DNA of 64,000 nucleotides, taken from positions 372,001 to 436,000 of the forward strand of contig CP050848.1 of the NCBI GenBank assembly GCA_014873095.1, read 5' to 3'. The notes beneath the pieces are model-generated. The model did not search any database, was not told where the DNA came from, and was given only the letters and a program-made list of their open reading frames with translations. Shown here one piece after another: positions 1 through 64,000 of this stretch. Source of the DNA: Planctomycetales bacterium ZRK34. Lineage in GTDB: Bacteria; Planctomycetota; Phycisphaerae; Phycisphaerales; Zrk34. Position 1 is the first letter of the stretch; each line of letters opens with the position of its first letter. A program made the translations under genes and the position numbers.

Positions 1-276
1 CGTCGCATGCAACCAATCCTCGACGACTACAAGCAGCAGACCGGTCGGTCGCTGAGCCACATGCAGGACTTTCTCGACTGCGTCAAGAGCCGCCGCCAGC
101 CGATCGCCAATGCCAACGTGATGCACCGCACGATGACGACCAATCACGTGGTCAATCTCTGCCTGCACCTGGGGCGCGATCTGCGCTGGGACCCGACCGC
201 CGAGCAGTTTATCGATGATGCCGAGGCCAATGCTCAGCGCGCCCGCGACGAAATGCGCAATCCGTGGTCCCGCTGA
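1..276 (+). CDS. Gfo/Idh/MocA family oxidoreductase, C-terminal part
   Basis: The reading frame enters from the left edge, so only about the last 91 codons are present. The tail has the pattern usual for the C-terminal domain of planctomycete Gfo/Idh/MocA NAD(P)-dependent oxidoreductases: an aromatic/His-containing helix (HMQDFLDCVKSRRQP), a conserved His-rich helix (MTTNHVVNLCLHLGR) and the closing RDLRWDPTAEQF stretch. The family oxidises or reduces sugars and related polyols, but the substrate cannot be read from this fragment. The next gene encodes another member of the family, which suggests a small sugar-catabolic group. The Rossmann half lies outside the window. Confidence 0.8.
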   Translation, partial: RRMQPILDDYKQQTGRSLSHMQDFLDCVKSRRQPIANANVMHRTMTTNHVVNLCLHLGRDLRWDPTAEQFIDDAEANAQRARDEMRNPWSR

Positions 277-421
277 GCCGCCGACGTGAAACAACGCCAT
301 GATCGCTTTTGCGGGTTGCCCCGAGACGATTAACAAAATCTCAATTTTTTGCGTGACAATCTCATAGACGCGCCGGCGCTGCCGGGGTATCGGTAAGCGT
401 ATCTGAACCAGGAGACGCCCC

Positions 422-1867
422 ATGATCACGCCCAGTCGACCGGATGACTCACGCAGCGACCAGCCGACCCCACCGACCACGCGGCGCCTGTTTTTACAGG
501 GCGCCGCCGCAGCGACGGCCGGCATGTTCACGGTCGTGCCGCGCCACGTGCTCGGCGGACCGGGGCGCACCGCGCCCAGCGAAAAGATCACCGTCGCCAT
601 GATCGGAACCGGCGGGCAGGGCCACATCAATCTGTACAATTTTCTCGGTTTCGAGCAGGTGCAGGTCGTGGCCGTCTGCGATGTGAACCGCGAAAGCGGC
701 GGCTACATTTCATGGAACTGGGGCAACGGCAAAAAGCAGAGCACCTGCGGACGTGAGCCGGCCCGTCGCATGGTCGATGAGCATTACGCCAAGCAGAGCC
801 CCGGCGGCAGTTACACCGGCTGCCGCGCCTATGCCGACTATCGCGAGCTGCTCGACAAAGAAGACGTCGATGCCGTGGCCGTGTCGACACCCGACCACAC
901 GCATGCCGTGATCACGATGGCCGCCCTGAAAAAGCGCAAGCATGTCTACTGCGAAAAACCGCTGACGTGGTCTGTCCGCGAGGCAAGACTCATCGCTGAA
1001 GAAGCCCGGCGCGCCGGCGTGGCGACACAACTCGGCAACCACGGGCAGGCGTCGGAGGAAGATCGCGTGGTGCGCGAGATGATCGCCGACGGCGCCATCG
1101 GGGATGTACACGAAGTGCAGGTGGCCATCGGCGCGCGTTTCTGGGAATACCCCGAACTGCAGGGCCGGCCGACCGACACGCCCCCCGTGCCCGACGGGCT
1201 CGACTGGGACCTCTGGCTCGGCCCCGCGCCCCAGCGCCCCTACCACCCGCTGTATCACCCCTGGACCTGGCGCAACTGGTGGGACTTCGGCACCGGCCAA
1301 CTCGGCGACCTCGGTTGCCACAAGCTCTCGACCGTCTTCCGCGCGCTGAATCTCAAACACCCCGTCAGCGTCGAAGCCAGCTCCACCAAGATGTTCGGCG
1401 ATGTCTACCCGCTCGGCGTGATCGCCCGCTACGAGTTTGCCGCCCGAGGCAGCATGCCGCCGGTCAAGTTGAACTGGTACGACGGCGGTCTGCTGCCCCC
1501 GCTGCCCGAAGGCGTCACCCCTCGCCGCCGCGGCTACGAAACGATCTACCACGGCGATAAGGGCACCATCTACGGCCACCGCATCGTGCCCGAATCCAAA
1601 ATGAAAGCCTACGGCCGACCGCCGCGCACCCTCCAGCGTTCCCCCGGTCATTACCACGAATTCGTCAGCGCCTGCCGCGGTGGCCCCGCCCCCGGGGCCA
1701 ACTTCGTCGATCACGCCGGCGTGGTCACCGAAACCTGCCTGCTGGGCAATGTCGCCCTGCGCAGCGGACTCAAACTCACATGGGACGGCCCCGCCTGCAA
1801 AGTCACCAGCGACGAGTCAGCCAATAAACTGCTGCATCGTGATTACCGCGCAGGCTGGTCGCTGTAG
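422..1867 (+). CDS. Tat-exported Gfo/Idh/MocA family oxidoreductase
   Basis: A full-length 481-residue protein. Residues 19-35 form a twin-arginine signal (TTRRLFLQG followed by an Ala-rich stretch), so it is probably exported folded with its cofactor. Residues 62-67 (GTGGQG) are the Rossmann dinucleotide-binding loop, and an EKP motif near residue 178 is the family signature that includes the catalytic lysine. The C-terminal half is the usual beta-sheet substrate domain. The start is supported by an AGGAG-type ribosome-binding site about 7 bases upstream. It lies between another Gfo/Idh/MocA fragment and a Tat-exported sugar isomerase-like protein, so a role in extracytoplasmic sugar processing is likely. 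The substrate is unknown. Confidence 0.88.
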   Translation: MITPSRPDDSRSDQPTPPTTRRLFLQGAAAATAGMFTVVPRHVLGGPGRTAPSEKITVAMIGTGGQGHINLYNFLGFEQVQVVAVCDVNRESGGYISWNWGNGKKQSTCGREPARRMVDEHYAKQSPGGSYTGCRAYADYRELLDKEDVDAVAVSTPDHTHAVITMAALKKRKHVYCEKPLTWSVREARLIAEEARRAGVATQLGNHGQASEEDRVVREMIADGAIGDVHEVQVAIGARFWEYPELQGRPTDTPPVPDGLDWDLWLGPAPQRPYHPLYHPWTWRNWWDFGTGQLGDLGCHKLSTVFRALNLKHPVSVEASSTKMFGDVYPLGVIARYEFAARGSMPPVKLNWYDGGLLPPLPEGVTPRRRGYETIYHGDKGTIYGHRIVPESKMKAYGRPPRTLQRSPGHYHEFVSACRGGPAPGANFVDHAGVVTETCLLGNVALRSGLKLTWDGPACKVTSDESANKLLHRDYRAGWSL

Positions 1868-1943
1868 CGTCCTCGATCTTCCGTTTAGCCGCGACCCGCA
1901 GGGGAGCGCGCCACACCGGGTTCAATCACGAAAGGGTTCTTCC

Positions 1944-2879
1944 ATGTCCAACCCGCTATTCACCCGTCGCGATCTGCTCGGCGCCGGCGCGGCGATCACC
2001 GCCGCGGCTTCCATGCCATCACCCGCACGCGCCGCCGCGCCGAAATCCGTCAATCCCGTCGGCGTCGCCACGCTCGGGTTCAACACGCTGACCAATGCCC
2101 AACTCGCCGACGAGCTCGCCGCCAACGATGTGCGCCTGATTCAGTTGTTCCTCGCGCAGACCGACAGCCGCTATTGGAAGTACAACGGTCGCTCCGACCT
2201 GTCCGACTTCACCCCCGACCGCGCCCGCCGCATCGCGGAGGCCTACCGCGCCGCCGGCATCACCATCCACAGCCTCGGTGTTTACACCAATCTCATCGCC
2301 CCCGATCCCGCCGAGCGAGCCGCCAATCTCGACTACTTCGAGGCGATGATGAAAGTCGCCGCGGCGATGGGGGTGCACACGCTGATCACCGAGGCCGGCC
2401 ACTACCATCCCGACGATGACAACTCCGTCGAGTACCACTTCCGCGAGCCGGTCTGGCATCAGACCGTCGACACGGTCCGCGATCTCGTCCGCCGCGCCGA
2501 AGCCCACGACATGACGATCCTCGTCGAGCCGTTCTACCGCGGGTTCTTCGCCACGGCCAAGCGCACGCGCCTGTTCATCGAAGAAATCAACTCGCCGCGC
2601 CTGCGCGTCCTGCTGGACCCGGCCAACCTCATCGAGGTCAACGATCTGCCCGAGATGTTCGATCAGCTCGGTCCTTACATCCAGTGCCTGCACGCCAAGG
2701 ATCGCAAATACCACATCGACCGCGGCGTCCCCGCCGGCCAGGGCGATCTGAATTACCCGTTGTTCGTCAAGCTTGCCGCCGAGCGCGTCCCCGACGCCCC
2801 GCTCATCGCTGAGTACGTCGGTCTCAAAGACTACAAGCAGGCGCTGTCGAAACTCTACAGCGCCATGCCCGCGCGGTAA
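1944..2879 (+). CDS. Tat-exported sugar phosphate isomerase/epimerase (xylose isomerase-like TIM barrel)
   Basis: A 311-residue protein. I chose the ATG at 1944 because it begins directly with a Tat signal (TRRDLLGAG, residues 7-15); the frame is open further upstream but overlaps the previous gene. The rest fits the AP-endonuclease-2/xylose-isomerase-like TIM barrel. Candidate metal-ligand segments appear in family order: an Glu/His segment (ITEAGHYHPD), LVEPFYRG, LLDPANL, LHAKDRKYH and IAEYVG. It follows the Gfo/Idh/MocA gene by about 75 bases on the same strand, a common planctomycete pairing in sugar or inositol metabolism. The substrate cannot be assigned. It converges with the next gene with no room for a terminator. 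Confidence 0.82.
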   Translation: MSNPLFTRRDLLGAGAAITAAASMPSPARAAAPKSVNPVGVATLGFNTLTNAQLADELAANDVRLIQLFLAQTDSRYWKYNGRSDLSDFTPDRARRIAEAYRAAGITIHSLGVYTNLIAPDPAERAANLDYFEAMMKVAAAMGVHTLITEAGHYHPDDDNSVEYHFREPVWHQTVDTVRDLVRRAEAHDMTILVEPFYRGFFATAKRTRLFIEEINSPRLRVLLDPANLIEVNDLPEMFDQLGPYIQCLHAKDRKYHIDRGVPAGQGDLNYPLFVKLAAERVPDAPLIAEYVGLKDYKQALSKLYSAMPAR

Positions 2880-2880
2880 G

Positions 2881-4218
2881 TCAACGCCCCACCGCCGCGG
2901 CGGCTTCGGTCGGCGTCATGAACTTCGCCTCGCGCTGAACCAGAAAGTCGATGATCTTTTCAAACTGCGCAAAGCGTGCATCATCCCACATCGCGGGGTG
3001 GCCCTGCAGCGTGAAGTACGCCCGGTCCATGTTGGCCGCATACCCCTTCAGAAAACGCTGAAAGTCCGGCACGCCGACCGCACCTTCCAGCCCCACCGCC
3101 CACACGCGGCCCAATATCACGAAACGCCCGTTCGATGAAGCCATCGCCGCCCGCCCCGCGTCGTCCATCGGCTGCGGGTACAGCATCACGTGCAGGTCCG
3201 GGTCATCGACCATCACGCGCAGCGTAATTTCATCGTGGCTGCCGTTGCCCACGCCCCCGGGCGGGCCGAACGTCTCGAAGGCGAAGCCGAGTTGGTCCTT
3301 CGCCAGTTTCTGCGAACGCGCCAGGCGAGCCATCTGCTCGTCATAGGACCGGTGTTTGAACTCGTTGTAGCGCGTGCCGTCTTCCTCGTGCACGCCGTGG
3401 TCCCAGCCGTGAAACCAGAACTCGATCAGCCCACGATCGTGATGCGACTTGAGCCACTGCACATACTCCGGGCTCGCCCCGTCGAGTGTTTTGCAGATCA
3501 CGCCGAACCCGCTTTTGATGTTGCGCTTTTCCAGGTAATCCGCCACGCGCTGCCAGCGCGGGTGAACCGTCTTGCCGACTTGTTTCACATCATCGAGTTT
3601 GAGCACGATGATCGGCGGCGTCTTGCGACGCGGCACCTGGTCCGGGTCCAGCTTCTCCGTCACCTGTTTCTTCCGGGCCCGGGGCTGTTTGGCCGGCAAT
3701 GCTTTGACCCCATCACCCAACCCGCCGATCGTAAAATCATCGAGGTCGACGATGCCCTTGGCCCCCGCGTAGGTGTGCACCCACAGGTCGACGGTCTTCG
3801 CGCCCGCCGGCGCCTCGGCCGACTTGGTGTACTGATGCCATTGCCCATCCTTGTGCGTCACCGGGCAGTTGATCGCCTTGCCCGTCATCCTGCCGTCAGC
3901 GTCGAAGAACATGAAGTACACCCCCATGTTCGTCTGCTTCGCCCGCGCCCAGAACGACATCGAAACCGTCTGCCCCGGCTCAACAGCAAACTGCGCGCTG
4001 TGCACCGACGCCCCACCGGCGAAATATTCATCCTGCCCGACGCGCAGCCCGACCTTCCCCGACCGCGCCGCCTCGGCCGTCACCTTCGACACCGAATCAT
4101 GAATGCTCCATGCCTCAGCCCCATCCTCAAACCCCGCATCGGGCAAGGGATTACTCTGCTGAGCCATCGCCGTACCCGCCGCGATAAGCACCAACCAACC
4201 GATCAACATCATGCGCAT
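2881..4218 (-). CDS. Secreted polysaccharide deacetylase-like protein with N-terminal carbohydrate-binding-type domain
   Basis: A 445-residue protein with a signal peptide (hydrophobic to about residue 19, cut after AMA). Residues about 20-165 form a beta-sandwich typical of carbohydrate-binding modules. A basic Pro-rich linker leads to a NodB-like half at about 200-440. Metal-site candidates are a double Asp (LKLDD, about residue 208) and a His pair in FHGWDHG (about 270), matching the Asp-Asp and His-x3-His elements of polysaccharide deacetylases. A GPPGG segment follows. The actual substrate and activity are unproven. The stop nearly abuts the stop of the convergent isomerase-like gene. 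Confidence 0.72.
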   Translation of the reverse strand: MRMMLIGWLVLIAAGTAMAQQSNPLPDAGFEDGAEAWSIHDSVSKVTAEAARSGKVGLRVGQDEYFAGGASVHSAQFAVEPGQTVSMSFWARAKQTNMGVYFMFFDADGRMTGKAINCPVTHKDGQWHQYTKSAEAPAGAKTVDLWVHTYAGAKGIVDLDDFTIGGLGDGVKALPAKQPRARKKQVTEKLDPDQVPRRKTPPIIVLKLDDVKQVGKTVHPRWQRVADYLEKRNIKSGFGVICKTLDGASPEYVQWLKSHHDRGLIEFWFHGWDHGVHEEDGTRYNEFKHRSYDEQMARLARSQKLAKDQLGFAFETFGPPGGVGNGSHDEITLRVMVDDPDLHVMLYPQPMDDAGRAAMASSNGRFVILGRVWAVGLEGAVGVPDFQRFLKGYAANMDRAYFTLQGHPAMWDDARFAQFEKIIDFLVQREAKFMTPTEAAAAVGR

Positions 4219-4278
4219 GTCATACCTGCCTTTTCATGGCGCTTGCCGGCTGCGTGTTCCTGCGCATCGGGCAAGCAT

Positions 4279-4346
4279 GTTGACAGGATAACAGGATATG
4301 ACAGCAAATGATTTCACATCCCGTGTGATCCTGTCATCCTGTCAAC
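4279..4346. repeat. Inverted repeat (19-bp arms)
   Basis: Two 19-base arms at 4279-4297 and 4328-4346 are reverse complements with a single mismatch. Each arm contains a doubled ACAGGAT-type unit. The repeat lies in the 338-base gap upstream of the deacetylase-like gene and beside another palindrome at 4438. It resembles the dispersed palindromic repeats found between genes in planctomycete genomes. It could form a cruciform or an RNA hairpin. No terminator T-run is present. Confidence 0.7.
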
Positions 4347-4437
4347 TTCGGATGGTCTGACCGGGCGCTTTGGTGATCGTCAGTTATACCAATCGCAGAC
4401 AACACTCGGGCCTTTGTGTTAAGCCCGAACGCGGCAT

Positions 4438-4503
4438 TGTGGCACAGCCGCCCTCGGCTGTGCCAAAGTCACCGCCCGCACAGCCGAGGGCGGCTGTGCC
4501 ACA
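4438..4503. repeat. REP-like palindromic element, family 1, copy 1
   Basis: An imperfect palindrome whose outer arms are TGTGGCACAGCCG and its reverse complement, each arm itself containing a CAGCCG...CGGCTG dyad. A second copy of the same family, with the same layout and a slightly different centre, is at 52248-52313. Occurrence at two distant intergenic sites marks it as a dispersed REP or mini-element rather than a local terminator. Confidence 0.8.
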
Positions 4504-4556
4504 GGTTCGCAATCGATCACATTCCGACGCCCGAATCTTTTCCGTGTTGAATATTA

Positions 4557-5195
4557 CTACTGCTTTTCGCGTTTGTACTCGATGTGCAGCATTTTGAATT
4601 CCTTGCCGGTCTTGGGGTCGGCGCCGTACATTTCGAGGGTCATGGCGTCTTCGCCGTGCATGGTTTCGACCTGGCGGAGGGTGGTGGGCTTTTTCGTGAG
4701 GGGGCAGGTGGTGTGGTAGGTCCAGGTCATGGTGTTTTGGTCGGGCGAGAGCTGGCCGGTGCCGTGGACGATGCCGGTGGAGTGGTTGTCGATGTAGGTG
4801 GAAACGTATTGACCTTTGACATTGTCGTAGCCGTTGATGCCCATGCCGTGGTAGGCGCCCATGCCGGGGATTTCACCGGTCCATTCGATCTGCACGTAGC
4901 GGCCGTCCATGATGGGTTTGACCGTCGCCAGCCCGCCGCTCTTGATCGGGTCGGCCCCGGGGAACATCCACATCGTGCTCTGACCGGTCCACGTGCCTTC
5001 GCCCTGCACCATCATCTTGTGGGGCTCGCCGGGCGTGCCGGCCAGCATGCAGGCGGCCATGTCCTGCGCGGTCCAGCCCGGGGGCAGTTGGAACGGCGAA
5101 GCGGCCTGGTCCGCCGCGGCCCAGACCACGCCGGCCGTGATGATTCCCGCCAGGGCTGCAACGGTCGCCAGCTTGCTGATGCGATGGGTCGTCAT
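4557..5195 (-). CDS. DUF1579 family secreted protein
   Basis: I placed the start at 5195 (212 residues), where the protein begins with a signal-peptide-like segment (SKLATVAALAGIITAGVVWAAA) preceded by a GGAG site. The frame runs further upstream without a better start. The mature part matches DUF1579: a GTWTGQSTMW strand, a gene-typical GRYVQIEWTGE strand, the GINGYDN turn and a TTLRQVETM segment. The family is predicted to be a lipocalin-like beta-barrel of unknown function. It is transcribed alone, with a noncoding repeat upstream. Confidence 0.75.
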   Translation of the reverse strand: MTTHRISKLATVAALAGIITAGVVWAAADQAASPFQLPPGWTAQDMAACMLAGTPGEPHKMMVQGEGTWTGQSTMWMFPGADPIKSGGLATVKPIMDGRYVQIEWTGEIPGMGAYHGMGINGYDNVKGQYVSTYIDNHSTGIVHGTGQLSPDQNTMTWTYHTTCPLTKKPTTLRQVETMHGEDAMTLEMYGADPKTGKEFKMLHIEYKREKQ

Positions 5196-5283
5196 GAGAT
5201 TGCTCCGGATTGAGATGAGGTCGATTCGCCCGACTGACACTGCGTCGGATTTTATCACGAACGCGGATGAGCGGCGCAAGGAT

Positions 5284-5523
5284 TGTGCGCACGGGCGTGT
5301 CGCAGGTCAGTCGAAAACTCGCAAAGTGTACTGAATTATCACGACGGGTTTGTGCGCGCGGGCGGCTTGATGATGTTCAAACGCGGGGGCGCGCACGGAG
5401 GTGTCGCGAGTTGCCATGCATGTGCGCGCAAAACAGCACCAAACGGGGTCAAAACCATTGAATCGGGGTGATTTTTTGCCGCGCCGGTGCGCACCGGCGC
5501 GACGCGGCGACGGGTTTGTGCGC
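5284..5523 (+). repeat. 240-bp dispersed noncoding repeat, copy 1
   Basis: This block can be aligned end to end with the reverse complement of 51990-52229; both are 240 bases. They share an almost identical stretch from about 5314 to 5367 (AAAACTCGCAAAGTGTACT, then a TTATCACGACGGGTTT block). They also share a second GACGGGTTTGTGCGC block near 5508, with the same spacing between the two in each copy. A 20-base GC palindrome at about 5482-5501 forms a strong hairpin. Both copies begin with TGTGCGCAC and end with TTTGTGCGC. No reading frame is convincingly conserved. It fills the 560-base gap between the DUF1579 gene and the glycosyltransferase; the rest of that gap shows nothing I can name. Confidence 0.7.
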
Positions 5524-5758
5524 CGATGACCGAGAATATCGGGTTTATTCGCCGAATTTCGGGGGTTTATCACGTGCCAGCGGTGATGTGTCAGATCGCG
5601 ATTTTTGCTCTTCGTGTGCGCGCCACAAAACCGGCGCGGGCAGTTAAGTCGGCCCCGTGATGGATCGATACCGGATGTAACGGTTGTGCCGATTGCGCCA
5701 CCCCCGGAAGACCCGGAAGACCCCGAAGCGACCCGGAAGCACACGCTGGAGACGCATT

Positions 5759-6532
5759 GTGGATTCGAACACGCTGCCTCGCATCACGGTGATCATTCCG
5801 AACTTCAACCACGGGACTTACCTGGAGCGGGCGATCTGTTCCGTGCTCGACCAAGACTACGAGAATCTCGAAATCGCGATCATCGATGGCGGGTCATGCG
5901 ATGACAGTATCGAGGTGATCCGGCGGTACGAAGATGAATTGGAATGGTGGATCAGCACGCCGGACAGCGGCCCGGCCGAGGCGGTCAACCGGGGGATCAA
6001 ACATGCGACCGGTGAGTTGATCGGGGTGCTGAGCAGTGATGATGTGCTGGAGCCGTTTGCGTTGATGCATGTGGCGGAGCGATACCTGGCGGCAGGGAGA
6101 CCGGAATGGATCATTTCGCCGATGACGCTGATCGATGATGCCGACGCGGTGATTGAACCCGTGCGTGATCAGATGCCGGCGAAGCGGTTGGCCGAGGCGC
6201 TGCTGCGAGGGCAGACGCTGGACGCGACGATGAGTTTTCGCCGGGCCGATGCGTATCAGCGTTACGGGGTGTTTGACGCGGGGCTGCTGCATGCGTTTGA
6301 GTTTGAGTACACGTGTCGCATGCTGGCGGGTGATGCCGAGCCGGTGGTCATGGATGGACCGCTGGCGATGCGTCGGCGGCATGTGATGTCGTTGACGGCG
6401 AAGGACCCGCGGGGCTGCGGTCGTGAGCGTCGCCAGATCACGATGCAGTACGCGCCGGCCGCCCTGCCGTCGAGTTCCGCTCGCCCGGCGCGGCGTGCTG
6501 GTTCAATCCGTCGGTCCCGCAAGGCGGCGTAA
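5759..6532 (+). CDS. Glycosyltransferase family 2
   Basis: I chose a GTG start at 5759 because a GGAG site lies 7 bases upstream and the fold begins at once (LPRITVIIPNFNHG); no ATG is available. The 257-residue product has the GT-A features of family 2: the initial beta-strand, an acidic pair after the nucleotide-binding strand (DGGSCDDS) and a DxD-like metal site (LSSDDVLEP, about residues 91-99). The C-terminus is basic and appears short for the family, and it has no membrane segment. It likely transfers a sugar from a nucleotide sugar in the cytoplasm. The acceptor is unknown. It runs into tRNA-Ile. Confidence 0.8.
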   Translation: MDSNTLPRITVIIPNFNHGTYLERAICSVLDQDYENLEIAIIDGGSCDDSIEVIRRYEDELEWWISTPDSGPAEAVNRGIKHATGELIGVLSSDDVLEPFALMHVAERYLAAGRPEWIISPMTLIDDADAVIEPVRDQMPAKRLAEALLRGQTLDATMSFRRADAYQRYGVFDAGLLHAFEFEYTCRMLAGDAEPVVMDGPLAMRRRHVMSLTAKDPRGCGRERRQITMQYAPAALPSSSARPARRAGSIRRSRKAA

Positions 6533-6566
6533 CGGCGTTGAGCGTGTATAATCTGACCGCTGCCGA

Positions 6567-6639
6567 GGCCCCGTAGCTCAGCGGTTAGAGCAGTCGACTC
6601 ATAATCGATTGGTCCCTGGTTCGAATCCAGGCGGGGCTA
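6567..6639 (+). tRNA. tRNA-Ile2 (anticodon CAU)
   Basis: A complete cloverleaf of 73 bases. The acceptor GGCCCCG pairs with CGGGGCT (first pair G-U), followed by TA at positions 8-9, D-stem GCTC/GAGC, anticodon stem GTCGA/TCGAT with loop CTCATAA, and T-arm CCTGG-TTCGAAT-CCAGG. Discriminator A; CCA is not encoded. The anticodon is CAT. The surrounding bases (GACTCATAATCG, then TTGGTC) match the minor isoleucine tRNA modified by lysidine rather than a methionine tRNA. An integrase fragment follows within 100 bases, so its 3' end may have served as an attachment site. Confidence 0.93.
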
Positions 6640-6739
6640 TTTGTTCTTCTGCGGGCGTATGCACATCGCTACATACGCCGACTAATTCAACGTTTTCGCT
6701 CTCGACCTGCACGGCTGCGCAGTCGTCCACCGACGTGCT

Positions 6740-6880
6740 CTACACCGGTTTCCGCTTCATCGCCCACTTCCAGAGCATCTTGCTGACCGCAACTCGCTTG
6801 CGCACGGTCGCCTTGGCGTACTTCTTCCCGATCAGGTGCTGTTCAAAGTTCTCAGCGTCGGCCTCGGTTATCTGCGACAT
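6740..6880 (-). pseudogene. Tyrosine recombinase/integrase remnant (SAM-like core-binding domain)
   Basis: The minus strand encodes a 46-residue open frame that reads like the N-terminal core-binding domain of phage-type tyrosine recombinases: an ITEADAENFEQHL start, then ATVRKRVAVSKMLWKWAMKRK. The catalytic domain (Arg-His-Arg-Tyr) is absent. Its position about 100 bases from the 3' end of tRNA-Ile fits a decayed genomic island or prophage inserted at that tRNA. The 276-base gap from 6640 holds nothing else I can identify. Confidence 0.55.
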
Positions 6881-6915
6881 GGGCTGACCCCCTCTGGGAA
6901 GGCCGACATCTGCGC

Positions 6916-7274
6916 ATGATGAACATCGACGGGTGGGAGCACGCTTCGCGACGCATCGCGAGCGGCGTTGTAGCGATTATCGCGATCACCGACGATGGTA
7001 AAATCATGCTTGTGGAGCAGTATCGTCCACCGCTGGGGCGCCTGATGATTGAGTTGCCGGCGGGCCTGGCCGGAGACTTGACCGATGCGGCCGACGAGGA
7101 TCTGCAAACCGCCGCCGAGCGAGAGTTGCTGGAGGAAACGGGCTATCGAGCCGCGCGATGGAGACAGATCGGCGATGGTGCGAGTTCGAGTGGCTTGACG
7201 AACAACGCCGTACAGGACGCGCTGTCGACATCAAAGTTTACACGGTGCTGTCAAGCGCTACTCGAGGTGTGTAA
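6916..7274 (+). pseudogene. Nudix hydrolase (ADP-ribose pyrophosphatase-like), internally deleted
   Basis: The first frame begins as a Nudix domain: substrate strand IMLVEQYRPPLGRLMIELPAG, then a near-complete Nudix box ending AERELLEETGY. After about residue 85 (GDGASSSG) the frame stops making sense. The typical C-terminus of the family (EFEWLDEQRRTGRAVDIKVY) appears in another frame at 7182-7271 and ends at TAA 7272-7274. The middle of the fold, about 50 residues, is missing. This looks like a deletion joining the two halves out of frame, so no active enzyme is expected. The stop overlaps the ATG of kptA, which suggests they were once translationally coupled. Confidence 0.62.
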
Positions 7275-7828
7275 TGGACCAGAATCGAGAAGTTAAAGTC
7301 AGCAAGACGCTCAGTTACGTATTACGACACCGTCCGGACGTAATCGGGATCGAACTCGATGCGCAAGGATGGACACCGGTCGAGTCGCTGCTGCAGGCCT
7401 TGCAAGCCGCCGGCAAACATACCACGCGAGATGAGCTGGCGTATGTTGTGGAGAACAATCCGAAACAGCGTTTCGAGTTCGACGCCACCGGCGAACTGAT
7501 ACGGGCACGGCAAGGTCACTCAGTTGATGTGGAACTGGGGTACACGGCAAGCGTGCCGCCGGATGTGCTGTTTCATGGCACGGCAACACGTTTCCTCGAG
7601 TCCATCTTCGCTGAAGGATTGACGCGCCGGCGCCGGCACCATGTGCACTTGGGCACAGACAGCAAGCTGATGCTGGAAGTCGCGTCACGCCATGGGAGAC
7701 CCGCCCTGCTTCGCATCGACGCAGCGCAAATGCTTGCCGATGGCCATGCTTTTTTTGTAACAGCCAACAACGTCTGGCTCACAGAACACGTGCCACCGCG
7801 ATATATCGAACATGTGCAAGCTCAATAA
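7274..7828 (+). CDS. kptA: RNA 2'-phosphotransferase KptA/Tpt1
   Basis: A 184-residue, full-length Tpt1/KptA. The family removes an internal RNA 2'-phosphate using NAD+, giving ADP-ribose 1'',2''-cyclic phosphate. Signature motifs are all visible: KTLSYVLRHRP near the N-terminus, the RARQGHS motif with catalytic Arg/His, VLFHGTA, HVHLG and the C-terminal VWLTEHVPPRYI. The start has a GAGGTG site and overlaps the stop of the broken Nudix gene. It is convergent with rtcR, 90 bases away, placing it at the edge of the RNA-repair island. RtcB-type ligation does not leave a 2'-phosphate, so its substrate here is open. Confidence 0.92.
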   Translation: MDQNREVKVSKTLSYVLRHRPDVIGIELDAQGWTPVESLLQALQAAGKHTTRDELAYVVENNPKQRFEFDATGELIRARQGHSVDVELGYTASVPPDVLFHGTATRFLESIFAEGLTRRRRHHVHLGTDSKLMLEVASRHGRPALLRIDAAQMLADGHAFFVTANNVWLTEHVPPRYIEHVQAQ

Positions 7829-7919
7829 TTGTTGCGCATATTGAGGTGACGGCCAGACTGTTGCGCGCCGGCTGTAGTGTATAGATACTGACGGGGACAA
7901 CGATCAAGGCGGGGCCTGG

Positions 7920-9509
7920 TTAACGCTCAATATCCGACCAACTCAGTTTAAAACGTGCGAGATATTTTCGCAGGCGGTCGGCGTCGTTGGTGCTTTTACG
8001 CAATTTGCGTGAAGCGGCGAACAACTGGCGGCCGGCTTCGGACATCGACTTGCATCGCCGGCAGATCGCGAGCACCTGAACCAGTTGCACGCGATCAAAC
8101 AAGTCCAGTTCGTCGATCTGTTGCGGCTGCAGCAGCGCATTAAGTCGTCGATCATCGGAACTGAGTCGCGGCGCCCAGGCCCGCTGCAGGCGAGTGATTT
8201 CCTGATCCACGACCTCGACGGTGATGCGACCGGCGGGCGACATGGTGGCCATACGACTGATCGCGGCGTTCAGGTCACGAAAGTTCGCCGACCAGGCGGC
8301 GTCCGGGGCGGTGGCGAACTTGATGAACCGCTCGGCGGCCTCCTTGTTGAACCGAACGCGCTTGCCGATGCGACCAGCCAGTTGATCTAATTCGTACGCC
8401 ACATTCGGCTCGATGTCTTCACGCCGCTTCGACAATCCCGGCAAGTCAAATGACCACAGATTGATCCGTGCCAGCAAGTCCTCACGAAACCGACCCGTCG
8501 CGACATCCGCCGACAAATTGCGATTCGTCCCGCAGATCAACTGGAAGTCGCTGTGGACTTCACGATCCGCACCAACCGGCAAAAACGCCTTCTCTTCCAC
8601 CGCTCGCAACAGCATCGTCTGTTCATCGAGGCCGAGTTCGCCGACTTCATCGAGAAACAACAACCCCTGGTCTGCTTCGGCGAGCAGCCCCTTGCGATCG
8701 GCCATAGCCCCGGTGAATGCACCACGCTTGTGGCCAAAAAGCGTACTCATCGCTGTGTCGCCGCGCAGCGTGCCACAGTTAACTTCAACGAACGACCCAC
8801 CCACCTGGCGCCGTATTTTTTTCAGATCGTAGATACGACGTGCCAGTTGCGACTTACCCGCACCGGTTGGGCCGGTCAGCAGAATCGGGTCATGTGAATG
8901 AATGGCCACGTGTTCGATCTGCTCAATCATTTGATTGAACGCTTCGTTGCGCGTGGCGATGCCGGACTTGAGAAAATCCTGGCTTTCACGCTGTTCAAGC
9001 GTAAACCGCTGGTGGATTTTGTCGTAGCGCGACAGGTCCAGATCGATGATGCGATACTCACCGACCGGGCCGTGCGATTTGCGTCGAGGCGGCGAAGTCT
9101 GAAGCAGTCGCCCCGGCAAGTGGCGCGACTCGGTCAATAGAAACAGACAGATCTGCGCCACGTGCGTGCCGGTGGTGATATGAATCAGGTAGTCTTCGTG
9201 ATCGGTATCGAACGTGTATTCCGCGGCGAAGTCATACAGCCCGCTGTACACATCGTCGAAGTCCCACGCATCGCGGAAGTTGATTTCGTGATGGCAGACC
9301 TGCGTCTCCGGTGAAACGCTGCGAATGTCTTCGGTCACAGTCTGCGCCAGTTTGCGAAACTTCTTTTCATACAGCAGATCAAACCGATCAACGAGCATCT
9401 GCTCATGCTGACAGATCGATACCGTCGGCCGCCAGAAGTTCCAACGATCCGCCTCGTCGCCACGATCAAGCGTGGGCCCCAACAAGCCGACGACGACATT
9501 ATTATTCAT
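7920..9509 (-). CDS. rtcR: RtcR, sigma-54-dependent activator of the RNA-repair operon
   Basis: A 529-residue protein. Residues about 1-170 are the RtcR-type sensory domain of the CARF class, with the conserved HITTGTH segment at 110-116. An AAA+ domain follows: Walker A GPTGAGKS (213-220), the sigma-54-contacting GAFTGA loop (263-268) and Walker B LLFLDE (283-288). The C-terminus (about 470-529) holds a helical DNA-binding region. In enterobacteria RtcR is activated by RNA damage products and switches on rtcBA. Here it is divergent from rsr, with a -24/-12 promoter between them. Transcription from its own start runs through AT-rich DNA with spaced direct repeats. Confidence 0.93.
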   Translation of the reverse strand: MNNNVVVGLLGPTLDRGDEADRWNFWRPTVSICQHEQMLVDRFDLLYEKKFRKLAQTVTEDIRSVSPETQVCHHEINFRDAWDFDDVYSGLYDFAAEYTFDTDHEDYLIHITTGTHVAQICLFLLTESRHLPGRLLQTSPPRRKSHGPVGEYRIIDLDLSRYDKIHQRFTLEQRESQDFLKSGIATRNEAFNQMIEQIEHVAIHSHDPILLTGPTGAGKSQLARRIYDLKKIRRQVGGSFVEVNCGTLRGDTAMSTLFGHKRGAFTGAMADRKGLLAEADQGLLFLDEVGELGLDEQTMLLRAVEEKAFLPVGADREVHSDFQLICGTNRNLSADVATGRFREDLLARINLWSFDLPGLSKRREDIEPNVAYELDQLAGRIGKRVRFNKEAAERFIKFATAPDAAWSANFRDLNAAISRMATMSPAGRITVEVVDQEITRLQRAWAPRLSSDDRRLNALLQPQQIDELDLFDRVQLVQVLAICRRCKSMSEAGRQLFAASRKLRKSTNDADRLRKYLARFKLSWSDIER

Positions 9510-9510
9510 A

Positions 9511-9540
9511 TCTAATATTATAAATTACAATCTAATTATA
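9511..9540. promoter_or_regulatory. Direct repeats, candidate RtcR upstream activator sites
   Basis: TCTAATATTA at 9511-9520 and TCTAATTATA at 9531-9540 are direct repeats with a 20-base period, about two helical turns. They lie in strikingly AT-rich DNA immediately upstream of rtcR and about 115-145 bases above the sigma-54 promoter of rsr. This is the usual distance for enhancer-type activator sites. That RtcR binds them is inference. Confidence 0.4.
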
Positions 9541-9652
9541 TACAAGTTTCATCATGCTGTCACGCCATGGCATCTACCACCTCACCCCTCAAATAATCGC
9601 ATTGCACTGTTTTCAATAGACTTACGACAACACCAAAACCCCCTGCCCGTTC

Positions 9653-9668
9653 TGGCACAGCCCGTGCT
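9653..9668 (+). promoter_or_regulatory. Sigma-54 (-24/-12) promoter of the rsr-rtcBA operon
   Basis: TGGCACAGCCCGTGCT matches the sigma-54 consensus TGGCACGnnnnTTGCA: the invariant GG (9654-9655) and GC (9666-9667) are spaced correctly, with 4 further matches around them. It points toward rsr, leaving a 5' untranslated region of about 45 bases if transcription starts near 9679. The divergent gene encodes a sigma-54 activator, which strongly supports the assignment. Confidence 0.8.
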
Positions 9669-9724
9669 ATAGGTGAGCCAACATCACGTCGGGCACGTTT
9701 GGCCCGGCAGAAAGGATGGCAACC

Positions 9725-11314
9725 ATGGCCAACAAGAAACTCTTCCAATCCATCGTCGGAAAACTCCTGCCGCGCACCGATGCGCTCAACGAAGAGCACG
9801 CACCGGCCTACCGCATGAGTTCGGAACACGCGCTGGCGCAGTTGGCCGCGACCGGCTGCCTCAACGGCACGTTCTATGCAACCGCCGAGACGCAACTGGC
9901 CCATGTGCTCGAACTGACCGAGCAGGTGGCACCCGAGTTCATCGCGCAGACGGCGCTCTACGCCCGCACGCAGGGTTACATGAAAGATCTGCCGGCGCTT
10001 CTGACGGCCGTGCTTTCGGTTCGCTCGCCGGGCCTGATGGCCGAGGTGTTTGATCGTGTGATCGACTCGCCGAAGATGCTTCGCAACTTTGTGCAGATCA
10101 TGCGGTCCGGCGCCGTCGGTCGCAAGAGCCTGGGTTCGATGCCCAAGCGCATGATCCAGCAATGGCTCGATCAGCGCAGCGATGTGCAACTGTTCATCGG
10201 TTCGATCGGGAACGACCCGTCGCTGGCCGATGTGATCAAGATGGTCCATCCGCGTCCGACCAATCCGCAGCGTGCTGCGATGTTGGGCTACATGATCGAC
10301 CGCGAGGTTGATCACGACATGCTGCCGGCTCTCGTGCGTGAATTCGAAGCGTACAAAACTGCGGACGATCGCGCGAGCCTGGACGTGCCCGATGTGCCGT
10401 TCCAGATGCTGACCAGTCTCGATCTGGGCCCGGCGCAGTGGAAAGCCATCGCAGCCCGCGCTTCGTGGCAGACCACGCGCATGAACCTGAACACGTTTGT
10501 TCGCCATGGCGTGTTCGAGCGCGACCCGGCCATGGTGCAGACCGTCGCTGATCGTCTGCGTGATCCGAAGTTGATCGCTCGCGCCCGTGCGTATCCGTAT
10601 CAACTGATGATCGCGTACATGGCGGCTTCGAAGGATCTGCCGAACCCGATCCGCAACGCACTGCAGGACGCGCTGGACACGGCTCTGGCGAATGTGCCGA
10701 AGATCGACGGAAAAGTCTACGTTTTTCCCGACGTTTCCGGCTCGATGCACAGCCCGGTCACCGGGTTCCGCAAGGGCTCGACCACCGCGGTGCGATGTGT
10801 CGACGTGGCGGGTCTGATCGCAGCCGCCGTGTTGCGAAACAACCCGAACGCCGAGGTGATCCCGTTTGAGACGGACGTGGTCGATCCGCGCCGCATGGAT
10901 CTGAATCCGCGTGACTCGGTGATGACCAACGCAACGAAGCTCGCTTCGCTGCCCGGCGGCGGGACCAACTGCTCGGCGCCGCTGCAGTGGCTCAACAGCC
11001 GCAAAGCGACTGGCGATCTGCTCATCTACGTTTCGGATTACGAATCGTGGATCGACGCACCGCACTTCGGCCGCTTTGGCGGATCGGCAACGCAGACGAT
11101 GCACCAGTGGAACGCATTCAAGCAGCGCAGTCCCCTGGCGAAGATGATCTGCATCGACCTGCAGCCGCATACGACGACTCAGGCCAAGGAACGTGACGAC
11201 GTGATCAACGTCGGCGGATTTTCCGATCGAGTGTTCGATCTGATCGCGACAGTCGGGTCGGGTCAGACCTCGGCCGGGCATTGGGTCCGACAGATTCAGA
11301 ACCAGCGTCTGTGA
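9725..11314 (+). CDS. rsr: Rsr, bacterial Ro60 (TROVE + von Willebrand A domain)
   Basis: A 529-residue protein. I chose the ATG at 9725, with AAAGGA 9 bases upstream, over an ATG at 9716 inside that site. Residues about 20-320 form the HEAT-like TROVE ring that binds Y RNA and misfolded RNA ends. The von Willebrand A domain follows, with its MIDAS motif DVSGSM starting near residue 336. In Deinococcus and Salmonella the ortholog binds Y RNAs and works with exoribonucleases or RNA repair. The gene is first in the sigma-54 operon and is followed directly by four Y-RNA-like genes and then rtcB, an arrangement akin to the Salmonella rsr-yrlBA-rtcBA locus. Confidence 0.93.
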   Translation: MANKKLFQSIVGKLLPRTDALNEEHAPAYRMSSEHALAQLAATGCLNGTFYATAETQLAHVLELTEQVAPEFIAQTALYARTQGYMKDLPALLTAVLSVRSPGLMAEVFDRVIDSPKMLRNFVQIMRSGAVGRKSLGSMPKRMIQQWLDQRSDVQLFIGSIGNDPSLADVIKMVHPRPTNPQRAAMLGYMIDREVDHDMLPALVREFEAYKTADDRASLDVPDVPFQMLTSLDLGPAQWKAIAARASWQTTRMNLNTFVRHGVFERDPAMVQTVADRLRDPKLIARARAYPYQLMIAYMAASKDLPNPIRNALQDALDTALANVPKIDGKVYVFPDVSGSMHSPVTGFRKGSTTAVRCVDVAGLIAAAVLRNNPNAEVIPFETDVVDPRRMDLNPRDSVMTNATKLASLPGGGTNCSAPLQWLNSRKATGDLLIYVSDYESWIDAPHFGRFGGSATQTMHQWNAFKQRSPLAKMICIDLQPHTTTQAKERDDVINVGGFSDRVFDLIATVGSGQTSAGHWVRQIQNQRL

Positions 11315-11387
11315 TGTTTGTCATCGCCGGCGTGCAGAGATCGCCATGCATCGCACACCACGGCGCATGGCCTTGCGGAAAGCGGAC

Positions 11388-11462
11388 GGGGCAGGCCGAA
11401 TGCCGTTGTGACTACATGGATGAAACCAATCGTGTCACGGCAACAACTCGTCGGCCTGCCCC
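11388..11462 (+). ncRNA. Y-RNA-like RNA 1 (short form, no tRNA module)
   Basis: A 12-bp perfect outer helix (11388-11399 with 11451-11462) encloses an internal loop, with ATGCC on the 5' side and nine bases (AACAACTCG) on the 3' side. An 8-bp inner helix follows (11405-11412 GTTGTGAC with 11434-11441 GTCACGGC), capped by TACATGGATGAAACCAATCGT. The same outer helix/internal loop/inner helix plan recurs in the next three RNAs, so it is probably the Ro60-binding stem. This one lacks D- or T-arms, similar in concept to a YrlB-type RNA. It begins 73 bases after the rsr stop. Confidence 0.75.
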
Positions 11463-11477
11463 AGACGGCGACAAAAC

Positions 11478-11588
11478 ACACCCGGCGAATGCCGGCGCGA
11501 GTACATCGGCAAGGCCCCTCGGGGCTTGCGGGTTCGAATCCCGCCCCGCTAAGCGGGAAGCTCACGCCAACCCTCGCCGTCGGGTTTT
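11478..11588 (+). ncRNA. Y-RNA-like RNA 2 with T-arm and capped acceptor-like stem
   Basis: Outer helix CCCGGCG (11481-11487) with CGTCGGG (11578-11584). Internal loop AATGCC on the 5' side and nine bases (AACCCTCGC) on the 3' side. Inner helix 11494-11501 with 11561-11568 (7 of 8 pairs). The inserted module has a short hairpin at 11511-11527 with a CTCG loop, a perfect T-arm at 11528-11544 (GCGGG-TTCGAAT-CCCGC) and a capped 5-bp stem CCCGC-TAA-GCGGG at 11545-11557 in the acceptor position. No D-stem can be formed. A TTTT follows the outer helix. An alternative outer pairing of 11464-11471 with 11574-11581 is possible but breaks the pattern shared with the others. Confidence 0.72.
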
Positions 11589-11605
11589 GACAAGTGAATA
11601 CCCCG

Positions 11606-11741
11606 AAACTCCCGGTGAATACCGGCTCGACTCCATGGCAAGAGCGTCCGCTACGGCGGAAGGTCGCGGGTTCAAAGCCCGCCGGTCCAACAAGGCCGTA
11701 GCTCAGAAATTGTCGAACCAACGCCTCGTCGCCGGGATTTT
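11606..11741 (+). ncRNA. Y-RNA-like RNA 3 with circularly permuted tRNA module opened in the D loop
   Basis: Outer helix CCCGGTGA (11611-11618) with TCGCCGGG (11729-11736), extended by AAA/TTT. Inner helix 11624-11631 with 11712-11719 (7 of 8). 3' loop AACGCCTCG, nine bases. The module reads in the order: D-loop part with GG (ATGGCAA), D-stem 3' strand GAGC (11642-11645), a 5-bp hairpin with TACG loop (11647-11660) at the anticodon position, variable AGGTC, T-arm 11666-11682, acceptor 3' strand CGGTC, loop CAACAA, acceptor 5' strand GGCCG, TA, D-stem 5' strand GCTC (11701-11704). All tRNA elements are present but the circle is opened in the D loop, where the Ro60-type stem is attached. TTTT follows the outer helix. 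Confidence 0.78.
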
Positions 11742-11760
11742 GACAAGCCCCTTCCGGGGG

Positions 11761-11900
11761 GCCGCGACGAATGCCCGTCGGACTACATGGATAATAACCA
11801 CCAGGTTGCGGGTTCGAGTCCCGTCGGTTCCATTGCGACATGTGGGACCGTAGCTCAAATGGATAGAGCAGGATGTCCGGCAAAAACTTGTCGTCGCGGC
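11761..11900 (+). ncRNA. Y-RNA-like RNA 4 (YrlA-like) with permuted tRNA module opened at the anticodon side
   Basis: Outer helix 11761-11770 with 11891-11900, 10 perfect pairs. Internal loop ATGCCC on the 5' side and AAAAACTTG (nine bases) on the 3' side. Inner helix GTCGGAC (11777-11783) with GTCCGGC (11875-11881). The module order is: small hairpin AACC-ACCA-GGTT, T-arm 11808-11824 (GCGGG-TTCGAGT-CCCGT), acceptor 3' strand CGGTTCC plus A, a 12-base cap, acceptor 5' strand GGGACCG (7 pairs, one G-U), TA, then a complete D-arm GCTC-AAATGGATA-GAGC. This matches the YrlA concept, in which the Ro60 stem replaces the anticodon arm. It ends 31 bases before the rtcB start, leaving room for the AGGAG site at 11921-11925. 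Confidence 0.85.
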
Positions 11901-11931
11901 TTTACATTACAATCCAGCACAGGAGTGCATC

Positions 11932-13440
11932 ATGAACGACATCAACACCAAACCCCAACGCAAGCTCATCCCCACCGGCGAAGCGACGGCCATCCTGCCG
12001 CTGCCGCATGACGATGGCCCGCCCATCACCGTCATCGGCACCGAATCGATCCGCGCCACGTTCGATCAGACTACGCTGCAGCAGGCGATCAACTCGCGCA
12101 CCGCGCCCGGCGTCGAAAAGCTCGTACTCAATCCCGATGCCCACGTCGGCTACGGCGCGCCCGTCGGCTGCGCGATGGCTTCGCCTTCTCACATCTATCC
12201 CGGGCCGGTCGGCGTCGACATCAAGTGCTCGATGTCGCTGCTCCAACTCGACGTGCCCGGCGACGCCATTGAAGACCGCCGCACGCGCCGCGCCCTGATC
12301 GATGCGATCTGCGCTCGCGTGCCTACCGGCGCCGGCAAGGGCCAGCGCAACGTCCCCAAAGCCCGACGCGTGCACCCGCAGCTCGGTCGCGTGCTCGCCG
12401 CCGAAGGCGCCACCAAGGCCAATCTCGAGATGCTCGACATTCCCCGCCAGTGGCGCCACCGCTGCGAAGACGCCGCGCACGTCGGTCACGATGACACGAC
12501 CGACGCGCTGTACAACCGCCTCGACCAGCTCATCGCCACCGACCGATTCCCCGCTTTCGCCAACAAGATCGCCCAACTCGGCTCATACGGCGGCGGCAAC
12601 CATTTCGGCGAATGTGAAATCGTCCACGTCGACGACAACGATCGCGCCCGCACCGTCGCCGAGTCGTTCGGCCTCAAGGACGGCCGCGTCGCCTTCCTCT
12701 CGCACTGCGGTTCGCGCGGCTTCGGTCACAACCTCGCCATGGGCCAGTTCAAATCGCTCCAGCAACATTTCAACGACTGGTCCATCCCCTACCCCGGCGG
12801 CGACCGCGAGTTGTGCTACGCCCCGCTCGGCACCGACGAAGCCGACGCATATCTCGACGACATGGCCCTCGGCGCCAACTTCGCCACCATCAACCACATG
12901 CTCATCAACGCCCTCGTGCTCGAGGCCTTCCAGGAAGTCCTCCCCGGCGCGACCGGCCAGCTGGTCTACTTCATCTCCCACAACATCGCCCGCAAGGAGA
13001 TCGTCGACAACAAACCCATGTGGGTCATGCGCAAGGGCGCGACGCGCGCCTTCCCCGCCGGCCACCATGCGCTCAAGGACACCCCGTTCGCCAACACCGG
13101 CCACCCGATCCTGTTGCCCGGCGATCCGCAGCGCGGCTCCGCCGTCATGGTCGCCGACGCCGGCGCCGAGCAGTCCTTGTATTCGGTCAACCACGGCGCC
13201 GGCCGCGTGCTCGGCCGCCGCGCCGCCATCCGCAGCCTCGACCAGAAGTCGATCGACGCTTCGTTCGACGACAAGGACATCCTCACCAACTGCCGCAACT
13301 ACCCCCGCGACGAAGCCCCCGACGCCTACAAAGACTTCAACGAAGTCCTCCACAGCGTCAAATCCGCCAACCTCGCCACCGAGGTCGCGCGCTTACAAGC
13401 CCGCTTCGTCATCAAAGACGCCTCCAAGGCGGATGATTAA
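11932..13440 (+). CDS. rtcB: RtcB RNA ligase
   Basis: A 502-residue RtcB. The enzyme joins RNA 2',3'-cyclic phosphate or 3'-phosphate ends to 5'-OH ends with GTP and Mn2+. Metal and catalytic residues are visible: GVDIKC with Asp96 and Cys99, the GGGNHFGE segment with metal-binding His/Asn, HCGSRGFGH, and NHGAGR with the His421 expected to be guanylylated. The family normally has Cys or Ser before that His; here it is Asn. The start has a strong AGGAG site. It follows the Y-RNA-like cluster and is 3 bases from the HEPN gene. Confidence 0.95.
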   Translation: MNDINTKPQRKLIPTGEATAILPLPHDDGPPITVIGTESIRATFDQTTLQQAINSRTAPGVEKLVLNPDAHVGYGAPVGCAMASPSHIYPGPVGVDIKCSMSLLQLDVPGDAIEDRRTRRALIDAICARVPTGAGKGQRNVPKARRVHPQLGRVLAAEGATKANLEMLDIPRQWRHRCEDAAHVGHDDTTDALYNRLDQLIATDRFPAFANKIAQLGSYGGGNHFGECEIVHVDDNDRARTVAESFGLKDGRVAFLSHCGSRGFGHNLAMGQFKSLQQHFNDWSIPYPGGDRELCYAPLGTDEADAYLDDMALGANFATINHMLINALVLEAFQEVLPGATGQLVYFISHNIARKEIVDNKPMWVMRKGATRAFPAGHHALKDTPFANTGHPILLPGDPQRGSAVMVADAGAEQSLYSVNHGAGRVLGRRAAIRSLDQKSIDASFDDKDILTNCRNYPRDEAPDAYKDFNEVLHSVKSANLATEVARLQARFVIKDASKADD

Positions 13441-13443
13441 TCA

Positions 13444-14115
13444 ATGAGGCAGAAACCATCAAAATCACTTAAGGAATATTTTGAAGTAGTGGAAAACCAT
13501 GTTTCCACGTTACATTTGCATTGGAAAATGTATCGGGAGGTATTCGCGCACTCAGATCGGCGCATTAAAATTTTGAATGATGTCGCCCCTGCTCTATGGA
13601 GCACCATTCAGAGCATCATGCAAGACACTGTGTATTTAGGCATTGCACGGCTACTTGATTCAGAACATACCTGTGGCAACAAGAACATCAACATGCGCTT
13701 CATATTGAGAATGTATCAGCACGACAAACATCACACCTTCGCTACTCTTTTACAGAAACAGTTCGACATAGTAATTAAACATTTTGATCCTTTTCAATGG
13801 CATCGACATAAACGATTAGCGCACTCAGATGAGATTGCGTCGATGCAAGCAGAATTTACCCGACCGTCGCGAGCTCAAATCGAACTCATCCTAGAAGAAA
13901 TACGCTGCTTTATGAATATGGTGCGTGAGCATGAAGGCAATTGCCCCATGGCCTATGAACACATCCAATATCATGGGGGTGGTGACTCGTTAGCTTATTG
14001 GCTATCGCAAGGGCTTTGGTTAGATCAGCTTCGCATGCAACTATGGAAAGGCGATATATCACCTGTGCAAGTTGCCGAACTCATTAAGAATGAGCATAGA
14101 AATGTTGAATATTGA
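13444..14115 (+). CDS. HEPN-domain protein (AbiU2-like), putative RNase
   Basis: A 223-residue, mostly helical protein with the layout of AbiU2-type HEPN domains: an N-terminal helix pair with LHWKMYREVF, a DTVYLGIARLLD helix, and the HEPN Rx4-6H signature RHKRLAH (Arg121 to His127). HEPN proteins of this kind often act as RNases in defence or toxin systems; the activity here is inferred. It is clearly richer in A+T than rtcB and rtcA, suggesting later acquisition. Yet it sits inside the operon, 3 bases after rtcB and overlapping the start of rtcA by 14 bases. No antitoxin-like partner is adjacent. Confidence 0.72.
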   Translation: MRQKPSKSLKEYFEVVENHVSTLHLHWKMYREVFAHSDRRIKILNDVAPALWSTIQSIMQDTVYLGIARLLDSEHTCGNKNINMRFILRMYQHDKHHTFATLLQKQFDIVIKHFDPFQWHRHKRLAHSDEIASMQAEFTRPSRAQIELILEEIRCFMNMVREHEGNCPMAYEHIQYHGGGDSLAYWLSQGLWLDQLRMQLWKGDISPVQVAELIKNEHRNVEY

Positions 14116-15118
14116 CGGTTCACAGGGTGAAGGTGGTGGGCAGGTGTTGCGGTCGGCGTTGTCGCTTTCGATGGTGACGGGGCAGGGGTTTCGCATTGCG
14201 CGGATTCGGGCTGGGCGGAAGAAGCCGGGGTTGATGCGGCAGCATCTGACGGCTGTGGGGGCGGCGACGGCGCTTTGCGGGGCGACGGTCAGCGGCGATG
14301 CGATCGGGTCGACGGAGTTGACCTTTTCACCGGGGAAAGTTGAAGCGGGCGAGCATACGTTCAGCGTGGGCACGGCGGGGAGCACGACGCTGGTGTTGCA
14401 GACCGTGTTGCCGGCGTTGCTGACGGCCGGGGCGCCGAGCCGATTGACGCTGGAAGGCGGCACGCATAATCCGTTCGCCCCGCCGTTTGATTTTCTGGCG
14501 AAGACGTTTTTGCCGCTGGTCAACCGGATGGGACCGCGCGTCGAGGCGACGCTGGAGCGTGCGGGTTTTTATCCTGCCGGCGGCGGGCGGTTCACGGTGG
14601 AGGTGACGCCGGCTGCACAGCTCAGCGGCATCGAACTGCTCGAGCGCGGTGAGATCATGCGGCGATCGGTTCGAGGGATCGTGTCAAACCTGCCGCGCGG
14701 CATCGCGGAGCGTGAACTCAAAGCCGTGCGCAAGAAGCTGAGTTGGCCTGACGAGTGTTTTGAGGTGGTGGAACTGCGCGACGGGCACGGGCCGGGCAAC
14801 GTGGTGATGATCGAAATCGAAAGCGAGCAGGTATGCGAGGTGTTTACAGGATTCGGTGAAGTAAATCGCCCGGCTGAGGCGGTGGCCAACCATGCGACCC
14901 AGCAGGCGCAGCGTTATTTGCGTTGCGGGGCGCCGGTGGGTGAGTACCTGGCGGATCAGTTGCTTTTGCCGCTGGCGCTGGCCGGGGCGGGTGCGTTTGA
15001 GACCGTAAGGTTGTCACGCCATACCCGCACGCACATCGACCTGATCGGCCGATTCTGCGATGTATCGATCCAGACCGACGACCACGGCCGCGACGGGGCG
15101 ACGGTCCGGCTGGGGTGA
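14102..15118 (+). CDS. rtcA: RtcA RNA 3'-terminal phosphate cyclase
   Basis: A 338-residue RtcA. The start at 14102 gives the standard N-terminus (MLNIDGSQGEGGGQVLRSALS). The family makes RNA 2',3'-cyclic phosphate ends from 3'-phosphates with ATP through an enzyme-His-AMP intermediate. The glycine-rich GSQGEGGGQ loop, the PGLMRQHL segment and the C-terminal SRHTRTHID segment, which carries the adenylated His, are all present. The start overlaps the HEPN gene end, implying translational coupling. It gives RtcB cyclic phosphate ends and completes the operon. The next gene is convergent. Confidence 0.94.
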   Translation: MLNIDGSQGEGGGQVLRSALSLSMVTGQGFRIARIRAGRKKPGLMRQHLTAVGAATALCGATVSGDAIGSTELTFSPGKVEAGEHTFSVGTAGSTTLVLQTVLPALLTAGAPSRLTLEGGTHNPFAPPFDFLAKTFLPLVNRMGPRVEATLERAGFYPAGGGRFTVEVTPAAQLSGIELLERGEIMRRSVRGIVSNLPRGIAERELKAVRKKLSWPDECFEVVELRDGHGPGNVVMIEIESEQVCEVFTGFGEVNRPAEAVANHATQQAQRYLRCGAPVGEYLADQLLLPLALAGAGAFETVRLSRHTRTHIDLIGRFCDVSIQTDDHGRDGATVRLG

Positions 15119-15127
15119 ACTGTCGAA

Positions 15128-16136
15128 TCAGAACGACCCGCGACTGGCCCATCGTTGCGGGGTGAATGCGGGAATCGGTAACGGGGCGAGCAGTTCGCCT
15201 GCGTTGGGTTTGTACAACTTGCGGGGATCGAGCGATTCGCCGGTGCGGTAGAAATGTTCGAGAAAGGCGTAATCGGCATAGAACCAATCGCTGACCCAAC
15301 GGTCAACTCGGGCATCGGCTCAACGCCAGCTTCGCGCGCCAACTGCAAGGCGTAACACGTCGCGTCACGTTCGCACCGGCGATCGCACGGCACGTAAAAT
15401 CTCGATTGCTAAAAACCGACTTGTCGAGTTTATCGAACATGCTCGCCATGCCGCTGCCGATCGCGCCAGCCCATCCGGCGGCACACCGATCGGCCTGGCC
15501 GAGCTTTTTGAACTGACTCATCGCGTAACCGTTGTAGGTCTGATAGACCAGCTTCGACAGAAAGATCGATCGCATGTCGAGCATCTGCTGGGCGATTGGC
15601 GTCACCTGCTCGACGATCGGTGAGTAGAGCACTTCGAGCACATTTGGATTGGCCTTCAGAGCCAACTTCAGAAACTTTTCCAGTTCCCAGTAACATTCCT
15701 CGGTGTCGACGTTTTCCAACTGTTCGGGCACACCATAGAGCGACCACTGCATGTGTGCCGGCGGCAGGTAGACGCCGCGACGATCGGTGTCGGAACCATC
15801 ATGGGTCAGACCGTAGGCCTGCGAGCCGATCACACAGCGGTAGATCACGTGTTCAAACAAGTCGTACTCAACCAGCGGATCGTCATTCAGGTCGAATCCC
15901 GCCTGCTGGAAGTGTTTGAGCAGATGCAGGTCACGACGTTTGAGCGTGACTTCATCACCGCCTGGAAACCGCACGCCGTAACCATGTTCGGGATCGGCTG
16001 GCGCACGAACGATCACACCCGCCGCGCCCGCGGGATGGATGGGCCGGCCGTTCGAATCGCGCACCTCGACGCGGGTCACCACGGCCGTGCCGACAGGCAG
16101 GATCGGCGGCAATGATGTTTCTCGTGATTCATTCAC
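15128..16136 (-). pseudogene. Predicted nucleotidyltransferase (polymerase beta-like superfamily), C-terminus frameshifted
   Basis: The first 200 or so residues read as an intact nucleotidyltransferase: an N-terminal beta domain, then RCVIGSQAYGLTHDGSDTDRRGVY, with the Gly-Ser and double-Asp active site, and LVYQTYNGYAMSQFKKLG. After this the sense frame becomes implausible and stops at 15303. Typical C-terminal sequence resumes in two other frames: DATCYALQLAREAGVEP, then a longer tail beginning DRWVSDWFYADYAFLEHF and ending at 15128. At least two frameshifts are needed to join it all, from mutation or sequencing error. The 5' end overlaps the upstream gene by 4 bases. Nucleotidyltransferases of this type occur near rtcB in other genomes, to my recollection. 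Confidence 0.6.
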
Positions 16137-17425
16137 GTGATGTCCTCAACACGACTGACACATCGGAAACCCAGGCACCGGCCGCGCGCCGCCGGCATTC
16201 GGCCCCGTCGAAATGAACTGCGGATCAGCACAGCCGGACCGACCCAACTACCACCACGCTCGCTACGGATGCCGGTTGACTGATCGTTGACTGCATCCAG
16301 CCCCGACGCGCGATCATCGCTGTAAAACTTCGGATCATACCAATCCCGGCACCAGTTCCAGACATTGCCAGCCATGTGCCGCAAACCGAACGGCGACAGG
16401 CCCAGATTCGCATGCACAGGAACCAGCGGCAATTCGTCGAGTGCGTATGTTGCGCCGCGGCGGTGCAGGCCGAACACGGCGGTGTTCGCGTCGGGCTCGC
16501 TGTCACCCCACGGATACCGCTGCGACATCGGGCCGCGCGCACCGTATTCCCACTGCGCCTCACTGGGCAGCAATGAGTCGTCGTCCTTGTAGTCACGCCA
16601 GTCACGCCGGTTCGCCCAGAGTGCATACGCGTTGGCCCCGTACCAGGAAACGAGAATCATCGGCCAGTGTTCCGTACCGACCTTTGGCCTCCAGCCGTCG
16701 TCTGTCGACTCCAGGACAACGTGTTCGTGGCGGTGGTCTGTCGCATCGAGCACAAACCAGTCGTGCAGCATGTCATCATTCACATGGGCGATCGAGTTGA
16801 GGAATCGCGCGTATGCCGTGGTCGAAATCGGCTCGACGTCGATCAGGAACGGCGAGAGCTTCACCGGATGTTGCGGCGTCTCGTCGACCGGGGCGTCCGC
16901 CTCTGATGAACCGATGGCGACATTCGCCTCGGGAATCATGGCACACTGCATGCCGTCGGTTCGTCGCCGATAACAGGCATATCCCGAAGCGTTGGAGCCC
17001 AGTGATTCGAACAGAGGTTCATCCTGCGAGCGATCATCCGACAGCCGTCCGCCGAGTTGCGTGAAGCCCGCGACAACCGGATCGGCCGGCGTGTACGGCG
17101 GACTGGTCCAGTTTGGCCGCTCCGCCGTACCGGTGCCCCAGCGCAGCAGGATGAGTTCCACGAAATCGTGCATGCGAAACGGCCGACGTGTGAACACCGC
17201 TTTGTAAACAGGGTCCGGCGACTGATCGGGCAATGTGATGCCAAAAGTCTCCTCGATCGACATCATCAACTCGACCATTTCCAGACTGTCGCAATTCAGA
17301 TCCTCGACCAGACGAGAAGTCGGCAACACCTCCTCATACCGGAGCCCCAATTGCTCGGCGGCCAGTCGGCACACTTGCTGCTCGATCGCGTTGAAGTCCG
17401 GCTTGTCAGAAATCGGGCTTGTCAT
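16133..17425 (-). CDS. Acyl carrier protein-formylglycine-generating-enzyme-like (SUMF1) fusion
   Basis: A 430-residue protein with two parts. Residues about 8-95 form an acyl-carrier-like helical bundle, with EDLNCDSLEMVELMM giving the Asp-Ser site for phosphopantetheine attachment. Residues about 165-428 match the FGE-sulfatase/SUMF1 fold: DVEPISTTAYARFLN, PMILVSWYGANAYALWA, LPSEAQWEYGARG, PWGD, MAGNVWNWCRDWY, ERGGSWVG and GFRCVS at the end. The paired active-site cysteines of true formylglycine-generating enzymes are not obvious, so it may bind rather than oxidise. It overlaps the nucleotidyltransferase start by 4 bases (ATGA), so the two form one unit. The domain combination is unusual and its function is unknown. 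Confidence 0.78.
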   Translation of the reverse strand: MTSPISDKPDFNAIEQQVCRLAAEQLGLRYEEVLPTSRLVEDLNCDSLEMVELMMSIEETFGITLPDQSPDPVYKAVFTRRPFRMHDFVELILLRWGTGTAERPNWTSPPYTPADPVVAGFTQLGGRLSDDRSQDEPLFESLGSNASGYACYRRRTDGMQCAMIPEANVAIGSSEADAPVDETPQHPVKLSPFLIDVEPISTTAYARFLNSIAHVNDDMLHDWFVLDATDHRHEHVVLESTDDGWRPKVGTEHWPMILVSWYGANAYALWANRRDWRDYKDDDSLLPSEAQWEYGARGPMSQRYPWGDSEPDANTAVFGLHRRGATYALDELPLVPVHANLGLSPFGLRHMAGNVWNWCRDWYDPKFYSDDRASGLDAVNDQSTGIRSERGGSWVGPAVLIRSSFRRGRMPAARGRCLGFRCVSRVEDIT

Positions 17426-17464
17426 ACCGGCATACTACTATGCCGAGATGATTTGGCCTACCGG

Positions 17465-20400
17465 TTATGCGGGCGGACGGATCGTCAGGCGTTTGGGGCT
17501 TGATTGGCTGTTGCGGTCGGGGTTGTAGTATTCGTAGACACGGGCGGGAGGAGCGGTCACGTCGGCCGAGGACTCGGCACGGAGGTTGTAGTTGAGTTGC
17601 AACGGTTTGCCAGGTTCGAGACCACGCAGATAGACGATGACCGAGCGCGGCGTGAGTTGGTACTTGGCGATTCGGCCGGCGTCGCGCAGTTTCTGGAAGT
17701 CACTTGGGTCGGCGGTGAAGCCACCGGGAATCGGCAGGTCGACGATGACCATCGGCGCGGTGCGGCCCATGCGGTTGATCACTGTCGCACCGGCGTGGAG
17801 GATCTGGCCGACTTGTACGGCGTCCTGGTCATAATGCATGGTGATGTGCAACGGCTCATCCTGATTGACATCGGCGGCCATGCCGGGCAGGTAGTGCCAG
17901 TCGCTGACCTGGTAGGCCGCGCCGGTGCCTGTGGTTTCGGCGAGGCGAACAGTGTTGGCGCCGGTTTGGAGATACGGCGTCAGATCGATCTGGCGCATGA
18001 CTTCGACCTGGTCGGCTGGGATTATGATCGGGTCGAGCGGTTGTCCGTTGACGGTCATTTCGATCCGCCGGGCTGTTTCCTCGCCGAGCGGTTTGCCGGC
18101 CGCGTTGACCAGCGCGCGCAGAGCCAGCACAGTCGCCTGGGTCGTACCCCATGTGCCGTTGGCGTCTTTGCGTTGGATGAGCCAGTTCAGCGCGGCCTTG
18201 GCGGTCGGCAGATCACGCCCGGACCGCAGCAGCGCCATGGTTGCCAACGCTGTGGTCTCGACATCGCCGGCCCGACCCGAACCGTAGAACATCGTGCGGA
18301 AACCCGATGCGTCGGCCAACTGCCAATGCGCGGTCTTGGCCTGGACATCACGCACAGCAATCTCGCGCAGCTGATGCAAATACAGCTCGACTACGGCGTC
18401 GTCCTGATTCATCGCCAGCAGCGCATTGGACACGATCGCCAGCGTGTACGGATTGGCGATCTGATCGGCCGGGACGCCAGTCAGGTAGCGCGCGGTTGAG
18501 GCGACATCCACACCAGCCGGTGCGCCGTCGAAGACCGCCCATGCGATGTATGCGGTGGTCGCATAGTCCGGGTCGCTGCCGCGCCGTGTGCTGGATGCCA
18601 ACCCGTCGTTGAGCATGCCCCGGTCGCTGGGCCATGAGCCGTTGGCGCTGCGCTGCTTGAGCAGCCACTGACGCGTGCGATCGATCAGCGCCGGATCGAC
18701 ATCATGCACGCGCGCCATGTCGACGAATTCCATGAGTCCGTAGGCGGTCAGCGTGCGGTTGGCCGGGGGGCGTCCGAACCAATCGAATCCCCCGCCGTTG
18801 ACCTCGAAGCTCACCAGTCGCTGATAGCCCAGGTGGATGTACTGGCGCGCCTTGGCTTCGACTTCCGGGGCGCTTTGCTCGGTGCGTCGCAGGTAGTCCA
18901 GCGCCAGAACATTCGGATACGTCGTCGACGAGGTCTGCTCGAAGCAGCCGTACGGTCGTTGGAAGATCGAGTCGAGTCCCTCGACGAGTTGGCTGAACGT
19001 CGACGGGTAGATTTTCACGATCGCGCGGTTGGAGTTTTCGATCGCTTCGGTTGGCAGATCGACCGTCGTCTCGACCGGATCGCCGAGCGTGCCGCTGACG
19101 ACGTGTTCGACCCTTCGGCCGTCCGGTTCGACGGTGATGTCGCGCATGATCGCATCGGCTGACTCCGTGCTGCGTGCCGTGACCTGGAGTTGATGCTTGC
19201 CAACCTGACGGACACTGATTCGGAAGGTGATATGCCGCACCTGGTTGGGCGCCAACTCGACGGTTTTGACCGGCTCATCGAGCAATGTGAACCACTCGGC
19301 TCGCTCGACGCTGAGCGCGACCGACTGCGGCTTGTCGAGATAGTTGTAGACCACGGCCGGGACGGCGTATTCATCGCCGCGCGTCAGTGCGACCGGCAGG
19401 TTCAAATCGACGAAGAACGGCTGGAAGACGCGGATCGGCTCAGTCGTGGCGCCGAGTCGACCGTCGGCGGTCACGGCGCTGGCGGTCAGTCGCCAGGACG
19501 TGATCGAATCGGCCAGCGGAATGTCGATGCTGGCGAGGCCGGCGTCGTCGGTGATCACCTGCGGCCGCCACAGCAATGTCTCGGGGAACCAGCGTCGCAC
19601 GCGGACCGGTGCTTGGGTGTCGGAAGCCTGCTCACTCATGCCGATGCGTGATCGGTCGGCTGTGACGTCATCGAGATACAACGCTTTGTCGATACTATCC
19701 AACGCAGTGGCCGCAACAGTTCGATTCGCCACTTCTCGTGCCCGGCTCAGCGATGGAAGCAGCATCGCCGCGACGAACAACAGCAAAATCATAATCACGA
19801 TGATCCGAAGCAGGATCATCCAGAGTGTGGTGGCCAAAAGAATCGCAGTCATGATCAACATCACGAACGAGAACAATCCGACGATGGCCCAGCCGAACAT
19901 TGCTTTGGAAATGCCCGCTTGCTGTGCGGCATGGACGTGCTGGACCTTGTTCGGATAGCTGGTGTATTTCAACGTATGCACGCCATTGTCGCCGGCGAAC
20001 AACTGGGCGAATCGCGGGCTGGCCGCATACTCAGCACGCTGCGCGATCAACTCGTCAAGGTCGTCACGGCCCAGCACCTCGAGCATTTTCTTTGAGATGT
20101 AGCCCTCTTCGACCAGACGTTCAAGCACTGCGTTGCGTGAAGCACCGTCGTCTTTAGCGGTCCGTGCGAACAGAGCCCGCTCGAAATCGGCCACGTCATC
20201 GACCGGTGCGCCGGGCCAGGCATATTCCAGGTCCGGCGCCCATGGATAGACCGCGTAGATCGGCTTGAGAAGATTCTGTTCCAGCGTGAAGAACGTCTGC
20301 TCCATACCCGGCCGTTGGCCGAGCACATGGTAAACCGCCTCGTCAACCGCAGTCAGCGACACGGCGCCTGGAGCCGGCTTGCCTTTGTCATCAGTCAGTG

Positions 20401-22318
20401 TCAAGCGAAGCTTCGCCGATTGACCCGGACGATACTCGGCGTGATCCAGTTCGGCGCTGATATGCACGGCGTTCGGTTGATCGACATACAGCACGCGACG
20501 CTTGGGCACGACCAGACCGCTGGCATTATTGAATCGGTAGGCAGCCAGTTCGATCGTGCCGAACACTGCCGCCGGCAGATCAATTGCCAGTTCGCCGCGA
20601 CCGTTGTCGAGATCGACGCATTCGGTCAGCAGCGTCTGGCCGTCTTTGACCAGATCGATGAACACCGGCTCATCGCCGCCGCCGAGCACCATCAGATTCA
20701 CCGTCTGTCCACCTCGGTAAACCGCCTTATCAGGCCGAACGATGAAATCACCGGTCATTGAGCCGACTTCGAATGCTACCGTGTGCATATCGGACAGCCC
20801 CTGTGGATCGACGGAGCGAATGCTCAATGACAGATGCTCATCGACGGGCGTCAGCTCGAAGGAGGCGATGCCCAGCTTGCTGGTCGTCAGTTCCCGGTCG
20901 AGTCCGGTCACTGTGATCTGCGTGTCGGCGGCTGGTCGGCCGTCGGCATAGGTCGCCGCGACGTAGATGCGGTTGGGCACGCCGGCGACAAGTCGACCCG
21001 ACTCGGCGATCAAATCGACACGAAGCGGACGCGTTGTGATCGTGCGGACGATGCGGCGTTCGTGTTCCTGATCGGCTGCGTCGGTGACGGTGACTATCAT
21101 CGCGATGTCCGCAGTATCGGATCCAACCAATGCGTTGCTCGGCACGGCTGCTTCAAATGTCGCATGACCGTTCGAATCCGTGGTCACCAGCTCGGCGTCG
21201 AGAAGGCGGACCGGCGGTCGCGCGGTCTTGAGTTCAACGCGAACCCGTGCATCAGACACAGGCCGACCGAAAAAGTAACGCGCATCGACCGTGCCTCGGA
21301 CCGGTTGATCGGGCTTGTAGTACCGCCGATCGGTCTGCACTTCGACACCGAACTTCGGCAGCACATACGGTTTGACCTCGACCGCGACGCTCGACTCGGT
21401 CTGACCGATCATGCATCGCACAATGTACTGACCGTGCAGGATTTCATCGGCCAACGGACACTCCGTCCAGGCAATGCCGAATCGGCTCGTCGGTGAAGTC
21501 TGCTTGTAGATCACGTTGCCACGCGGATCGGTCACGGTGAACACCGCCGCTGTGCCGGTCACGGGCTTCAGGTCCGGCTTGCGCAAGGCCAGAGTCCGCA
21601 TGTGAATCATCTGGCCCGGCTGATAAACCGGCTTATCCGTCGAGACCATCATTCGCCACTCACGTCGCAGTTCGATCGATCGGCTCACGACCTCATCGGC
21701 CCCCAGCACATCGGCGCGAACACGCAGTTCGTAGCGACCGTCCGGCCAGTCAGGCATGCGAAAGCGCGGGCTGCCCGTGCCGTCGCCGTTGGTGGTCAAC
21801 GTCGCCAGTTCGACGTGCCGCCCCGTACTCGAGTCGTGCAGACTCAGCTGCACGGGCACACCGGCCACGGGTAAACCTGTGTGATGGTCGGCCAGGATGA
21901 CACGCATTGACCCCGGCGCATCGGCGATGAGTTGCTGCTGGCCAAGCAGACGCAGATCCCATCGTGACGGGCTGAGCGTCGCATAATACAGATTGAACGC
22001 AGCAACAAGTACGGCTGCGGCGGCGGCAATGCTCCAGCCGATTTTTACGATCTTCACCCGCAAGCGACGTCGACGCCTCTCTCCGTCAGACTCTTCGCAA
22101 ACACGGTCGAGCGTCCGGCGGATCAGTTGCTCATCGGGTTCACTGGCCGGCAGTCTCGTCAGACGATGAGCTCGCAGTTCCGCCTGTCCATATGCGTCGG
22201 ACCACTGCGAATCGGTGGCGATTTTTCGGCGTGTCTGTTCGGCCTGCTCGGGTGTTAAAAGACCGTGAATCAGCGCATCAATCTCATCGTGCATCTGCTT
22301 GGGATTCTGCGTGTTCAT
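17465..22318 (-). CDS. Alpha-2-macroglobulin family protein with anti-sigma-like N-terminus
   Basis: A 1617-residue protein. Residues 1-90 are charged and resemble anti-sigma N-termini (HDEIDALIHGLLTPEQAEQ), with a single membrane helix at about 90-112. Macroglobulin domains follow, with the family segment STDKPVYQPGQ and PYVLPKFGV. A hydrophobic pair of helices at about 806-870 ends in a prepilin-like LLPSLSRAREVANR run. The thioester motif PYGCFEQ is intact near residue 1120, so it can trap proteases covalently. The C-terminal part is the usual helical and receptor-like domain. Upstream is an ECF sigma gene overlapping by 4 bases, so the N-terminus may regulate that sigma factor. Confidence 0.85.
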   Translation of the reverse strand: MNTQNPKQMHDEIDALIHGLLTPEQAEQTRRKIATDSQWSDAYGQAELRAHRLTRLPASEPDEQLIRRTLDRVCEESDGERRRRRLRVKIVKIGWSIAAAAAVLVAAFNLYYATLSPSRWDLRLLGQQQLIADAPGSMRVILADHHTGLPVAGVPVQLSLHDSSTGRHVELATLTTNGDGTGSPRFRMPDWPDGRYELRVRADVLGADEVVSRSIELRREWRMMVSTDKPVYQPGQMIHMRTLALRKPDLKPVTGTAAVFTVTDPRGNVIYKQTSPTSRFGIAWTECPLADEILHGQYIVRCMIGQTESSVAVEVKPYVLPKFGVEVQTDRRYYKPDQPVRGTVDARYFFGRPVSDARVRVELKTARPPVRLLDAELVTTDSNGHATFEAAVPSNALVGSDTADIAMIVTVTDAADQEHERRIVRTITTRPLRVDLIAESGRLVAGVPNRIYVAATYADGRPAADTQITVTGLDRELTTSKLGIASFELTPVDEHLSLSIRSVDPQGLSDMHTVAFEVGSMTGDFIVRPDKAVYRGGQTVNLMVLGGGDEPVFIDLVKDGQTLLTECVDLDNGRGELAIDLPAAVFGTIELAAYRFNNASGLVVPKRRVLYVDQPNAVHISAELDHAEYRPGQSAKLRLTLTDDKGKPAPGAVSLTAVDEAVYHVLGQRPGMEQTFFTLEQNLLKPIYAVYPWAPDLEYAWPGAPVDDVADFERALFARTAKDDGASRNAVLERLVEEGYISKKMLEVLGRDDLDELIAQRAEYAASPRFAQLFAGDNGVHTLKYTSYPNKVQHVHAAQQAGISKAMFGWAIVGLFSFVMLIMTAILLATTLWMILLRIIVIMILLLFVAAMLLPSLSRAREVANRTVAATALDSIDKALYLDDVTADRSRIGMSEQASDTQAPVRVRRWFPETLLWRPQVITDDAGLASIDIPLADSITSWRLTASAVTADGRLGATTEPIRVFQPFFVDLNLPVALTRGDEYAVPAVVYNYLDKPQSVALSVERAEWFTLLDEPVKTVELAPNQVRHITFRISVRQVGKHQLQVTARSTESADAIMRDITVEPDGRRVEHVVSGTLGDPVETTVDLPTEAIENSNRAIVKIYPSTFSQLVEGLDSIFQRPYGCFEQTSSTTYPNVLALDYLRRTEQSAPEVEAKARQYIHLGYQRLVSFEVNGGGFDWFGRPPANRTLTAYGLMEFVDMARVHDVDPALIDRTRQWLLKQRSANGSWPSDRGMLNDGLASSTRRGSDPDYATTAYIAWAVFDGAPAGVDVASTARYLTGVPADQIANPYTLAIVSNALLAMNQDDAVVELYLHQLREIAVRDVQAKTAHWQLADASGFRTMFYGSGRAGDVETTALATMALLRSGRDLPTAKAALNWLIQRKDANGTWGTTQATVLALRALVNAAGKPLGEETARRIEMTVNGQPLDPIIIPADQVEVMRQIDLTPYLQTGANTVRLAETTGTGAAYQVSDWHYLPGMAADVNQDEPLHITMHYDQDAVQVGQILHAGATVINRMGRTAPMVIVDLPIPGGFTADPSDFQKLRDAGRIAKYQLTPRSVIVYLRGLEPGKPLQLNYNLRAESSADVTAPPARVYEYYNPDRNSQSSPKRLTIRPPA

Positions 22319-22899
22319 CGCATATCCTCCAGTCGGCGCCGCAAGGCACGCAGTGCATGAAACATCTGTGAGCGAACCGTGGATTCGCCCCGGCCGACAA
22401 TGCGAGCGATCGCGCCATAAGCCAGATTGTCGTAGATGCGCAGCAACACCACCTCGCGCTGTTCATCAGGCAGCATCGCGACCGCCGCAGCCACTCGATC
22501 AGTTGTCTCGACTGCAGCCGCCACGGTCGCGCTGGCCGGTTCGCGCGACGGGGCAAGTTCAAGCGCCGCGTCGCCGCCGGATGGCATCATCCGAAGCCTT
22601 CGACGACGCATTGCAGCGCGACAATGATTGACCGCGATGCGGTAGAGCCAGGGTTTGAATCGTCGGGTGGGATCGAACATCGCTCGATTCTTCCAGACGG
22701 ACACGAAAGTGTCCTGAAACAGGTCCTCGGCCAGATGAGGATCGGCTACGAGCCGCCGAATCAGCGTCAGCAACGGACCGGCGTAACGCCTGACCAGCGG
22801 CTCCAGATGGTCGCGTGATCCCCGGGCCACTTCGGCCATCAGATACTCGTCGCTGTTCCGACTGCATTGCATGTTCGGCCCCAAATAGTGCCGGTTCAC
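22315..22899 (-). CDS. ECF RNA polymerase sigma factor
   Basis: Up to 194 residues. Region 2 is at about 25-95 (HLAEDLFQDTFVSVWKNR, then FKPWLYRIAVNHCR). Region 4 is at about 135-190 (LPDEQREVVLLRIYDNLAYGAIARIVGRGESTVRSQMFHALRALRRRL). Two starts are possible: GTG at 22899 with AGGA just upstream, or ATG at 22872. The stop overlaps the ATG of the alpha-2-macroglobulin gene (ATGA), giving a sigma/regulated-target pair. About 530 bases upstream are largely noncoding and could hold its promoter. Confidence 0.88.
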   Translation of the reverse strand: MNRHYLGPNMQCSRNSDEYLMAEVARGSRDHLEPLVRRYAGPLLTLIRRLVADPHLAEDLFQDTFVSVWKNRAMFDPTRRFKPWLYRIAVNHCRAAMRRRRLRMMPSGGDAALELAPSREPASATVAAAVETTDRVAAAVAMLPDEQREVVLLRIYDNLAYGAIARIVGRGESTVRSQMFHALRALRRRLEDMR

Positions 22900-23036
22900 C
22901 TGTTCCTATGCGCGCCGGCCCTGCGGTGTTGAACCTGGATCTGAAAAACTACATATTTTTTACTTCAGAATATGACGGCGGGCCATGTGGGTTCATCGCA
23001 GTCGATGATAAAACTGGCAAGTGGGCAGGAAGTGAA

Positions 23037-23273
23037 TCAATCGCGCCTTTGGGGAGGCAGGATGGTCCGTTTAACATGCAATTGTTCCGGTTCTGGCTCT
23101 TTCTGGGTGAACATGCACAGATGCTGGCTACACAGTTTCAGCGCCTCGATGTTGTCACGCATGCGTATGCGGATCGCCGCCTGCTTGGCCGGTGTCATGG
23201 CGCAGACGCGCGGTACGAGACCAATGACCGCTTCCCGTTGGGTTGGGGTCAACTTCGCCAGTGTGACCAACAT
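23037..23273 (-). CDS. Small hypothetical protein
   Basis: A 78-residue frame in the 531-base gap between the ECF gene and the flavoprotein. It reads as a helical, charged protein (MLVTLAKLTPTQREAVIGLV, then PAKQAAIRIRMRDNIEAL). The frame is open without a stop for about 50 more codons upstream to a GTG near 23420. I recognise no family, and no good ribosome-binding site is visible. It could be a decayed gene. The rest of the gap is AT-rich near 22940-22970 and otherwise featureless to me. Confidence 0.3.
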   Translation of the reverse strand: MLVTLAKLTPTQREAVIGLVPRVCAMTPAKQAAIRIRMRDNIEALKLCSQHLCMFTQKEPEPEQLHVKRTILPPQRRD

Positions 23274-23430
23274 TTGAGCGGTTTGAGCGTCAACTGGACC
23301 GGAGTCTGCCCCGCCTTGATCCGAGTTGACGGCTTGCTTCGAAGAATTGCAGGAAGGTGTGGCCCCAGGCTGTTTTCGCTTCTATGTCGGTTGTTGCGCT
23401 ACCACGCGCGGGCCGATTGAACACGACGGT

Positions 23431-25068
23431 TCATCGACTCTGCTTCACCGACAACACCTGCCCCTGGGCGAGGAGTTTCTGCTTGAGTTGGTCGTAGTCG
23501 ATCTGCTGAACTGATTCGCTGCGGTCCACGGCCAGGGCGGCGGCATCTCCCGCGGCGTGGCCCAACGCCATGAAGGTCCATTCCAGACGAATCGCGCCGT
23601 AGGCGACGTGGGTAGACGACAGGCACGTCGGCGTGATCAGGTTGCGGCACTCGGCTGGACGCGGAACCAACGCGCGGTACGAAATGCCAAACGGCGCCCA
23701 GTCATCACCGCCGAAGACAAACCCTTCGTTGTACGCAGCGCCGTCACGCACAATGCGGCGCACGTGATGTGTATCCGGCGGCCAGAAGGCGACCGCGACC
23801 GGGTCCGTCACCGGCGTCTGATTTTCACGCTGCGTGTGATGTTCGGTGATCACATAATCGCTGACCATACGGCGCGCCTCGCGGACGTAAAACAGTCGGG
23901 GCCAGCCGCCGTTGTCCGTGAACTCATCCCGACAGACGCCCCACTGGCTCCAGGTCTTCCGCAACGACTCGGGCACGCGCGGGTCGTTCGCCAGAAACCA
24001 GCATAGACCTTGCGTGAAGGTCAGATGTTCACGAAGAATGCGGGCGCGCGTGGCATAGTCGCCGCCGGGATAGTCGTGGTTCATCCCGTACAGATTGGCG
24101 GATAGATCATGCCAACTGCCGAGGTCGGTTTTGCCGTTGGGCAATTTTTCATACGGCGTCCAGAGCTTGCCGCCGGCCGCCAGGTAGCGGACATAGATTT
24201 CGTATTGGTTGGGGTCGTATCCCTCGGGCTTTTTGAACGGGATGCGGTTGTCAGGCTTGCGTGTCAGACACATGCGGAAGCAGTAGGCCTGGATGCGGTG
24301 GTCACCGGCGCCGGGTTCACCGAGCGGTTCATCCTGGATAGTGGGAATCAGCCCGCTGTCCGGGGCGCCGGGCACAACGTACGGATCGACGCGCACCGTG
24401 AATTGCCGGTAGGTGTTGACGCCCCGAATGCCATTTTTGGTTTCGCCGTAGCGGTCGTTCGGCTCGCGCCCGATGAAGGTGCTGACACCGGCAAAGTGGA
24501 TCAGATCGCCTTCATACGTGGCATCGATGAACACCTTCGCCGCGATGACCTTCTCGTTTTCACAACGAATGCGGATGATCTGATGCGTTGCCGGGTCCAT
24601 GTCGACGCCGTCGGTTTCTGCCAGGCGGCTGTTTCGAAACACACGAATGCCAGCGTCTTTGACCATCGCGTCGAACACAGCCTCTGCAACATGCGGCTCG
24701 AAACGCCAGAGTTGCGGCGACTTACCGCCGCGCGCCAACATCTGATCAAACGCCTCGCGCCGGTGGTAGTGGTCCGCCATGCGACGGTAGAACTCCAAGG
24801 CCAGGCCGCCGACGGCCGGGCTGTTGCGGAAAGGTCCGTGATTGTCAATGTCGGATCCGCCGAGCCCTTCGACGCTCATGCCGCCAAGGTGCCGACCGGG
24901 TTCAATCAGCACGACGTCGCAACCAGCCCGCGCCGCCGCAACCGCCGCCATCACCCCTGCGCTGGTGCCGCCATAGACACACACGTCTGCCGTGACGGGT
25001 TCCACCGCCAAGGCCGGTCGAACCATCAGCACCAACCCCAACAACAACATCCGCATCAACGATTTCAC
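23431..25068 (-). CDS. Secreted FAD-dependent oxidoreductase (FAD_oxidored type)
   Basis: I placed the start at GTG 25068 because GAGGAG lies 5 bases upstream and a signal peptide follows (LMRMLLLGLVLMVRPALA). The 545-residue product has the FAD-binding fold near the mature N-terminus (ADVCVYGGTSAGVMAAVAAARAG, then VVLIEPGRHLGGMSVEGLGGSD). It is followed by features of the FAD_oxidored family common in planctomycetes: FIDATYEGDL, GGRH-like loops and GHAAGDAAALAV near the end. It likely oxidises a sugar or related compound outside the cytoplasm. Downstream of the prepilin-like, PEP-CTERM and FecR genes, it is the last member of an ECF-headed run. Confidence 0.8.
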   Translation of the reverse strand: MKSLMRMLLLGLVLMVRPALAVEPVTADVCVYGGTSAGVMAAVAAARAGCDVVLIEPGRHLGGMSVEGLGGSDIDNHGPFRNSPAVGGLALEFYRRMADHYHRREAFDQMLARGGKSPQLWRFEPHVAEAVFDAMVKDAGIRVFRNSRLAETDGVDMDPATHQIIRIRCENEKVIAAKVFIDATYEGDLIHFAGVSTFIGREPNDRYGETKNGIRGVNTYRQFTVRVDPYVVPGAPDSGLIPTIQDEPLGEPGAGDHRIQAYCFRMCLTRKPDNRIPFKKPEGYDPNQYEIYVRYLAAGGKLWTPYEKLPNGKTDLGSWHDLSANLYGMNHDYPGGDYATRARILREHLTFTQGLCWFLANDPRVPESLRKTWSQWGVCRDEFTDNGGWPRLFYVREARRMVSDYVITEHHTQRENQTPVTDPVAVAFWPPDTHHVRRIVRDGAAYNEGFVFGGDDWAPFGISYRALVPRPAECRNLITPTCLSSTHVAYGAIRLEWTFMALGHAAGDAAALAVDRSESVQQIDYDQLKQKLLAQGQVLSVKQSR

Positions 25069-25103
25069 GTCGGCTCCTCGCTCAAGGTGTGACCCGGCTT
25101 TGA

Positions 25104-25772
25104 TCAATGCGCTATCTTCGGCCACATCCAATGCTGGGTTCCGGCATGAAAGTAGAACGGCTCCCACTGATCCCACCGCACCCACTGCGCTGACCCATCG
25201 GCGTAACAGGCGTTGCCGCCGGTTGGCGGTTCATCGGTGATCGGCGCATCGTGTCCGAAGTACAGTCCATTGGTCAGCACCTTGATGGTCATGCAACTCC
25301 ACAACGGCGCCCCGGCGGGCAGATCCGTCACGGAACTGTAGTCCGGCGCGGAGGCCAGCAGCAGCGACTCGGTGGTGGGCCGAATGTTGAAATACTGGTA
25401 TGTGACCAGGCGGTAGTCGTAGTTGTAAACGCTCGTTTCGGGATTGCGCACATCGTAAAGCGGCCCGGGGCAGAACATCATCGCATCGCGGTCGAGCAGG
25501 TAAGGCGTGATGAACGATTTAACCAGATCAAACCCGCTGCCGGCCATGGTCTGCGGGCCCATGTTCTGTTTGGGTCGATACGGCAGCTTCCCACGAAAGT
25601 CGACCGAATACATGATCGAGGCGGCGCTGATCTGACGCAGCTTCGACAGACACGAAACGCGCACCGCCTCCTGGCGGGCCTTGCTTAGCGCCGGCAGCAG
25701 AATCGCGATCAGCAGCGCAATGATGCTGACCACCACCAGCAACTCGATAAGCGTGAATCCGTTTCGACGCAT
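25104..25772 (-). CDS. Prepilin-type N-terminal cleavage protein (type II secretion/pilin-like)
   Basis: A 222-residue protein that starts with a class III signal ([21 protein letters not shown]), cut by prepilin peptidase before Phe6. A long hydrophobic helix then turns into [19 protein letters not shown], as in planctomycete pseudopilins. The C-terminal half is a globular domain ending in [12 protein letters not shown], typical of the H-X9-DG-like proteins of this group. Such proteins are abundant in Planctomycetota; their individual roles are unknown. It lies 35 bases upstream of the flavoprotein. Confidence 0.85.
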
Positions 25773-25805
25773 GAGTTCACCTGATCCGTGAGCGCCACCG
25801 ACGAT

Positions 25806-26567
25806 TCATCGGCGACGACGCATCAGTCCAAGCAATGCCGGGCCCAGCAGCGCCAGCGATGCGGGTTCGGGTATCGACACGATCGCCAGACTGTTGGCCA
25901 CGCCGATGAACCCCGGCGAGTCCAGGTACAGATAAAGATTCTGACCGGTGCTTAATGTGAAATTACTCTTGAGATAATTGTTGCCGGCGATCCAGTTACC
26001 GGCCGGGCTCTTTGTGGTGTTGGCCAGGGTCGTGAACGCGCTGGCGTTGAAGTCGGTCACGTCCGTGGTGCTGATTTCCCATGCCACGTTGTAGTCTCTG
26101 GCCGCATTGCCGGAGTTGTCACCTCGGAATCCGGTCAGATAGAAAGCGTAGTCACCGGCGGTCAGTCCCTTCACGGCGATGGCCAGGCCCAATGTGCCGC
26201 TGCCGTCGCGCACCACATGATCGACCTGCGCCGCATTGTCGAAAACGGGATAGCTGGTGTGACCCGCGCTGGCGGACTTGGTGCCCAGCGCGTAATTCAC
26301 CGTGCGCAAACCGGCGCCGGTCTCCACACCGAAGTCGACGCTGAGCCCGGCGACGCTGACATTGTTCTCATCCACGAAACCGGAAGCCTTGTCCGTGGCA
26401 AAGCCATTCCAGGTCGTCCCCGTAGCAACGCCCGCCAAGTGGGCCGGCGAGTCTGTGCCGCTGTAGGTCGCAGAACCGAAGTCCATCAGAATGACCTCGG
26501 CAAATACAGAACCGGCGAAGCTTGCGAGCAAGACAGCGATCAAAACAGTCAGCATAAACGACTTCAT
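25806..26567 (-). CDS. PEP-CTERM-anchored secreted protein
   Basis: The start at 26567 gives a signal peptide (MKSFMLTVLIAVLLASFAG) with AGGAGAA upstream; the frame extends 35 codons further but without support. The 253-residue protein is beta-rich and ends with a PEP-CTERM signal: IPEPASLALL, hydrophobic stretch, then RRRR. The C-terminal motif is processed by exosortase systems and tied to exopolysaccharide or surface structures. No enzyme domain is recognised. It follows the FecR gene by 2 bases. Confidence 0.85.
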   Translation of the reverse strand: MKSFMLTVLIAVLLASFAGSVFAEVILMDFGSATYSGTDSPAHLAGVATGTTWNGFATDKASGFVDENNVSVAGLSVDFGVETGAGLRTVNYALGTKSASAGHTSYPVFDNAAQVDHVVRDGSGTLGLAIAVKGLTAGDYAFYLTGFRGDNSGNAARDYNVAWEISTTDVTDFNASAFTTLANTTKSPAGNWIAGNNYLKSNFTLSTGQNLYLYLDSPGFIGVANSLAIVSIPEPASLALLGPALLGLMRRRR

Positions 26568-26569
26568 AG

Positions 26570-27871
26570 CTAGTTCTCCTGTTGAACATTCAAGGGCTGC
26601 CCGGAGGTAAGTACCCGGGGTTGAATCACAGCCAGATGCGATATGCCGTACTCGTCGAAATCGTCGTGCCACAGATTCGGCGGAACGATGACGAGCCCGG
26701 CGTCGAAGTCACGGTAATAGATGGTGTCGGTGTAGGTCTTGCCGTCCGAGGTCTGCCAGATCGCTGCCTCATCGGTGCGTGTCCACCCGGACAGATCATG
26801 CGGCCCACGGTTCATCACCAGCAAATACACACGGGCAGGTTGAGCCAGCGTGAAGCTGTACCCGGCAGCCGGCTGATGGATCGTGCCTGTACGTGGTAGA
26901 GCCAGCGTCGGCAACCCTTCGAGTGCCGGAGCAACCTGCGTCAGTACAAAACGGTCCGCTGCGCGACCGGCGCCGCTTCGCAATTTGTCGACCTTTGCTC
27001 GGGCTGGCCGTTTGACGATCAGCGCGTTCGGCGAATTATTGACAGTGATTCCAGCAACGTAGGGAAAGGCTTCCAACGAAACACTGGTCCAATTCAACAA
27101 AGCCGTTTGCCCCTGCTGAAGAATCAGCGGGTTCAGCGTCTGTGAATCCTTCACTTGAATGCGGCCTTCGGTCACCGCCACCTGGGCATACCCCTCCGGA
27201 TCGACTTGCACTTCATACCGCGTGCCCAGATCGACAACGCGCGCATCCTTCGGCAAATCAAGTGTGAATCCGACCGCCCGCTGTGGCACATACGCCTCAA
27301 CCGAGCCCACGGTCAGCCGCCCCAGATTGGGTCCGACGATTTCGAAATCACATGGGCCGGTCAGGTCCACCACGGCCGTCGAGTCGAACATGATCTGCGC
27401 CCGGCCGGAGGCCAGACGAATCGTCCCGGCAGTCAACGCATCGCCAAGCCGCGGGGCCTGACTGACGAATGTCGCGTCCTGCAGATTGGTCAGCGTCGCC
27501 AAGGTCGCCGCCCGCTGCGGCCCCGTTGTATCAGAGGAGCTATCGGGATCGGACACGACAAAGATGACCCAGACGGCAGCCGCCAAAGCCAACACCGCGG
27601 CCTGGGCCAGTCTCCCCCAACGGATTCGCCGTGATGTGGGCATGACCACCGGATCACGCGGCGCACTCGGTGAAACATTGGGGCTCTGATGTTCGTAGCA
27701 ATCGCCACGAACAATCTGAGCTGTGAGCATCAGATCATTGAACTGCCGCGCGGCTTCGGGGTCGTTGCGAAGCATCTGAGCCAGTTGCTCAAACTCATCA
27801 GCTGTGAGCAGACCATCCAGGTAACGGATGATCAAGTCATCGCGATCAGAGGCGTCGTCAATCAAGACCAT
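26570..27871 (-). CDS. FecR-domain anti-sigma factor
   Basis: A 433-residue membrane protein. Residues 1-60 resemble anti-sigma domains (IIRYLDGLLTADEFEQLAQML). A membrane helix spans about 90-108 (LAQAAVLALAAAVWVIFVV). The FecR domain at about 150-260 has the typical RLASGRAQIMFDSTAVVDLTGP, LDLPKDARVVDLGTRYEVQV and VAVTEGRIQV. The rest is a beta-rich periplasmic part. It overlaps the sigma gene by 14 bases and is followed by a PEP-CTERM protein, so it probably controls export-linked expression. Confidence 0.9.
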   Translation of the reverse strand: MVLIDDASDRDDLIIRYLDGLLTADEFEQLAQMLRNDPEAARQFNDLMLTAQIVRGDCYEHQSPNVSPSAPRDPVVMPTSRRIRWGRLAQAAVLALAAAVWVIFVVSDPDSSSDTTGPQRAATLATLTNLQDATFVSQAPRLGDALTAGTIRLASGRAQIMFDSTAVVDLTGPCDFEIVGPNLGRLTVGSVEAYVPQRAVGFTLDLPKDARVVDLGTRYEVQVDPEGYAQVAVTEGRIQVKDSQTLNPLILQQGQTALLNWTSVSLEAFPYVAGITVNNSPNALIVKRPARAKVDKLRSGAGRAADRFVLTQVAPALEGLPTLALPRTGTIHQPAAGYSFTLAQPARVYLLVMNRGPHDLSGWTRTDEAAIWQTSDGKTYTDTIYYRDFDAGLVIVPPNLWHDDFDEYGISHLAVIQPRVLTSGQPLNVQQEN

Positions 27872-28382
27872 CCTCCTGAACCTGTGCGCGATTCATACAT
27901 TCCGCCAAGGCGCGATGGGCGCGACTCAGCGCGGTGTAGATCGTGTTCATCGAACGGCCGGAGGCCTCGGCAAGTCGCTGTCCCGTGAGGTTGTCGCGAT
28001 AGCGCAGGTGGATCACCCGGCGCGCGTTGGGCGCCAGTTGTTCGATGCAGCGGCGCAAGGCCTGACGCATGTGGCGGGCCTGGTCGTCATGGCGGTGATC
28101 CCAGTCGGTTTCGAGTTGGTCGAGCACGGCCGAGTCGAACACCATGTGGCTTCCGCGGCGGCGCAACTCGTCGATCGCCCGGAATCGACAGGCCTGTCGC
28201 AACCATCTGACCAGGTGCTGCTCATCGTTGATCTGGTGGATGTGCGCCACGGCATCGGTCGCCACCTCCTGGTACACATCCTCGGCAAGGTTGTACTCGC
28301 GGACGATCGACACGATATAGGCCAGCAACGGAGTCTGCTGCTTAACCAGCGTTCTAACAAGCATTTGTTGGTCAATCGCCAT
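27858..28382 (-). CDS. ECF RNA polymerase sigma factor
   Basis: A 174-residue sigma factor. Region 2 holds YNLAEDVYQEVATDAVAHI and LVRWLRQACRFRAIDELRRR. Region 4 holds LAPNARRVIHLRYRDNLTGQRLAEASGRSMNTIYTALSRAHRAL. The layout matches the planctomycete group that pairs with FecR-type regulators. It overlaps the FecR gene by 14 bases and heads a five-gene unit ending in the flavoprotein. Confidence 0.9.
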   Translation of the reverse strand: MAIDQQMLVRTLVKQQTPLLAYIVSIVREYNLAEDVYQEVATDAVAHIHQINDEQHLVRWLRQACRFRAIDELRRRGSHMVFDSAVLDQLETDWDHRHDDQARHMRQALRRCIEQLAPNARRVIHLRYRDNLTGQRLAEASGRSMNTIYTALSRAHRALAECMNRAQVQEDGLD

Positions 28383-28794
28383 GGCTGTGCATCACCTGAA
28401 TATGCGTCGGGTCTACCCATGATCGAAGCGTGTTGGAAAAATTGTACATCCCGGATGAAAAATGATTCAAAACCCGGCGGCAGACGGCGTTCCCGCTTCA
28501 ATCACCTGCCAGCCACCGGCCCATCCCGGCAAGGGGCCAGGCCACAACCCGACATCCACCCCAGTCATATTTTTTCCGATGTCAGGCTCATCGCCCCGCC
28601 GATGTGCGGAAGTCAAACCCCGCGTTAGACTTGGCATAATCAATATCAACCGAGTGTGTTGAACGATGACCCTGCAACCGCCCACATGCCGCATCATGCC
28701 TCGCGATCCGGTTTCCGGACGTCTTCATACCCTCGATTTGCTAGAATCAACCACGTCGTCGCTTGCCTTGTCGTCGATTTTTCGAAGTGCTGAC
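28383..28794. other. Intergenic region between divergent sigma factor and histidine kinase genes
   Basis: About 410 bases between divergent genes, so both promoters should be here. I see no convincing -35/-10 pair, no RNA gene and no conserved frame. Open frames that cross this region lack coding character. Confidence 0.5.
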
Positions 28795-30039
28795 ATGAAT
28801 ACCCGATCAGATAAACCCGACGCCGATTCCCCTGATGTGGAATCCGAGGGACTGTCTTCTGAAAAGCAGATTCGCCAACGCATTGATGATGAGGTCATCC
28901 ACCGCACGGCTCAGTTGACCTCCGAGCGCGATGAGAGTCGACGTGTCGAGCGGGAGCTGGCCCGGCTGGCGGCGATCGTCGAGTCCAGCGAGGATGCGAT
29001 CATCGGCAAGACGCTCGAAGGCGTGGTGACCAGTTGGAACATCGGCGCCGAGCGTATCTACGGCTACACCGCCGGCGAAATGATTGGACAGTCGATCACC
29101 CGGATCATTCCGCCGGACCGCATGCACGAGTTTCACGAGATATTCGACCGCCTGAAAAAAGGCCAGCGCATTCAGCAGTACGAAACCGAGCGCCTGCGTA
29201 AAAACAACAAGCGCATCTACGTCTCGCTGACGATCTCACCGATTTACGACGGTCAGGGCCGCATCGTCGGCGCTTCGGCAATCGGACGAAACACCACCGC
29301 CCACCGCCGCACGCAGCAGGAGATTCAGAGGGCACACGCGATTCTGCAGCGCAAAACGCAGGAAACCGAAGAGTTCTTATCGATCATGGCCCACGACATG
29401 ATGCACCCGGTGGTGGGCATTCAGGGCCTGCTCACGTTGATTCGCCAGGACTGTCTGCAGTTGATGGACCCGGACAGTCAGACGAATCTGAACATGGCGC
29501 TGGAAGAGTGCGATCGGATGAAGCAGATGATCCGTCGTCTGGCTGAACTCGGTCGCATCGGGCGGAGCCGCCCGCAGCGCGAGCCGGCCAACCTGGCGGA
29601 CCTTGTCGCGACCTGTGTGAACCGATTCCGCAAACCGCTGGACGATGCGGGCATCCTCGTGCGCCAGCATGCGCCGGACTCGATGGCCATGCTGGCCTGT
29701 CAGTACGTGGAGGAAGCGTTGTCGAATCTGCTGGACAACGCGATCAAGTACGGGTGCAATCCGAAAGAGCCACGCATTGAAATCGAGTGCCGTCATGAAG
29801 ACGACTGGGTCCACCTGAGCGTGTGGGACAACGGTCCGGGCATCGACCCCAAGCATCACAAACGAATTTTTCAGCCGTTTCGCCGGATCAAAACCCCCAA
29901 CGGCCCCGATGGCTCCGGCATTGGTCTGGCTGCGGTCAAGCGGTTGATCCAGGAACTCGGCGGCGACATCGAATTGGATTCCACCGCGGCCAACGGCACG
30001 CGGTTTACGTTGAGCATTCCCGACGAACCCAACGAATAG
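28795..30039 (+). CDS. PAS-domain sensor histidine kinase (cytoplasmic)
   Basis: A 414-residue protein if it starts at 28795; the frame is open upstream, and the start is not secured by a ribosome-binding site. A coiled segment leads to a PAS domain at about 58-165 (VESSEDAIIGKTLEGVVTSWN, then YGYTAGEMIGQ). The phospho-accepting segment FLSIMAHDMMHPVVGI near residue 196 has His-Asp but not the usual Glu-Leu-Arg. The ATPase domain has NLLDNAIKYG (about 312), DNGPGID (344) and GSGIGLAAV (374). There are no membrane helices. It is followed by a single-domain regulator, a likely partner. Confidence 0.85.
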   Translation: MNTRSDKPDADSPDVESEGLSSEKQIRQRIDDEVIHRTAQLTSERDESRRVERELARLAAIVESSEDAIIGKTLEGVVTSWNIGAERIYGYTAGEMIGQSITRIIPPDRMHEFHEIFDRLKKGQRIQQYETERLRKNNKRIYVSLTISPIYDGQGRIVGASAIGRNTTAHRRTQQEIQRAHAILQRKTQETEEFLSIMAHDMMHPVVGIQGLLTLIRQDCLQLMDPDSQTNLNMALEECDRMKQMIRRLAELGRIGRSRPQREPANLADLVATCVNRFRKPLDDAGILVRQHAPDSMAMLACQYVEEALSNLLDNAIKYGCNPKEPRIEIECRHEDDWVHLSVWDNGPGIDPKHHKRIFQPFRRIKTPNGPDGSGIGLAAVKRLIQELGGDIELDSTAANGTRFTLSIPDEPNE

Positions 30040-30081
30040 GCGGATATTCATGAGTTGTCAGTTTCACAGAAGCGGTCATCG

Positions 30082-30498
30082 ATGAAGATCATGCTGATTG
30101 AGGATGATCCGGTTCACGCGCGATTGATCTGTCGCGCCTTTGGAACGCACGACGATCATGAGGTGATCGTCGTGGGCGATGGCGAGCAGGCGCTGGAGGC
30201 GTTGAACGGCCAGCCGCCGCACCCGAATCTGGTGTTGATGGATCTGTGCCTGCCGACGATCGATGGATGCGATGTGCTCAAAGCGCTGCGCGATTGCGAA
30301 GCGACCCGCCATCTGCCGGTGATCATGATCAGCACATCCGATCGTCCCGAAGACATCAACCGTTGCTACGACTGCGGAGCCAACGCCTATGTGGTCAAAC
30401 CCGCCGACTTCAACGGCCTCAGTGAAAAGTTGCGCAGCATTCGCGATTTCTGGCTGGATTCCGCCTGCCTTCCCGAACCGGCCCCATCCTCCGCATGA
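30082..30498 (+). CDS. Single-domain response regulator (Rcp1/CheY-like)
   Basis: A 138-residue receiver domain: acidic pocket IEDD, phosphorylation Asp in NLVLMDLCLPTIDG, Thr/Ser in VIMISTSD, and Lys in YVVKPAD. The insert pattern resembles phytochrome-associated Rcp1 regulators. It has no output domain. It follows the PAS kinase by 43 bases and is probably its target. Confidence 0.88.
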   Translation: MKIMLIEDDPVHARLICRAFGTHDDHEVIVVGDGEQALEALNGQPPHPNLVLMDLCLPTIDGCDVLKALRDCEATRHLPVIMISTSDRPEDINRCYDCGANAYVVKPADFNGLSEKLRSIRDFWLDSACLPEPAPSSA

Positions 30499-30677
30499 GT
30501 TCAACACACAACCATTTATTCACCTGACTGCAGCGGGCGCCAGATGCAATCTTCGTGTGCATATACGCCTCGGAAAGCTCCCCAGGCCTCTGCCCAAGTT
30601 GATCAATCTCGGAAAACAACTGGTCTAATCCGCTACACCTCGGATATAATCGGTGAGCCTAATACAGGAATTTATCC

Positions 30678-31364
30678 ATGACAGACATGCCGTCCGCAGA
30701 AAAGAAAGCCAGTCGTCGTTGTGCCCGCGTGATGCTGGTCGACGATCATCCGGTGGTGCGCCACGGTCTGGCCCAGGCGATCGGCCACGCCGGCGACCTT
30801 GAAGTTTGTGCCCAGGCCGCCAGCGCCGGCGATGCCATGGCGGCGTTTGACGACGCGGCGCCGGACGTGGTCGTGATCGATCTGTCGCTGGAAGACGGCA
30901 GCGGTATGGACCTGATCAAGCAGATCAAATCCGCCAGCCCGAACACGCGCATGCTCGTGGCTTCCATGCACGATGAAAACCTGTACGCCGAACGCGTCCT
31001 CCGCGCCGGCGCCATGGGTTACATCAACAAAGAAGAATCGATGGAGAAGATCGTCGAGGCGATTCAGCAGGTCATGCGCGGCCGCATCTATCTCAGCTCC
31101 AACATGGCCGATCAGGTGCTCAACCGGGTGACCCGCGGCGATGACGATGCCGACCAGTCGCCCGTCGAGACACTGTCAGACCGCGAGTTGGAAGTATTCC
31201 AGCAGATCGGCCAGGGCCTGACGACCCGACAGATCGCCGAGAAACTCCACCTCAGCCCCAAGACGATCGAAACCCACCGCGAGCACATCAAAACCAAGCT
31301 CAACATTTCCAACAACAACCAGCTTGTACGCTTTGCAGCTCAGTGGATGATTGAACAATCCTAA
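30678..31364 (+). CDS. NarL/FixJ-type response regulator
   Basis: A 228-residue protein with a receiver domain (VDDHPVVRHGLAQAI, phospho-Asp in VVVIDLSLEDGSG, Lys in YINKEES) and a LuxR-type helix-turn-helix (LSDRELEVFQQIGQGLTTRQIAEKLHLSPKTIETHREHIKTKL). A TATAAT hexamer at 30645-30650 could be the -10 element of its own promoter, though no clear -35 is seen. It is closely similar in layout to the next regulator, suggesting duplication. Confidence 0.92.
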   Translation: MTDMPSAEKKASRRCARVMLVDDHPVVRHGLAQAIGHAGDLEVCAQAASAGDAMAAFDDAAPDVVVIDLSLEDGSGMDLIKQIKSASPNTRMLVASMHDENLYAERVLRAGAMGYINKEESMEKIVEAIQQVMRGRIYLSSNMADQVLNRVTRGDDDADQSPVETLSDRELEVFQQIGQGLTTRQIAEKLHLSPKTIETHREHIKTKLNISNNNQLVRFAAQWMIEQS

Positions 31365-31540
31365 TCATCTCCTCGCCGCTGTGGTCAAACACGGCCCGCC
31401 ATGGACGCGGATCAGCATTTTCCCGGTGAGAACTTCGCTGAGGGGCTGATCGTGTCCACGAGGCGCATCACGCTACAAATTGACTGGCGATGTAGCCACT
31501 GAATGTCTCCGCACCATGACTTGTGCCAGAGGACCTTCAA

Positions 31541-32224
31541 ATGACCCCATGCGATGTGAAGGCCGGTGAATTGACGATACGGGTGGTTGTGGTTGACGAC
31601 CATCCCGTTGTGCGCGTCGGGATGGCGCAACTGATCAACCACGAACCGGACATGCAGGTGTGCGGCGAGGCGGACGGCGTCGAACGCGCTTTGCAGTTGG
31701 TCGAGGAACACCGCCCGGAGGTCGTCATCGTCGACATCCGACTCAGCGACGGCGACGGTCTGGAACTCACGCGGCGAATCATCGAGATCAACCCGGACAC
31801 GAAGGTGCTGATCGTGTCCGGCTGCGACGAGACCGCGTATGCCGAAGAATCGCTGCACGCCGGCGCGGTCGGGTACATTGAAAAACTCGAGGCGATCGAC
31901 CTGCTGATTCAGGGCATACGTCATGTGCTCAAGGGCGACATTTATCTGTCGGCGCATATGTCCGATCGCGTGTTGCGCCATGCGGCCGATGGGTCCGATG
32001 TCGCATCGGTCGCGCCCGTCGAGCGGTTGAGCCCTCGCGAATCACAAATCTTTGAACTCATGGGCCAAGGTGAAACCACGCGCCAAATCGCCGAACGACT
32101 GCAGATCAGCACCAAAACCGTCGAAACCTATCGCGACAACATCAAATCGAAGATGAGCATTTCCAACGTCAATGAGTTGATCCGACGTGCGGTCGAAACG
32201 TTGTACCGTCGCCGCCAGCTTTGA
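31541..32224 (+). CDS. NarL/FixJ-type response regulator
   Basis: A 227-residue regulator. The ATG at 31541 with GAGGA upstream is preferred to a GTG at 31523. The receiver has VVDDHPVVRVGMAQLI, phospho-Asp in VVIVDIRLSDGDG and Lys in YIEKLE. The helix-turn-helix is LSPRESQIFELMGQGETTRQIAERLQISTKTVETYRDNIKSKM. The strong resemblance to the upstream regulator, including the spacing of motifs, points to a tandem duplication. The cognate kinase is not adjacent other than the PAS kinase. Confidence 0.92.
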   Translation: MTPCDVKAGELTIRVVVVDDHPVVRVGMAQLINHEPDMQVCGEADGVERALQLVEEHRPEVVIVDIRLSDGDGLELTRRIIEINPDTKVLIVSGCDETAYAEESLHAGAVGYIEKLEAIDLLIQGIRHVLKGDIYLSAHMSDRVLRHAADGSDVASVAPVERLSPRESQIFELMGQGETTRQIAERLQISTKTVETYRDNIKSKMSISNVNELIRRAVETLYRRRQL

Positions 32225-32266
32225 ACGCCACTTCGGTAGTGCCCCTTCGTGTTATTCACTTCATGG

Positions 32267-34078
32267 TCAAGCTGCTGAAGTCGGCTCGGCTTCACGCACC
32301 AAACTGATCACACGGAGCCCTGCTGCAGGCGAAGTTTCGTGCTCGGCGACAAACGGCACGACATCACCCTCGGGCTTTTCGTAAAACAGCGGCAAAGCCT
32401 CGCGGCCGTGTTTCTCGATGAAAGCGTCAAAACCAAACTGCTCGGTCAGCGGGGTGGCTTTGACATGCTGACCGTTGTACAGGCGCGCCATCAGACGGCT
32501 GTAGGTCGACTCGCCATCGAAGAGGTAGCGCCCACCGACGTGGCGCGGTGAGGAGGGATGATCCAGGTTTCGCGGCTCCACCGCTTCGGGAACAAGTTGG
32601 AAGATATTCTCGCGCCCGAAGATCGGAGCAAACCGCATCGCCGCCAGGCTGTTGGCTTCGTCGCTGGACGACAGGGCCAGCAGGCGACCGATGCCCTGCA
32701 GCGGCAGATCATCGGCGATGTTCGGCGTCATGACGTTGCCGTGATGCACGGGCAGGCCTTCCATGCGTGCGGCGTGGACGTTGTTCCAGTTGTTTTCGAG
32801 CATCAACACCTTGACGCCGCGCTCTTCAAACATGCGCGCCATCTCGCGAGCCAAGCGGTGCGAGCCGAGTATGAGGTAGCCCGTCGGACTGGTGTCCGCC
32901 ACGTTCAGCCACTTCGCCAGTCGATGGGCCATCAGCCCGCTGAACCCGATCGTGCCGATGATCACCAGAAACATCAGCGGCACCATTTTGTCCGCCCCCT
33001 CGATGTCCGCTTCGCCGAGTTGAATGGCGAATGTCGATGCCACCGCCGCCGCCACGATCCCGCGCGGCGCGATCAACGCCAGGTAAGCCCGCTCGCGCCA
33101 GGCCAGTTCCGAGCGGATCGTCGACGCCAGCACCGCCACCGGCCGGACCAGCCCCACCAACACCCCCACAAATATCACGCTTTCAAAACCCAGCGCCTGG
33201 ATCGATTCCAACTGCACCCGTGCCGCGAGCACGATGAACAGCACACCGATCAGAAAGATGCGCAGGTTTTCCTTGAAATCCAGAATACGCTGAATGTCGG
33301 CCCACTTCTGATTCGCCATGAACGCGCCCATCAGCGTCACCGCCAGCAGGCCCGATTCATGCTGCACCGCATTGGCCGCTGTGAACACACCCAGCACCAG
33401 CGCCAGCGCTGCCGGCGCGTGCAGATCATCCGGCAGCCAGTACCACCGGATCAGCGGCACCAGCACCGCCGCGCCCGCCAGCCCTCCGGCGACGCCCACG
33501 CCGATCGCCCTGGCCAATCCTGCCAGTGCGATCTGTGTCGCATCACCGTCAGCCCCCACCAGCAAAGCCTCAAAGACCAGCACCGCCAGCACCGCGCCGA
33601 ACGGATCGTTGAGGATGCCTTCCCACTTGAGGATCGGCCCGACGTGGCCTTTGAGCCGAAGCTGACGCAACATCGGCATGATCACCGTCGGCCCGGTCAC
33701 CACGAGGATCGCCCCGAACAGGATCGACAGCGTCCCACTAAGGCCGACGATCCACCAGACTGCCAGTGATGAAGCGGCCCACGTGATCAGCACGCCGATC
33801 GTCACCAGTCGGCGCACCACGTCCAGTTGACGCATCTGCGCCCACCGCAGCGTCAACCCGCCTTCAAAGAGAATGATCGCCACCGACATCGACACGAACG
33901 GAAACAACAACTCGCCGAACAACTCATCGGGTTTGACCCAGCCCGCGATCGGCCCGACGGTGAACCCACCCAGCAACAGCAGCACGATCGCCGGCCAGCG
34001 CAGCCGCCATGCCAGCCACTGGGCTGCGATGCTTACCGAAACGATCACCGCCAATCCATACAGGGCCGTGTCTGTCAT
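32267..34078 (-). CDS. Cation:proton antiporter (CPA family) with C-terminal RCK/TrkA-like domain
   Basis: A 603-residue membrane protein with about 12-13 hydrophobic helices in residues 1-385. The transport core includes the Asn-Asp pair in WEGILNDPFGAVLAVL, expected for Na+/H+ exchange. The C-terminal part begins near residue 395 with a nucleotide-binding TrkA-N-like fold (GYLILGSHRLAREMARMFEERG) and ends in another globular stretch. It likely exchanges Na+ or K+ for H+. Close to the NAGGN operon and small stress genes, it fits salt or pH homeostasis. Confidence 0.85.
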   Translation of the reverse strand: MTDTALYGLAVIVSVSIAAQWLAWRLRWPAIVLLLLGGFTVGPIAGWVKPDELFGELLFPFVSMSVAIILFEGGLTLRWAQMRQLDVVRRLVTIGVLITWAASSLAVWWIVGLSGTLSILFGAILVVTGPTVIMPMLRQLRLKGHVGPILKWEGILNDPFGAVLAVLVFEALLVGADGDATQIALAGLARAIGVGVAGGLAGAAVLVPLIRWYWLPDDLHAPAALALVLGVFTAANAVQHESGLLAVTLMGAFMANQKWADIQRILDFKENLRIFLIGVLFIVLAARVQLESIQALGFESVIFVGVLVGLVRPVAVLASTIRSELAWRERAYLALIAPRGIVAAAVASTFAIQLGEADIEGADKMVPLMFLVIIGTIGFSGLMAHRLAKWLNVADTSPTGYLILGSHRLAREMARMFEERGVKVLMLENNWNNVHAARMEGLPVHHGNVMTPNIADDLPLQGIGRLLALSSSDEANSLAAMRFAPIFGRENIFQLVPEAVEPRNLDHPSSPRHVGGRYLFDGESTYSRLMARLYNGQHVKATPLTEQFGFDAFIEKHGREALPLFYEKPEGDVVPFVAEHETSPAAGLRVISLVREAEPTSAA

Positions 34079-34132
34079 ACGTCGCTCTTATATCACGAAA
34101 CCCCGGAAACATCAGGGACATCGTTGAAAAAA

Positions 34133-34162
34133 GCATGGCGCGACCGCAAAGCCGCGCCATGC
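34133..34162 (-). terminator. Intrinsic terminator after the DUF1328 gene
   Basis: A 10-bp perfect inverted repeat (GCATGGCGCG and its complement, 10-base loop) is followed on the minus strand by six T residues. It lies about 17 bases past the DUF1328 stop, between it and the antiporter start, so the antiporter needs its own promoter. Confidence 0.85.
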
Positions 34163-34178
34163 GCGTGGTGTCGTTACG

Positions 34179-34355
34179 TTATGGGGCGCGCCCGGCGAAC
34201 AATCCCGCCACCAGCAGCACCAGGAAGATCACCAGGAACACGAAGAAGAGAATCTTCGCGATGCCCGCCGCCGCGGCGGAGATGCCGGTAAAACCGAACA
34301 ACGCCGCGACCAGTGCGATGATGAAAAAGGTCAATGCCCATCCTAAAAGTCCCAT
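34179..34355 (-). CDS. DUF1328 family small membrane protein (YtjA-like)
   Basis: A 58-residue protein: [19 protein letters not shown], then [20 protein letters not shown] and another hydrophobic run, ending RAP. The two-helix pattern with GFTG in the middle is diagnostic of DUF1328. GGAAT-type site upstream. The family is small inner-membrane proteins induced by stress in other bacteria; the biochemical role is unknown. It lies beside an entericidin-like gene and ends at a strong terminator. Confidence 0.9.
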
Positions 34356-34409
34356 GATTATTCCTTTCGATCAGAGTACGTGAATGTCCCGCAAGCGGGT
34401 GCCGGCGGA

Positions 34410-34583
34410 TTATTCCGCGGCGTCCTGCACGCTTTCGCCAGCGGCTTCGATGTCTTCGCCGGCGCCTTCCATCGTGTTGCAGGCGCTCAGCGCCAGAGGC
34501 ATCACGACCATGGACAGAATCGCCAGCCAGTGCAGCGCCTTCTGCCGGAAGCTTCGTTCACTTTCAATTTCTTGCGTACGCAT
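34410..34583 (-). CDS. Entericidin EcnA/B-like lipoprotein
   Basis: A 57-residue protein starting at 34583 with AGAGGTGG upstream. It has a lipoprotein signal with lipobox LALSAC, followed by NTMEGAGEDIEAAGESVQDAA, the repeated helix of entericidin A/B. Entericidins are small membrane lipoproteins linked to stress and stationary-phase lysis. It is 54 bases upstream of the DUF1328 gene in the same direction. Confidence 0.85.
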   Translation of the reverse strand: MRTQEIESERSFRQKALHWLAILSMVVMPLALSACNTMEGAGEDIEAAGESVQDAAE

Positions 34584-34785
34584 GTTGCCACCTCTTTGGG
34601 GGCGACCGGTTCGTTCAGACTGACGCGGAGGGTGAACCGGCATCTGCCCTCAGCGTCTGTATATTCATACGCTCGGCGCGCAGCGATGCCGCTCAGTCGG
34701 TGGCGGGCCGCTTGGTCAGGTTGCCACGGTAGCGCCCGTCAGGAATGTCCCGACATGCACTTTTGCAGTGTTTTCAAAGCGGTTT

Positions 34786-35940
34786 TCAGACCTGGTCGCG
34801 AATCCAGCGGGCCTGTTCCTGGTGGATCTGTTCGATGCTCGGCTGCTCGGGGAAGCCTTCGAGCGGGCCGAGTTCTTCCACGTCGCGCTGGAACGTGGGC
34901 TCGGACTGCATGTACATCGTCAACACTTCCGCCACGCTGCGCAGCGAATCCATGTGCGTGCGCTCGTAGCCGTGCGAAGCATCGACGCCGAAGCTGAGCA
35001 GCGCCGTGCGGATGTCGTTGCCGGCTTCGATCGCTGACGCGGCGTCGCATCGATAGTAGCGCATGACATCGCGCTGAAACGGAATCTCGAACTCATTGCA
35101 GAGGCCGATCAGCTTCTGCGTGAGGTGATAGTCGAACGGACCGGACTGATCCATCATCGCGATGGTGGCGCCGAACTCGCTGGCGTTCTGCTCCGGGCCG
35201 GGCGTGGCGTTGTCGATGGCGACCAGCTCGGCGATGTCGCCATGCAGCGAAGTCGAAGCGCCGGAACCGACCTCTTCGAAAATCGTGATCAGCGCGTGGC
35301 AATCCACGGCCAGTTCGATGTTGTGTTCTTTGATCGCGCGGATCGCCGCCAGCAGGCACGCCACCCCCGCCTTGTCGTCGAGATGGCGGGCGTTGATGAA
35401 CCCGTTCTCGACTTCAGGGCGCGAGTCGAACGCCACGTAATCCCCGACGCGCATGCCCAGATCGATCATGTCCTGCTCGCAGTGACAATGGTCGTCGACG
35501 CGGATTTCGAGGTTGTCCCAACCGCTGGGCTGGGTGTCGACCGCTTCGTTGTAGATGTGGCCCGAGGCCTTGAGCGGCAGGACGGTGCCGCGGAATGAGC
35601 CGCGCGGCGTGATGATCGTCACGCGGGCGCCTTCGGCGAAGCGAGCGGGCCATGTGCCCACGGGCGTGATGGCGCAGCGGCCGTTGGGCTTGAGCATGCG
35701 CACCATCGCCCCGAGGGTGTCGACATGCGCGGCGATCGCACGGGCGGGTGAGGACTGCCGGCCTTTGAGGTTGGTTCGGATCGAGCCGCGGCGGGTCATT
35801 TCAAACGGCACATGCAGGCGTTCAAGCTCGCTGCCGACGAAGCGCACCACCTGGCTGGTGTAGCCTGATGGGCTGGCGATCTCGAGCATGCCCAGCAACA
35901 TTTCGGTCAGATAATCCGTATCGATCGGCAACTTAGTCAT
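34786..35940 (-). CDS. M42-family peptidase of the NAGGN osmoprotectant system
   Basis: A 384-residue metallopeptidase. Metal ligands and catalytic residues fit clan MH/M42: IAAHVDTLGAM (His), NARHLDDKAG (bridging Asp), IFEEVGSGAS (catalytic Glu pair), AIDNATPG (Asp) and YERTHMDSL (last His). Its place directly downstream of the synthetase and amidotransferase identifies it as the M42 member of the NAGGN gene trio. It may hydrolyse or recycle the dipeptide; the precise reaction is not established. Confidence 0.9.
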   Translation of the reverse strand: MTKLPIDTDYLTEMLLGMLEIASPSGYTSQVVRFVGSELERLHVPFEMTRRGSIRTNLKGRQSSPARAIAAHVDTLGAMVRMLKPNGRCAITPVGTWPARFAEGARVTIITPRGSFRGTVLPLKASGHIYNEAVDTQPSGWDNLEIRVDDHCHCEQDMIDLGMRVGDYVAFDSRPEVENGFINARHLDDKAGVACLLAAIRAIKEHNIELAVDCHALITIFEEVGSGASTSLHGDIAELVAIDNATPGPEQNASEFGATIAMMDQSGPFDYHLTQKLIGLCNEFEIPFQRDVMRYYRCDAASAIEAGNDIRTALLSFGVDASHGYERTHMDSLRSVAEVLTMYMQSEPTFQRDVEELGPLEGFPEQPSIEQIHQEQARWIRDQV

Positions 35941-35961
35941 TGCGGTCGTTGGCCTCGAAAG

Positions 35962-37719
35962 TTAAATGCGTGTCGCATCCGCGGCGACGGTTTTGGGAAA
36001 CAGCAGATCAACAAAACGCTCGGCGGTGGGCTGCGGCTCGTGATTGGCCAGGCCCGGCCGTTCGTTGGCCTCGATGATCACGTACTGCTCATCCTCCACG
36101 TTCGGGACCAGAAAGTCCAGCCCGACGACGGGAATGTCGATGGCGGCGGCGGCGCGTTCGGCGGCGTCGACGAGCGTGGCATGCAGATCGGCTGTCACAT
36201 CGTGAATCGTCCCGCCGGTGTGCAGGTTCGCCGCCTTGCGCACCATCAGCTTTCGGTTGATCTCCAGCACATCGTCCATGGCGCAACCTGCCGCCGCCAC
36301 GCAGCGCGTCGTCTGCTCGTCCAGCGGCACGCGCGACTCGCCCCCCGTGGCCGTGGCGCGCCGGCGGTTGTACTTCTCGATCAACTGCTGGATCGTGTGC
36401 TGACCCGTGCCGATGATCACCGGCGGCTTGCGCACCGCCGCCGCCACGACTTTCTCGTCAATCACGATGATCCGCAGGTCATCGCCTTCGACGAACTGTT
36501 CGAGTATGACTTCGTCGCTGATCTGCTTGGCCTCGGCGATCGCCTGCTTCAGTTCCTCGGCATCGCGCACGTCGACGCAGACGCCGGCCCCCTGCTCGCC
36601 GCGCGCCGGCTTGACGACCACGCTGCCATGCTCAACGAGAAACGCTTCGTTCTCCTGGTCGCTGCCGGCCATCCGCTGATCCGGCACGTGGAGTCCGGCT
36701 TTTTCCAGCAGGCGGCGCGTCACACGCTTGTCATCACAGCGGCTCATCGCCACGGCCGTGGTCAACTCGCTGAGCGATTCACGACAACTGATCGACCGTC
36801 CGCCGAAGTGCAGGCTGAAAAAGCCGCCCTCGGCGTCTTCGACCTCATGGGCGATCCCGCGTCGACGCGCTTCATCGACGATGATCTTGGCGTAGGGATT
36901 CAGGGCTTCATCGCTGTCCGGCGCGATAAACAGCGGCTCATTGATCGGGTTCTTCCGCTTCACGCAGAACGCCGGCATGCGCTGAAAGCCGAGCTTCTCG
37001 TAAAGCATGATCGCCTGTTCGTTGTCGTGCATCACCGACAGATCGAGATAGGTCCGCTCACGCGCGAAAAAGTGCTCGATGACATGCCGCACCAGCGCCT
37101 CGCCGACGCCGGGCGCATGCGCCTGCGCATCGACCGCCAGGCACCACAGACTCGCGCCGCATTCGGGATCGTCAAACGCCTCCACGTGATCAACCGCGCT
37201 GACAGCCCCAACGATGCTGCCGGTCGCCTTTTCCTCGGCGACCAGATGCAGACGCAGGCGGCGATTGTCCGGCGGCTGAAGCACCCAATCTTCATCGAGC
37301 GTGACCATGCCGCGCCCGCTGTAGATCCGATTCACGCCCTCGACGTCCTTGCGTGTACGGAGGCGGCGTGTCTGAAAGGCGCTGTTTTTCCGCTGGGTCG
37401 GGCGATACTGATTCGACCACAAGCGGTAGGTGTGCGATGGATCGAGAAACAACTGATGCGGCGCCAGCGAGAGCACCACATGCGGATCGCGCACGTACAG
37501 CGCAATGTCGCGCCGCTTGGGCCCTTCTTCGCAAAGCGCCTTGGCCAGATCACGCGCCCGTTCGAAGGTGTGGGCGAACAGCAAACGCCCCCAACCCATT
37601 TCGACTGTCGCGTCGGAACGCATGCGCTTGGCGTCGATGGTCTGCGGCTGTTCCCAGTGGCGCTGCGACGGCGAAGCCATACGGTCCAGGCGGATGCCCT
37701 TTTTCAGGTTTTTCTTCAT
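35962..37719 (-). CDS. ngg: N-acetylglutaminylglutamine synthetase (GNAT + ATP-grasp)
   Basis: A 585-residue two-domain enzyme. A GNAT acetyltransferase spans about 110-250 (LWCLAVDAQAHAPGVGEALV, then LYEKLGFQRMPAF). An ATP-grasp ligase follows at about 320-575 (VVVKPARGEQGAGV, ILEQFVEGDDLRIIVID, VVGLDFLVPN, IIEANERPGL). It acetylates and joins glutamines to give N-acetylglutaminylglutamine, the precursor of the osmolyte NAGGN. The order amidotransferase, synthetase, M42 peptidase matches the known trio. Confidence 0.93.
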   Translation of the reverse strand: MKKNLKKGIRLDRMASPSQRHWEQPQTIDAKRMRSDATVEMGWGRLLFAHTFERARDLAKALCEEGPKRRDIALYVRDPHVVLSLAPHQLFLDPSHTYRLWSNQYRPTQRKNSAFQTRRLRTRKDVEGVNRIYSGRGMVTLDEDWVLQPPDNRRLRLHLVAEEKATGSIVGAVSAVDHVEAFDDPECGASLWCLAVDAQAHAPGVGEALVRHVIEHFFARERTYLDLSVMHDNEQAIMLYEKLGFQRMPAFCVKRKNPINEPLFIAPDSDEALNPYAKIIVDEARRRGIAHEVEDAEGGFFSLHFGGRSISCRESLSELTTAVAMSRCDDKRVTRRLLEKAGLHVPDQRMAGSDQENEAFLVEHGSVVVKPARGEQGAGVCVDVRDAEELKQAIAEAKQISDEVILEQFVEGDDLRIIVIDEKVVAAAVRKPPVIIGTGQHTIQQLIEKYNRRRATATGGESRVPLDEQTTRCVAAAGCAMDDVLEINRKLMVRKAANLHTGGTIHDVTADLHATLVDAAERAAAAIDIPVVGLDFLVPNVEDEQYVIIEANERPGLANHEPQPTAERFVDLLFPKTVAADATRI

Positions 37720-37747
37720 GGCGTACCCTTCCGGTCGAACACGCGGT

Positions 37748-39520
37748 TCATACCTGGTGCGTCTGCAACCACCATTCCAGCAACGCCATCTGCCACAGCT
37801 TCGACCCCCGCAGCGGCGTGATGTGTTCTTCGGGCTTGGCCAGCAGCTTGTTCACGTAATCCTTATTGAATAGATCACGCTGCTGAGCGGCCGGATCGGT
37901 CAACACTTCACGAACCTTTTCCAGATACTCGCCACGCAGGAACTTCAGCGCCGGCACCGGGAAGTAACCCTTCGGCCGATCGATCACGCCCGAGGGTATC
38001 ACCTTGCGGGCAGCATCCTTGAGCACCCCCTTGCCTTCCTGTTCGAGCTTCAGCTCAGCAGGGATGCGCCCGGCGAGTTCGACGAGTTCATGATCGAGAA
38101 ACGGCACACGGGCCTCGAGACCCCACGCCATCGTCATGTTGTCGACGCGCTTGACCGGGTCGTCGACGAGCATGATCGTCGTGTCCAGCCGCAACGCCTT
38201 GTCGATCGGTCGATCGGCCCCGTCCCGGGCGAAGTGCTCAGCCACGAAGGCCCGGCTGTAATCATCTTCAACACGATCGGGGTTCATCGCCTGCGCATAG
38301 TCGGCATGATCACGATCGAAAAACACGCGGGCATAGTCCGACACCGCATCGGCGCTGTCGAGCATCGGCGGATACCAGTGATAACCGCCGAACACCTCGT
38401 CGGCCCCCTGCCCGCTCTGCACGACCTTCACATGCTTGGAAACCTCTTCGCTGAGCAGGTAGAACCCGATGACATCGTGACTGACCATCGGCTCGCTCAT
38501 CGCGTAGATGCAACGCTCCAATTCCGACAGCGCACGCGATGAATCGATCTTGATTTTGTGGTGCTCGGTGCCGAAGTGCTCGGCGATGACATCGGAGTAT
38601 TTGAACTCGTTGCCTTCTTCGTCGCCGACGGTATCAAACCCGATCGAGAATGTGTTCAACCCCTTCTGCCCGGACTCAGCCAGCAGGCCGACGACAAGGC
38701 TCGAATCCAGCCCACCAGAAAGCAACACACCGACGGGCACATCCGCGATGAGTCGACGCTTCACCGACGCGCGCAAGGTTTCGAGGATCAACTCCTGCCA
38801 CTCGGCGGCGCTGCGTTTGCGGTCTTCATCCGACTGATTGAAGTTCGGCGCCCAGTAGGTTTTCGTGCTGGCTGTTCCGTCGGGGGCGACGTTCATCACC
38901 GTCGCCGGGGGCAGCTTGCGCACGCCGCGGAAGATCGTATACGGCGCGGGCACGACCGAGTGGAAGGTCATGTAATGGTGCAGCGCGATCGGATCGAGGC
39001 TGGTGTCGACATCGCCCGCGGCGATCATCGCCGGCAGCGACGAAGCGAATCGCAGCTTCTGATCTTCCAGCGAATAGTACAGCGGCTTGATGCCGAGCCG
39101 ATCGCGCCCCATGAAGATGGCGCCGGTCTGCTGATTCCAGATGGCGAAGGCGAACATGCCGTTGAGGCGTTTGACGAAGTCATCGCCCCAGGCGTGATAG
39201 GCCTTGATCAGAACTTCGGTATCACCACCGGAAAAGAAGTTGTAGCCCTTGGCGGAGAGCTCTTCGCGCAGTTCGTGGTAGTTGTAGATTTCGCCGTTGT
39301 AGACGATGCCGAGTCCGAGCTTCTTGTCGAACATCGGCTGATTGGATTTTTCGGAAAGGTCGATGATCGACAGGCGACGATGTCCGAACATCGAGCCATT
39401 GTGCTGATACACGCCCTGCGCGTCCGGGCCGCGCGATTCGAGGCGTTCGGTCATGACTTTCACCACGTCAGTTGCCGGCGGCCGTCCGTCAAAGACGACT
39501 TCGCCGCAGATTCCACACAC
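37748..39520 (-). CDS. asnO: N-acetylglutaminylglutamine amidotransferase (asparagine synthase-like)
   Basis: I set a GTG start at 39520 so that the nucleophilic Cys becomes residue 2 (VCGICGEVV), as required for class II glutamine amidotransferases; AAGGAG lies 9 bases upstream. The 590-residue product has the glutaminase half (HRRLSIIDLS, YNGEIYNYHELR, SGGDTEVL, NGMFAFAIW) and the synthetase half with the PP-loop LLSGGLDSSLVVG. It amidates N-acetylglutaminylglutamine to NAGGN, a compatible solute used at high salt. The MarR regulator is 42 bases upstream. Confidence 0.94.
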   Translation of the reverse strand: MCGICGEVVFDGRPPATDVVKVMTERLESRGPDAQGVYQHNGSMFGHRRLSIIDLSEKSNQPMFDKKLGLGIVYNGEIYNYHELREELSAKGYNFFSGGDTEVLIKAYHAWGDDFVKRLNGMFAFAIWNQQTGAIFMGRDRLGIKPLYYSLEDQKLRFASSLPAMIAAGDVDTSLDPIALHHYMTFHSVVPAPYTIFRGVRKLPPATVMNVAPDGTASTKTYWAPNFNQSDEDRKRSAAEWQELILETLRASVKRRLIADVPVGVLLSGGLDSSLVVGLLAESGQKGLNTFSIGFDTVGDEEGNEFKYSDVIAEHFGTEHHKIKIDSSRALSELERCIYAMSEPMVSHDVIGFYLLSEEVSKHVKVVQSGQGADEVFGGYHWYPPMLDSADAVSDYARVFFDRDHADYAQAMNPDRVEDDYSRAFVAEHFARDGADRPIDKALRLDTTIMLVDDPVKRVDNMTMAWGLEARVPFLDHELVELAGRIPAELKLEQEGKGVLKDAARKVIPSGVIDRPKGYFPVPALKFLRGEYLEKVREVLTDPAAQQRDLFNKDYVNKLLAKPEEHITPLRGSKLWQMALLEWWLQTHQV

Positions 39521-39562
39521 GGAATAAAACTCCTTGAGTTGTAGTAACGATGAACGATTCAA

Positions 39563-40090
39563 TCATCCGGCAGCCGCCATGCCCGAACGCTGGTCGGACG
39601 CTGCGGGCGACTGCGAGGCTTGTGGGTTATCCGGTAAGTCCAGTACATCAATGGTGTCCGGGGTTTCCATCATGCCGGCCAGACGTTGCAGCGAGGCGAG
39701 CATGAGCGTGCGCTCCCAATCGGCCTGCTGCGAAAGCTGATTCATGAACGAGTCCTGCCACATCGACGGGGCGCCTTCGGCGAGCGATTGCCCGGCGGGC
39801 GTGGCGGACACGAGCACGCGGCGTTTGTCCTGCTGATCGCGTCGCCGCCGCATCAGGCCGCGCAGTTCCAAGCGGTTGATGATGCCGGTGACCGTCGCCT
39901 GCGAGAGGCTCATCTGCTGGGCCAGTGCCCCGACGCTGAGTTCCTCGCCGCCGGCAAGCAGGCGTAACACCAACACCTGCGGGCCGGTGAGTCCCCCGCG
40001 GCGCATCATGGCGCGGGACTGTCGGTCCATCGCCCGTGTGATGCGACGCAGTGCGGCGAACACCGCCTCGGCAAGCTGTTCCTGCGACAT
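39563..40090 (-). CDS. MarR-family transcriptional regulator of the NAGGN operon
   Basis: A 175-residue winged-helix protein: LTGPQVLVLRLLAGGEELSV, SLSQATVTGIINRLELRGLM, then DKRRVLVSATPAGQSL for the wing. It is co-directional with the NAGGN genes and first in the unit, so it probably responds to osmotic or chemical stress and controls them. The C-terminal 40 residues are low-complexity. Confidence 0.9.
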   Translation of the reverse strand: MSQEQLAEAVFAALRRITRAMDRQSRAMMRRGGLTGPQVLVLRLLAGGEELSVGALAQQMSLSQATVTGIINRLELRGLMRRRRDQQDKRRVLVSATPAGQSLAEGAPSMWQDSFMNQLSQQADWERTLMLASLQRLAGMMETPDTIDVLDLPDNPQASQSPAASDQRSGMAAAG

Positions 40091-40323
40091 GCGAGATATC
40101 CCCTGAACATTCCTTCTGGGACGGATTGCATTGTATTCTAATGATTTATGATGTCAATTTTCAGCGTTAATCCGGCCATTATCCCGCCACACGAACGAAT
40201 ATCCATTCGCTTACTAAATATTCACATTCCCCTGCCCGGAGGTAAAACAGGCGGGCAGTGGCCCCGCGCAGTTATTATGGATAGCATTGTCTTGAATTGT
40301 TCGCAGCCCTATTGAAGCCCCCC

Positions 40324-41631
40324 ATGATTCGACTGACGTTGATGACATTGCTCGCGATCGGCTCGGCAATCGATCTCGCCTCCGCAGACGACGCGTACGA
40401 CGTGCCGCCGATCAACTACGCCTCGACGGCCCCGCGTGATGCGATGGCCGCGCTGAACCGGCGATTGGCTTCCGGCAAGTTGCACCTGCAGTACGAACCT
40501 GCCCACGGTTATCTCAAGTCGCTGCTGAAGGCACTCGACATCGACACCACCACCCAAGTGTTGGTGTTCTCCAAAACGAGCTTTCAGATTCGACGGATCA
40601 ATCCCGACACGCCGCGTGCGATCTACTTCAATGATGATGTGTACGTGGGCTGGGTGCTCGGCGGCGATGTGATCGAAATCAGCACCGTCGATCCGAAGCT
40701 CGGCGGCGTCTTCTACACGATCGATCAGCAGCCCCCCGAAGCCGACGCCCCGCCGACCATCACCCGCCGCTTCGGTGAGTGCATGCAGTGCCATACCTCG
40801 CCGATGACTCAGAGCGTGCCCGGCCACATGGTTCGATCCGTCATCACCGATCCGCAAGGCTTCCTGCAGCTACGCGCCGAGGCGACGGTCTCCGACGGCC
40901 GCACCGCCTTCGGCGAACGCTTCGGCGGGTGGTACGTCACCGGCACGCATGGCGACATGCGCCACCGCGGCAACATCACCATGCCGCGCAAAAACACCGA
41001 CGAAGAAGACCTCGACCTCGATGCCGGCGCCAACCTCACCGACCTGTCGAGCAAACTCGACGTCGCCCCCTACCTCAGCAAACACAGCGACATGGTCGCG
41101 CTCATGGTGCTCGAGCATCAAACCCACATGCACAACCTGATCACCCGCGCGACCTACCGCACACGCATCGCGCTGGATCAGGAAGAGCAGATGAACCGCG
41201 CCCTGGGCCGCCCGCCGGGTTCGGTCAGCGAGCACACCCTGCGAAGGATCCAGCGGGCCGGCGACGCCCTGCTGCGTTATCTGCTGCTGGTCGATGAAGA
41301 GATTCTCGAAGACCCGATCACCGGCGTCGGCGGATTCACCGAACACTTCCAGAAACAGGGACCGTTCGACGATCAGGGCCGCTCGTTGCGGCAGTTGAAT
41401 CTGCGCAAGTATCTTTTCGAGTATCCGTGCAGCTACCTGATCTATTCCGAATCGTTTGACGCCATGCCCGGGCCGATGCTCGACTACGTGTATCGTCGGC
41501 TCTACGACATCCTCACCGGGCGCGACCGCGACGCCCCCTTCGACGCGATCTCGACCGCCAAGCGCCGGGCCGTGCTCGAGATCCTCCGCCAGACCAAATC
41601 CTCGCTGCCGGTTTACTTTTTCAAGGACTGA
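40324..41631 (+). CDS. Secreted protein with a single CxxCH haem-binding motif
   Basis: A 435-residue protein with a signal peptide (LTLMTLLAIGSAIDLASA) when started at the ATG at 40324. It has one c-type haem site, C153-MQ-C156-H157, in a region rich in beta-strands, and a conserved Asp/His-rich second half (LSKHSDMVALMVLEHQTHMHN). Proteins of this pattern occur in planctomycetes, but I know no function. It probably acts in the periplasm. It is convergent with the histidine kinase gene. Confidence 0.68.
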   Translation: MIRLTLMTLLAIGSAIDLASADDAYDVPPINYASTAPRDAMAALNRRLASGKLHLQYEPAHGYLKSLLKALDIDTTTQVLVFSKTSFQIRRINPDTPRAIYFNDDVYVGWVLGGDVIEISTVDPKLGGVFYTIDQQPPEADAPPTITRRFGECMQCHTSPMTQSVPGHMVRSVITDPQGFLQLRAEATVSDGRTAFGERFGGWYVTGTHGDMRHRGNITMPRKNTDEEDLDLDAGANLTDLSSKLDVAPYLSKHSDMVALMVLEHQTHMHNLITRATYRTRIALDQEEQMNRALGRPPGSVSEHTLRRIQRAGDALLRYLLLVDEEILEDPITGVGGFTEHFQKQGPFDDQGRSLRQLNLRKYLFEYPCSYLIYSESFDAMPGPMLDYVYRRLYDILTGRDRDAPFDAISTAKRRAVLEILRQTKSSLPVYFFKD

Positions 41632-41635
41632 CCGC

Positions 41636-43540
41636 TCACGCCGCCTGCGCCATGGGGCGCATTTGTCGGGGCAGCGTCAGATAGAACGTCGCGCCCAGAC
41701 CAAGTTCCGACTCGACCCAGACACGACCGCCGTGCGCGATGGCAATCGAACGCACAATCGCCAAGCCAAGCCCCGTGCCATCGCATCCATTGTCAACCCG
41801 GCGGAACAACTCGAATATCTGCTCGTGGTGCCTGGCGTCGATGCCCGGACCGTCGTCCCTGACATAGATGCGACATTCGGCTTCGTCGACATCGCATCCG
41901 ATTTCGATCACTCCACCATCGCGACAGCCATACTTGATGGCATTGACCAGCAGGTTGTCGAGCATCTGGGCCAGCCGAGTCTGATCCGCCATCACCGTCG
42001 GCAGGCCGGGCCGCACGCGCAATGTGACGCCGCACTCATCAAGGCGCGACTGGTAAATCTGACGCAGATGTTCAATCGTCTGCCCCAGGTCGACACTTGT
42101 CGGAATCTTGATCGCCCGACCGGCGCGGCTGAGCTCGAGCAGATCATCCAGCGTCCGTCGCATGCGCTGCGAAGCCTGCTTGAGAACATCCACGTGCTCG
42201 TGTACCTGCTCGTGACAACCCGCGATCAGATCGTTCTCGATGTAGCGAAGATAACCGTCAAATGCCAGCAGCGGGGATTTCAGATCATGCGACGCAGTGT
42301 AGACGAACTGCTCCAACTCGCGATTCTTCTGCGCCAGCGTCTGATTGGCTTGGCGCAATGCCTGATTGCGCTGGCGGACCTGTGTGATCATGTCATCGAA
42401 AGCCCGCGCCAGCACACCCACCTCATGCGGAGCATTGGTCGGCAATTTCACCTGGAGATCGCCGCGACCGAACGATTCGACCGCCACGGCAATCTCGCGA
42501 AATGGTTTCATCAACCGACTGCCGTAGAAATGAGCGATCAACAGCGAGACCGCCAGCGCCACGCCGATGAAGATCATCGCCTGCTGGCGCGTGGTGTCGG
42601 CAGCTTGAACGATGGAGTCGTATGAAGCGGTGAGCACCACTCCGTAACGGCGGTTGCGTGCATCAATCCATCGCAAGGCCAGCGCGCGATCGCCCTGCGG
42701 CGTGCTGATCCAGCGCCTCAGCGAGACGCCCCCCGCCCCTGCCGCATGTCTTGTCACCGCGGTGATTTCAGCCGCCGGACTGTTTGCATCACTCTGATGC
42801 AACAGAAGGCGGCCGGTTTGATCTGCGAGATATAGTGTTTGCTCCACCGGCGTAGAAGCGTCGATTCGTTTGTACAATGCCTGACAATCCATGCTCACAG
42901 ACAGCACGAAGGCGACATTCCCCGTTTCGTCATACACCGGCGCCGCCGCATGCAGCACATCCATCAACGGTATCGAGCTATCGTCATGCACGCGTTCCAA
43001 ATGACAGTTTGACAGATAAGCCTGGCTCGATGGCTTGGCGAGCACCTGTTGATACAGGTCGCGGTGTAATTCATCCGACGTATCCGAGACTTTCGCAACA
43101 CTGGCCCATCCGTTGCGTCGTTCGACATGAATCAACTCCATGCCGCCGGTATTGACATCGAGCAGGCGCACAGCGTTCAGTGAAGGCGATAGATCGACCA
43201 GCGCACGGAAAGTCTGCTCCAGGCGACTCAGCAGTTGTGATGAGTCGTCGTGACTCGGCGCGCCATCGTCACCCGTGCGGCTCGCTTTCAACAGGGCATG
43301 CACCTCGGAACTGCGTGCAAGCATTTCCACCGTGCCGCAGAGCCGCTCTGTCTCGATATTCAGTTGTTGGGTGACGTTGCGGCTTGCGAGGCTCAACTGC
43401 TCCCATTTTTCCTGAACCAGCGCCTCGCTGAAACGGTGCGTGATCCACCAGCCGACCAGCAATACAGTGCCGACGATCAAAACAGCGTGCAACAGCGCAA
43501 TGCGATGTACCAACCCGGATTGTTTAATCAGTTTTTTCAT
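41636..43540 (-). CDS. Membrane sensor histidine kinase with extracytoplasmic sensor and HAMP
   Basis: A 634-residue protein. A helix at about 15-33 and another at about 300-320 bracket a large periplasmic sensing domain of Cache type. HAMP follows (GSRLMKPFREIAVAVESFGRGDL), then a coiled region with QNQAL repeats. The phospho-accepting SHDLKSPLLAFDGYL and ATPase motifs (NLLVNAIKYG, DDGPGID, GTGLGLAIV) are intact. It is the only complete kinase in this cluster, with four single-domain regulators upstream, so it may feed several of them. Confidence 0.9.
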   Translation of the reverse strand: MKKLIKQSGLVHRIALLHAVLIVGTVLLVGWWITHRFSEALVQEKWEQLSLASRNVTQQLNIETERLCGTVEMLARSSEVHALLKASRTGDDGAPSHDDSSQLLSRLEQTFRALVDLSPSLNAVRLLDVNTGGMELIHVERRNGWASVAKVSDTSDELHRDLYQQVLAKPSSQAYLSNCHLERVHDDSSIPLMDVLHAAAPVYDETGNVAFVLSVSMDCQALYKRIDASTPVEQTLYLADQTGRLLLHQSDANSPAAEITAVTRHAAGAGGVSLRRWISTPQGDRALALRWIDARNRRYGVVLTASYDSIVQAADTTRQQAMIFIGVALAVSLLIAHFYGSRLMKPFREIAVAVESFGRGDLQVKLPTNAPHEVGVLARAFDDMITQVRQRNQALRQANQTLAQKNRELEQFVYTASHDLKSPLLAFDGYLRYIENDLIAGCHEQVHEHVDVLKQASQRMRRTLDDLLELSRAGRAIKIPTSVDLGQTIEHLRQIYQSRLDECGVTLRVRPGLPTVMADQTRLAQMLDNLLVNAIKYGCRDGGVIEIGCDVDEAECRIYVRDDGPGIDARHHEQIFELFRRVDNGCDGTGLGLAIVRSIAIAHGGRVWVESELGLGATFYLTLPRQMRPMAQAA

Positions 43541-43554
43541 GGAAGACTGACTGG

Positions 43555-43950
43555 TTATGCGACACTCGGCGGAGTCGGCGCACTCAGCAGCGCGGCGCGG
43601 ATGGTGTTCAACAATCGGTCGTAGTCAAACGGCTTGTGGATGGTGGCGTAGGCGCCGAGCACGTCGGCGATCTCGTCAAGCCGCGTCGACTTGTCGCCGG
43701 TGAGATAGATCACGGGCGTGTCGGAGAGTTCCGCCCGATTGTGACCGCGTTCCAGCACGGTGAAGCCGTCGCCCGCGGGCATGTTCACGTCGAGAATCAT
43801 CACGTCCGGCGCGCATTCGACGGCCTTGGCCAGGGCGTTGTAGCCGTCGGTTGCGGTCACCACTTCAAAACCGTCATTGCGAAGCCGCTGGCTTAACGCT
43901 TCCAGCAGGCGGGAGTCGTCGTCGGCAATCAGAATCGTCGGATGTCGCAT
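43555..43950 (-). CDS. Single-domain response regulator (type A)
   Basis: A 131-residue receiver: IADDDSRLLEAL, phospho-Asp in DVMILDVNMPAGDGFTVLER, IYLTGD, and Lys in IHKPFDYD. It closely resembles the regulator at 44388 (same LDVxMPAGDG block), suggesting duplication. No output domain. It is 14 bases upstream of the membrane kinase. Confidence 0.9.
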   Translation of the reverse strand: MRHPTILIADDDSRLLEALSQRLRNDGFEVVTATDGYNALAKAVECAPDVMILDVNMPAGDGFTVLERGHNRAELSDTPVIYLTGDKSTRLDEIADVLGAYATIHKPFDYDRLLNTIRAALLSAPTPPSVA

Positions 43951-43955
43951 GGTAT

Positions 43956-44375
43956 TTAGTTCCTGTGAGAGATGGATTCAAAAGACGACGGGAGGATCGG
44001 AACCCCGGAAAGCGCGAGTTCCGATTCCACCCGTCGGAGCAGCGTCGAATGGTTAAATGGTTTGGCCATCAACGTAATGTCGTGCAGCGAGCCCATGGCC
44101 CGTCGATAAGCATCCGGATGACCGGAGATGACGATGATGGGCACGCTCGATGCGGCACGGATGAGGTTGATCATGCCGATGCCGTCGATGCCGGGCATGT
44201 GCAGATCGGTGATGATCAGATCGATGCCGGCCATTGAATAACGATGCAGTCCTTCATCGCCGGTCGCCGCCGAAAGGCAGTCATATCCGGCGTTTTGCAG
44301 GCGCTTGACGAGAATCCGCGTGATGCGTTCGTCATCGTCAATCACCAGAATGCGTGGTGGGTGTGTCGGTCGCAT
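43956..44375 (-). CDS. Single-domain response regulator (type B)
   Basis: A 139-residue receiver: VIDDDERITRILVKRL, phospho-Asp in LIITDLHMPGIDGIGM, IIVISGH, Lys in MAKPFNHS. It resembles the regulator at 44788 (TDLxMPxxDG and KPF blocks), so the four regulators alternate A-B-A-B. No output domain. Confidence 0.9.
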   Translation of the reverse strand: MRPTHPPRILVIDDDERITRILVKRLQNAGYDCLSAATGDEGLHRYSMAGIDLIITDLHMPGIDGIGMINLIRAASSVPIIVISGHPDAYRRAMGSLHDITLMAKPFNHSTLLRRVESELALSGVPILPSSFESISHRN

Positions 44376-44387
44376 GGGAGTCTCCCT

Positions 44388-44774
44388 TCAACGGGCTGTA
44401 GGCATCTCGCCGGACAACAGTCGGATCGCCTCGATCAGATCGCCGGCAGTGAACGGCTTGTGGACCAGCGCCGCGGCGCCGCGTTTTTCCACAGCCTGGC
44501 GAAGCCACGGGGCGTGGTCGCCGCTGATGTAGATCGCCGGTATGGCGCCCAGCGTGGCCGATGCATCCAATCGATCCAGCACGGTCAATCCGTCGCCGGC
44601 CGGCATGTGCACGTCGAGAATGAGAATGTCCGGCAACTCGGTCCGCGCCAGCGCCAGCGCCTCGGCGCCGTCGGCCGCTTCGATCACGTCGTACCCGTCA
44701 GCGTTCAGTCGCATGGCGATGCCGCGCCGGAGTCGATCATCGTCGTCGGCAATCAGCAGTTTGGCGATGCTCAT
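44388..44774 (-). CDS. Single-domain response regulator (type A)
   Basis: A 128-residue receiver from the ATG at 44774, which has AAAGGAC upstream. It has IADDDDRLRRGIA, phospho-Asp in DILILDVHMPAGDGLTVLDR, IYISGDH and Lys in VHKPFTAG. It is the near-twin of the regulator at 43555. Confidence 0.9.
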   Translation of the reverse strand: MSIAKLLIADDDDRLRRGIAMRLNADGYDVIEAADGAEALALARTELPDILILDVHMPAGDGLTVLDRLDASATLGAIPAIYISGDHAPWLRQAVEKRGAAALVHKPFTAGDLIEAIRLLSGEMPTAR

Positions 44775-44787
44775 GAGTCGTGTCCTT

Positions 44788-45177
44788 TCAGGCGAGGCCG
44801 CAGTCGGCATGTTGGGCGAGTTCGAGTTCCACCACGTCGATCAGCGCCGAAGCGTCGAACGGTTTTCGCAGCACGGTCACGTTCGTCTGCCCCGCCAGCG
44901 CTTGCGCGTAGGCATGGCCGAAGCCGGTGATCACAATCACGGGCACCTGGCTGATGGCGCGAATCTCCGTAAGCAGAAACGCGCCGTCGAGCATCGGCAT
45001 GTTCAAATCGGTGATCACCAGGTCGATCGCCTGATCGCTGAACAGCGACAAGCCCTGCGCGCCGGTCGAAGCGGTCACGCAGTCGTAGCCCAGCGCGTCC
45101 AGGCGCGTGGAGATGGCCTTGACGACGCCTTCGTCATTGTCGATCACCAGAATTTTTGGATGGCATGATTCACGCAT
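44788..45177 (-). CDS. Single-domain response regulator (type B)
   Basis: A 129-residue receiver: VIDNDEGVVKAISTRL (one Asp of the usual pair is Asn), phospho-Asp in LVITDLNMPMLDGAFLL, VIVITGF and Lys in LRKPFDAS. The Asn replacement may alter Mg2+ binding. Its start overlaps the end of the short kinase-like gene by 8 bases. Confidence 0.9.
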   Translation of the reverse strand: MRESCHPKILVIDNDEGVVKAISTRLDALGYDCVTASTGAQGLSLFSDQAIDLVITDLNMPMLDGAFLLTEIRAISQVPVIVITGFGHAYAQALAGQTNVTVLRKPFDASALIDVVELELAQHADCGLA

Positions 45178-45448
45178 CAGATGTTTCCTTCGCCTCCTGG
45201 TCAGATGAGTTGTCCACCGCCGCGGTATTTGGATCCAACTGTTGATCGATCATGTTCAACAACTCGCCGGCCGCCGATTCGATGTGTGTGAGAAACTCCT
45301 GCTGGCGAGGCGTGACGGATCCACCCAGTCCGTCGCGCATGATCGATGTGAACTCGATGATCACCGTCAGCGGCGAGCGCAGGTCGTGCGCCAGCATCGC
45401 GGCGTGATAGGTATCCAGGTACGATGATTCGGCGTTGTGTTGTGTCAT
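45170..45448 (-). CDS. Isolated HisKA dimerisation/phosphotransfer domain protein
   Basis: A 92-residue protein containing only a HisKA segment: YHAAMLAHDLRSPLTVIIEF with the phospho-accepting His, then a helix hairpin to about residue 70 and an acidic tail. There is no sensor, no ATPase domain and no membrane helix. It cannot phosphorylate itself, so it may be a phosphotransfer adaptor or a dimerisation partner for a kinase. It is coupled to the following regulator by an 8-base overlap. Truncation of a once larger kinase is an alternative. Confidence 0.75.
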   Translation of the reverse strand: MTQHNAESSYLDTYHAAMLAHDLRSPLTVIIEFTSIMRDGLGGSVTPRQQEFLTHIESAAGELLNMIDQQLDPNTAAVDNSSDQEAKETSDA

Positions 45449-45623
45449 GTCCAAGTCCGATCCTGACCGCAGATTTCGAATGACTTGACCCGGTCGACAC
45501 CCATTGAATCGTCACGCCGCCGAACACGCTCGATAGGCATTTTTACTCACGTTTTATAAGGTTTTTGATTTCAGCATTCTTCCGAACCCATGCTTCGGCG
45601 CCGTCCCCAGGCCAAGTTTTATG

Positions 45624-45653
45624 TTGACACCCCTGTCAATCTGACGATATAAG
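45624..45653 (+). promoter_or_regulatory. Candidate sigma-70 promoter overlapping a palindrome
   Basis: TTGACA at 45624-45629 and TATAAG at 45648-45653, 18 bases apart, make a good housekeeping promoter reading right. The -35 box is half of a perfect dyad TTGACA-CCCC-TGTCAA (45624-45639), a possible operator. A 9-bp dyad (TCGATTGTC and its complement) and a doubled TTGAGTGAAGG follow downstream. The first clear gene to the right begins at 46189. Confidence 0.5.
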
Positions 45654-45865
45654 AGAACAGGGTTGAGTGAAGGTCGATTGTCTGGTTTTGTCTGTAATCT
45701 TTTTGACAATCGATCCGGTTTTGAGTGAAGGATTTTGGTATGGCATTTCCAGAAGTTTCACGGCGGTCTTTTGAGCATACATTCCCGTACCGACGAGTTG
45801 ACGGTGAACTCACATCCGACATTTTCCGGGTGCCAGAACAGACTTTTCGCTGAATTATGATTGCA

Positions 45866-45885
45866 AGTGTCACACATATGACACT
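45866..45885. promoter_or_regulatory. Inverted repeat, possible CRP/FNR-type operator
   Basis: AGTGTCA-CACATA-TGACACT is a perfect 7-bp inverted repeat with a 6-base centre, similar in layout to CRP/FNR sites. It lies 300 bases upstream of the FixJ-type gene, in a 734-base region with several other dyads. The factor is not known. Confidence 0.4.
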
Positions 45886-45901
45886 GCATGGTTTGAAATA
45901 G

Positions 45902-46147
45902 ATGCGGCTTTATGCCGATGTATTATGTAGGCAATCAGAACAACGCCTCTCCGGGTGTCGACAACAGGCTTTGAGTTTTGCCTGGGATGATCATGGCTCT
46001 GACCTCACGTGGTCGATCGATATGCGGACACCTCAGACCGACAACTCACCTGCCATTTTAAGCCTTGATCAACTTTATCGTGACGCGTGCGAGGCTCTCG
46101 CCCATGATCGGCGCTACTCGCAGTTTGTCTGGGTACAACCGGCTTAG
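45902..46147 (+). CDS. Small hypothetical protein
   Basis: An 81-residue frame (a second ATG at 46022 gives 41 residues) in front of the FixJ-type gene. The last part, ILSLDQLYRDACEALAHDRRYSQF, looks helical and coding. No family is recognised and no good ribosome-binding site is visible, so it may be chance. Confidence 0.25.
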   Translation: MRLYADVLCRQSEQRLSGCRQQALSFAWDDHGSDLTWSIDMRTPQTDNSPAILSLDQLYRDACEALAHDRRYSQFVWVQPA

Positions 46148-46188
46148 CCGGTTGACCATCCCCCTTACCATGACCGTAAGGAATCATC

Positions 46189-46812
46189 ATGTCTGACGAA
46201 CAGCCAATCGTATACATCGTGGATGACGATCCGACGATCTGCAAAGCGCTGAGCATTGTGATCGGCTCTCAAGGTTACGGCGTTGAAACATTCGGCCGCG
46301 CCGAAACGTTCCTGGATCAGTATGACCCGGATGTTCTGGGCTGCCTGCTGCTGGATCTGCGACTGCCGGGGATGAGCGGCCTTCAGTTGTTGGATGATGA
46401 GCGAAACATTTCCCACCACTTGCCGACGATCATTCTCACCGGGCACAGCGACATCACCCATGCGGTCAGCGCCATGAAGTCCGGCGCCATGGACTTCATT
46501 CAGAAGCCATACGATCGTGAACAGTTGATGGGCTGCATCCGCAATGCGGTCGTGATGGCCGGCCGTCGGCAACGCAAGCGTAAAAGCACGCAAAGCGTTC
46601 GACGTCGTCTGGAAACGCTGACCCCCCGCGAGCGAGAACTGCTCGATGAATTGCTGGCCGGCAAATCCAACAAGCAGATCGCCGGCCAGTGGTATGTCTC
46701 ACTTCGTACGATTGAAAATCATCGCGCCCATCTCATGTCGAAAATGAACGCGAAAAATGTGGCCGACTTGGTGCGCGCCGTCTCTGTGACCCTGGCCTCC
46801 AGCGACACCTGA
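46189..46812 (+). CDS. FixJ-type response regulator
   Basis: A 207-residue protein: receiver with VDDDPTICKALSIV, phospho-Asp in CLLLDLRLPGMSGLQLL, ILTGHSD and FIQKPYD; then a helix-turn-helix (LTPRERELLDELLAGKSNKQIAGQWYVSLRTIENHRAHLMSKM). The layout matches FixJ/TodT-like regulators. No cognate kinase is adjacent. An HDOD-type gene follows by 38 bases. Confidence 0.92.
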   Translation: MSDEQPIVYIVDDDPTICKALSIVIGSQGYGVETFGRAETFLDQYDPDVLGCLLLDLRLPGMSGLQLLDDERNISHHLPTIILTGHSDITHAVSAMKSGAMDFIQKPYDREQLMGCIRNAVVMAGRRQRKRKSTQSVRRRLETLTPRERELLDELLAGKSNKQIAGQWYVSLRTIENHRAHLMSKMNAKNVADLVRAVSVTLASSDT

Positions 46813-46850
46813 AGCCATCGAATCAAGCTTTCACCGGATCCGAGGTTGCA

Positions 46851-48581
46851 TTGAACAAGTGTGTACTTCTTGTCGATGATCAAACGGTCTTCTGCGAGCC
46901 GATTGCCGCGGCCCTGCGCGCTCAGGGATGCGAGGTTCATCGGGCTGAGCACGGCGCCCAGGCGCTGCAGCGTTTGCAAACCATTCAGCCGGACCTGATC
47001 ATGCTCGACTTGATCATGCCGGTGATGGACGGCCTGACTTTTCTTGCAAAGCTGCGTGATGACCCACGCCACGTCTACACACCCGTGATGGTGCTGACCG
47101 CCGCCAACGATCCGCACCACCGTGCCGAAGCCGAGCGATTCGGCGTACGTGAATACCTGCTGAAATCGCGTTTTTCGCTTGCTGAAATGCGTCAGTCGGT
47201 GCAACGCCTGTTCGATGCCAAGAACCAGACCACTGCCGCGAGCGAGCATGCTTCGCAGCCCCTGAGCCAATCAAAGCCGCTGATGTCTCGCCAGGCGCTG
47301 CTCCAGGAGATTGATCAGTTTGTTCGTGTCAAAGCGCTTTCATCGACCACCGAGCGCGTGCTTGAGTTGACCGCCTCGGTCGACAGCGAGGTCGACGATC
47401 TGGTCGCCGCGATCAATCTCGACGCCGCGCTGGCTCTACGTCTGCTCAAGCTCGCCAATTCGGTGACCTATCGACGCCATGAGCCTGTCCAAACGGTCCG
47501 CCAGGCTGTCATCCGATTGGGCATGGGCACCATCCGCCAAATGGTGCTGACCATTGACGTGTTCACACACCTGAGCGTCAACGCGCTGAGCCGCTGGCTG
47601 GATCAACATCTCCTGTGGGAACACTCGCTCGCCGCCGGTCTGATCGCCGATCAAATTGCGCTGCGAATCGGCCTGACTCATGACCGGGCTGAACTCGCAT
47701 TCACCGCCGGCCTGCTCCACGACGTCGGTCAACTCATGCTCGCCGAGCGCATCCCCAAGGCGTACGCTGAAGTGCTCGAGCAGTCGCAGACGCTCGGCCT
47801 GCCGCTTGATCAGGTCGAAACCCACCGCCTGGGCATTGATCACGCCGGCGTGGCCGAGGCGGCGCTGACTCAGTGGCGACTGCCCAGTTCGTTAGTCCAA
47901 CCCATCGCCCACCACCATGATCATCTGGATCATATCCTCCGCCTGGATGAACCACATCGAACCAACACCATGATCGTCGCCCTGGCAGATCGCATGGCCC
48001 ACGCATGGCTGATCGGCGCCAGCGGCAACGGCATGATCATGCCCCTTCAACCCCTGACCAATCCGCTCGGCCTGACCGCCGCTGACATCCGACGAATCAA
48101 GCACGAAGTTCACCCGCTGATCAGCGACCTGAAAACACAGCTCTTCGAATTTGATTCAGCAGACCATGGGCCCAACGAACTTGCCAATCGCCTGGATCAA
48201 CTCAAGGGCCACATCCACCCATTGCTGATTTCAGACCATGGCGATCAAGACGCCTTCGGCCTGCTCATCGACACACTCGTCAGTCACTGCGATGCCGAGG
48301 CCAACTTCCCACCAAACCTTGCCATCGTGCATCAGCCATTCACTGCCGACCGCGCCGCGCTGGCCCGCCACCTGCTTAGTGCAGAGTCCAAAGCATCGCT
48401 TGGCCCCCTGCCCACGTTGCTGATCAGCCCGCGTCCAGACGACAGTCTCGATGCATCTGCCGCCGAGCACCGGACCGTCCATCAGTTGCTCAGCCCGGTT
48501 CACATCAATGCCCTGATTCAGGCCATGCGCCACACCCTCGCATCATGCAGTTCATCCGAGGGCCGCGCTTCGACCGGATGA
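46851..48581 (+). CDS. Response regulator with HDOD domain
   Basis: A 576-residue protein starting with TTG after a GAGG site. A receiver domain (VDDQTVFCEPIAAALRAQG, phospho-Asp in LIMLDLIMPVMDG, Lys in LLKSRF) occupies residues 1-120. An HDOD domain follows at about 155-360 (INLDAALALRLLKLANSVTY, LHDVGQLMLAERIP). The last 150 residues look like a degenerate receiver (TLLISPRPDDS, then PVHINALIQAMRHTL). HDOD proteins regulate signalling or nucleotide-related processes; the role here is unknown. Confidence 0.85.
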   Translation: MNKCVLLVDDQTVFCEPIAAALRAQGCEVHRAEHGAQALQRLQTIQPDLIMLDLIMPVMDGLTFLAKLRDDPRHVYTPVMVLTAANDPHHRAEAERFGVREYLLKSRFSLAEMRQSVQRLFDAKNQTTAASEHASQPLSQSKPLMSRQALLQEIDQFVRVKALSSTTERVLELTASVDSEVDDLVAAINLDAALALRLLKLANSVTYRRHEPVQTVRQAVIRLGMGTIRQMVLTIDVFTHLSVNALSRWLDQHLLWEHSLAAGLIADQIALRIGLTHDRAELAFTAGLLHDVGQLMLAERIPKAYAEVLEQSQTLGLPLDQVETHRLGIDHAGVAEAALTQWRLPSSLVQPIAHHHDHLDHILRLDEPHRTNTMIVALADRMAHAWLIGASGNGMIMPLQPLTNPLGLTAADIRRIKHEVHPLISDLKTQLFEFDSADHGPNELANRLDQLKGHIHPLLISDHGDQDAFGLLIDTLVSHCDAEANFPPNLAIVHQPFTADRAALARHLLSAESKASLGPLPTLLISPRPDDSLDASAAEHRTVHQLLSPVHINALIQAMRHTLASCSSSEGRASTG

Positions 48582-48664
48582 AACCACCCGATGATTTGCC
48601 GAATCGGGTCCGTCCCCTCCATGGGGACCAGACGCTCCGACGTCCGCAAAGACACTCCGTCGCT

Positions 48665-49048
48665 TCAGCGAGCGGATGAGGCATTGTTCGACTGTGCATT
48701 CAGACGCATGTATTCGTGGGCGGTGAGAACGTAGGTTTCCACGTCGTCGGTTTCGTCGGGGGTCAGCTCGGATTCTTCAGCCATGTCAGGCATGATGTTG
48801 AGCCATTCGGATCGCGAATAATGATCGATCGGCTCGACGGCGTGACAACGGGCGCAATCGGTCAGGTAGATGTGGCGACCGCGTTTGAGTTGTTCGAGAT
48901 CGACGCCCGTGGCCTGAACTGAGGGGGCCAGGCTTTCGACCGGCGGAGCCATCTGCTCAGTCGTCAGACAGCCGGCCGGCGCTAAGCCCAGCACCCCCAG
49001 CAAGCACAGGTTCAACACGCGTCGCTTGATGTGATGCGAGGTGTTCAT
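48665..49048 (-). CDS. Lipoprotein c-type cytochrome, single haem
   Basis: A 127-residue protein with a lipobox (GLAPAGC, Cys27), then a cytochrome c core with CARCH (65-69) and a distal Met candidate in WLNIMPDMAEE. It likely transfers electrons while anchored to a membrane. Next to an outer-membrane beta-barrel gene, in the same direction. Confidence 0.85.
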   Translation of the reverse strand: MNTSHHIKRRVLNLCLLGVLGLAPAGCLTTEQMAPPVESLAPSVQATGVDLEQLKRGRHIYLTDCARCHAVEPIDHYSRSEWLNIMPDMAEESELTPDETDDVETYVLTAHEYMRLNAQSNNASSAR

Positions 49049-49055
49049 GGTTGGT

Positions 49056-49865
49056 TTAGAAGATAATGCCGAAGATCATGCGTGTCTGGAAGTCAGCTTC
49101 GCTGTCGATGTCGGTCACCTGGAACAGCGGCGCGACGGTGATCCACCAGCCATCACCACGGTATGAGGCGTTGGGTCCGAGGTAGACGGTGTGGTCGCCC
49201 CACTCTTCCCAGTCTTCGTACTCGATTTCATGCAGCAGTTCGGCGCCGACCGAAACATTCGGCGAAATCTGGTAAGCGAGGCCAGCGGTCTGCTCAAGCA
49301 CCATCTTGTCTTCGTCGTAATGCTTGCCTTCCCACTCGGCTTCAAACACGCCGTTCCAGACGAGGATCCACTTACCGATGTTTTTCTGCAGCAGCAGTTT
49401 CGTCTCGATGACCTGCTTCTCATCGCCGCCTTTGTACTCACCGTACAGCGCGATGCCCAGCGGATCTTCGACCGGATCAGTCAGGTTGTAGATCGCTTCG
49501 ATGGCCAGGTCCTGGAAGGATTCACCATCGTCGCTGACCGACTGGCCGTCTTCGTAGCGCCAGTCGGCGTAGAAGGCGAGCTGGAAGTGATCGGTGACGC
49601 CCCATTCCAGTTCATGACGGAAGTCCAGGCGGTCGAAGTCCGAGTCGGTGGACTTGCTGGCCTTCCAGGTGACCCACTGTTCGTACTCGAACCCGCCGGC
49701 GGGCATCGTCGTCGCCTCGTAGCTGAACACGAACGGCCGCACGTCAGCCTGCGCCGGCGTGGCGGTCAGCACGACCCCAGACGCGGCCAACCCCATGACT
49801 GCGACCACTCGAAGTCCCCGTACTCGGCGAACCACCGAAGCGAAAGCGCTCCTTACCCGTTGCAT
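49056..49865 (-). CDS. Outer-membrane beta-barrel protein
   Basis: A 269-residue protein with a signal peptide ending at AQA (about residue 40). It has many alternating amphipathic strands (WVTWKASK, HELEWGVTDHFQLAFYADWRYE, VSVGAELLHEIEYEDW) and ends in Phe (MIFGIIF), typical of outer-membrane insertion. No specific channel family is recognised. Adjacent to the cytochrome by 7 bases, they are probably co-transcribed. Confidence 0.78.
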   Translation of the reverse strand: MQRVRSAFASVVRRVRGLRVVAVMGLAASGVVLTATPAQADVRPFVFSYEATTMPAGGFEYEQWVTWKASKSTDSDFDRLDFRHELEWGVTDHFQLAFYADWRYEDGQSVSDDGESFQDLAIEAIYNLTDPVEDPLGIALYGEYKGGDEKQVIETKLLLQKNIGKWILVWNGVFEAEWEGKHYDEDKMVLEQTAGLAYQISPNVSVGAELLHEIEYEDWEEWGDHTVYLGPNASYRGDGWWITVAPLFQVTDIDSEADFQTRMIFGIIF

Positions 49866-50288
49866 AACAATGCTCCTACAAGAGATTTAGACTAGATCGG
49901 CGACCTCCGCCAATCACCCCGTACCCGGCAGACCTGCGAGCTGTGTCTGATTCTGCAACTCAGTTTCAACCTCAACAAGTGTGCGCATCGTACCTGTCTA
50001 TCCAGAATTCGCAAGCCCCGAAACGACCAATTTGAGAATTTTTTTCTCCGGGGATAAAACCCCTCGCGGGCGGCGAGAAATCCTCGTGTATGGGAGGTCG
50101 ATGAGGGTGAATACAGGGTGAACTCAGCGGGTGAAACATGGCGCAGGCGGTTGGTGTGGCGGGGCTTTGAGGTGGGGGTTATCGAGTTTGTCGCTTTCGT
50201 GTTTTTACCGGCGATGCGGTATGGCAACCATCAGATGCGGAACGCCCCACTCGATGCAGGCGGTTATCCCGTGTAAACTTAACGCAAG
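49866..50288. other. Intergenic region, no gene
   Basis: About 420 bases between a leftward and a rightward gene. There is a small dyad at about 50057-50066 and a CTCGC/GCGAG hairpin near 50073. I see no promoter I can defend and no conserved frame. Confidence 0.5.
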
Positions 50289-50327
50289 ATGCTGATCAGT
50301 CGGGCCGTGGTGGACGATAATATCCCT

Positions 50328-51785
50328 ATGTCCACGGCCACCCGACAATCCCCCGCCCCTGCAACGGGAAAAACAGCCCCAGTGACTGCCCAGACCGACG
50401 CCGCCCAGTCCACCAAGGCTTCACCGCCCCCCGCCGCCTTGACCGAGCCCCCCGTGTCCCGGACCACCACCCCACAAACCGAATTCGAGTCCGAAGCTTC
50501 CCGGTGGGTCCAGCGATCGCCCGGGCGCAGCGGTCATGCCGTCCGCGAACGCGATGCGATGATCCGCACCGTCCAGGCGCGGGTCTTCGGGCGTGATCCC
50601 GAATTCAAACACTACTACAACTGCATCGACGAGCTCCGCAACACACGCACCAGCGATTACATGTTCGCCACCCCCTTCGACCTGCACCGCTGGTACAAGG
50701 TCTTCGAGCGACTGCGCTGGGGCGGGCAGTTCGTGTTCACCTCCTACGATGCCGACCAGGTCCACAAGCTCGCGCAGGTCTACGCCTCTCGCGGCTTTGT
50801 CATCGAGCACCCGCCGGCCTATGTGCGTCACCCCGTGATGGGCATGTATCTTCCGGGGCTCGGCCGCAAGGTCCACTACTTCGTCGCGCGGCGTGTTCAC
50901 CTGGTTCGTCCCGGTGAAGTGTCGATGCGCTTCACTTACGACGTGTATCTGAAGCACGAGCCCCGCGCCGAGCAAGGCTATGTCGTCGCCAAGCAGGTGC
51001 CCGATCTTGAAACCGTCATGCTGCGTCTGAAGCAGCGCTTCCCCGAAGCCAAGACCGACTTCGTCGAAACCCAGGCCAAGAAGCTGATCGACACGATTTT
51101 CCCGGTCTTTCTGACGCGCGAAGCCGCCTTCCTGAAAATTCTGCAACGTGATCTGCCCGAAGCGTATCGCAACCGCGTGCCACGGGCTGTCTACGTTGAA
51201 AAAGACAATCGCGGTTTTGTCAGCAAGCTTCATCTGAACTGGCTGCGCAAATCCGGCCCGCCGATCAGTCAAATCGACTTCGCCCTGCAAGCCGCCGACC
51301 TGCTGGATAAGCTCCACGAGCAGGCCCGCGTGATTCACCTGGACCTGCGCCTGGACAACTTCGTCGTCACCGAACACGGCGTCGGGTTCGTCGACTACGG
51401 CTCGGCCGCTCGCGTCGGTGAGAACATCGCCCAGAGCCCGCTGCTCGACAAGCTCTTCCAGGAGATGATGAAAGCCTCGCAGATTCAGCGCATGCTCGCC
51501 AAGATGACCAGCAGCGGCCTGGTCACCAGCCAGTACTTCACCGGCTCGCATCAGAAGGTCGACAAGGCGGCGGACCTTTTCTACCTCGCCGTGCAGATCG
51601 ACAAGCCGCATTCAAATCCCGACATCAAAGAGATGGTCCGCTACGACGCCAGTTCCGAAGAAGCGCGCCTGATCTCCAATCTGACTGAACACGTGCTGCG
51701 TCCCAACGATCCCAAACGCCCGCATTACTCCAGCGCCCGAAACATTCTCGAAGCTCTGCTGAAAATCAAAGAGCGCCTGCGGTAG
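50328..51785 (+). CDS. Protein kinase-like protein with unusual N-terminal domain
   Basis: A 485-residue protein (an upstream ATG at 50289 would add 13 residues). The N-terminal 75 residues are rich in Pro, Thr and Ala. Residues about 90-180 resemble the last part of a methyltransferase fold (RWGGQFVFTSYDADQVHKL). The C-terminal half has kinase-like catalytic elements: HLDLRLDN (337-344), in which Asp and Asn fit the catalytic loop, and VDYGS in place of DFG. A glycine-rich loop is not clear. It may be an atypical kinase or aminoglycoside phosphotransferase relative. No neighbours indicate its substrate. Confidence 0.6.
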   Translation: MSTATRQSPAPATGKTAPVTAQTDAAQSTKASPPPAALTEPPVSRTTTPQTEFESEASRWVQRSPGRSGHAVRERDAMIRTVQARVFGRDPEFKHYYNCIDELRNTRTSDYMFATPFDLHRWYKVFERLRWGGQFVFTSYDADQVHKLAQVYASRGFVIEHPPAYVRHPVMGMYLPGLGRKVHYFVARRVHLVRPGEVSMRFTYDVYLKHEPRAEQGYVVAKQVPDLETVMLRLKQRFPEAKTDFVETQAKKLIDTIFPVFLTREAAFLKILQRDLPEAYRNRVPRAVYVEKDNRGFVSKLHLNWLRKSGPPISQIDFALQAADLLDKLHEQARVIHLDLRLDNFVVTEHGVGFVDYGSAARVGENIAQSPLLDKLFQEMMKASQIQRMLAKMTSSGLVTSQYFTGSHQKVDKAADLFYLAVQIDKPHSNPDIKEMVRYDASSEEARLISNLTEHVLRPNDPKRPHYSSARNILEALLKIKERLR

Positions 51786-51796
51786 TGTCGTGAAGT

Positions 51797-51829
51797 TGGG
51801 GGCTGGGGGATAGGGGTTGGGGGCTGGGG
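51797..51829 (+). repeat. G-rich tract with G-quadruplex potential
   Basis: Five runs of 4-5 G, separated by 2-3 bases (TTGGGGGCTGGGG pattern, repeated), begin 12 bases after the kinase-like stop. It satisfies the usual G-quadruplex pattern on the plus strand. Part of the tract is an internal direct repeat. Confidence 0.65.
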
Positions 51830-51989
51830 ACAGAGTTCAACATTTTCTCACCACGCCGACGCTGAGGTCTTCCGAAGCGTCTGGTCCATGCTGAACAGCG
51901 CGCGCACGCGATGGTAAAAAACGCCCTTTGCGCCGATTCGTTTTGACCCGCCTTTTCATCCCTTTTATCGCGGATTGATCCCCCAAATC

Positions 51990-52229
51990 GCGCACAAACC
52001 CGTCGCCTTGCCGCGCCGGTGCGCGCGCCGGCGGCAAATATCCGCCTGGATTAAGCGCTTTTCGCCCGTTTTTTGCCATTCGGCGCGCACACCCATGGCG
52101 CGCCGCGTCACGTTCATGCGCGCGCCCCGGTTTTCACATCCGTCACGCCGCCCGCGCGCATAAACCCGTCGTGATAACTGAGTACACTTTGCGAGTTTTG
52201 CTCCGCGCGGCGACAGCCCTGTGCGCACA
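51990..52229 (-). repeat. 240-bp dispersed noncoding repeat, copy 2
   Basis: The reverse complement of this block aligns with 5284-5523 over its full length of 240 bases. It has the same end sequences, the same two GACGGGTTT-containing blocks at about the same spacing, and a GC-rich hairpin in the same place. It stands next to REP-like palindromes at 52248 and 52392. The rest of the 910-base gap (51786-52695) holds the G-rich tract, palindromes and one hairpin, but no supported gene. Confidence 0.7.
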
Positions 52230-52247
52230 TGTGTGACGTGGCAGACC

Positions 52248-52313
52248 TGTGGCACAGCCGCCCTCGGCTGTGCGGGCGATGTCTTCAGCACAACCGAGGG
52301 CGGTTGTGCCACA
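52248..52313. repeat. REP-like palindromic element, family 1, copy 2
   Basis: The same 66-base design as 4438-4503: TGTGGCACAGCCG on one side and its complement, with a single C-to-T change repeated in the right arm, on the other. The centre differs. A dispersed intergenic repeat. Confidence 0.8.
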
Positions 52314-52391
52314 CAGGTAATGACCCAACGACAGCGCCTCGTTGTCACCAAGGCACTGGATCGCTACTGGCGTAAACACCTCGAACAATGA

Positions 52392-52412
52392 CCGCAAGCT
52401 GTCAGCTTGCGG
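52392..52412. repeat. REP-like palindrome, family 2
   Basis: CCGCAAGCTG and its exact reverse complement flank a single T, giving a 21-base perfect palindrome. It is 79 bases from the family 1 element. Such compact palindromes recur between genes in planctomycete genomes; a second copy is not seen in this window. Confidence 0.6.
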
Positions 52413-52554
52413 CTATGGGCGGGCGGCTCGATGTGGATGATCCGGCAAGGGATGCTAACGGCTGCGGGGGCAAACGATTGAAGCTGCATGAGTACGAATC
52501 TGCCACCCCTACTGAGGCGTGGGGCTTGCGATGAATCCGCCGAGTCCAATAAAA

Positions 52555-52582
52555 ATGGGGGCTTTTTGATTGACGCCCCCAT
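52555..52582 (-). terminator. Hairpin terminator facing left
   Basis: ATGGGGGC and GCCCCCAT form an 8-bp stem with a 12-base loop. On the minus strand it is followed by TTTTTATT, as in an intrinsic terminator. No leftward gene lies upstream of it on that strand, as the next gene to the right reads rightward. It may serve a small minus-strand transcript or be a relic. Confidence 0.5.
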
Positions 52583-52695
52583 CGAGGGCGGGTATTGGTG
52601 AATCTACTAAAGGCCCGACGCCCGTGTTGTGATGCTGTATTTCGGACGTCGATAACAGGACGGTAGTGAGGACAAATCAACGCAGGAGATGGACC

Positions 52696-54195
52696 ATGGT
52701 GACGAGCGTGTGCGCGCGGCGTATCTCGAGACGCTGTGTATTGACGTGGTGCGGTGTGGTTGCGATGGGGTATTTGCTGGTTGCGAGCGGATCGGCGACG
52801 GCGGCGCTGTATTCGATCGGTACGAACTTCACCGGCAGCGACAGCGATTACAACGATTCATTTTTCATTCCGCCGGACACGATGGGCGCGGTCGGGCCCA
52901 ATCACATCGGGGTGCTGATCAACGGCCGGTGGTCGGTGTACAACAAGAACACGACGCCGGGCTCGTTGATTTCGGGCATGTCGCTGAACAACTTCTGGTC
53001 GACAAAGACGGGTGTCACCCCTTCCGGCAGTTTTGCCTTTGATCCGCGGATCATCTACGACAACGCCAGCGGGCGGTGGTTTGCCGCGGCGGTCGACAAT
53101 GCGGGCGCTGCGAACAATTTTCTGGTGGCGGTCTCGGCGACCAACGATCCGACCGGCTCGTGGAGCGGATTCAAGATCGACTCGGACACCGACAACGTCG
53201 AGTGGGCTGACTTTCCGATGATGGGCGTTAACCAGGACGCAGTGGTGATCTCGGCGAACATGTTTCCGGTCAGCAGCGGCGGAACGTCGACGAGTTTCCT
53301 GGTGCTGCCGAAGTCGGACCTTCTGGCCGGCTCACCGACGGTGGCCAACCGGACGCTGATCGAGAATCAAAATCTGAACAACACAGGCTTCGCCCCCCAA
53401 CCGGTGTTCGACTACACCAACAGCAGTCTGCCGCTGCCGATCCTTTCAGCGTATAACAAGCCAGCCGGCTCCCTGAAGACCTCGAGCATCACGGGCACGG
53501 CGGCCTCGCCGACGTTGAGCACGGCCGGCGGATTCATCACGGTGACGGGCCGCAACAGTCCACCGGACATCGATCAGCCTGGCGCGAAGGTCGACATTGA
53601 TGCCGGCGACAACCGCTTCAGCGGCAACGTGATCATGCAGCAACACAGTTGGCGGACGAACCCGAGCCTGTGGGCTGCGCACAGCGTGGAAATCAGCGGG
53701 CGGGCGGCCATCGAATGGTACGAGATCGACGCAACGACCAATGCCCTGCTGCAGAGCGGGACGATCAGCGATCCGTCGCTGGCGTTCAACTATCCCACGA
53801 TCGCGGTCAACGAAGACGGCGATGTGGTGATCGGTTACAGCGGCGGCGACCCGAGCACGTTCATCAGCACCTACGTGAGCGTCGGCGAGACCAACACCAC
53901 CACGGGCGTGACCACGTTTGACTCACCGGACTTGACCAAGGCGGGGCTGGATGATTATCAGCGACTGGACAGCATCGGTCGCAACCGCTGGGGCGACTAC
54001 AGCGCGACCGTGCTGGACCCGTCCAACGACAAGCACTTCTGGACGTTTCAGGAGTTCGTGCTGGCGGATAACGTGTGGGCGGTGCAGGTGACGGAGATCG
54101 TCATCGGCTCGACGCAGATTCCGCTGCCCGGCGCGTCAGCGATGGGGCTGGCGGCGATGGGGTTGATGATGATGCGCCGCCGGCCGGGCCGCTGA
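52696..54195 (+). CDS. Secreted protein with PEP-CTERM-like sorting tail
   Basis: The start at 52696 has AGGAGATG upstream and a signal peptide (CVLTWCGVVAMGYLLVASGSATA). The 499-residue mature part is rich in Ser/Thr/Asn and beta structure (YNDSFFIPPDTMGAVGPNHI, WADFPMMGVNQDAVVISAN), a pattern found in large secreted planctomycete proteins. The tail, IPLPGASAMGLAAMGLMMMRRR, fits a variant PEP-CTERM signal. The function is unknown; an extracellular or surface role is likely. Confidence 0.8.
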   Translation: MVTSVCARRISRRCVLTWCGVVAMGYLLVASGSATAALYSIGTNFTGSDSDYNDSFFIPPDTMGAVGPNHIGVLINGRWSVYNKNTTPGSLISGMSLNNFWSTKTGVTPSGSFAFDPRIIYDNASGRWFAAAVDNAGAANNFLVAVSATNDPTGSWSGFKIDSDTDNVEWADFPMMGVNQDAVVISANMFPVSSGGTSTSFLVLPKSDLLAGSPTVANRTLIENQNLNNTGFAPQPVFDYTNSSLPLPILSAYNKPAGSLKTSSITGTAASPTLSTAGGFITVTGRNSPPDIDQPGAKVDIDAGDNRFSGNVIMQQHSWRTNPSLWAAHSVEISGRAAIEWYEIDATTNALLQSGTISDPSLAFNYPTIAVNEDGDVVIGYSGGDPSTFISTYVSVGETNTTTGVTTFDSPDLTKAGLDDYQRLDSIGRNRWGDYSATVLDPSNDKHFWTFQEFVLADNVWAVQVTEIVIGSTQIPLPGASAMGLAAMGLMMMRRRPGR

Positions 54196-54240
54196 TCTGA
54201 ATCCGTCTGGGTCTTCTTCATCCATGACACACAAAAAATT

Positions 54241-54271
54241 GCCCCCGCATCATCAGGTGTGATGCGGGGGC
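54241..54271 (+). terminator. Strong bidirectional-type hairpin terminator
   Basis: GCCCCCGCATCA (54241-54252) pairs perfectly with 54260-54271, a 12-bp stem with a 7-base loop, flanked by AAAAAA on the left and a T-rich run on the right. It ends the PEP-CTERM gene. The following 400 bases to 54672 hold no gene I can support; they should contain the next promoter. Confidence 0.85.
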
Positions 54272-54672
54272 ATGTGTTTTGTGTAGGTGTGTGATCACAC
54301 GCGCCTGTGGGCGCGATCAATCGGTACTGGGCGACCCGTGCGCCCGCCATTCGGCATGTCTGTGACGCGCCGGCACAACACTTCTGCGATCTGATGTGCT
54401 GTAGACGCCACGCGCCGTTACAACCGTTAAAAGCAACACGGACGTTATCGGCCCGTCCGTCATCACATCTGATTAGTTAACAGCCACTTACGATATCGCT
54501 ACGCCCAGCGTGCAGATTTGGCACACGCTTCGCTTTAATTCCACCGTTCGCACGCTGACCCCAGCGTCGGACAGGGACGAACGCCGAGACGCATGACGGC
54601 ACATGGTGTGCCAGAGAGAAAAAACCGAGACCGCTCGCAACGGTCTGAGCCTCATGCCTCAAGGAGCGTTCG

Positions 54673-55572
54673 ATGAACTTTGCCACGATCAAAACTGTCG
54701 GGATGTTGGGTATTCTTGCTTTGCTTTCGGCCACCGCCACGGCCGCGCCGGTGATTGACGGCCGCGCCCTCGGCGCCGCTGAAGGCTATCAGTACAGCGC
54801 CCAGATCGCCCCCTCCAAAGATGCGGACAAGGTTCCGCCGGCGACGGTCTTCTTCGCCCAGGATGCGGCGACGTTTGATCTGTCGGTGGCGGTGATCATT
54901 CCGCTGCAGTACGTCGACAACACCTACGGCATCGATGGCGACCCGGCGACCCACACGCACTTCACCTGGCAGAAGGAACAGGACATCACCAAGGCCAAGG
55001 AAGACGACCACAAGTTCAACGAGCTGGTCGGCTCGGATAAGGTCGGCTTCGAGATCGCCCTGCCGGGCGCCAGCAGTTCGTCATTCATCCTCGACTACAT
55101 CAGCTTCGACAGCATGAGCAACATGTGGGTCGGCGGCACCGCGCTTGACACCGGCCGCGATGACGATGGCGTGGTCTCCATGGCGGCCACCTCCCTGCAG
55201 TACAACCTCAACAACATCGCCGAGCTGACGACCTTCTCGCCTGAGCTGACCTACGCCGACCCGATGAACCCCGGCGAAACCGAGTACACCACCGTCGACG
55301 CCAACCTGGCCGACTGGATCTTCGAAGTCGTCTACGAATTCAAGATCGACGGCTCGTACTTCAACAACACCCTCGTGCTCAGCGACAACGGTTTCATCAA
55401 CGGGTTTGACATGGTCTTCGATCAGCTTCACGCTTCGCCCCACAAGGTCGGCGAATTCAACGACGGCACCCCGGAAGAATTCAGCGCCCTGATCCCGACG
55501 CCCTCGTCGGCCGGCATGGGCCTGTTCCTCCTGGTCGGCCTGGCTGCCCGCGGCCTGCGTCGCAAGGACTGA
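54673..55572 (+). CDS. Secreted protein with PEP-CTERM-like tail
   Basis: A 299-residue protein with a signal peptide (MLGILALLSATATAAP) and AAGGAG-type site. The middle is acidic and beta-rich. The tail, IPTPSSAGMGLFLLVGLAARGLRRKD, resembles PEP-CTERM sorting signals with IPTP in place of VPEP. No enzyme motif is recognised. It has its own terminator. Confidence 0.8.
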   Translation: MNFATIKTVGMLGILALLSATATAAPVIDGRALGAAEGYQYSAQIAPSKDADKVPPATVFFAQDAATFDLSVAVIIPLQYVDNTYGIDGDPATHTHFTWQKEQDITKAKEDDHKFNELVGSDKVGFEIALPGASSSSFILDYISFDSMSNMWVGGTALDTGRDDDGVVSMAATSLQYNLNNIAELTTFSPELTYADPMNPGETEYTTVDANLADWIFEVVYEFKIDGSYFNNTLVLSDNGFINGFDMVFDQLHASPHKVGEFNDGTPEEFSALIPTPSSAGMGLFLLVGLAARGLRRKD

Positions 55573-55605
55573 ATCCTCAGCAGACTACCAACGAATCCTT
55601 GAGCG

Positions 55606-55642
55606 ACAGGCCTCACGCTTAACGGCATGGGGCCTGTTTCTT
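55606..55642 (+). terminator. Intrinsic terminator
   Basis: ACAGGCC (55606-55612) pairs with GGCCTGT (55631-55637), followed by TTCTT. It lies 34 bases past the stop of the preceding gene on the same strand. Confidence 0.75.
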
Positions 55643-55703
55643 GCGCGGTGGGTGATCCGGGGCGTGGCTTGTTCAGGCGGCATGTCGATGACAGAATGAT
55701 GGC

Positions 55704-56669
55704 ATGCGAATGTGGACATGGCATGTTGCGATGATGCTGGTGCTGGTGTTTACCGGAGCGGGATGGTGTCAACCGTCGACTTCGCGATCCGTGATCGTCG
55801 ACGGACGGTTTGAGCGCGGGTTGAAGGTGTACGACCCGGCGCCCGGGCGGCATGTGCAGCGCGGCATCATCGGACTTCACCCGGCTGATGATGCACCACC
55901 GGTGTGGGGGCTGGCTCAGTGGCACAGTCGATTCAGCCTGGCCGGGGCGGAAGCGGCGGCGGTCGACGGCGGTGTTCGGTTTGATGATCCGGCCAAGTCG
56001 GTGAAGTTCGGGCCGACCGATGTCGAAGGCCGGCGGCGGGTTGATCTGACGCTGGCGCTGAACGGGCGGCGTGAGTATGACGGACATTTGCGACAGGCGG
56101 GTCAGGCCTGGCCGCACCTGCTGGTTGAGCAGCGTTTTGACGATCCGCCGCGTGTTACGAAACTCAGCGCGCTGCGACTGCAGGTACAATGTCGACTGAT
56201 CCGGGCGGCCGGCGAGCGGACCGAACGATGGAGCGATGCGCTGCATGCAGCCCAGTTTCAACTGTTTCTGACCGTGCAGAATCGCAATCCCGATTCACCC
56301 GGCCATGGTGATTATCTCTGGTTCGGCGTGCCGATGTATGACTCGCGGCACCGCTTCGCCCACGCCCATGCGGCGAAAGATCAGAGCACGGCCGACAAAC
56401 CCGGCACCGGCAAGTTCATCTACAGTCTGCCCGGCCAACAGGTCAGCCCGCAGAGCGCCCACGACGGCGCGTGGATCACGATCAACCTCGACCTGCTGCC
56501 GGAGATCAACCGAGCCATGGCCCTGGCGCGCCAGCGCGGCTTTCTCAAAAACAGCCCAGACCCGGCGGATTTTTACATCTCCGGAATGAACATGGGCTGG
56601 GAAGTCACCGCCCCGCTCGACGTGGCCATGCAGGTGCGCGACCTGAGCCTGACGGCCTCGGAACCGTGA
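55704..56669 (+). CDS. Secreted hypothetical protein
   Basis: A 321-residue protein with a signal peptide (MRMWTWHVAMMLVLVFTGAG, Cys near the end could be a lipobox). The mature protein is beta-rich, with WGLAQWHSRFSLAG, NRNPDSPGHGDYLWFGVPMYD and MNMGWEVTAPLDVAMQVRDLSL. I do not recognise a family; the pattern suggests a jelly-roll, possibly sugar-binding. It stands alone before the K+ channel gene. Confidence 0.6.
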   Translation: MRMWTWHVAMMLVLVFTGAGWCQPSTSRSVIVDGRFERGLKVYDPAPGRHVQRGIIGLHPADDAPPVWGLAQWHSRFSLAGAEAAAVDGGVRFDDPAKSVKFGPTDVEGRRRVDLTLALNGRREYDGHLRQAGQAWPHLLVEQRFDDPPRVTKLSALRLQVQCRLIRAAGERTERWSDALHAAQFQLFLTVQNRNPDSPGHGDYLWFGVPMYDSRHRFAHAHAAKDQSTADKPGTGKFIYSLPGQQVSPQSAHDGAWITINLDLLPEINRAMALARQRGFLKNSPDPADFYISGMNMGWEVTAPLDVAMQVRDLSLTASEP

Positions 56670-56859
56670 AGCGGGTTTGAACAGCGCAGCAATCCGCAGG
56701 GCCGAACTGCCTGATCGATAAACACACTGCGCGATGATTGAGCATCTTGTGGCCGACACAGGGCGCTTGCGCTTCGATTTTGCCTCGGAAATCGCCCGAT
56801 GGCGGTGGCGCGTGATTTGCATGCGTCAGGGAGCCGGACTCCGGCGGAGTGATCGCAGC

Positions 56860-57936
56860 ATGCAACATTCAACCCGGCAGCTTGCCATTGGTGTGGCGTT
56901 TATGTTTGGCACGGTCGTCGTGGCTGTGCTGGGGTATGTGATTGCGGGCTGGCCGATCGGCGATGCGATTTACATGGTGGTGATCACGGTGTTCGGCGTC
57001 GGCTACGGGGAGGTTCGCACGATCGACTCACCGGGGCTGCGGATCTTCACGATCGGCGTGATCGTCGCCGGCTGCACCGCCCTGATCTACATCATCGGCG
57101 GCTTCCTCCAATTCCTCACCGAAGGCCAGATCCAACGCGCCTTAGGAGCACGACGCATGACCCGCGAAATCGACCACCTCGACAACCATGTCATCATCTG
57201 CGGGTTTGGACGCATCGGGCACATCCTCGCCGCCGACCTGGTCACCGCTCATCGTGAATTCGTCATTCTCGAACTGGACCCAGACCGCATCGCCGAAGCA
57301 CAATCACTCGGCTACCTGGTTTACACCGGCGACGCCACCAGCGAAACCGCCCTGACCGCCGTCGGCATCAAGCGCGCCGCCACACTCGCGGTCGTCCTGC
57401 CCAACGATGCCGCCAATGTCTTCATCACCCTCTCGGCCCGCAATCTGAACCCGAATGTTGAAATCATCGCACGTGGTGACAAGCCCTCGACCGAGCGCAA
57501 GCTCATGCAGGCCGGCGCGACGCGCGTGGTGTTACCCGCCCAGATCGGCGCCGAGCGCATGGCTCACCTGATCCTTCACCCCACCGCAGCCGACCTGATC
57601 TCTTCCGATGCGCACACCCACGAGCTGGCCGTGTCGCTCGGCGAATTCGGCCTACAGATCGAACAGCTCACCATCGAATCTGAATCACCCTTGATCGGCA
57701 AGCCGCTCAGCAGTATCGAGGTGCGCGGCCACGGCGCCTTCGTCATCTTCGCCCTCAAGCGATCCGACGGCGAGGTCATCTCCAAACCCGAACCGGGCAC
57801 GCTCATCGTACCCGGCGACAGTCTGATCGTGATCGGCCGCTCGGGTGAAACCCCCGCCTTCGTCGATCGCACCGTCACTAAAAAAGAAATCCGATACCGC
57901 GGCGGCGTCGTGACCCAGCGCACGACACGTGGATGA
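56860..57936 (+). CDS. Potassium channel with C-terminal TrkA-N/TrkA-C (RCK) domains
   Basis: A 358-residue protein from the ATG at 56860, with GGAG upstream. It has two membrane helices bracketing the pore, with a selectivity filter FGVGYGEV (GYG with Glu in place of Asp). The regulatory part has a Rossmann TrkA-N domain (HVIICGFGRIGHILAADL) and a TrkA-C domain (ISKPEPGTLIVPGDSLIVIG). It likely conducts K+ and senses nucleotide or cation levels. Confidence 0.9.
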   Translation: MQHSTRQLAIGVAFMFGTVVVAVLGYVIAGWPIGDAIYMVVITVFGVGYGEVRTIDSPGLRIFTIGVIVAGCTALIYIIGGFLQFLTEGQIQRALGARRMTREIDHLDNHVIICGFGRIGHILAADLVTAHREFVILELDPDRIAEAQSLGYLVYTGDATSETALTAVGIKRAATLAVVLPNDAANVFITLSARNLNPNVEIIARGDKPSTERKLMQAGATRVVLPAQIGAERMAHLILHPTAADLISSDAHTHELAVSLGEFGLQIEQLTIESESPLIGKPLSSIEVRGHGAFVIFALKRSDGEVISKPEPGTLIVPGDSLIVIGRSGETPAFVDRTVTKKEIRYRGGVVTQRTTRG

Positions 57937-57987
57937 TGGGCGTACCCGCGGACGCGCTCCCCTGCGGGTCGCGGCTAAACGGGGTGA

Positions 57988-58680
57988 TCACTGCGGGGGC
58001 TGATCGGGTCTGGTCTCGCGCTGATAATCACGGAACCGTTCGCGCCCGCCGGGGCCGCCCGGACCACCGGGGCCGCGCCCTTCCGGGGGACCGCCGCGGC
58101 CCATGCCGGCGCTTCGGATGTGCATGGCGGTCAGGCGCATCAGGCGACGGGCCTGATCGGCATCCAGGTGCGGACGGATGCGCAGCAGGTGATCGACGAT
58201 GCGGCGTTCCATGCGGGCATTCAGCGCCAGCACATCATCCAGCCGCGTGAGAATCTGCTCGTCGGTGGCTTCTTCGTTCTGCAACACTTCGATGAACTGA
58301 CTGCGGGCCTGCCGCATCGATTGAAAGATCGACATCATGTCGTCGCGGAATTCCGGGTCCGCGGTGCGAACCTTTTCAGCCTGCTGGTCATCGAGATTCA
58401 GAAAACGGCGCAGGTGATTGTCGTCGAGGCCGCGTGCGGTGTTTTCACCGCGCCCGCCGGGGCCTCCGGGGCCCTGACCGAAGCGGCGTGACTCGTCGGC
58501 GCTGAATCGATGGCGCGGCGTTTCAGCCGGGGGTGGCGGCGGCGGCTGTTGGAAATGACCCGTGGCGAAAAACGCGCCGATGCCCGCCGCCCCGGCGATC
58601 AGCAACACCATGATCATGAACCAGTTCCGCTGCCCGGGATTGGCCTGATCGTCCGGCATGTCGATCATGGGATCGTTCAC
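57988..58680 (-). CDS. CpxP/Spy-like periplasmic protein with membrane anchor
   Basis: A 230-residue protein with one N-terminal membrane helix (WFMIMVLLIAGAAGIGAFFATG), then a Pro-rich segment and a helical region with DPEFRDDMMSIFQSMRQARSQFIEVL, as in CpxP/Spy heavy-metal-resistance-type proteins. The C-terminus is Gly-rich (RGPGGPGGPGGRE). It overlaps the anti-sigma gene by 4 bases and so belongs to the ECF unit, probably in envelope stress. Confidence 0.72.
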   Translation of the reverse strand: MNDPMIDMPDDQANPGQRNWFMIMVLLIAGAAGIGAFFATGHFQQPPPPPPAETPRHRFSADESRRFGQGPGGPGGRGENTARGLDDNHLRRFLNLDDQQAEKVRTADPEFRDDMMSIFQSMRQARSQFIEVLQNEEATDEQILTRLDDVLALNARMERRIVDHLLRIRPHLDADQARRLMRLTAMHIRSAGMGRGGPPEGRGPGGPGGPGGRERFRDYQRETRPDQPPQ

Positions 58681-59228
58681 TGGGTCACCTCCCCGGATGC
58701 GTCAGACGATTCGGTCAACACGATGTCGCCGAGCCCCAACGCCGATGGCGAGGCGAAGCGGTCGAGATACAGGTCGGCGGCGACCAGGTCTTCGGCGCTG
58801 GCGACAGTGGTGGTGGTTTGCGTCGCGGTCGTGTTCGTGGCGGCCGTGGTGGTGGTCGTGTTCGTTGTCGAATCGGCAGTGATGCGGGCGGTCAGATGAC
58901 CGATGCCGATCGAGAGCATGATCAGGGCGGCGGCCCGCCATGTCGTACCGGTCGCCCACCAACTCTGATGACGGCGGACGATCACCTGCGGTTCGGCCGT
59001 GTGCGATTCAACCTCGATGCGCTGTTTCAGCGCCGGCCACAGATCGACCGCCTCGAACTCCGGCGGCGCATCCGCGTCATCCAGCAGATCATGCACGAGC
59101 GACAACTCGTCCAGACGCTGCTGACAGGCGGGGCACTCAGCCAGGTGGCGTCGCACCGAGTCCGAGTCGGCCTCGGGACTGTGCCCGGCCAGCAGGTCGA
59201 TCAAAATGGCGTCTGAAAGGTGGTTCAT
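58677..59228 (-). CDS. Zinc-finger anti-sigma factor
   Basis: A 183-residue protein starting at 59228 with AAGGAG. The N-terminal zinc-binding motif is His28-Cys32-Cys35 (HLAECPAC). A membrane helix follows at about 95-112. A Thr-rich linker with a run of TTT/NTT leads to a periplasmic tail. It overlaps both neighbours by 4 bases (ATGA), giving a sigma/anti-sigma/effector unit. Confidence 0.85.
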   Translation of the reverse strand: MNHLSDAILIDLLAGHSPEADSDSVRRHLAECPACQQRLDELSLVHDLLDDADAPPEFEAVDLWPALKQRIEVESHTAEPQVIVRRHQSWWATGTTWRAAALIMLSIGIGHLTARITADSTTNTTTTTAATNTTATQTTTTVASAEDLVAADLYLDRFASPSALGLGDIVLTESSDASGEVTQ

Positions 59229-59821
59229 GACGGTCGGCTCCTTATCTTTGAACGCACCGCGGGCCCGTTCCCTGCGGGGGCAGGCCCGAGGTCGGCAAGT
59301 TTTTTTCGCAACGTCGCATAAGCCCGCACCAGCAGGGATTCCACCGCCGAAACGCTGTCGTCGGTCATCTCGGCGATCTCGCGGTGCGACATGCCCTGGT
59401 AACGGTGCAGCACCACGGCGGTGCGCTGGCGATCGGGCAATTCCGCCAGCGCCGCCTGCACACGGGCCGCCCGCTCGGCGGATTCCAGCGGATCGTCCGC
59501 CGCGGGACCGGCCGGCTCGATCGTCGGCAGCGCGACGGTCTTGTTGACGCGGCGGCGGCGATAGTCGGTGCAGAGATTCACCACGATGCGGTAAAACCAC
59601 GTGGTGAAACGGGCCGTCGGCTCGAATCGATCCGCATGACGATACACACGAAAAAAAGCTTCCTGGGCGATGTCCTGCGCCACGTCGGCATCACCAAGCA
59701 GGCGATAAGCCAGCCCCAGGGCCTTGGTCTGATGACGGCGCACCAGCGTTTCAAACGCCGCCTCGTCACGCCCGGCCACCGCGGCGATCAACTGCTCATC
59801 GGTTTGTTCGGCACGGTCCAT
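59225..59821 (-). CDS. ECF RNA polymerase sigma factor
   Basis: A 198-residue sigma factor from the ATG at 59821. Region 2: DADVAQDIAQEAFFRVYRHAD and FTTWFYRIVVNLCTDYRRR. Region 4: LPDRQRTAVVLHRYQGMSHREIAEMTDDSVSAVESLLVRAYATLRKKL. The frame continues upstream without a start, so 59821 is preferred. It is divergent from the RG-rich secreted protein gene, which it may control. Confidence 0.92.
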   Translation of the reverse strand: MDRAEQTDEQLIAAVAGRDEAAFETLVRRHQTKALGLAYRLLGDADVAQDIAQEAFFRVYRHADRFEPTARFTTWFYRIVVNLCTDYRRRRVNKTVALPTIEPAGPAADDPLESAERAARVQAALAELPDRQRTAVVLHRYQGMSHREIAEMTDDSVSAVESLLVRAYATLRKKLADLGPAPAGNGPAVRSKIRSRPS

Positions 59822-59953
59822 GTGTGTGATTGTATCGACAACCGCGTTGAAAAAAATTCTAAATCCCACCGCAGGGTTCATCCCGCCGCTGCGTTCAAAG
59901 GGACAGAACGGCGAGGCAGTCGTTCTGAAATACCAGCACAAGGACGCAATACC

Positions 59954-60877
59954 ATGAAACGCACAGTGATGATGACCCTGATGGCCGCTGGACTCATGCT
60001 CAGCGCCGGCGCCGGGCTGGCTCACGCACAAGGCGGACCGCCCTGGCAGCGCGACGGCTACGACCGCCCGGATCGTGGACGCCAGATGCAGGACTTCCGC
60101 GGACGTGATTTTCAGGGACGCAACTTCCGCGGTGATGATTTCCGGGGTGACAACTTCCGGGGTCGTGACTTCCGGGGGCAGGGCGCCGGGCAGTGTCCTT
60201 ATGACTGCCCGAACTGTCAGCGATTCAGTCAGCGACGCGGCGGTCGTCAATCCGACAGACCGCGCAGCTTCGATCGTCAGCGCGGCGATAACTATGCCGG
60301 TGACAACTTCCGCGGACGCGGCCCCGGACAGGGTCGCGGCGCCTGGGGTATGGACAGCGGACCCGGCCGCGGACGTATGTTCGACGGCCCCAACGGCCGC
60401 TTTGATGACCCACGTGACCGGCGCGGCCCCGGCCCGGACATGCGCAGCCCGCGCGGCGATGACCGTGGTCGCTACAGCGACGACTTCCGTGGTCGTGGCC
60501 AGGGTCGCGGCATGACCTGCCCGCCCGACGGCCCGCGCAACTTCGACAAACAGCGCGGCTTTGACGGCCCGCGCAACTTCGATAGTCCCCGCAATTTCGA
60601 TCGCCCCGGACGCGGTGACTTCCGTGGACGAGGTGGTGATTTCCGCGGACGCCAGATGCAGGACTTCCGTGGTCAGGGCCGTTTCCAGGATCGTGACAAC
60701 GACGACCGCCCGCGTGCCGCCGACCGCAATGACGATCGCGACCAGGCCCGTCCCCGTGATCGTCAGCGTGACAATGACGACCGACCGAGTCGCCGGCGCT
60801 TCGACGATGATCGCCGCCCGCGGCGTGAGGGCCCGCCCCCGCCGCCCCGCGAAGAAGACTTCGACGACGCACAGTAA
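59954..60877 (+). CDS. Secreted Arg/Gly/Asp-rich low-complexity repeat protein
   Basis: A 307-residue protein with a signal peptide (MMTLMAAGLMLSAGAGLAHA). The mature part is built of degenerate repeats such as FRGRDFQGRNFRGDDF and GPRNFDKQRG, with many Arg, Gly, Asp and Phe, and a CPYDCPNC cysteine pair near residue 80. It is RGG-like but acidic as well as basic. No family is known. Divergent from an ECF sigma gene by 132 bases, so probably part of its regulon. Confidence 0.7.
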   Translation: MKRTVMMTLMAAGLMLSAGAGLAHAQGGPPWQRDGYDRPDRGRQMQDFRGRDFQGRNFRGDDFRGDNFRGRDFRGQGAGQCPYDCPNCQRFSQRRGGRQSDRPRSFDRQRGDNYAGDNFRGRGPGQGRGAWGMDSGPGRGRMFDGPNGRFDDPRDRRGPGPDMRSPRGDDRGRYSDDFRGRGQGRGMTCPPDGPRNFDKQRGFDGPRNFDSPRNFDRPGRGDFRGRGGDFRGRQMQDFRGQGRFQDRDNDDRPRAADRNDDRDQARPRDRQRDNDDRPSRRRFDDDRRPRREGPPPPPREEDFDDAQ

Positions 60878-60963
60878 CACCCCCCGTCGTGGACGCATGC
60901 CCCTCAGACCAGTCCGCGACGCATCGACAACCAAACCATGAGTCATCGTGTGGATGACTTTCC

Positions 60964-60992
60964 GGAGGGTGGAGTGGCTGGCTCCGCCCTCC
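60964..60992 (+). terminator. Intrinsic terminator
   Basis: GGAGGGTGGAG and CTCCGCCCTCC pair over 11 positions (one G-U), followed by TGTTTTC. It ends the Arg/Gly-rich gene. Confidence 0.75.
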
Positions 60993-61084
60993 TGTTTTCA
61001 TTGCTCAACACCACCGCCCTCGCCGCTTTCCAAGCCCAACCTCATTCCCACCCGACCGCTTCCAATCCCCCACCACCGCCACAC

Positions 61085-61140
61085 CTTGCTGACTTGCTGA
61101 CTTGCTGACTTGCTGACTTGCTGACTTGCTGACTTGCCGG
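61085..61140. repeat. Tandem repeat, 8-bp unit (CTTGCTGA)n
   Basis: Six perfect copies of CTTGCTGA (61085-61132) plus a degenerate seventh, in noncoding DNA. It precedes a 132-base unit that is duplicated further on. Confidence 0.9.
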
Positions 61141-61149
61141 ATTATCCTC

Positions 61150-61281
61150 AACTCCGCATAGAACAAGCACAATATGCGCCATTTTAAAGCTTCATTTGAA
61201 GAACATATTTAACTTAAATATGTTCTTTATATTGACTCTTCATAGGCAGACATTAGGCATTGAGGTTTTTACATGCTCATG
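61150..61281 (+). repeat. Duplicated intergenic unit, copy 1
   Basis: Aligns with 61451-61583: shared CTCCGCA-type start, ACAAGCACA, AAAGCT, an AT palindrome, TTGACTCTT, and the TTTTTACATGCTCATG end. The palindrome here is 14-bp arms around one C (61199-61227, AAGAACATATTTAA and its complement). Preceded by an 8-bp tandem array. No frame is conserved. Confidence 0.7.
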
Positions 61282-61380
61282 CCTACACAACTCACGGTGG
61301 GTGGCGCTGGCGGCTTGTCCGCCAGTGCCACATAACGTCTACACAAAAACAAAACCGACCAAGTCACTCGTCCCTCTGGC

Positions 61381-61436
61381 CAACCGATCAACCGATCAAC
61401 CGATCAACCGATCAACCGATCAACCGATCAACCGAT
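61381..61436. repeat. Tandem repeat, 8-bp unit (CAACCGAT)n
   Basis: Seven perfect copies of CAACCGAT, in noncoding DNA, just before copy 2 of the duplicated unit. The same arrangement (8-bp array then unit) as copy 1, although the 8-mers are unrelated. Confidence 0.92.
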
Positions 61437-61450
61437 CATATCATCACCCC

Positions 61451-61583
61451 AATTCCGCACAAAACAAGCACATATCGTGTCATTTCAAAGCTCCGCCCAA
61501 AGACCATATTTAAGTTAAATATGTTCTTTGAATTGACTCTTTAACAGCCGAAGGCTGGCCTTGGATGTTTTTACATGCTCATG
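61451..61583 (+). repeat. Duplicated intergenic unit, copy 2
   Basis: Diverged direct copy of 61150-61281, with AT palindrome CATATTTAA-G-TTAAATATG and the same TTGACTCTT and TTTTTACATGCTCATG blocks. Together these explain about half of the 1-kb gap 60878-61888, whose remainder is low-complexity and holds one palindrome. Confidence 0.7.
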
Positions 61584-61795
61584 TTTTCATGTTTTCATGG
61601 CTTCATGGCTTGCGCCCTTGAGGCGTGCGTCTGTTCGCTCTTGCGCCTTTGCGACACTGCGTCGGTGTGCCGTTATGCCTCCGTATCGGTGGACCTTGGC
61701 GCCTTGGTGTCTTTGTGCCTTGGTCACTCAGTGCAAAATATTTCGCGATGCGCGTTGTCGGAATGCGTGCGCCTTGGTGTCGGCGCATGAAACAA

Positions 61796-61815
61796 CCGCG
61801 AGCTTCCGCTCGCGG
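61796..61815. repeat. REP-like palindrome, family 3
   Basis: CCGCGAGC and GCTCGCGG flank a TTCC loop: an 8-bp perfect stem. It resembles the family 2 palindrome at 52392 in size and style but not in sequence. No T-run adjoins it, so it is more likely a dispersed repeat than a terminator. Confidence 0.55.
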
Positions 61816-61888
61816 CTGTGAGGGGTATACGTTGGATGTGTCAACCAATTAACGGGCCAACCGGTTAACCCGTTAACCGAAAAACCGC

Positions 61889-62638
61889 TTACTTGATGCC
61901 CATCGCCTCGCGCATGGGGGCGGCGAGATAGAGGATGCGGCCGCAGGAGGTGCACAGGACGATGTTGTCCTGCGTGGCCAGGCGGTTGACGACCTCGGCG
62001 GGAATGGCCATAAAACAACCGCCGCAGTTGTATTCCATGCGGCGGGGGTCGTCCTGTTCGACTGGGGCCATCGGCTCGCCATCGGTGTCATCGGCGAGCT
62101 TCTCGAACACAGCGAGCGCATCGCCCGGGACCGCGGCGGCCGCCTCTTTGCGCTTGGCATTGAGGCGGTCGAGGTCCTCACCGACTTCGGCGCGGCGTTT
62201 TTCCAGTTCGGCTTCGGCGTGGGCTTTGATCTTCTGCTGATCTTCGGCCTGGGCTTTGACCTGGCTCATGCGTTCGGCGATCTTGTCGGATTCACCGAGC
62301 AGTTCCAGGGCGCGTTCCTCGATCTTGGCCTTGTCGGCCTTGAAGGTGTTGACCTCGACCAGAAAGGCGGAATATTCCTTGTTGGTCTTGGCGGAGTTCA
62401 TCTGCTCGCGCAGCTTGTCGATGCGCTGCTCGATGGACTTGACTTCATTTTCGAGGTTGGCTTCGGTGGCCTGGGCCTGGCGGTGCTGTTCGGACAGCTC
62501 GGCCAGTTGCTTATTGAGCGCATCGAGCTTGTTGGTTTGAGCCCGGACGTATGCCTGGGCGCCGTCGAGGCGGCTCTGCAATCCGCGCACCTGCTGATCA
62601 ACCAGGTAGAGCTCGTGCAGGGCTTCGTATTTGGTCAT
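61889..62638 (-). CDS. Coiled-coil protein with C-terminal C4 zinc ribbon
   Basis: A 249-residue protein. Residues about 5-180 form a long coiled coil (LQSRLDGAQAYVRAQTNKL, then EQRIDKLREQMNSAKTNKEYSAFLVEV). A zinc ribbon follows, with Cys pairs CGGC and CTSC about 24 residues apart. This is the zf-RING_7/DUF164 family, found in most bacteria and proposed to bind nucleic acid; the function is not settled. Confidence 0.88.
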   Translation of the reverse strand: MTKYEALHELYLVDQQVRGLQSRLDGAQAYVRAQTNKLDALNKQLAELSEQHRQAQATEANLENEVKSIEQRIDKLREQMNSAKTNKEYSAFLVEVNTFKADKAKIEERALELLGESDKIAERMSQVKAQAEDQQKIKAHAEAELEKRRAEVGEDLDRLNAKRKEAAAAVPGDALAVFEKLADDTDGEPMAPVEQDDPRRMEYNCGGCFMAIPAEVVNRLATQDNIVLCTSCGRILYLAAPMREAMGIK

Positions 62639-62729
62639 GACGGGTCAGTCTCCAAAGGGCGAAGTCATCACTATAGCATAGCCGGGCTCACCCGCCAACG
62701 TCGCCGCGGCATGCAATTTGGTGGTCCGG

Positions 62730-62767
62730 CCATAGGGGGCTGAGTATACTGACTGCGCCCATAGGGG
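62730..62767 (+). promoter_or_regulatory. Candidate promoter with direct repeats
   Basis: CCATAGGGG occurs at 62730-62738 and 62759-62767, flanking a TATACT (62745-62750) that could be a -10 element for the gene starting at 62820. No convincing -35 hexamer is seen. Confidence 0.3.
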
Positions 62768-62819
62768 CCTGCGGCGGCATGTCGCCCCCCGTCCGTTCGA
62801 ACGGTTGAGGAAATGTCTC

Positions 62820-63569
62820 ATGGCTACCAGCTTCGGCGCCCTGTGCACCGACTTCTATGTGAATCAGAAACTTGCGGTCAAGATGGACCTGCCCGGCGAC
62901 CGGGAGACGATCCTGCACCTGTTCGATCGCGTCCGCAATGATCACCCCGCCATGAAGCGTTTCCGCCGCTACAGCGATGAGCTGTCGCTGGAGTCCAGCC
63001 GCCGCGACGGGGCCTATCAGTGGCTCGCCCTGCGGGCCAACAGCGTCCGTTGCGGGCATGTGAATCCCGACAGTCTGGATGCAGCTTACGACCTGCACCG
63101 CCTGATTCTCAAGCTCGTGCCGTACAACCTGACGATCAGTCCGCTGGATGTCGACTACCAGGAACTGCTGTTCGGCTTCGACCTCGAGGCCCGCGACAAC
63201 CAGCACGAAATCGTCTTCGACGCATTATTCGCCGACTCCCCCCTCGGCGCGCTGCTGGAATGCGGCCCGGACGCCCGGTGCATCGACGCCCAGCCGATCT
63301 TCGGCGTCAGCCTCAACGACGGGTGCGACCTGCAGGCCTACTTCGAGGTCAAAACCTCCACCAGCACACGCCAGGTCCGCAGCGGGAAGTTCCGCACCGA
63401 GCCGATCAGCATCCTGCTGACGATCCGCAAGCTCGGCCCGGTCGACTCACCCGATGCGATGCTCGAAAACTTCGACATGATGGCCCAGACCGCCGAGCGC
63501 CTGGCCAACGATCGCGTCGTGCCCGACCTGCTGACCCCGATCAGCCGGGCGATCACTTCCAGTGCGTAA
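62820..63569 (+). CDS. Conserved hypothetical planctomycete protein
   Basis: A 249-residue cytoplasmic protein; start 62820 has GAGGAA upstream. It begins MATSFGALCTDFYVNQKL, has FDRVRNDHPAMKRF and YNLTISPLDVDYQELLFGFDLEA, and ends with helical AERLANDRVVPDLL. I believe similar sequences occur across Planctomycetota without assigned function. No catalytic motif is visible. Upstream of gcvH in the same direction. Confidence 0.7.
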   Translation: MATSFGALCTDFYVNQKLAVKMDLPGDRETILHLFDRVRNDHPAMKRFRRYSDELSLESSRRDGAYQWLALRANSVRCGHVNPDSLDAAYDLHRLILKLVPYNLTISPLDVDYQELLFGFDLEARDNQHEIVFDALFADSPLGALLECGPDARCIDAQPIFGVSLNDGCDLQAYFEVKTSTSTRQVRSGKFRTEPISILLTIRKLGPVDSPDAMLENFDMMAQTAERLANDRVVPDLLTPISRAITSSA

Positions 63570-63582
63570 ATGCACTGAAAAT

Positions 63583-63695
63583 GACCCATGACCAAATCCC
63601 AATGACCAAGGCAACATCGAATGCCCAGTTCGTCATTCGAACATTGGTCATTATCTTGGTCATTGGTGCTTGGACATTGGTCATTGATCTACCCT
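63583..63695. repeat. Imperfect palindromic repeat with ATTGGTCATT units
   Basis: Left part has ATGACCAAA and CAATGACCAAGG; right part has three TTGGTCATT copies in the opposite sense, so the whole folds as a long imperfect inverted repeat. It fills most of the gap between the conserved gene and gcvH. A dispersed intergenic repeat is likely. Confidence 0.6.
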
Positions 63696-63763
63696 GCTCT
63701 TGTCGGGGACTGATAAAGACGTAAAATAGCCGCTCCCGCATTACACGAGCAAGGAGCGCGCGC

Positions 63764-64000
63764 ATGTCCGTCCCCGCAGGTCTTCGTTTTCTGGATTCAC
63801 ACGAGTGGCACAAGCTCGACGGAAACATCGTCACCGTCGGCGTCAGTCGATTCGCCATCGATGAGCTGACGGACGTGACGTATGTCGACCTGCCGTGCAA
63901 GGACAACACTGTGGCCGCGGGTGACACCATCGGTGAAATCGAATCGGTCAAGGCGACCAGCGACATCTACACCGGCGTCAGCGGCAAGGTCATCGAGGTC
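63764..64000 (+). CDS. gcvH: Glycine cleavage system H protein, N-terminal part
   Basis: The first 79 residues of GcvH; the gene runs off the right edge. It has the H-protein features: FLDSHEWHKLDG, VGVSRFAIDELTDVTYVDLP, and the lipoylation site EIESVKATSD with the modified Lys. An AAGGAG site lies 7 bases upstream. H protein carries the aminomethyl group from glycine between the P, T and L proteins; the other genes are outside the window. Confidence 0.95.
   Translation, partial: MSVPAGLRFLDSHEWHKLDGNIVTVGVSRFAIDELTDVTYVDLPCKDNTVAAGDTIGEIESVKATSDIYTGVSGKVIEV

Follow-up and report, generated by a model that had tools for sequence, protein, structure and literature searches.

An RNA-repair locus with a Y RNA array between rsr and rtcB

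The window analyzed here is a 64-kb stretch of genomic DNA (G000:C1:372001-436000), and coordinates below are window positions unless a surveyed genome (G number) or locus (L number) is named. It carries an RNA-repair locus with the following features.

7274-7828: KptA-family gene, part of the RNA-repair locus
7920-9509, minus strand: rtcR, predicted RNA-repair operon activator of the sigma-54 type, oriented divergently to rsr (NCBIfam RNA_repair_RtcR, 813.6 bits; cutoff, 650)
9653-9668, plus strand: candidate sigma-54-like promoter (TGGCAC-N6-TGCT) upstream of rsr
9716-11314, plus strand: rsr, Ro60-related ring protein (Pfam vWA_Ro60, 55 bits; TROVE, 28 bits)
11388-11900, plus strand: Y RNA array of four elements in the rsr-rtcB gap
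11932-13440, plus strand: rtcB, RNA ligase (Pfam RtcB, 331 bits)
13444-14115, plus strand: HEPN AbiU2-like protein (Pfam PF18734, 53.9 bits)
14102-15118, plus strand: rtcA, RNA 3'-phosphate cyclase (Pfam RTC, 265 bits; NCBIfam equivalog above its cutoff)
15303-16136, minus strand: RlaP-family gene, part of the RNA-repair locus

The operon order is rsr, Y RNAs, rtcB, HEPN gene, and rtcA, and rtcR adjoins rtcB and rtcA, a gene content that points to an RtcR-type RNA-repair operon. The identification of the gene upstream of the array as Rsr/Ro60 in the original prediction was confirmed: the best solved relative of the 9716-11314 protein was PDB 2nvo (Rsr; E value, 4.4e-21), and the Pfam vWA_Ro60 and TROVE families were both matched, with the NCBIfam Rsr model giving only 68 bits (cutoff, 900). 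There was one rsr match genome-wide, and copy 1 of the array begins 73 bases from the rsr stop codon. The TGGCAC-N6-TGCT site at 9653-9668, which we take to be sigma-54-like from the consensus, was the sole match within the window (a mean of 0.16 was expected), and 14 of 100 shuffles of the window contained at least one match. The site is at most suggestive of a sigma-54 promoter for rsr, for which RtcR would be the sigma-54 activator. The position of the HEPN AbiU2-like gene between rtcB and rtcA raises the possibility that an RNase is encoded within the repair operon.

Two other readings of the array were rejected. A 195-amino-acid open reading frame on the minus strand (11296-11883) lies over the array, but it matched no Pfam family, and its GFEPA-like motif is explained by the fact that a translated T-arm yields such a motif. 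Ordinary tRNA genes were ruled out by ARAGORN and Rfam (gathering thresholds), which found none in the array; the only tRNA gene in the window is tRNA-Met at 6567-6639.

Four elements with a common basal stem and different inserts

The array consists of four successive structures, located as the original prediction had placed them.

11388-11462, plus strand: Y RNA copy 1, basal module with a short closing loop and without a tRNA part
11481-11584, plus strand: Y RNA copy 2 (type C), basal module, T-arm, and closed acceptor, without a D-arm
11609-11738, plus strand: Y RNA copy 3 (type B), predicted tRNA opened at the D-loop (model R1, covariation)
11761-11900, plus strand: Y RNA copy 4 (type A, YrlA order), Rfam YrlA (RF02553), 66.2 bits, E value of 6.8e-15

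All four copies follow one plan. An outer helix is followed by AAUGC or AAUAC, then by an inner helix and UACAU or UCCAU, after which come the insert and the returning strands. The 3' half of the plan comprises the inner-helix strand, a loop of 9 to 10 bases with CUCG or CUUG, and the outer-helix strand. This loop side had been given as nine bases in every copy; we counted 10 bases in copies 1, 3, and 4, and 9 or 10 in copy 2. The basal Ro60-type stem is thus common to the copies, and the inserts differ among them. Against 200 dinucleotide shuffles, the fold z-scores of copies 1 to 4 were -5.5, -2.1, -3.2, and -3.8 (copy 3 was folded as 11608-11739), and 0, 8, 0, and 0 shuffles, respectively, folded equally well or better.

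In copy 1, the outer helix (11388-11398/11452-11462) and the inner helix (11405-11412/11434-11441) flank a 3' loop at 11442-11451. By description rather than by comparison of sequences, this copy resembles YrlB and other short Y RNAs, which have no tRNA domain, in having only the basal module and a short loop. Copy 2 has an inner helix at 11495-11501/11561-11567, a T-arm at 11528-11544, and a closed acceptor at 11545-11557. A hairpin at about 11512-11527 resembles a class II variable arm; in folding, this hairpin and the T-arm compete with alternative pairings. Among eight type C sequences, of which one (L036) is wrongly aligned at the 3' end, 16 of the 29 pairs predicted had changed on both sides. 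The count of one short and three tRNA-like elements in the original prediction therefore stands, but the three are not of one kind, as no D-arm is present in copy 2, copy 3 appears to be permuted at the D-loop, and copy 4 has the YrlA order.

Because a first descriptor of the basal module was too permissive, we used a tightened one, which scored copies 1 to 3 at 35.5, 34.8, and 33.7, respectively, and lost copy 4, which was absent from its output at every threshold down to 15. Copy 4 is supported by its Rfam score of 66.2 bits, by the looser first descriptor (27.1, a score similar to those that the background reaches), and by the type A comparison described below.

Copy 4 and the YrlA order

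Copy 4 has its outer helix at 11761-11769/11892-11900, inner helix at 11777-11783/11875-11881, T-arm at 11808-11824, acceptor at 11825-11831/11844-11850, and D-arm at 11853-11869. Aligned with 11 other sequences, it is the only one of the four copies with the order T-arm, acceptor, and D-arm between the Ro-type stem halves, which is the order of YrlA. The Salmonella YrlA (RF02553; operon rsr-yrlBA-rtcBA) is like the array in its basal Ro-type module and in its rsr and rtcB neighbors, whereas copies 1 to 3 differ from it in order. In a covariance search with the YrlA model, proposed as a check in the original prediction, copy 4 (66.2 bits) fell just under the curated Rfam cutoff of 69 bits, which none of the four copies reached; copies 2 and 3 scored 30.0 and 22.9 bits (the latter match was partial and misaligned), and copy 1 gave no match up to an E value of 1. 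The solved structure of YrlA is described as superposing on tRNA by circular permutation (PMC11472068).

In the 12 type A sequences, both sides had changed in 19 of 28 pairs, and 97.9% of the cells were paired, versus 39.6 to 45.7% when the strands were slid; the D-stem was constant. Compensating changes between the four copies, on which the original prediction had relied, carry little weight alone, as the copies are diverged paralogues. The helices do covary in the loci of relatives, for type A (19/28 pairs) and for type B (12/27 and 22/27 pairs; see below), so the preservation of helices that had been anticipated there was found. By eye, YrlA-like RNAs were also seen off the rsr contig in L093/L191 (G149:C267) and L095/L192 (G178:C72).

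Copy 3 and a second permutation of the tRNA-like part

The original prediction had missed that copy 3 appears to be a tRNA permutation of its own, and its interpretation as a whole is partly supported. In copy 3 (here called type B), the Ro60-type stem would take the place of the D-loop; in YrlA, it takes the place of the anticodon stem. Within the Ro-type stem (outer helix, 11610-11617/11730-11737; inner helix, 11624-11631/11712-11719), the order is GG (11637-11638), GAGC as the second D-arm half (11642-11645), a hairpin with a UACG tetraloop at the anticodon position (11647-11660), AGGUC, the T-arm (11666-11682), the closed acceptor (11683-11687/11694-11698), UA, and GCUC as the first D-arm half (11701-11704). 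The GG, which presumably corresponds to G18 and G19 of tRNA, precedes the D-arm half in all 24 type B copies inspected by eye. Energy folding of copy 3 gave probabilities of 0.58 to 1.0 for the outer helix, five inner pairs, the hairpin, the T-arm, and the acceptor, 0.13 for the two remaining inner pairs, and about 0.05 for the D-stem.

In the eight sequences that define type B, both sides had changed in 12 of 27 pairs, and 94.0% of the cells were paired, versus 31.7 to 52.9% when slid. A second set of 16 sequences (14 named loci, L189, and L033), none of them used in training, showed both-side changes in 22 of 27 pairs and 95.1% of cells paired, versus 35.8 to 47.9% when slid, in an alignment (A3) that was fitted to model R1 and leans towards it; none of 500 shuffles was as high on any of five measures. 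The four-pair D-stem is nearly invariant: three of its pairs are constant in both sets, the sole both-side change occurs in two Labrys sequences, and two of the eight defining sequences break one pair. Since it hardly varies and forms at about 5% in the folding of copy 3, the type B D-stem rests on conservation and the analogy with tRNA.

Model R1 gave 108 bits on copy 3 itself, a training sequence (G000:C1:383612-383735). When the best candidates of a first look (at most nine per genome, under strict filters) were scored in 392 Planctomycetota genomes, at least 10 genomes had a match above 75 bits (77 to 127.5), the next score among the matches listed being 57.6. The 10 matches above 75 bits are the eight training sequences, G265, and G220. 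Nine of them fall in rsr loci, and the tenth (G265:C17) precedes an RtcB-family gene; the end of its contig shares a 127-base repeat with the end of the rsr contig. In 80 named bacterial loci (80 of at least 507 relatives), R1 reached at least 67 bits in 14 loci, a count that depends on the cut, as scores below 67 bits grade continuously into type A. By names as deposited in the case of the metagenome-assembled genomes, these loci belong to Planctomycetota (L110 and L111), Verrucomicrobiota (L128, L129, L166, and L178), a PVC bacterium (L159), Acidobacteriota (L130 and L155), Armatimonadota (L153), and isolates of Pseudomonadota (Acidovorax sp. A1169, L188; Labrys, L162, which is Labrys okinawensis, and L163; Rhabdaerophilum sp. 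SD176, L169). R1 found no type B copy at an E value of 1e-9 in 80 of the 88 viral rsr loci.

The loop at the anticodon position has 4 bases in 16 of the 24 type B copies (UUCG, GNRA, and others), 5 bases in 4, 6 bases in 2, and 7 bases in 2, the loops of L044, L033, L162, and L163 being read by eye. The small loop and the closed acceptor argue against decoding or charging of type B RNAs.

None of the three type B copies tried reached a cutoff in Rfam 15: L188 scored 22 bits with YrlA and 23 bits with tRNA (RF00005; cutoff, 29), copy 3 of the window scored 22.9 bits, and the copy of L041 matched nothing at an E value of 0.1. Model R1 thus finds RNAs that Rfam 15 misses in three cases tried. The literature searched describes bacterial Y RNAs through YrlA, i.e., as one tRNA mimic with one permutation. 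These comparisons suggest that type B is a second, widespread permutation in rsr loci that is new relative to Rfam 15 and the literature searched, and they further suggest a tRNA-like end that is replaceable and varies in its orientation on Ro60.

Arrays of Y RNA modules are common in rsr loci

Of 392 Planctomycetota genomes sampled, 46 had an Rsr match, which was clear in 39 (that of the window included); the 7 weak matches (E values of 3e-34 or worse) lie outside the locus set. We scanned 119 loci for the basal module, namely, the window, the 38 other clear Planctomycetota loci, and the 80 named bacterial loci (119 of 120 sequences; L189, without rsr, was excluded from the count). Within 1.5 kb of rsr, in 337 kb of sequence, the rsr strand had 329 modules with a score of at least 28 and the opposite strand had 4. 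Farther from rsr, there were 25 matches on both strands (521 kb). Given this background, single matches near a score of 28 may be due to chance; the plan overall is far above chance.

At least one module adjoined rsr in 111 of 119 loci, in agreement with the expectation that RNAs of the Y RNA type are encoded beside rsr. The numbers of loci with zero to eight modules were 8, 16, 32, 27, 22, 8, 3, 2, and 1, respectively; these counts include some chance matches and miss real copies, such as copy 4 of the window and two more in L041, where the descriptor found four copies and Rfam added two. Automatic type labels were rough ("B" was wrong by eye for L055 and L057), and type B counts were for this reason taken from R1. 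The original prediction regarded four copies as more than usual. With at least three modules in 63 of 119 loci and at least four in 36, four copies are ordinary, and such arrays are common. In the 80 viral rsr loci sampled from the 88 on viral contigs (L196 to L275), 36 had at least one module, with up to 6 per locus, and 97 modules were on the same strand versus 3 on the opposite strand.

Array members resembling 23S rRNA

In 8 of the 38 Planctomycetota rsr loci, one array member carries ATGACGGTCCTAAGGTAGCGA or a close variant of it, a segment of 23S rRNA around helices 69 to 71.

L033, 3202-3352, minus strand: 23S-like member
L056, 6275-6448, minus strand: 23S-like member
L058, about 3212: 23S-like member
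L059, 2988-3176: 23S-like member
L060, 6315-6499, minus strand: 23S-like member
L062, 3105-3303: 23S-like member
L064, 6231-6429, minus strand: 23S-like member
L067, about 6237, minus strand: 23S-like member

The longest identities with the 23S rRNA of the same genome were 29 bases (L059), 21 bases (L058), and 11 bases (L033); with the 23S rRNA of another genome (G181), they were 21 bases (L056 and L060), 20 bases (L062), and 13 bases (L067). Of 39 genomes, 22 have the core pattern, with 26 occurrences in total; 8 of these occurrences lie near rsr and 18 elsewhere, and all 10 examined of those 18 continue as 23S rRNA. The helix 69-71 signature was absent from the window array, the 80 named loci, and the 80 viral loci. 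Among 17 rRNA signatures searched in 124 sequences (the 38 and 80 rsr loci plus L189 to L194, two of the latter duplicating stretches of L067 and L058), it was the only one found within Y RNA arrays, the other matches lying elsewhere. With the order swapped, the two sides TTCCTTGTCGGG...GCATGAATGGCG of 23S rRNA (L276 to L279) look similar to the pair of Ro-type motifs CGAAUGCC / CCUUGUCG, a resemblance that may be due to chance.

Proposed function and alternative explanations

We consider it probable, from the sequence comparisons, that the segment encodes four Rsr partner RNAs in an RtcR-type RNA-repair operon, with their upper parts as alternative adaptors. The array has the features of Y RNAs: it adjoins rsr, and its basal stem with the internal loop is conserved (copies 1 to 3 by the descriptor, copy 4 by Rfam and alignment). 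The basal module would attach to the outer surface of Rsr. The upper part would be an interchangeable effector end that docks a tRNA-recognizing partner, for which PNPase is a conjectural example in this organism. Type A would grip the tRNA-like L at the anticodon end. In type B, the tRNA-like body would be held by the D-loop, near the elbow, leaving an unattached anticodon arm that ends in a small loop, and the same kind of body might thereby be shown in another orientation or to other partners. By analogy with YrlA, the four RNAs would be alternative adaptors for one Rsr. In YrlA, as described in PMC8394870, the basal stem tethers Rsr, and the tRNA-like part serves as the binding site of PNPase and as a substrate for modification by DusA and TruB; the operon rsr-yrlBA-rtcBA with RtcR is described in PMC7790460. 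The proposed RNA tether between Ro60 and a partner is like that of RYPER (Rsr-Y RNA-PNPase) of Deinococcus radiodurans, as presented in PMC8394870 and PMC4726728; the window locus differs in having several different upper parts, and its partner is only presumed.

Compared with tRNA (RF00005) and permuted tRNA genes, copies 3 and 4 are alike in arms and loop motifs, but in the array copies a loop closes the acceptor, and a Ro-type stem substitutes for the D-loop or the anticodon arm. As encoded, the copies have no free acceptor end, and a seven-base anticodon loop is absent from copies 3 and 4, which argues against a role in decoding. The same loop bears on an alternative that we regard as unlikely, i.e., that the RNAs are decoys or sensors that compete for, or report, tRNA-cutting nucleases, with the locus repairing the cut tRNA. 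The presence of rtcR, rtcB, rtcA, KptA-family, RlaP-family, and HEPN genes is consistent with this idea, and competitive inhibition of an anticodon nuclease is named as one possibility for YrlA by Hughes et al. (2020; PMC7790460). However, the seven-base anticodon loop, the usual cut site, is missing in 22 of 24 type B copies and is replaced by the Ro-type stem in type A, so that a decoy could block only by occupying the binding site, and YrlA is reported in PMC7790460 not to be a substrate of that nuclease.

It is less likely still that the elements act in cis as processing or stability signals in an rsr-rtcB mRNA rather than as separate RNAs. Their position on the coding strand in the rsr-rtcB gap would fit such signals, as would the result of a simple scan, which found no sigma-70-like promoter or plus-strand terminator inside the array; yet the arrays lie upstream of rsr in L054 to L066, two YrlA-like elements were seen by eye off the rsr contig (L093 and L095), and YrlA is described as an RNA of 90 to 150 nucleotides (PMC8394870). 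A reading of the copies as degenerate or permuted tRNA genes that have no function with Ro60 is highly improbable: tRNA-like T-arms and acceptors are present, and an N-CCA kept in some type A copies points to descent from tandem tRNA genes, but ARAGORN found no tRNA gene, the basal module that surrounds the tRNA part shows both conservation and covariation, and this module also occurs with no tRNA part in copy 1 and other short copies.

A broader proposal, which we offer tentatively as quite possible, is that bacterial Ro60 works with sets of adaptors whose upper ends show parts of the translation machinery, each in its own orientation (the anticodon-opened tRNA of YrlA, the D-loop-opened tRNA of type B, which has lost its anticodon loop and comes from records named for five phyla, T-arm/acceptor minihelices, and, in some Planctomycetota, RNAs with 23S pieces of 11 to 29 identical bases), and that such sets may stem from Ro-binding halves spanning the junction of tandem tRNA genes.

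Possible traces of tRNA genes in type A copies

Traces of a tRNA 3' end were sought in 113 type A copies with a seven-base acceptor strand and six or seven pairs (copy 4 of the window was added by hand). N-CCA stands exactly behind the acceptor strand in 16 of the 113 copies. The other CCA offsets tested gave 0 to 3 copies, except for an offset inside the acceptor strand (35 copies), where CC-A arises by composition. Judging from the sequences, we infer that Y RNAs may descend from two tandem tRNA genes, with the Ro-type stem halves in the same loop of each; if so, types A and B would differ only in the loop used. Examples with CCA one base past the acceptor strand are L032 (6190), L041 (5890), L042 (5646), L046 (5726), L165 (5664), and L182 (5676).

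Some other rsr loci also have tRNA-related features. The inserts of L044 (3633-3766, minus strand) and L059 (3580-3714) look by eye like what we take to be leucine-type tRNAs, that of L044 with a long variable arm. The insert of L052 (5980-6114) looks opened in the T-arm, with a D-arm that is presumably of the glutamine type. The rsr locus of L033, which is of the window's family, lies in a dense tRNA array with 23 tRNA matches in 9.6 kb.
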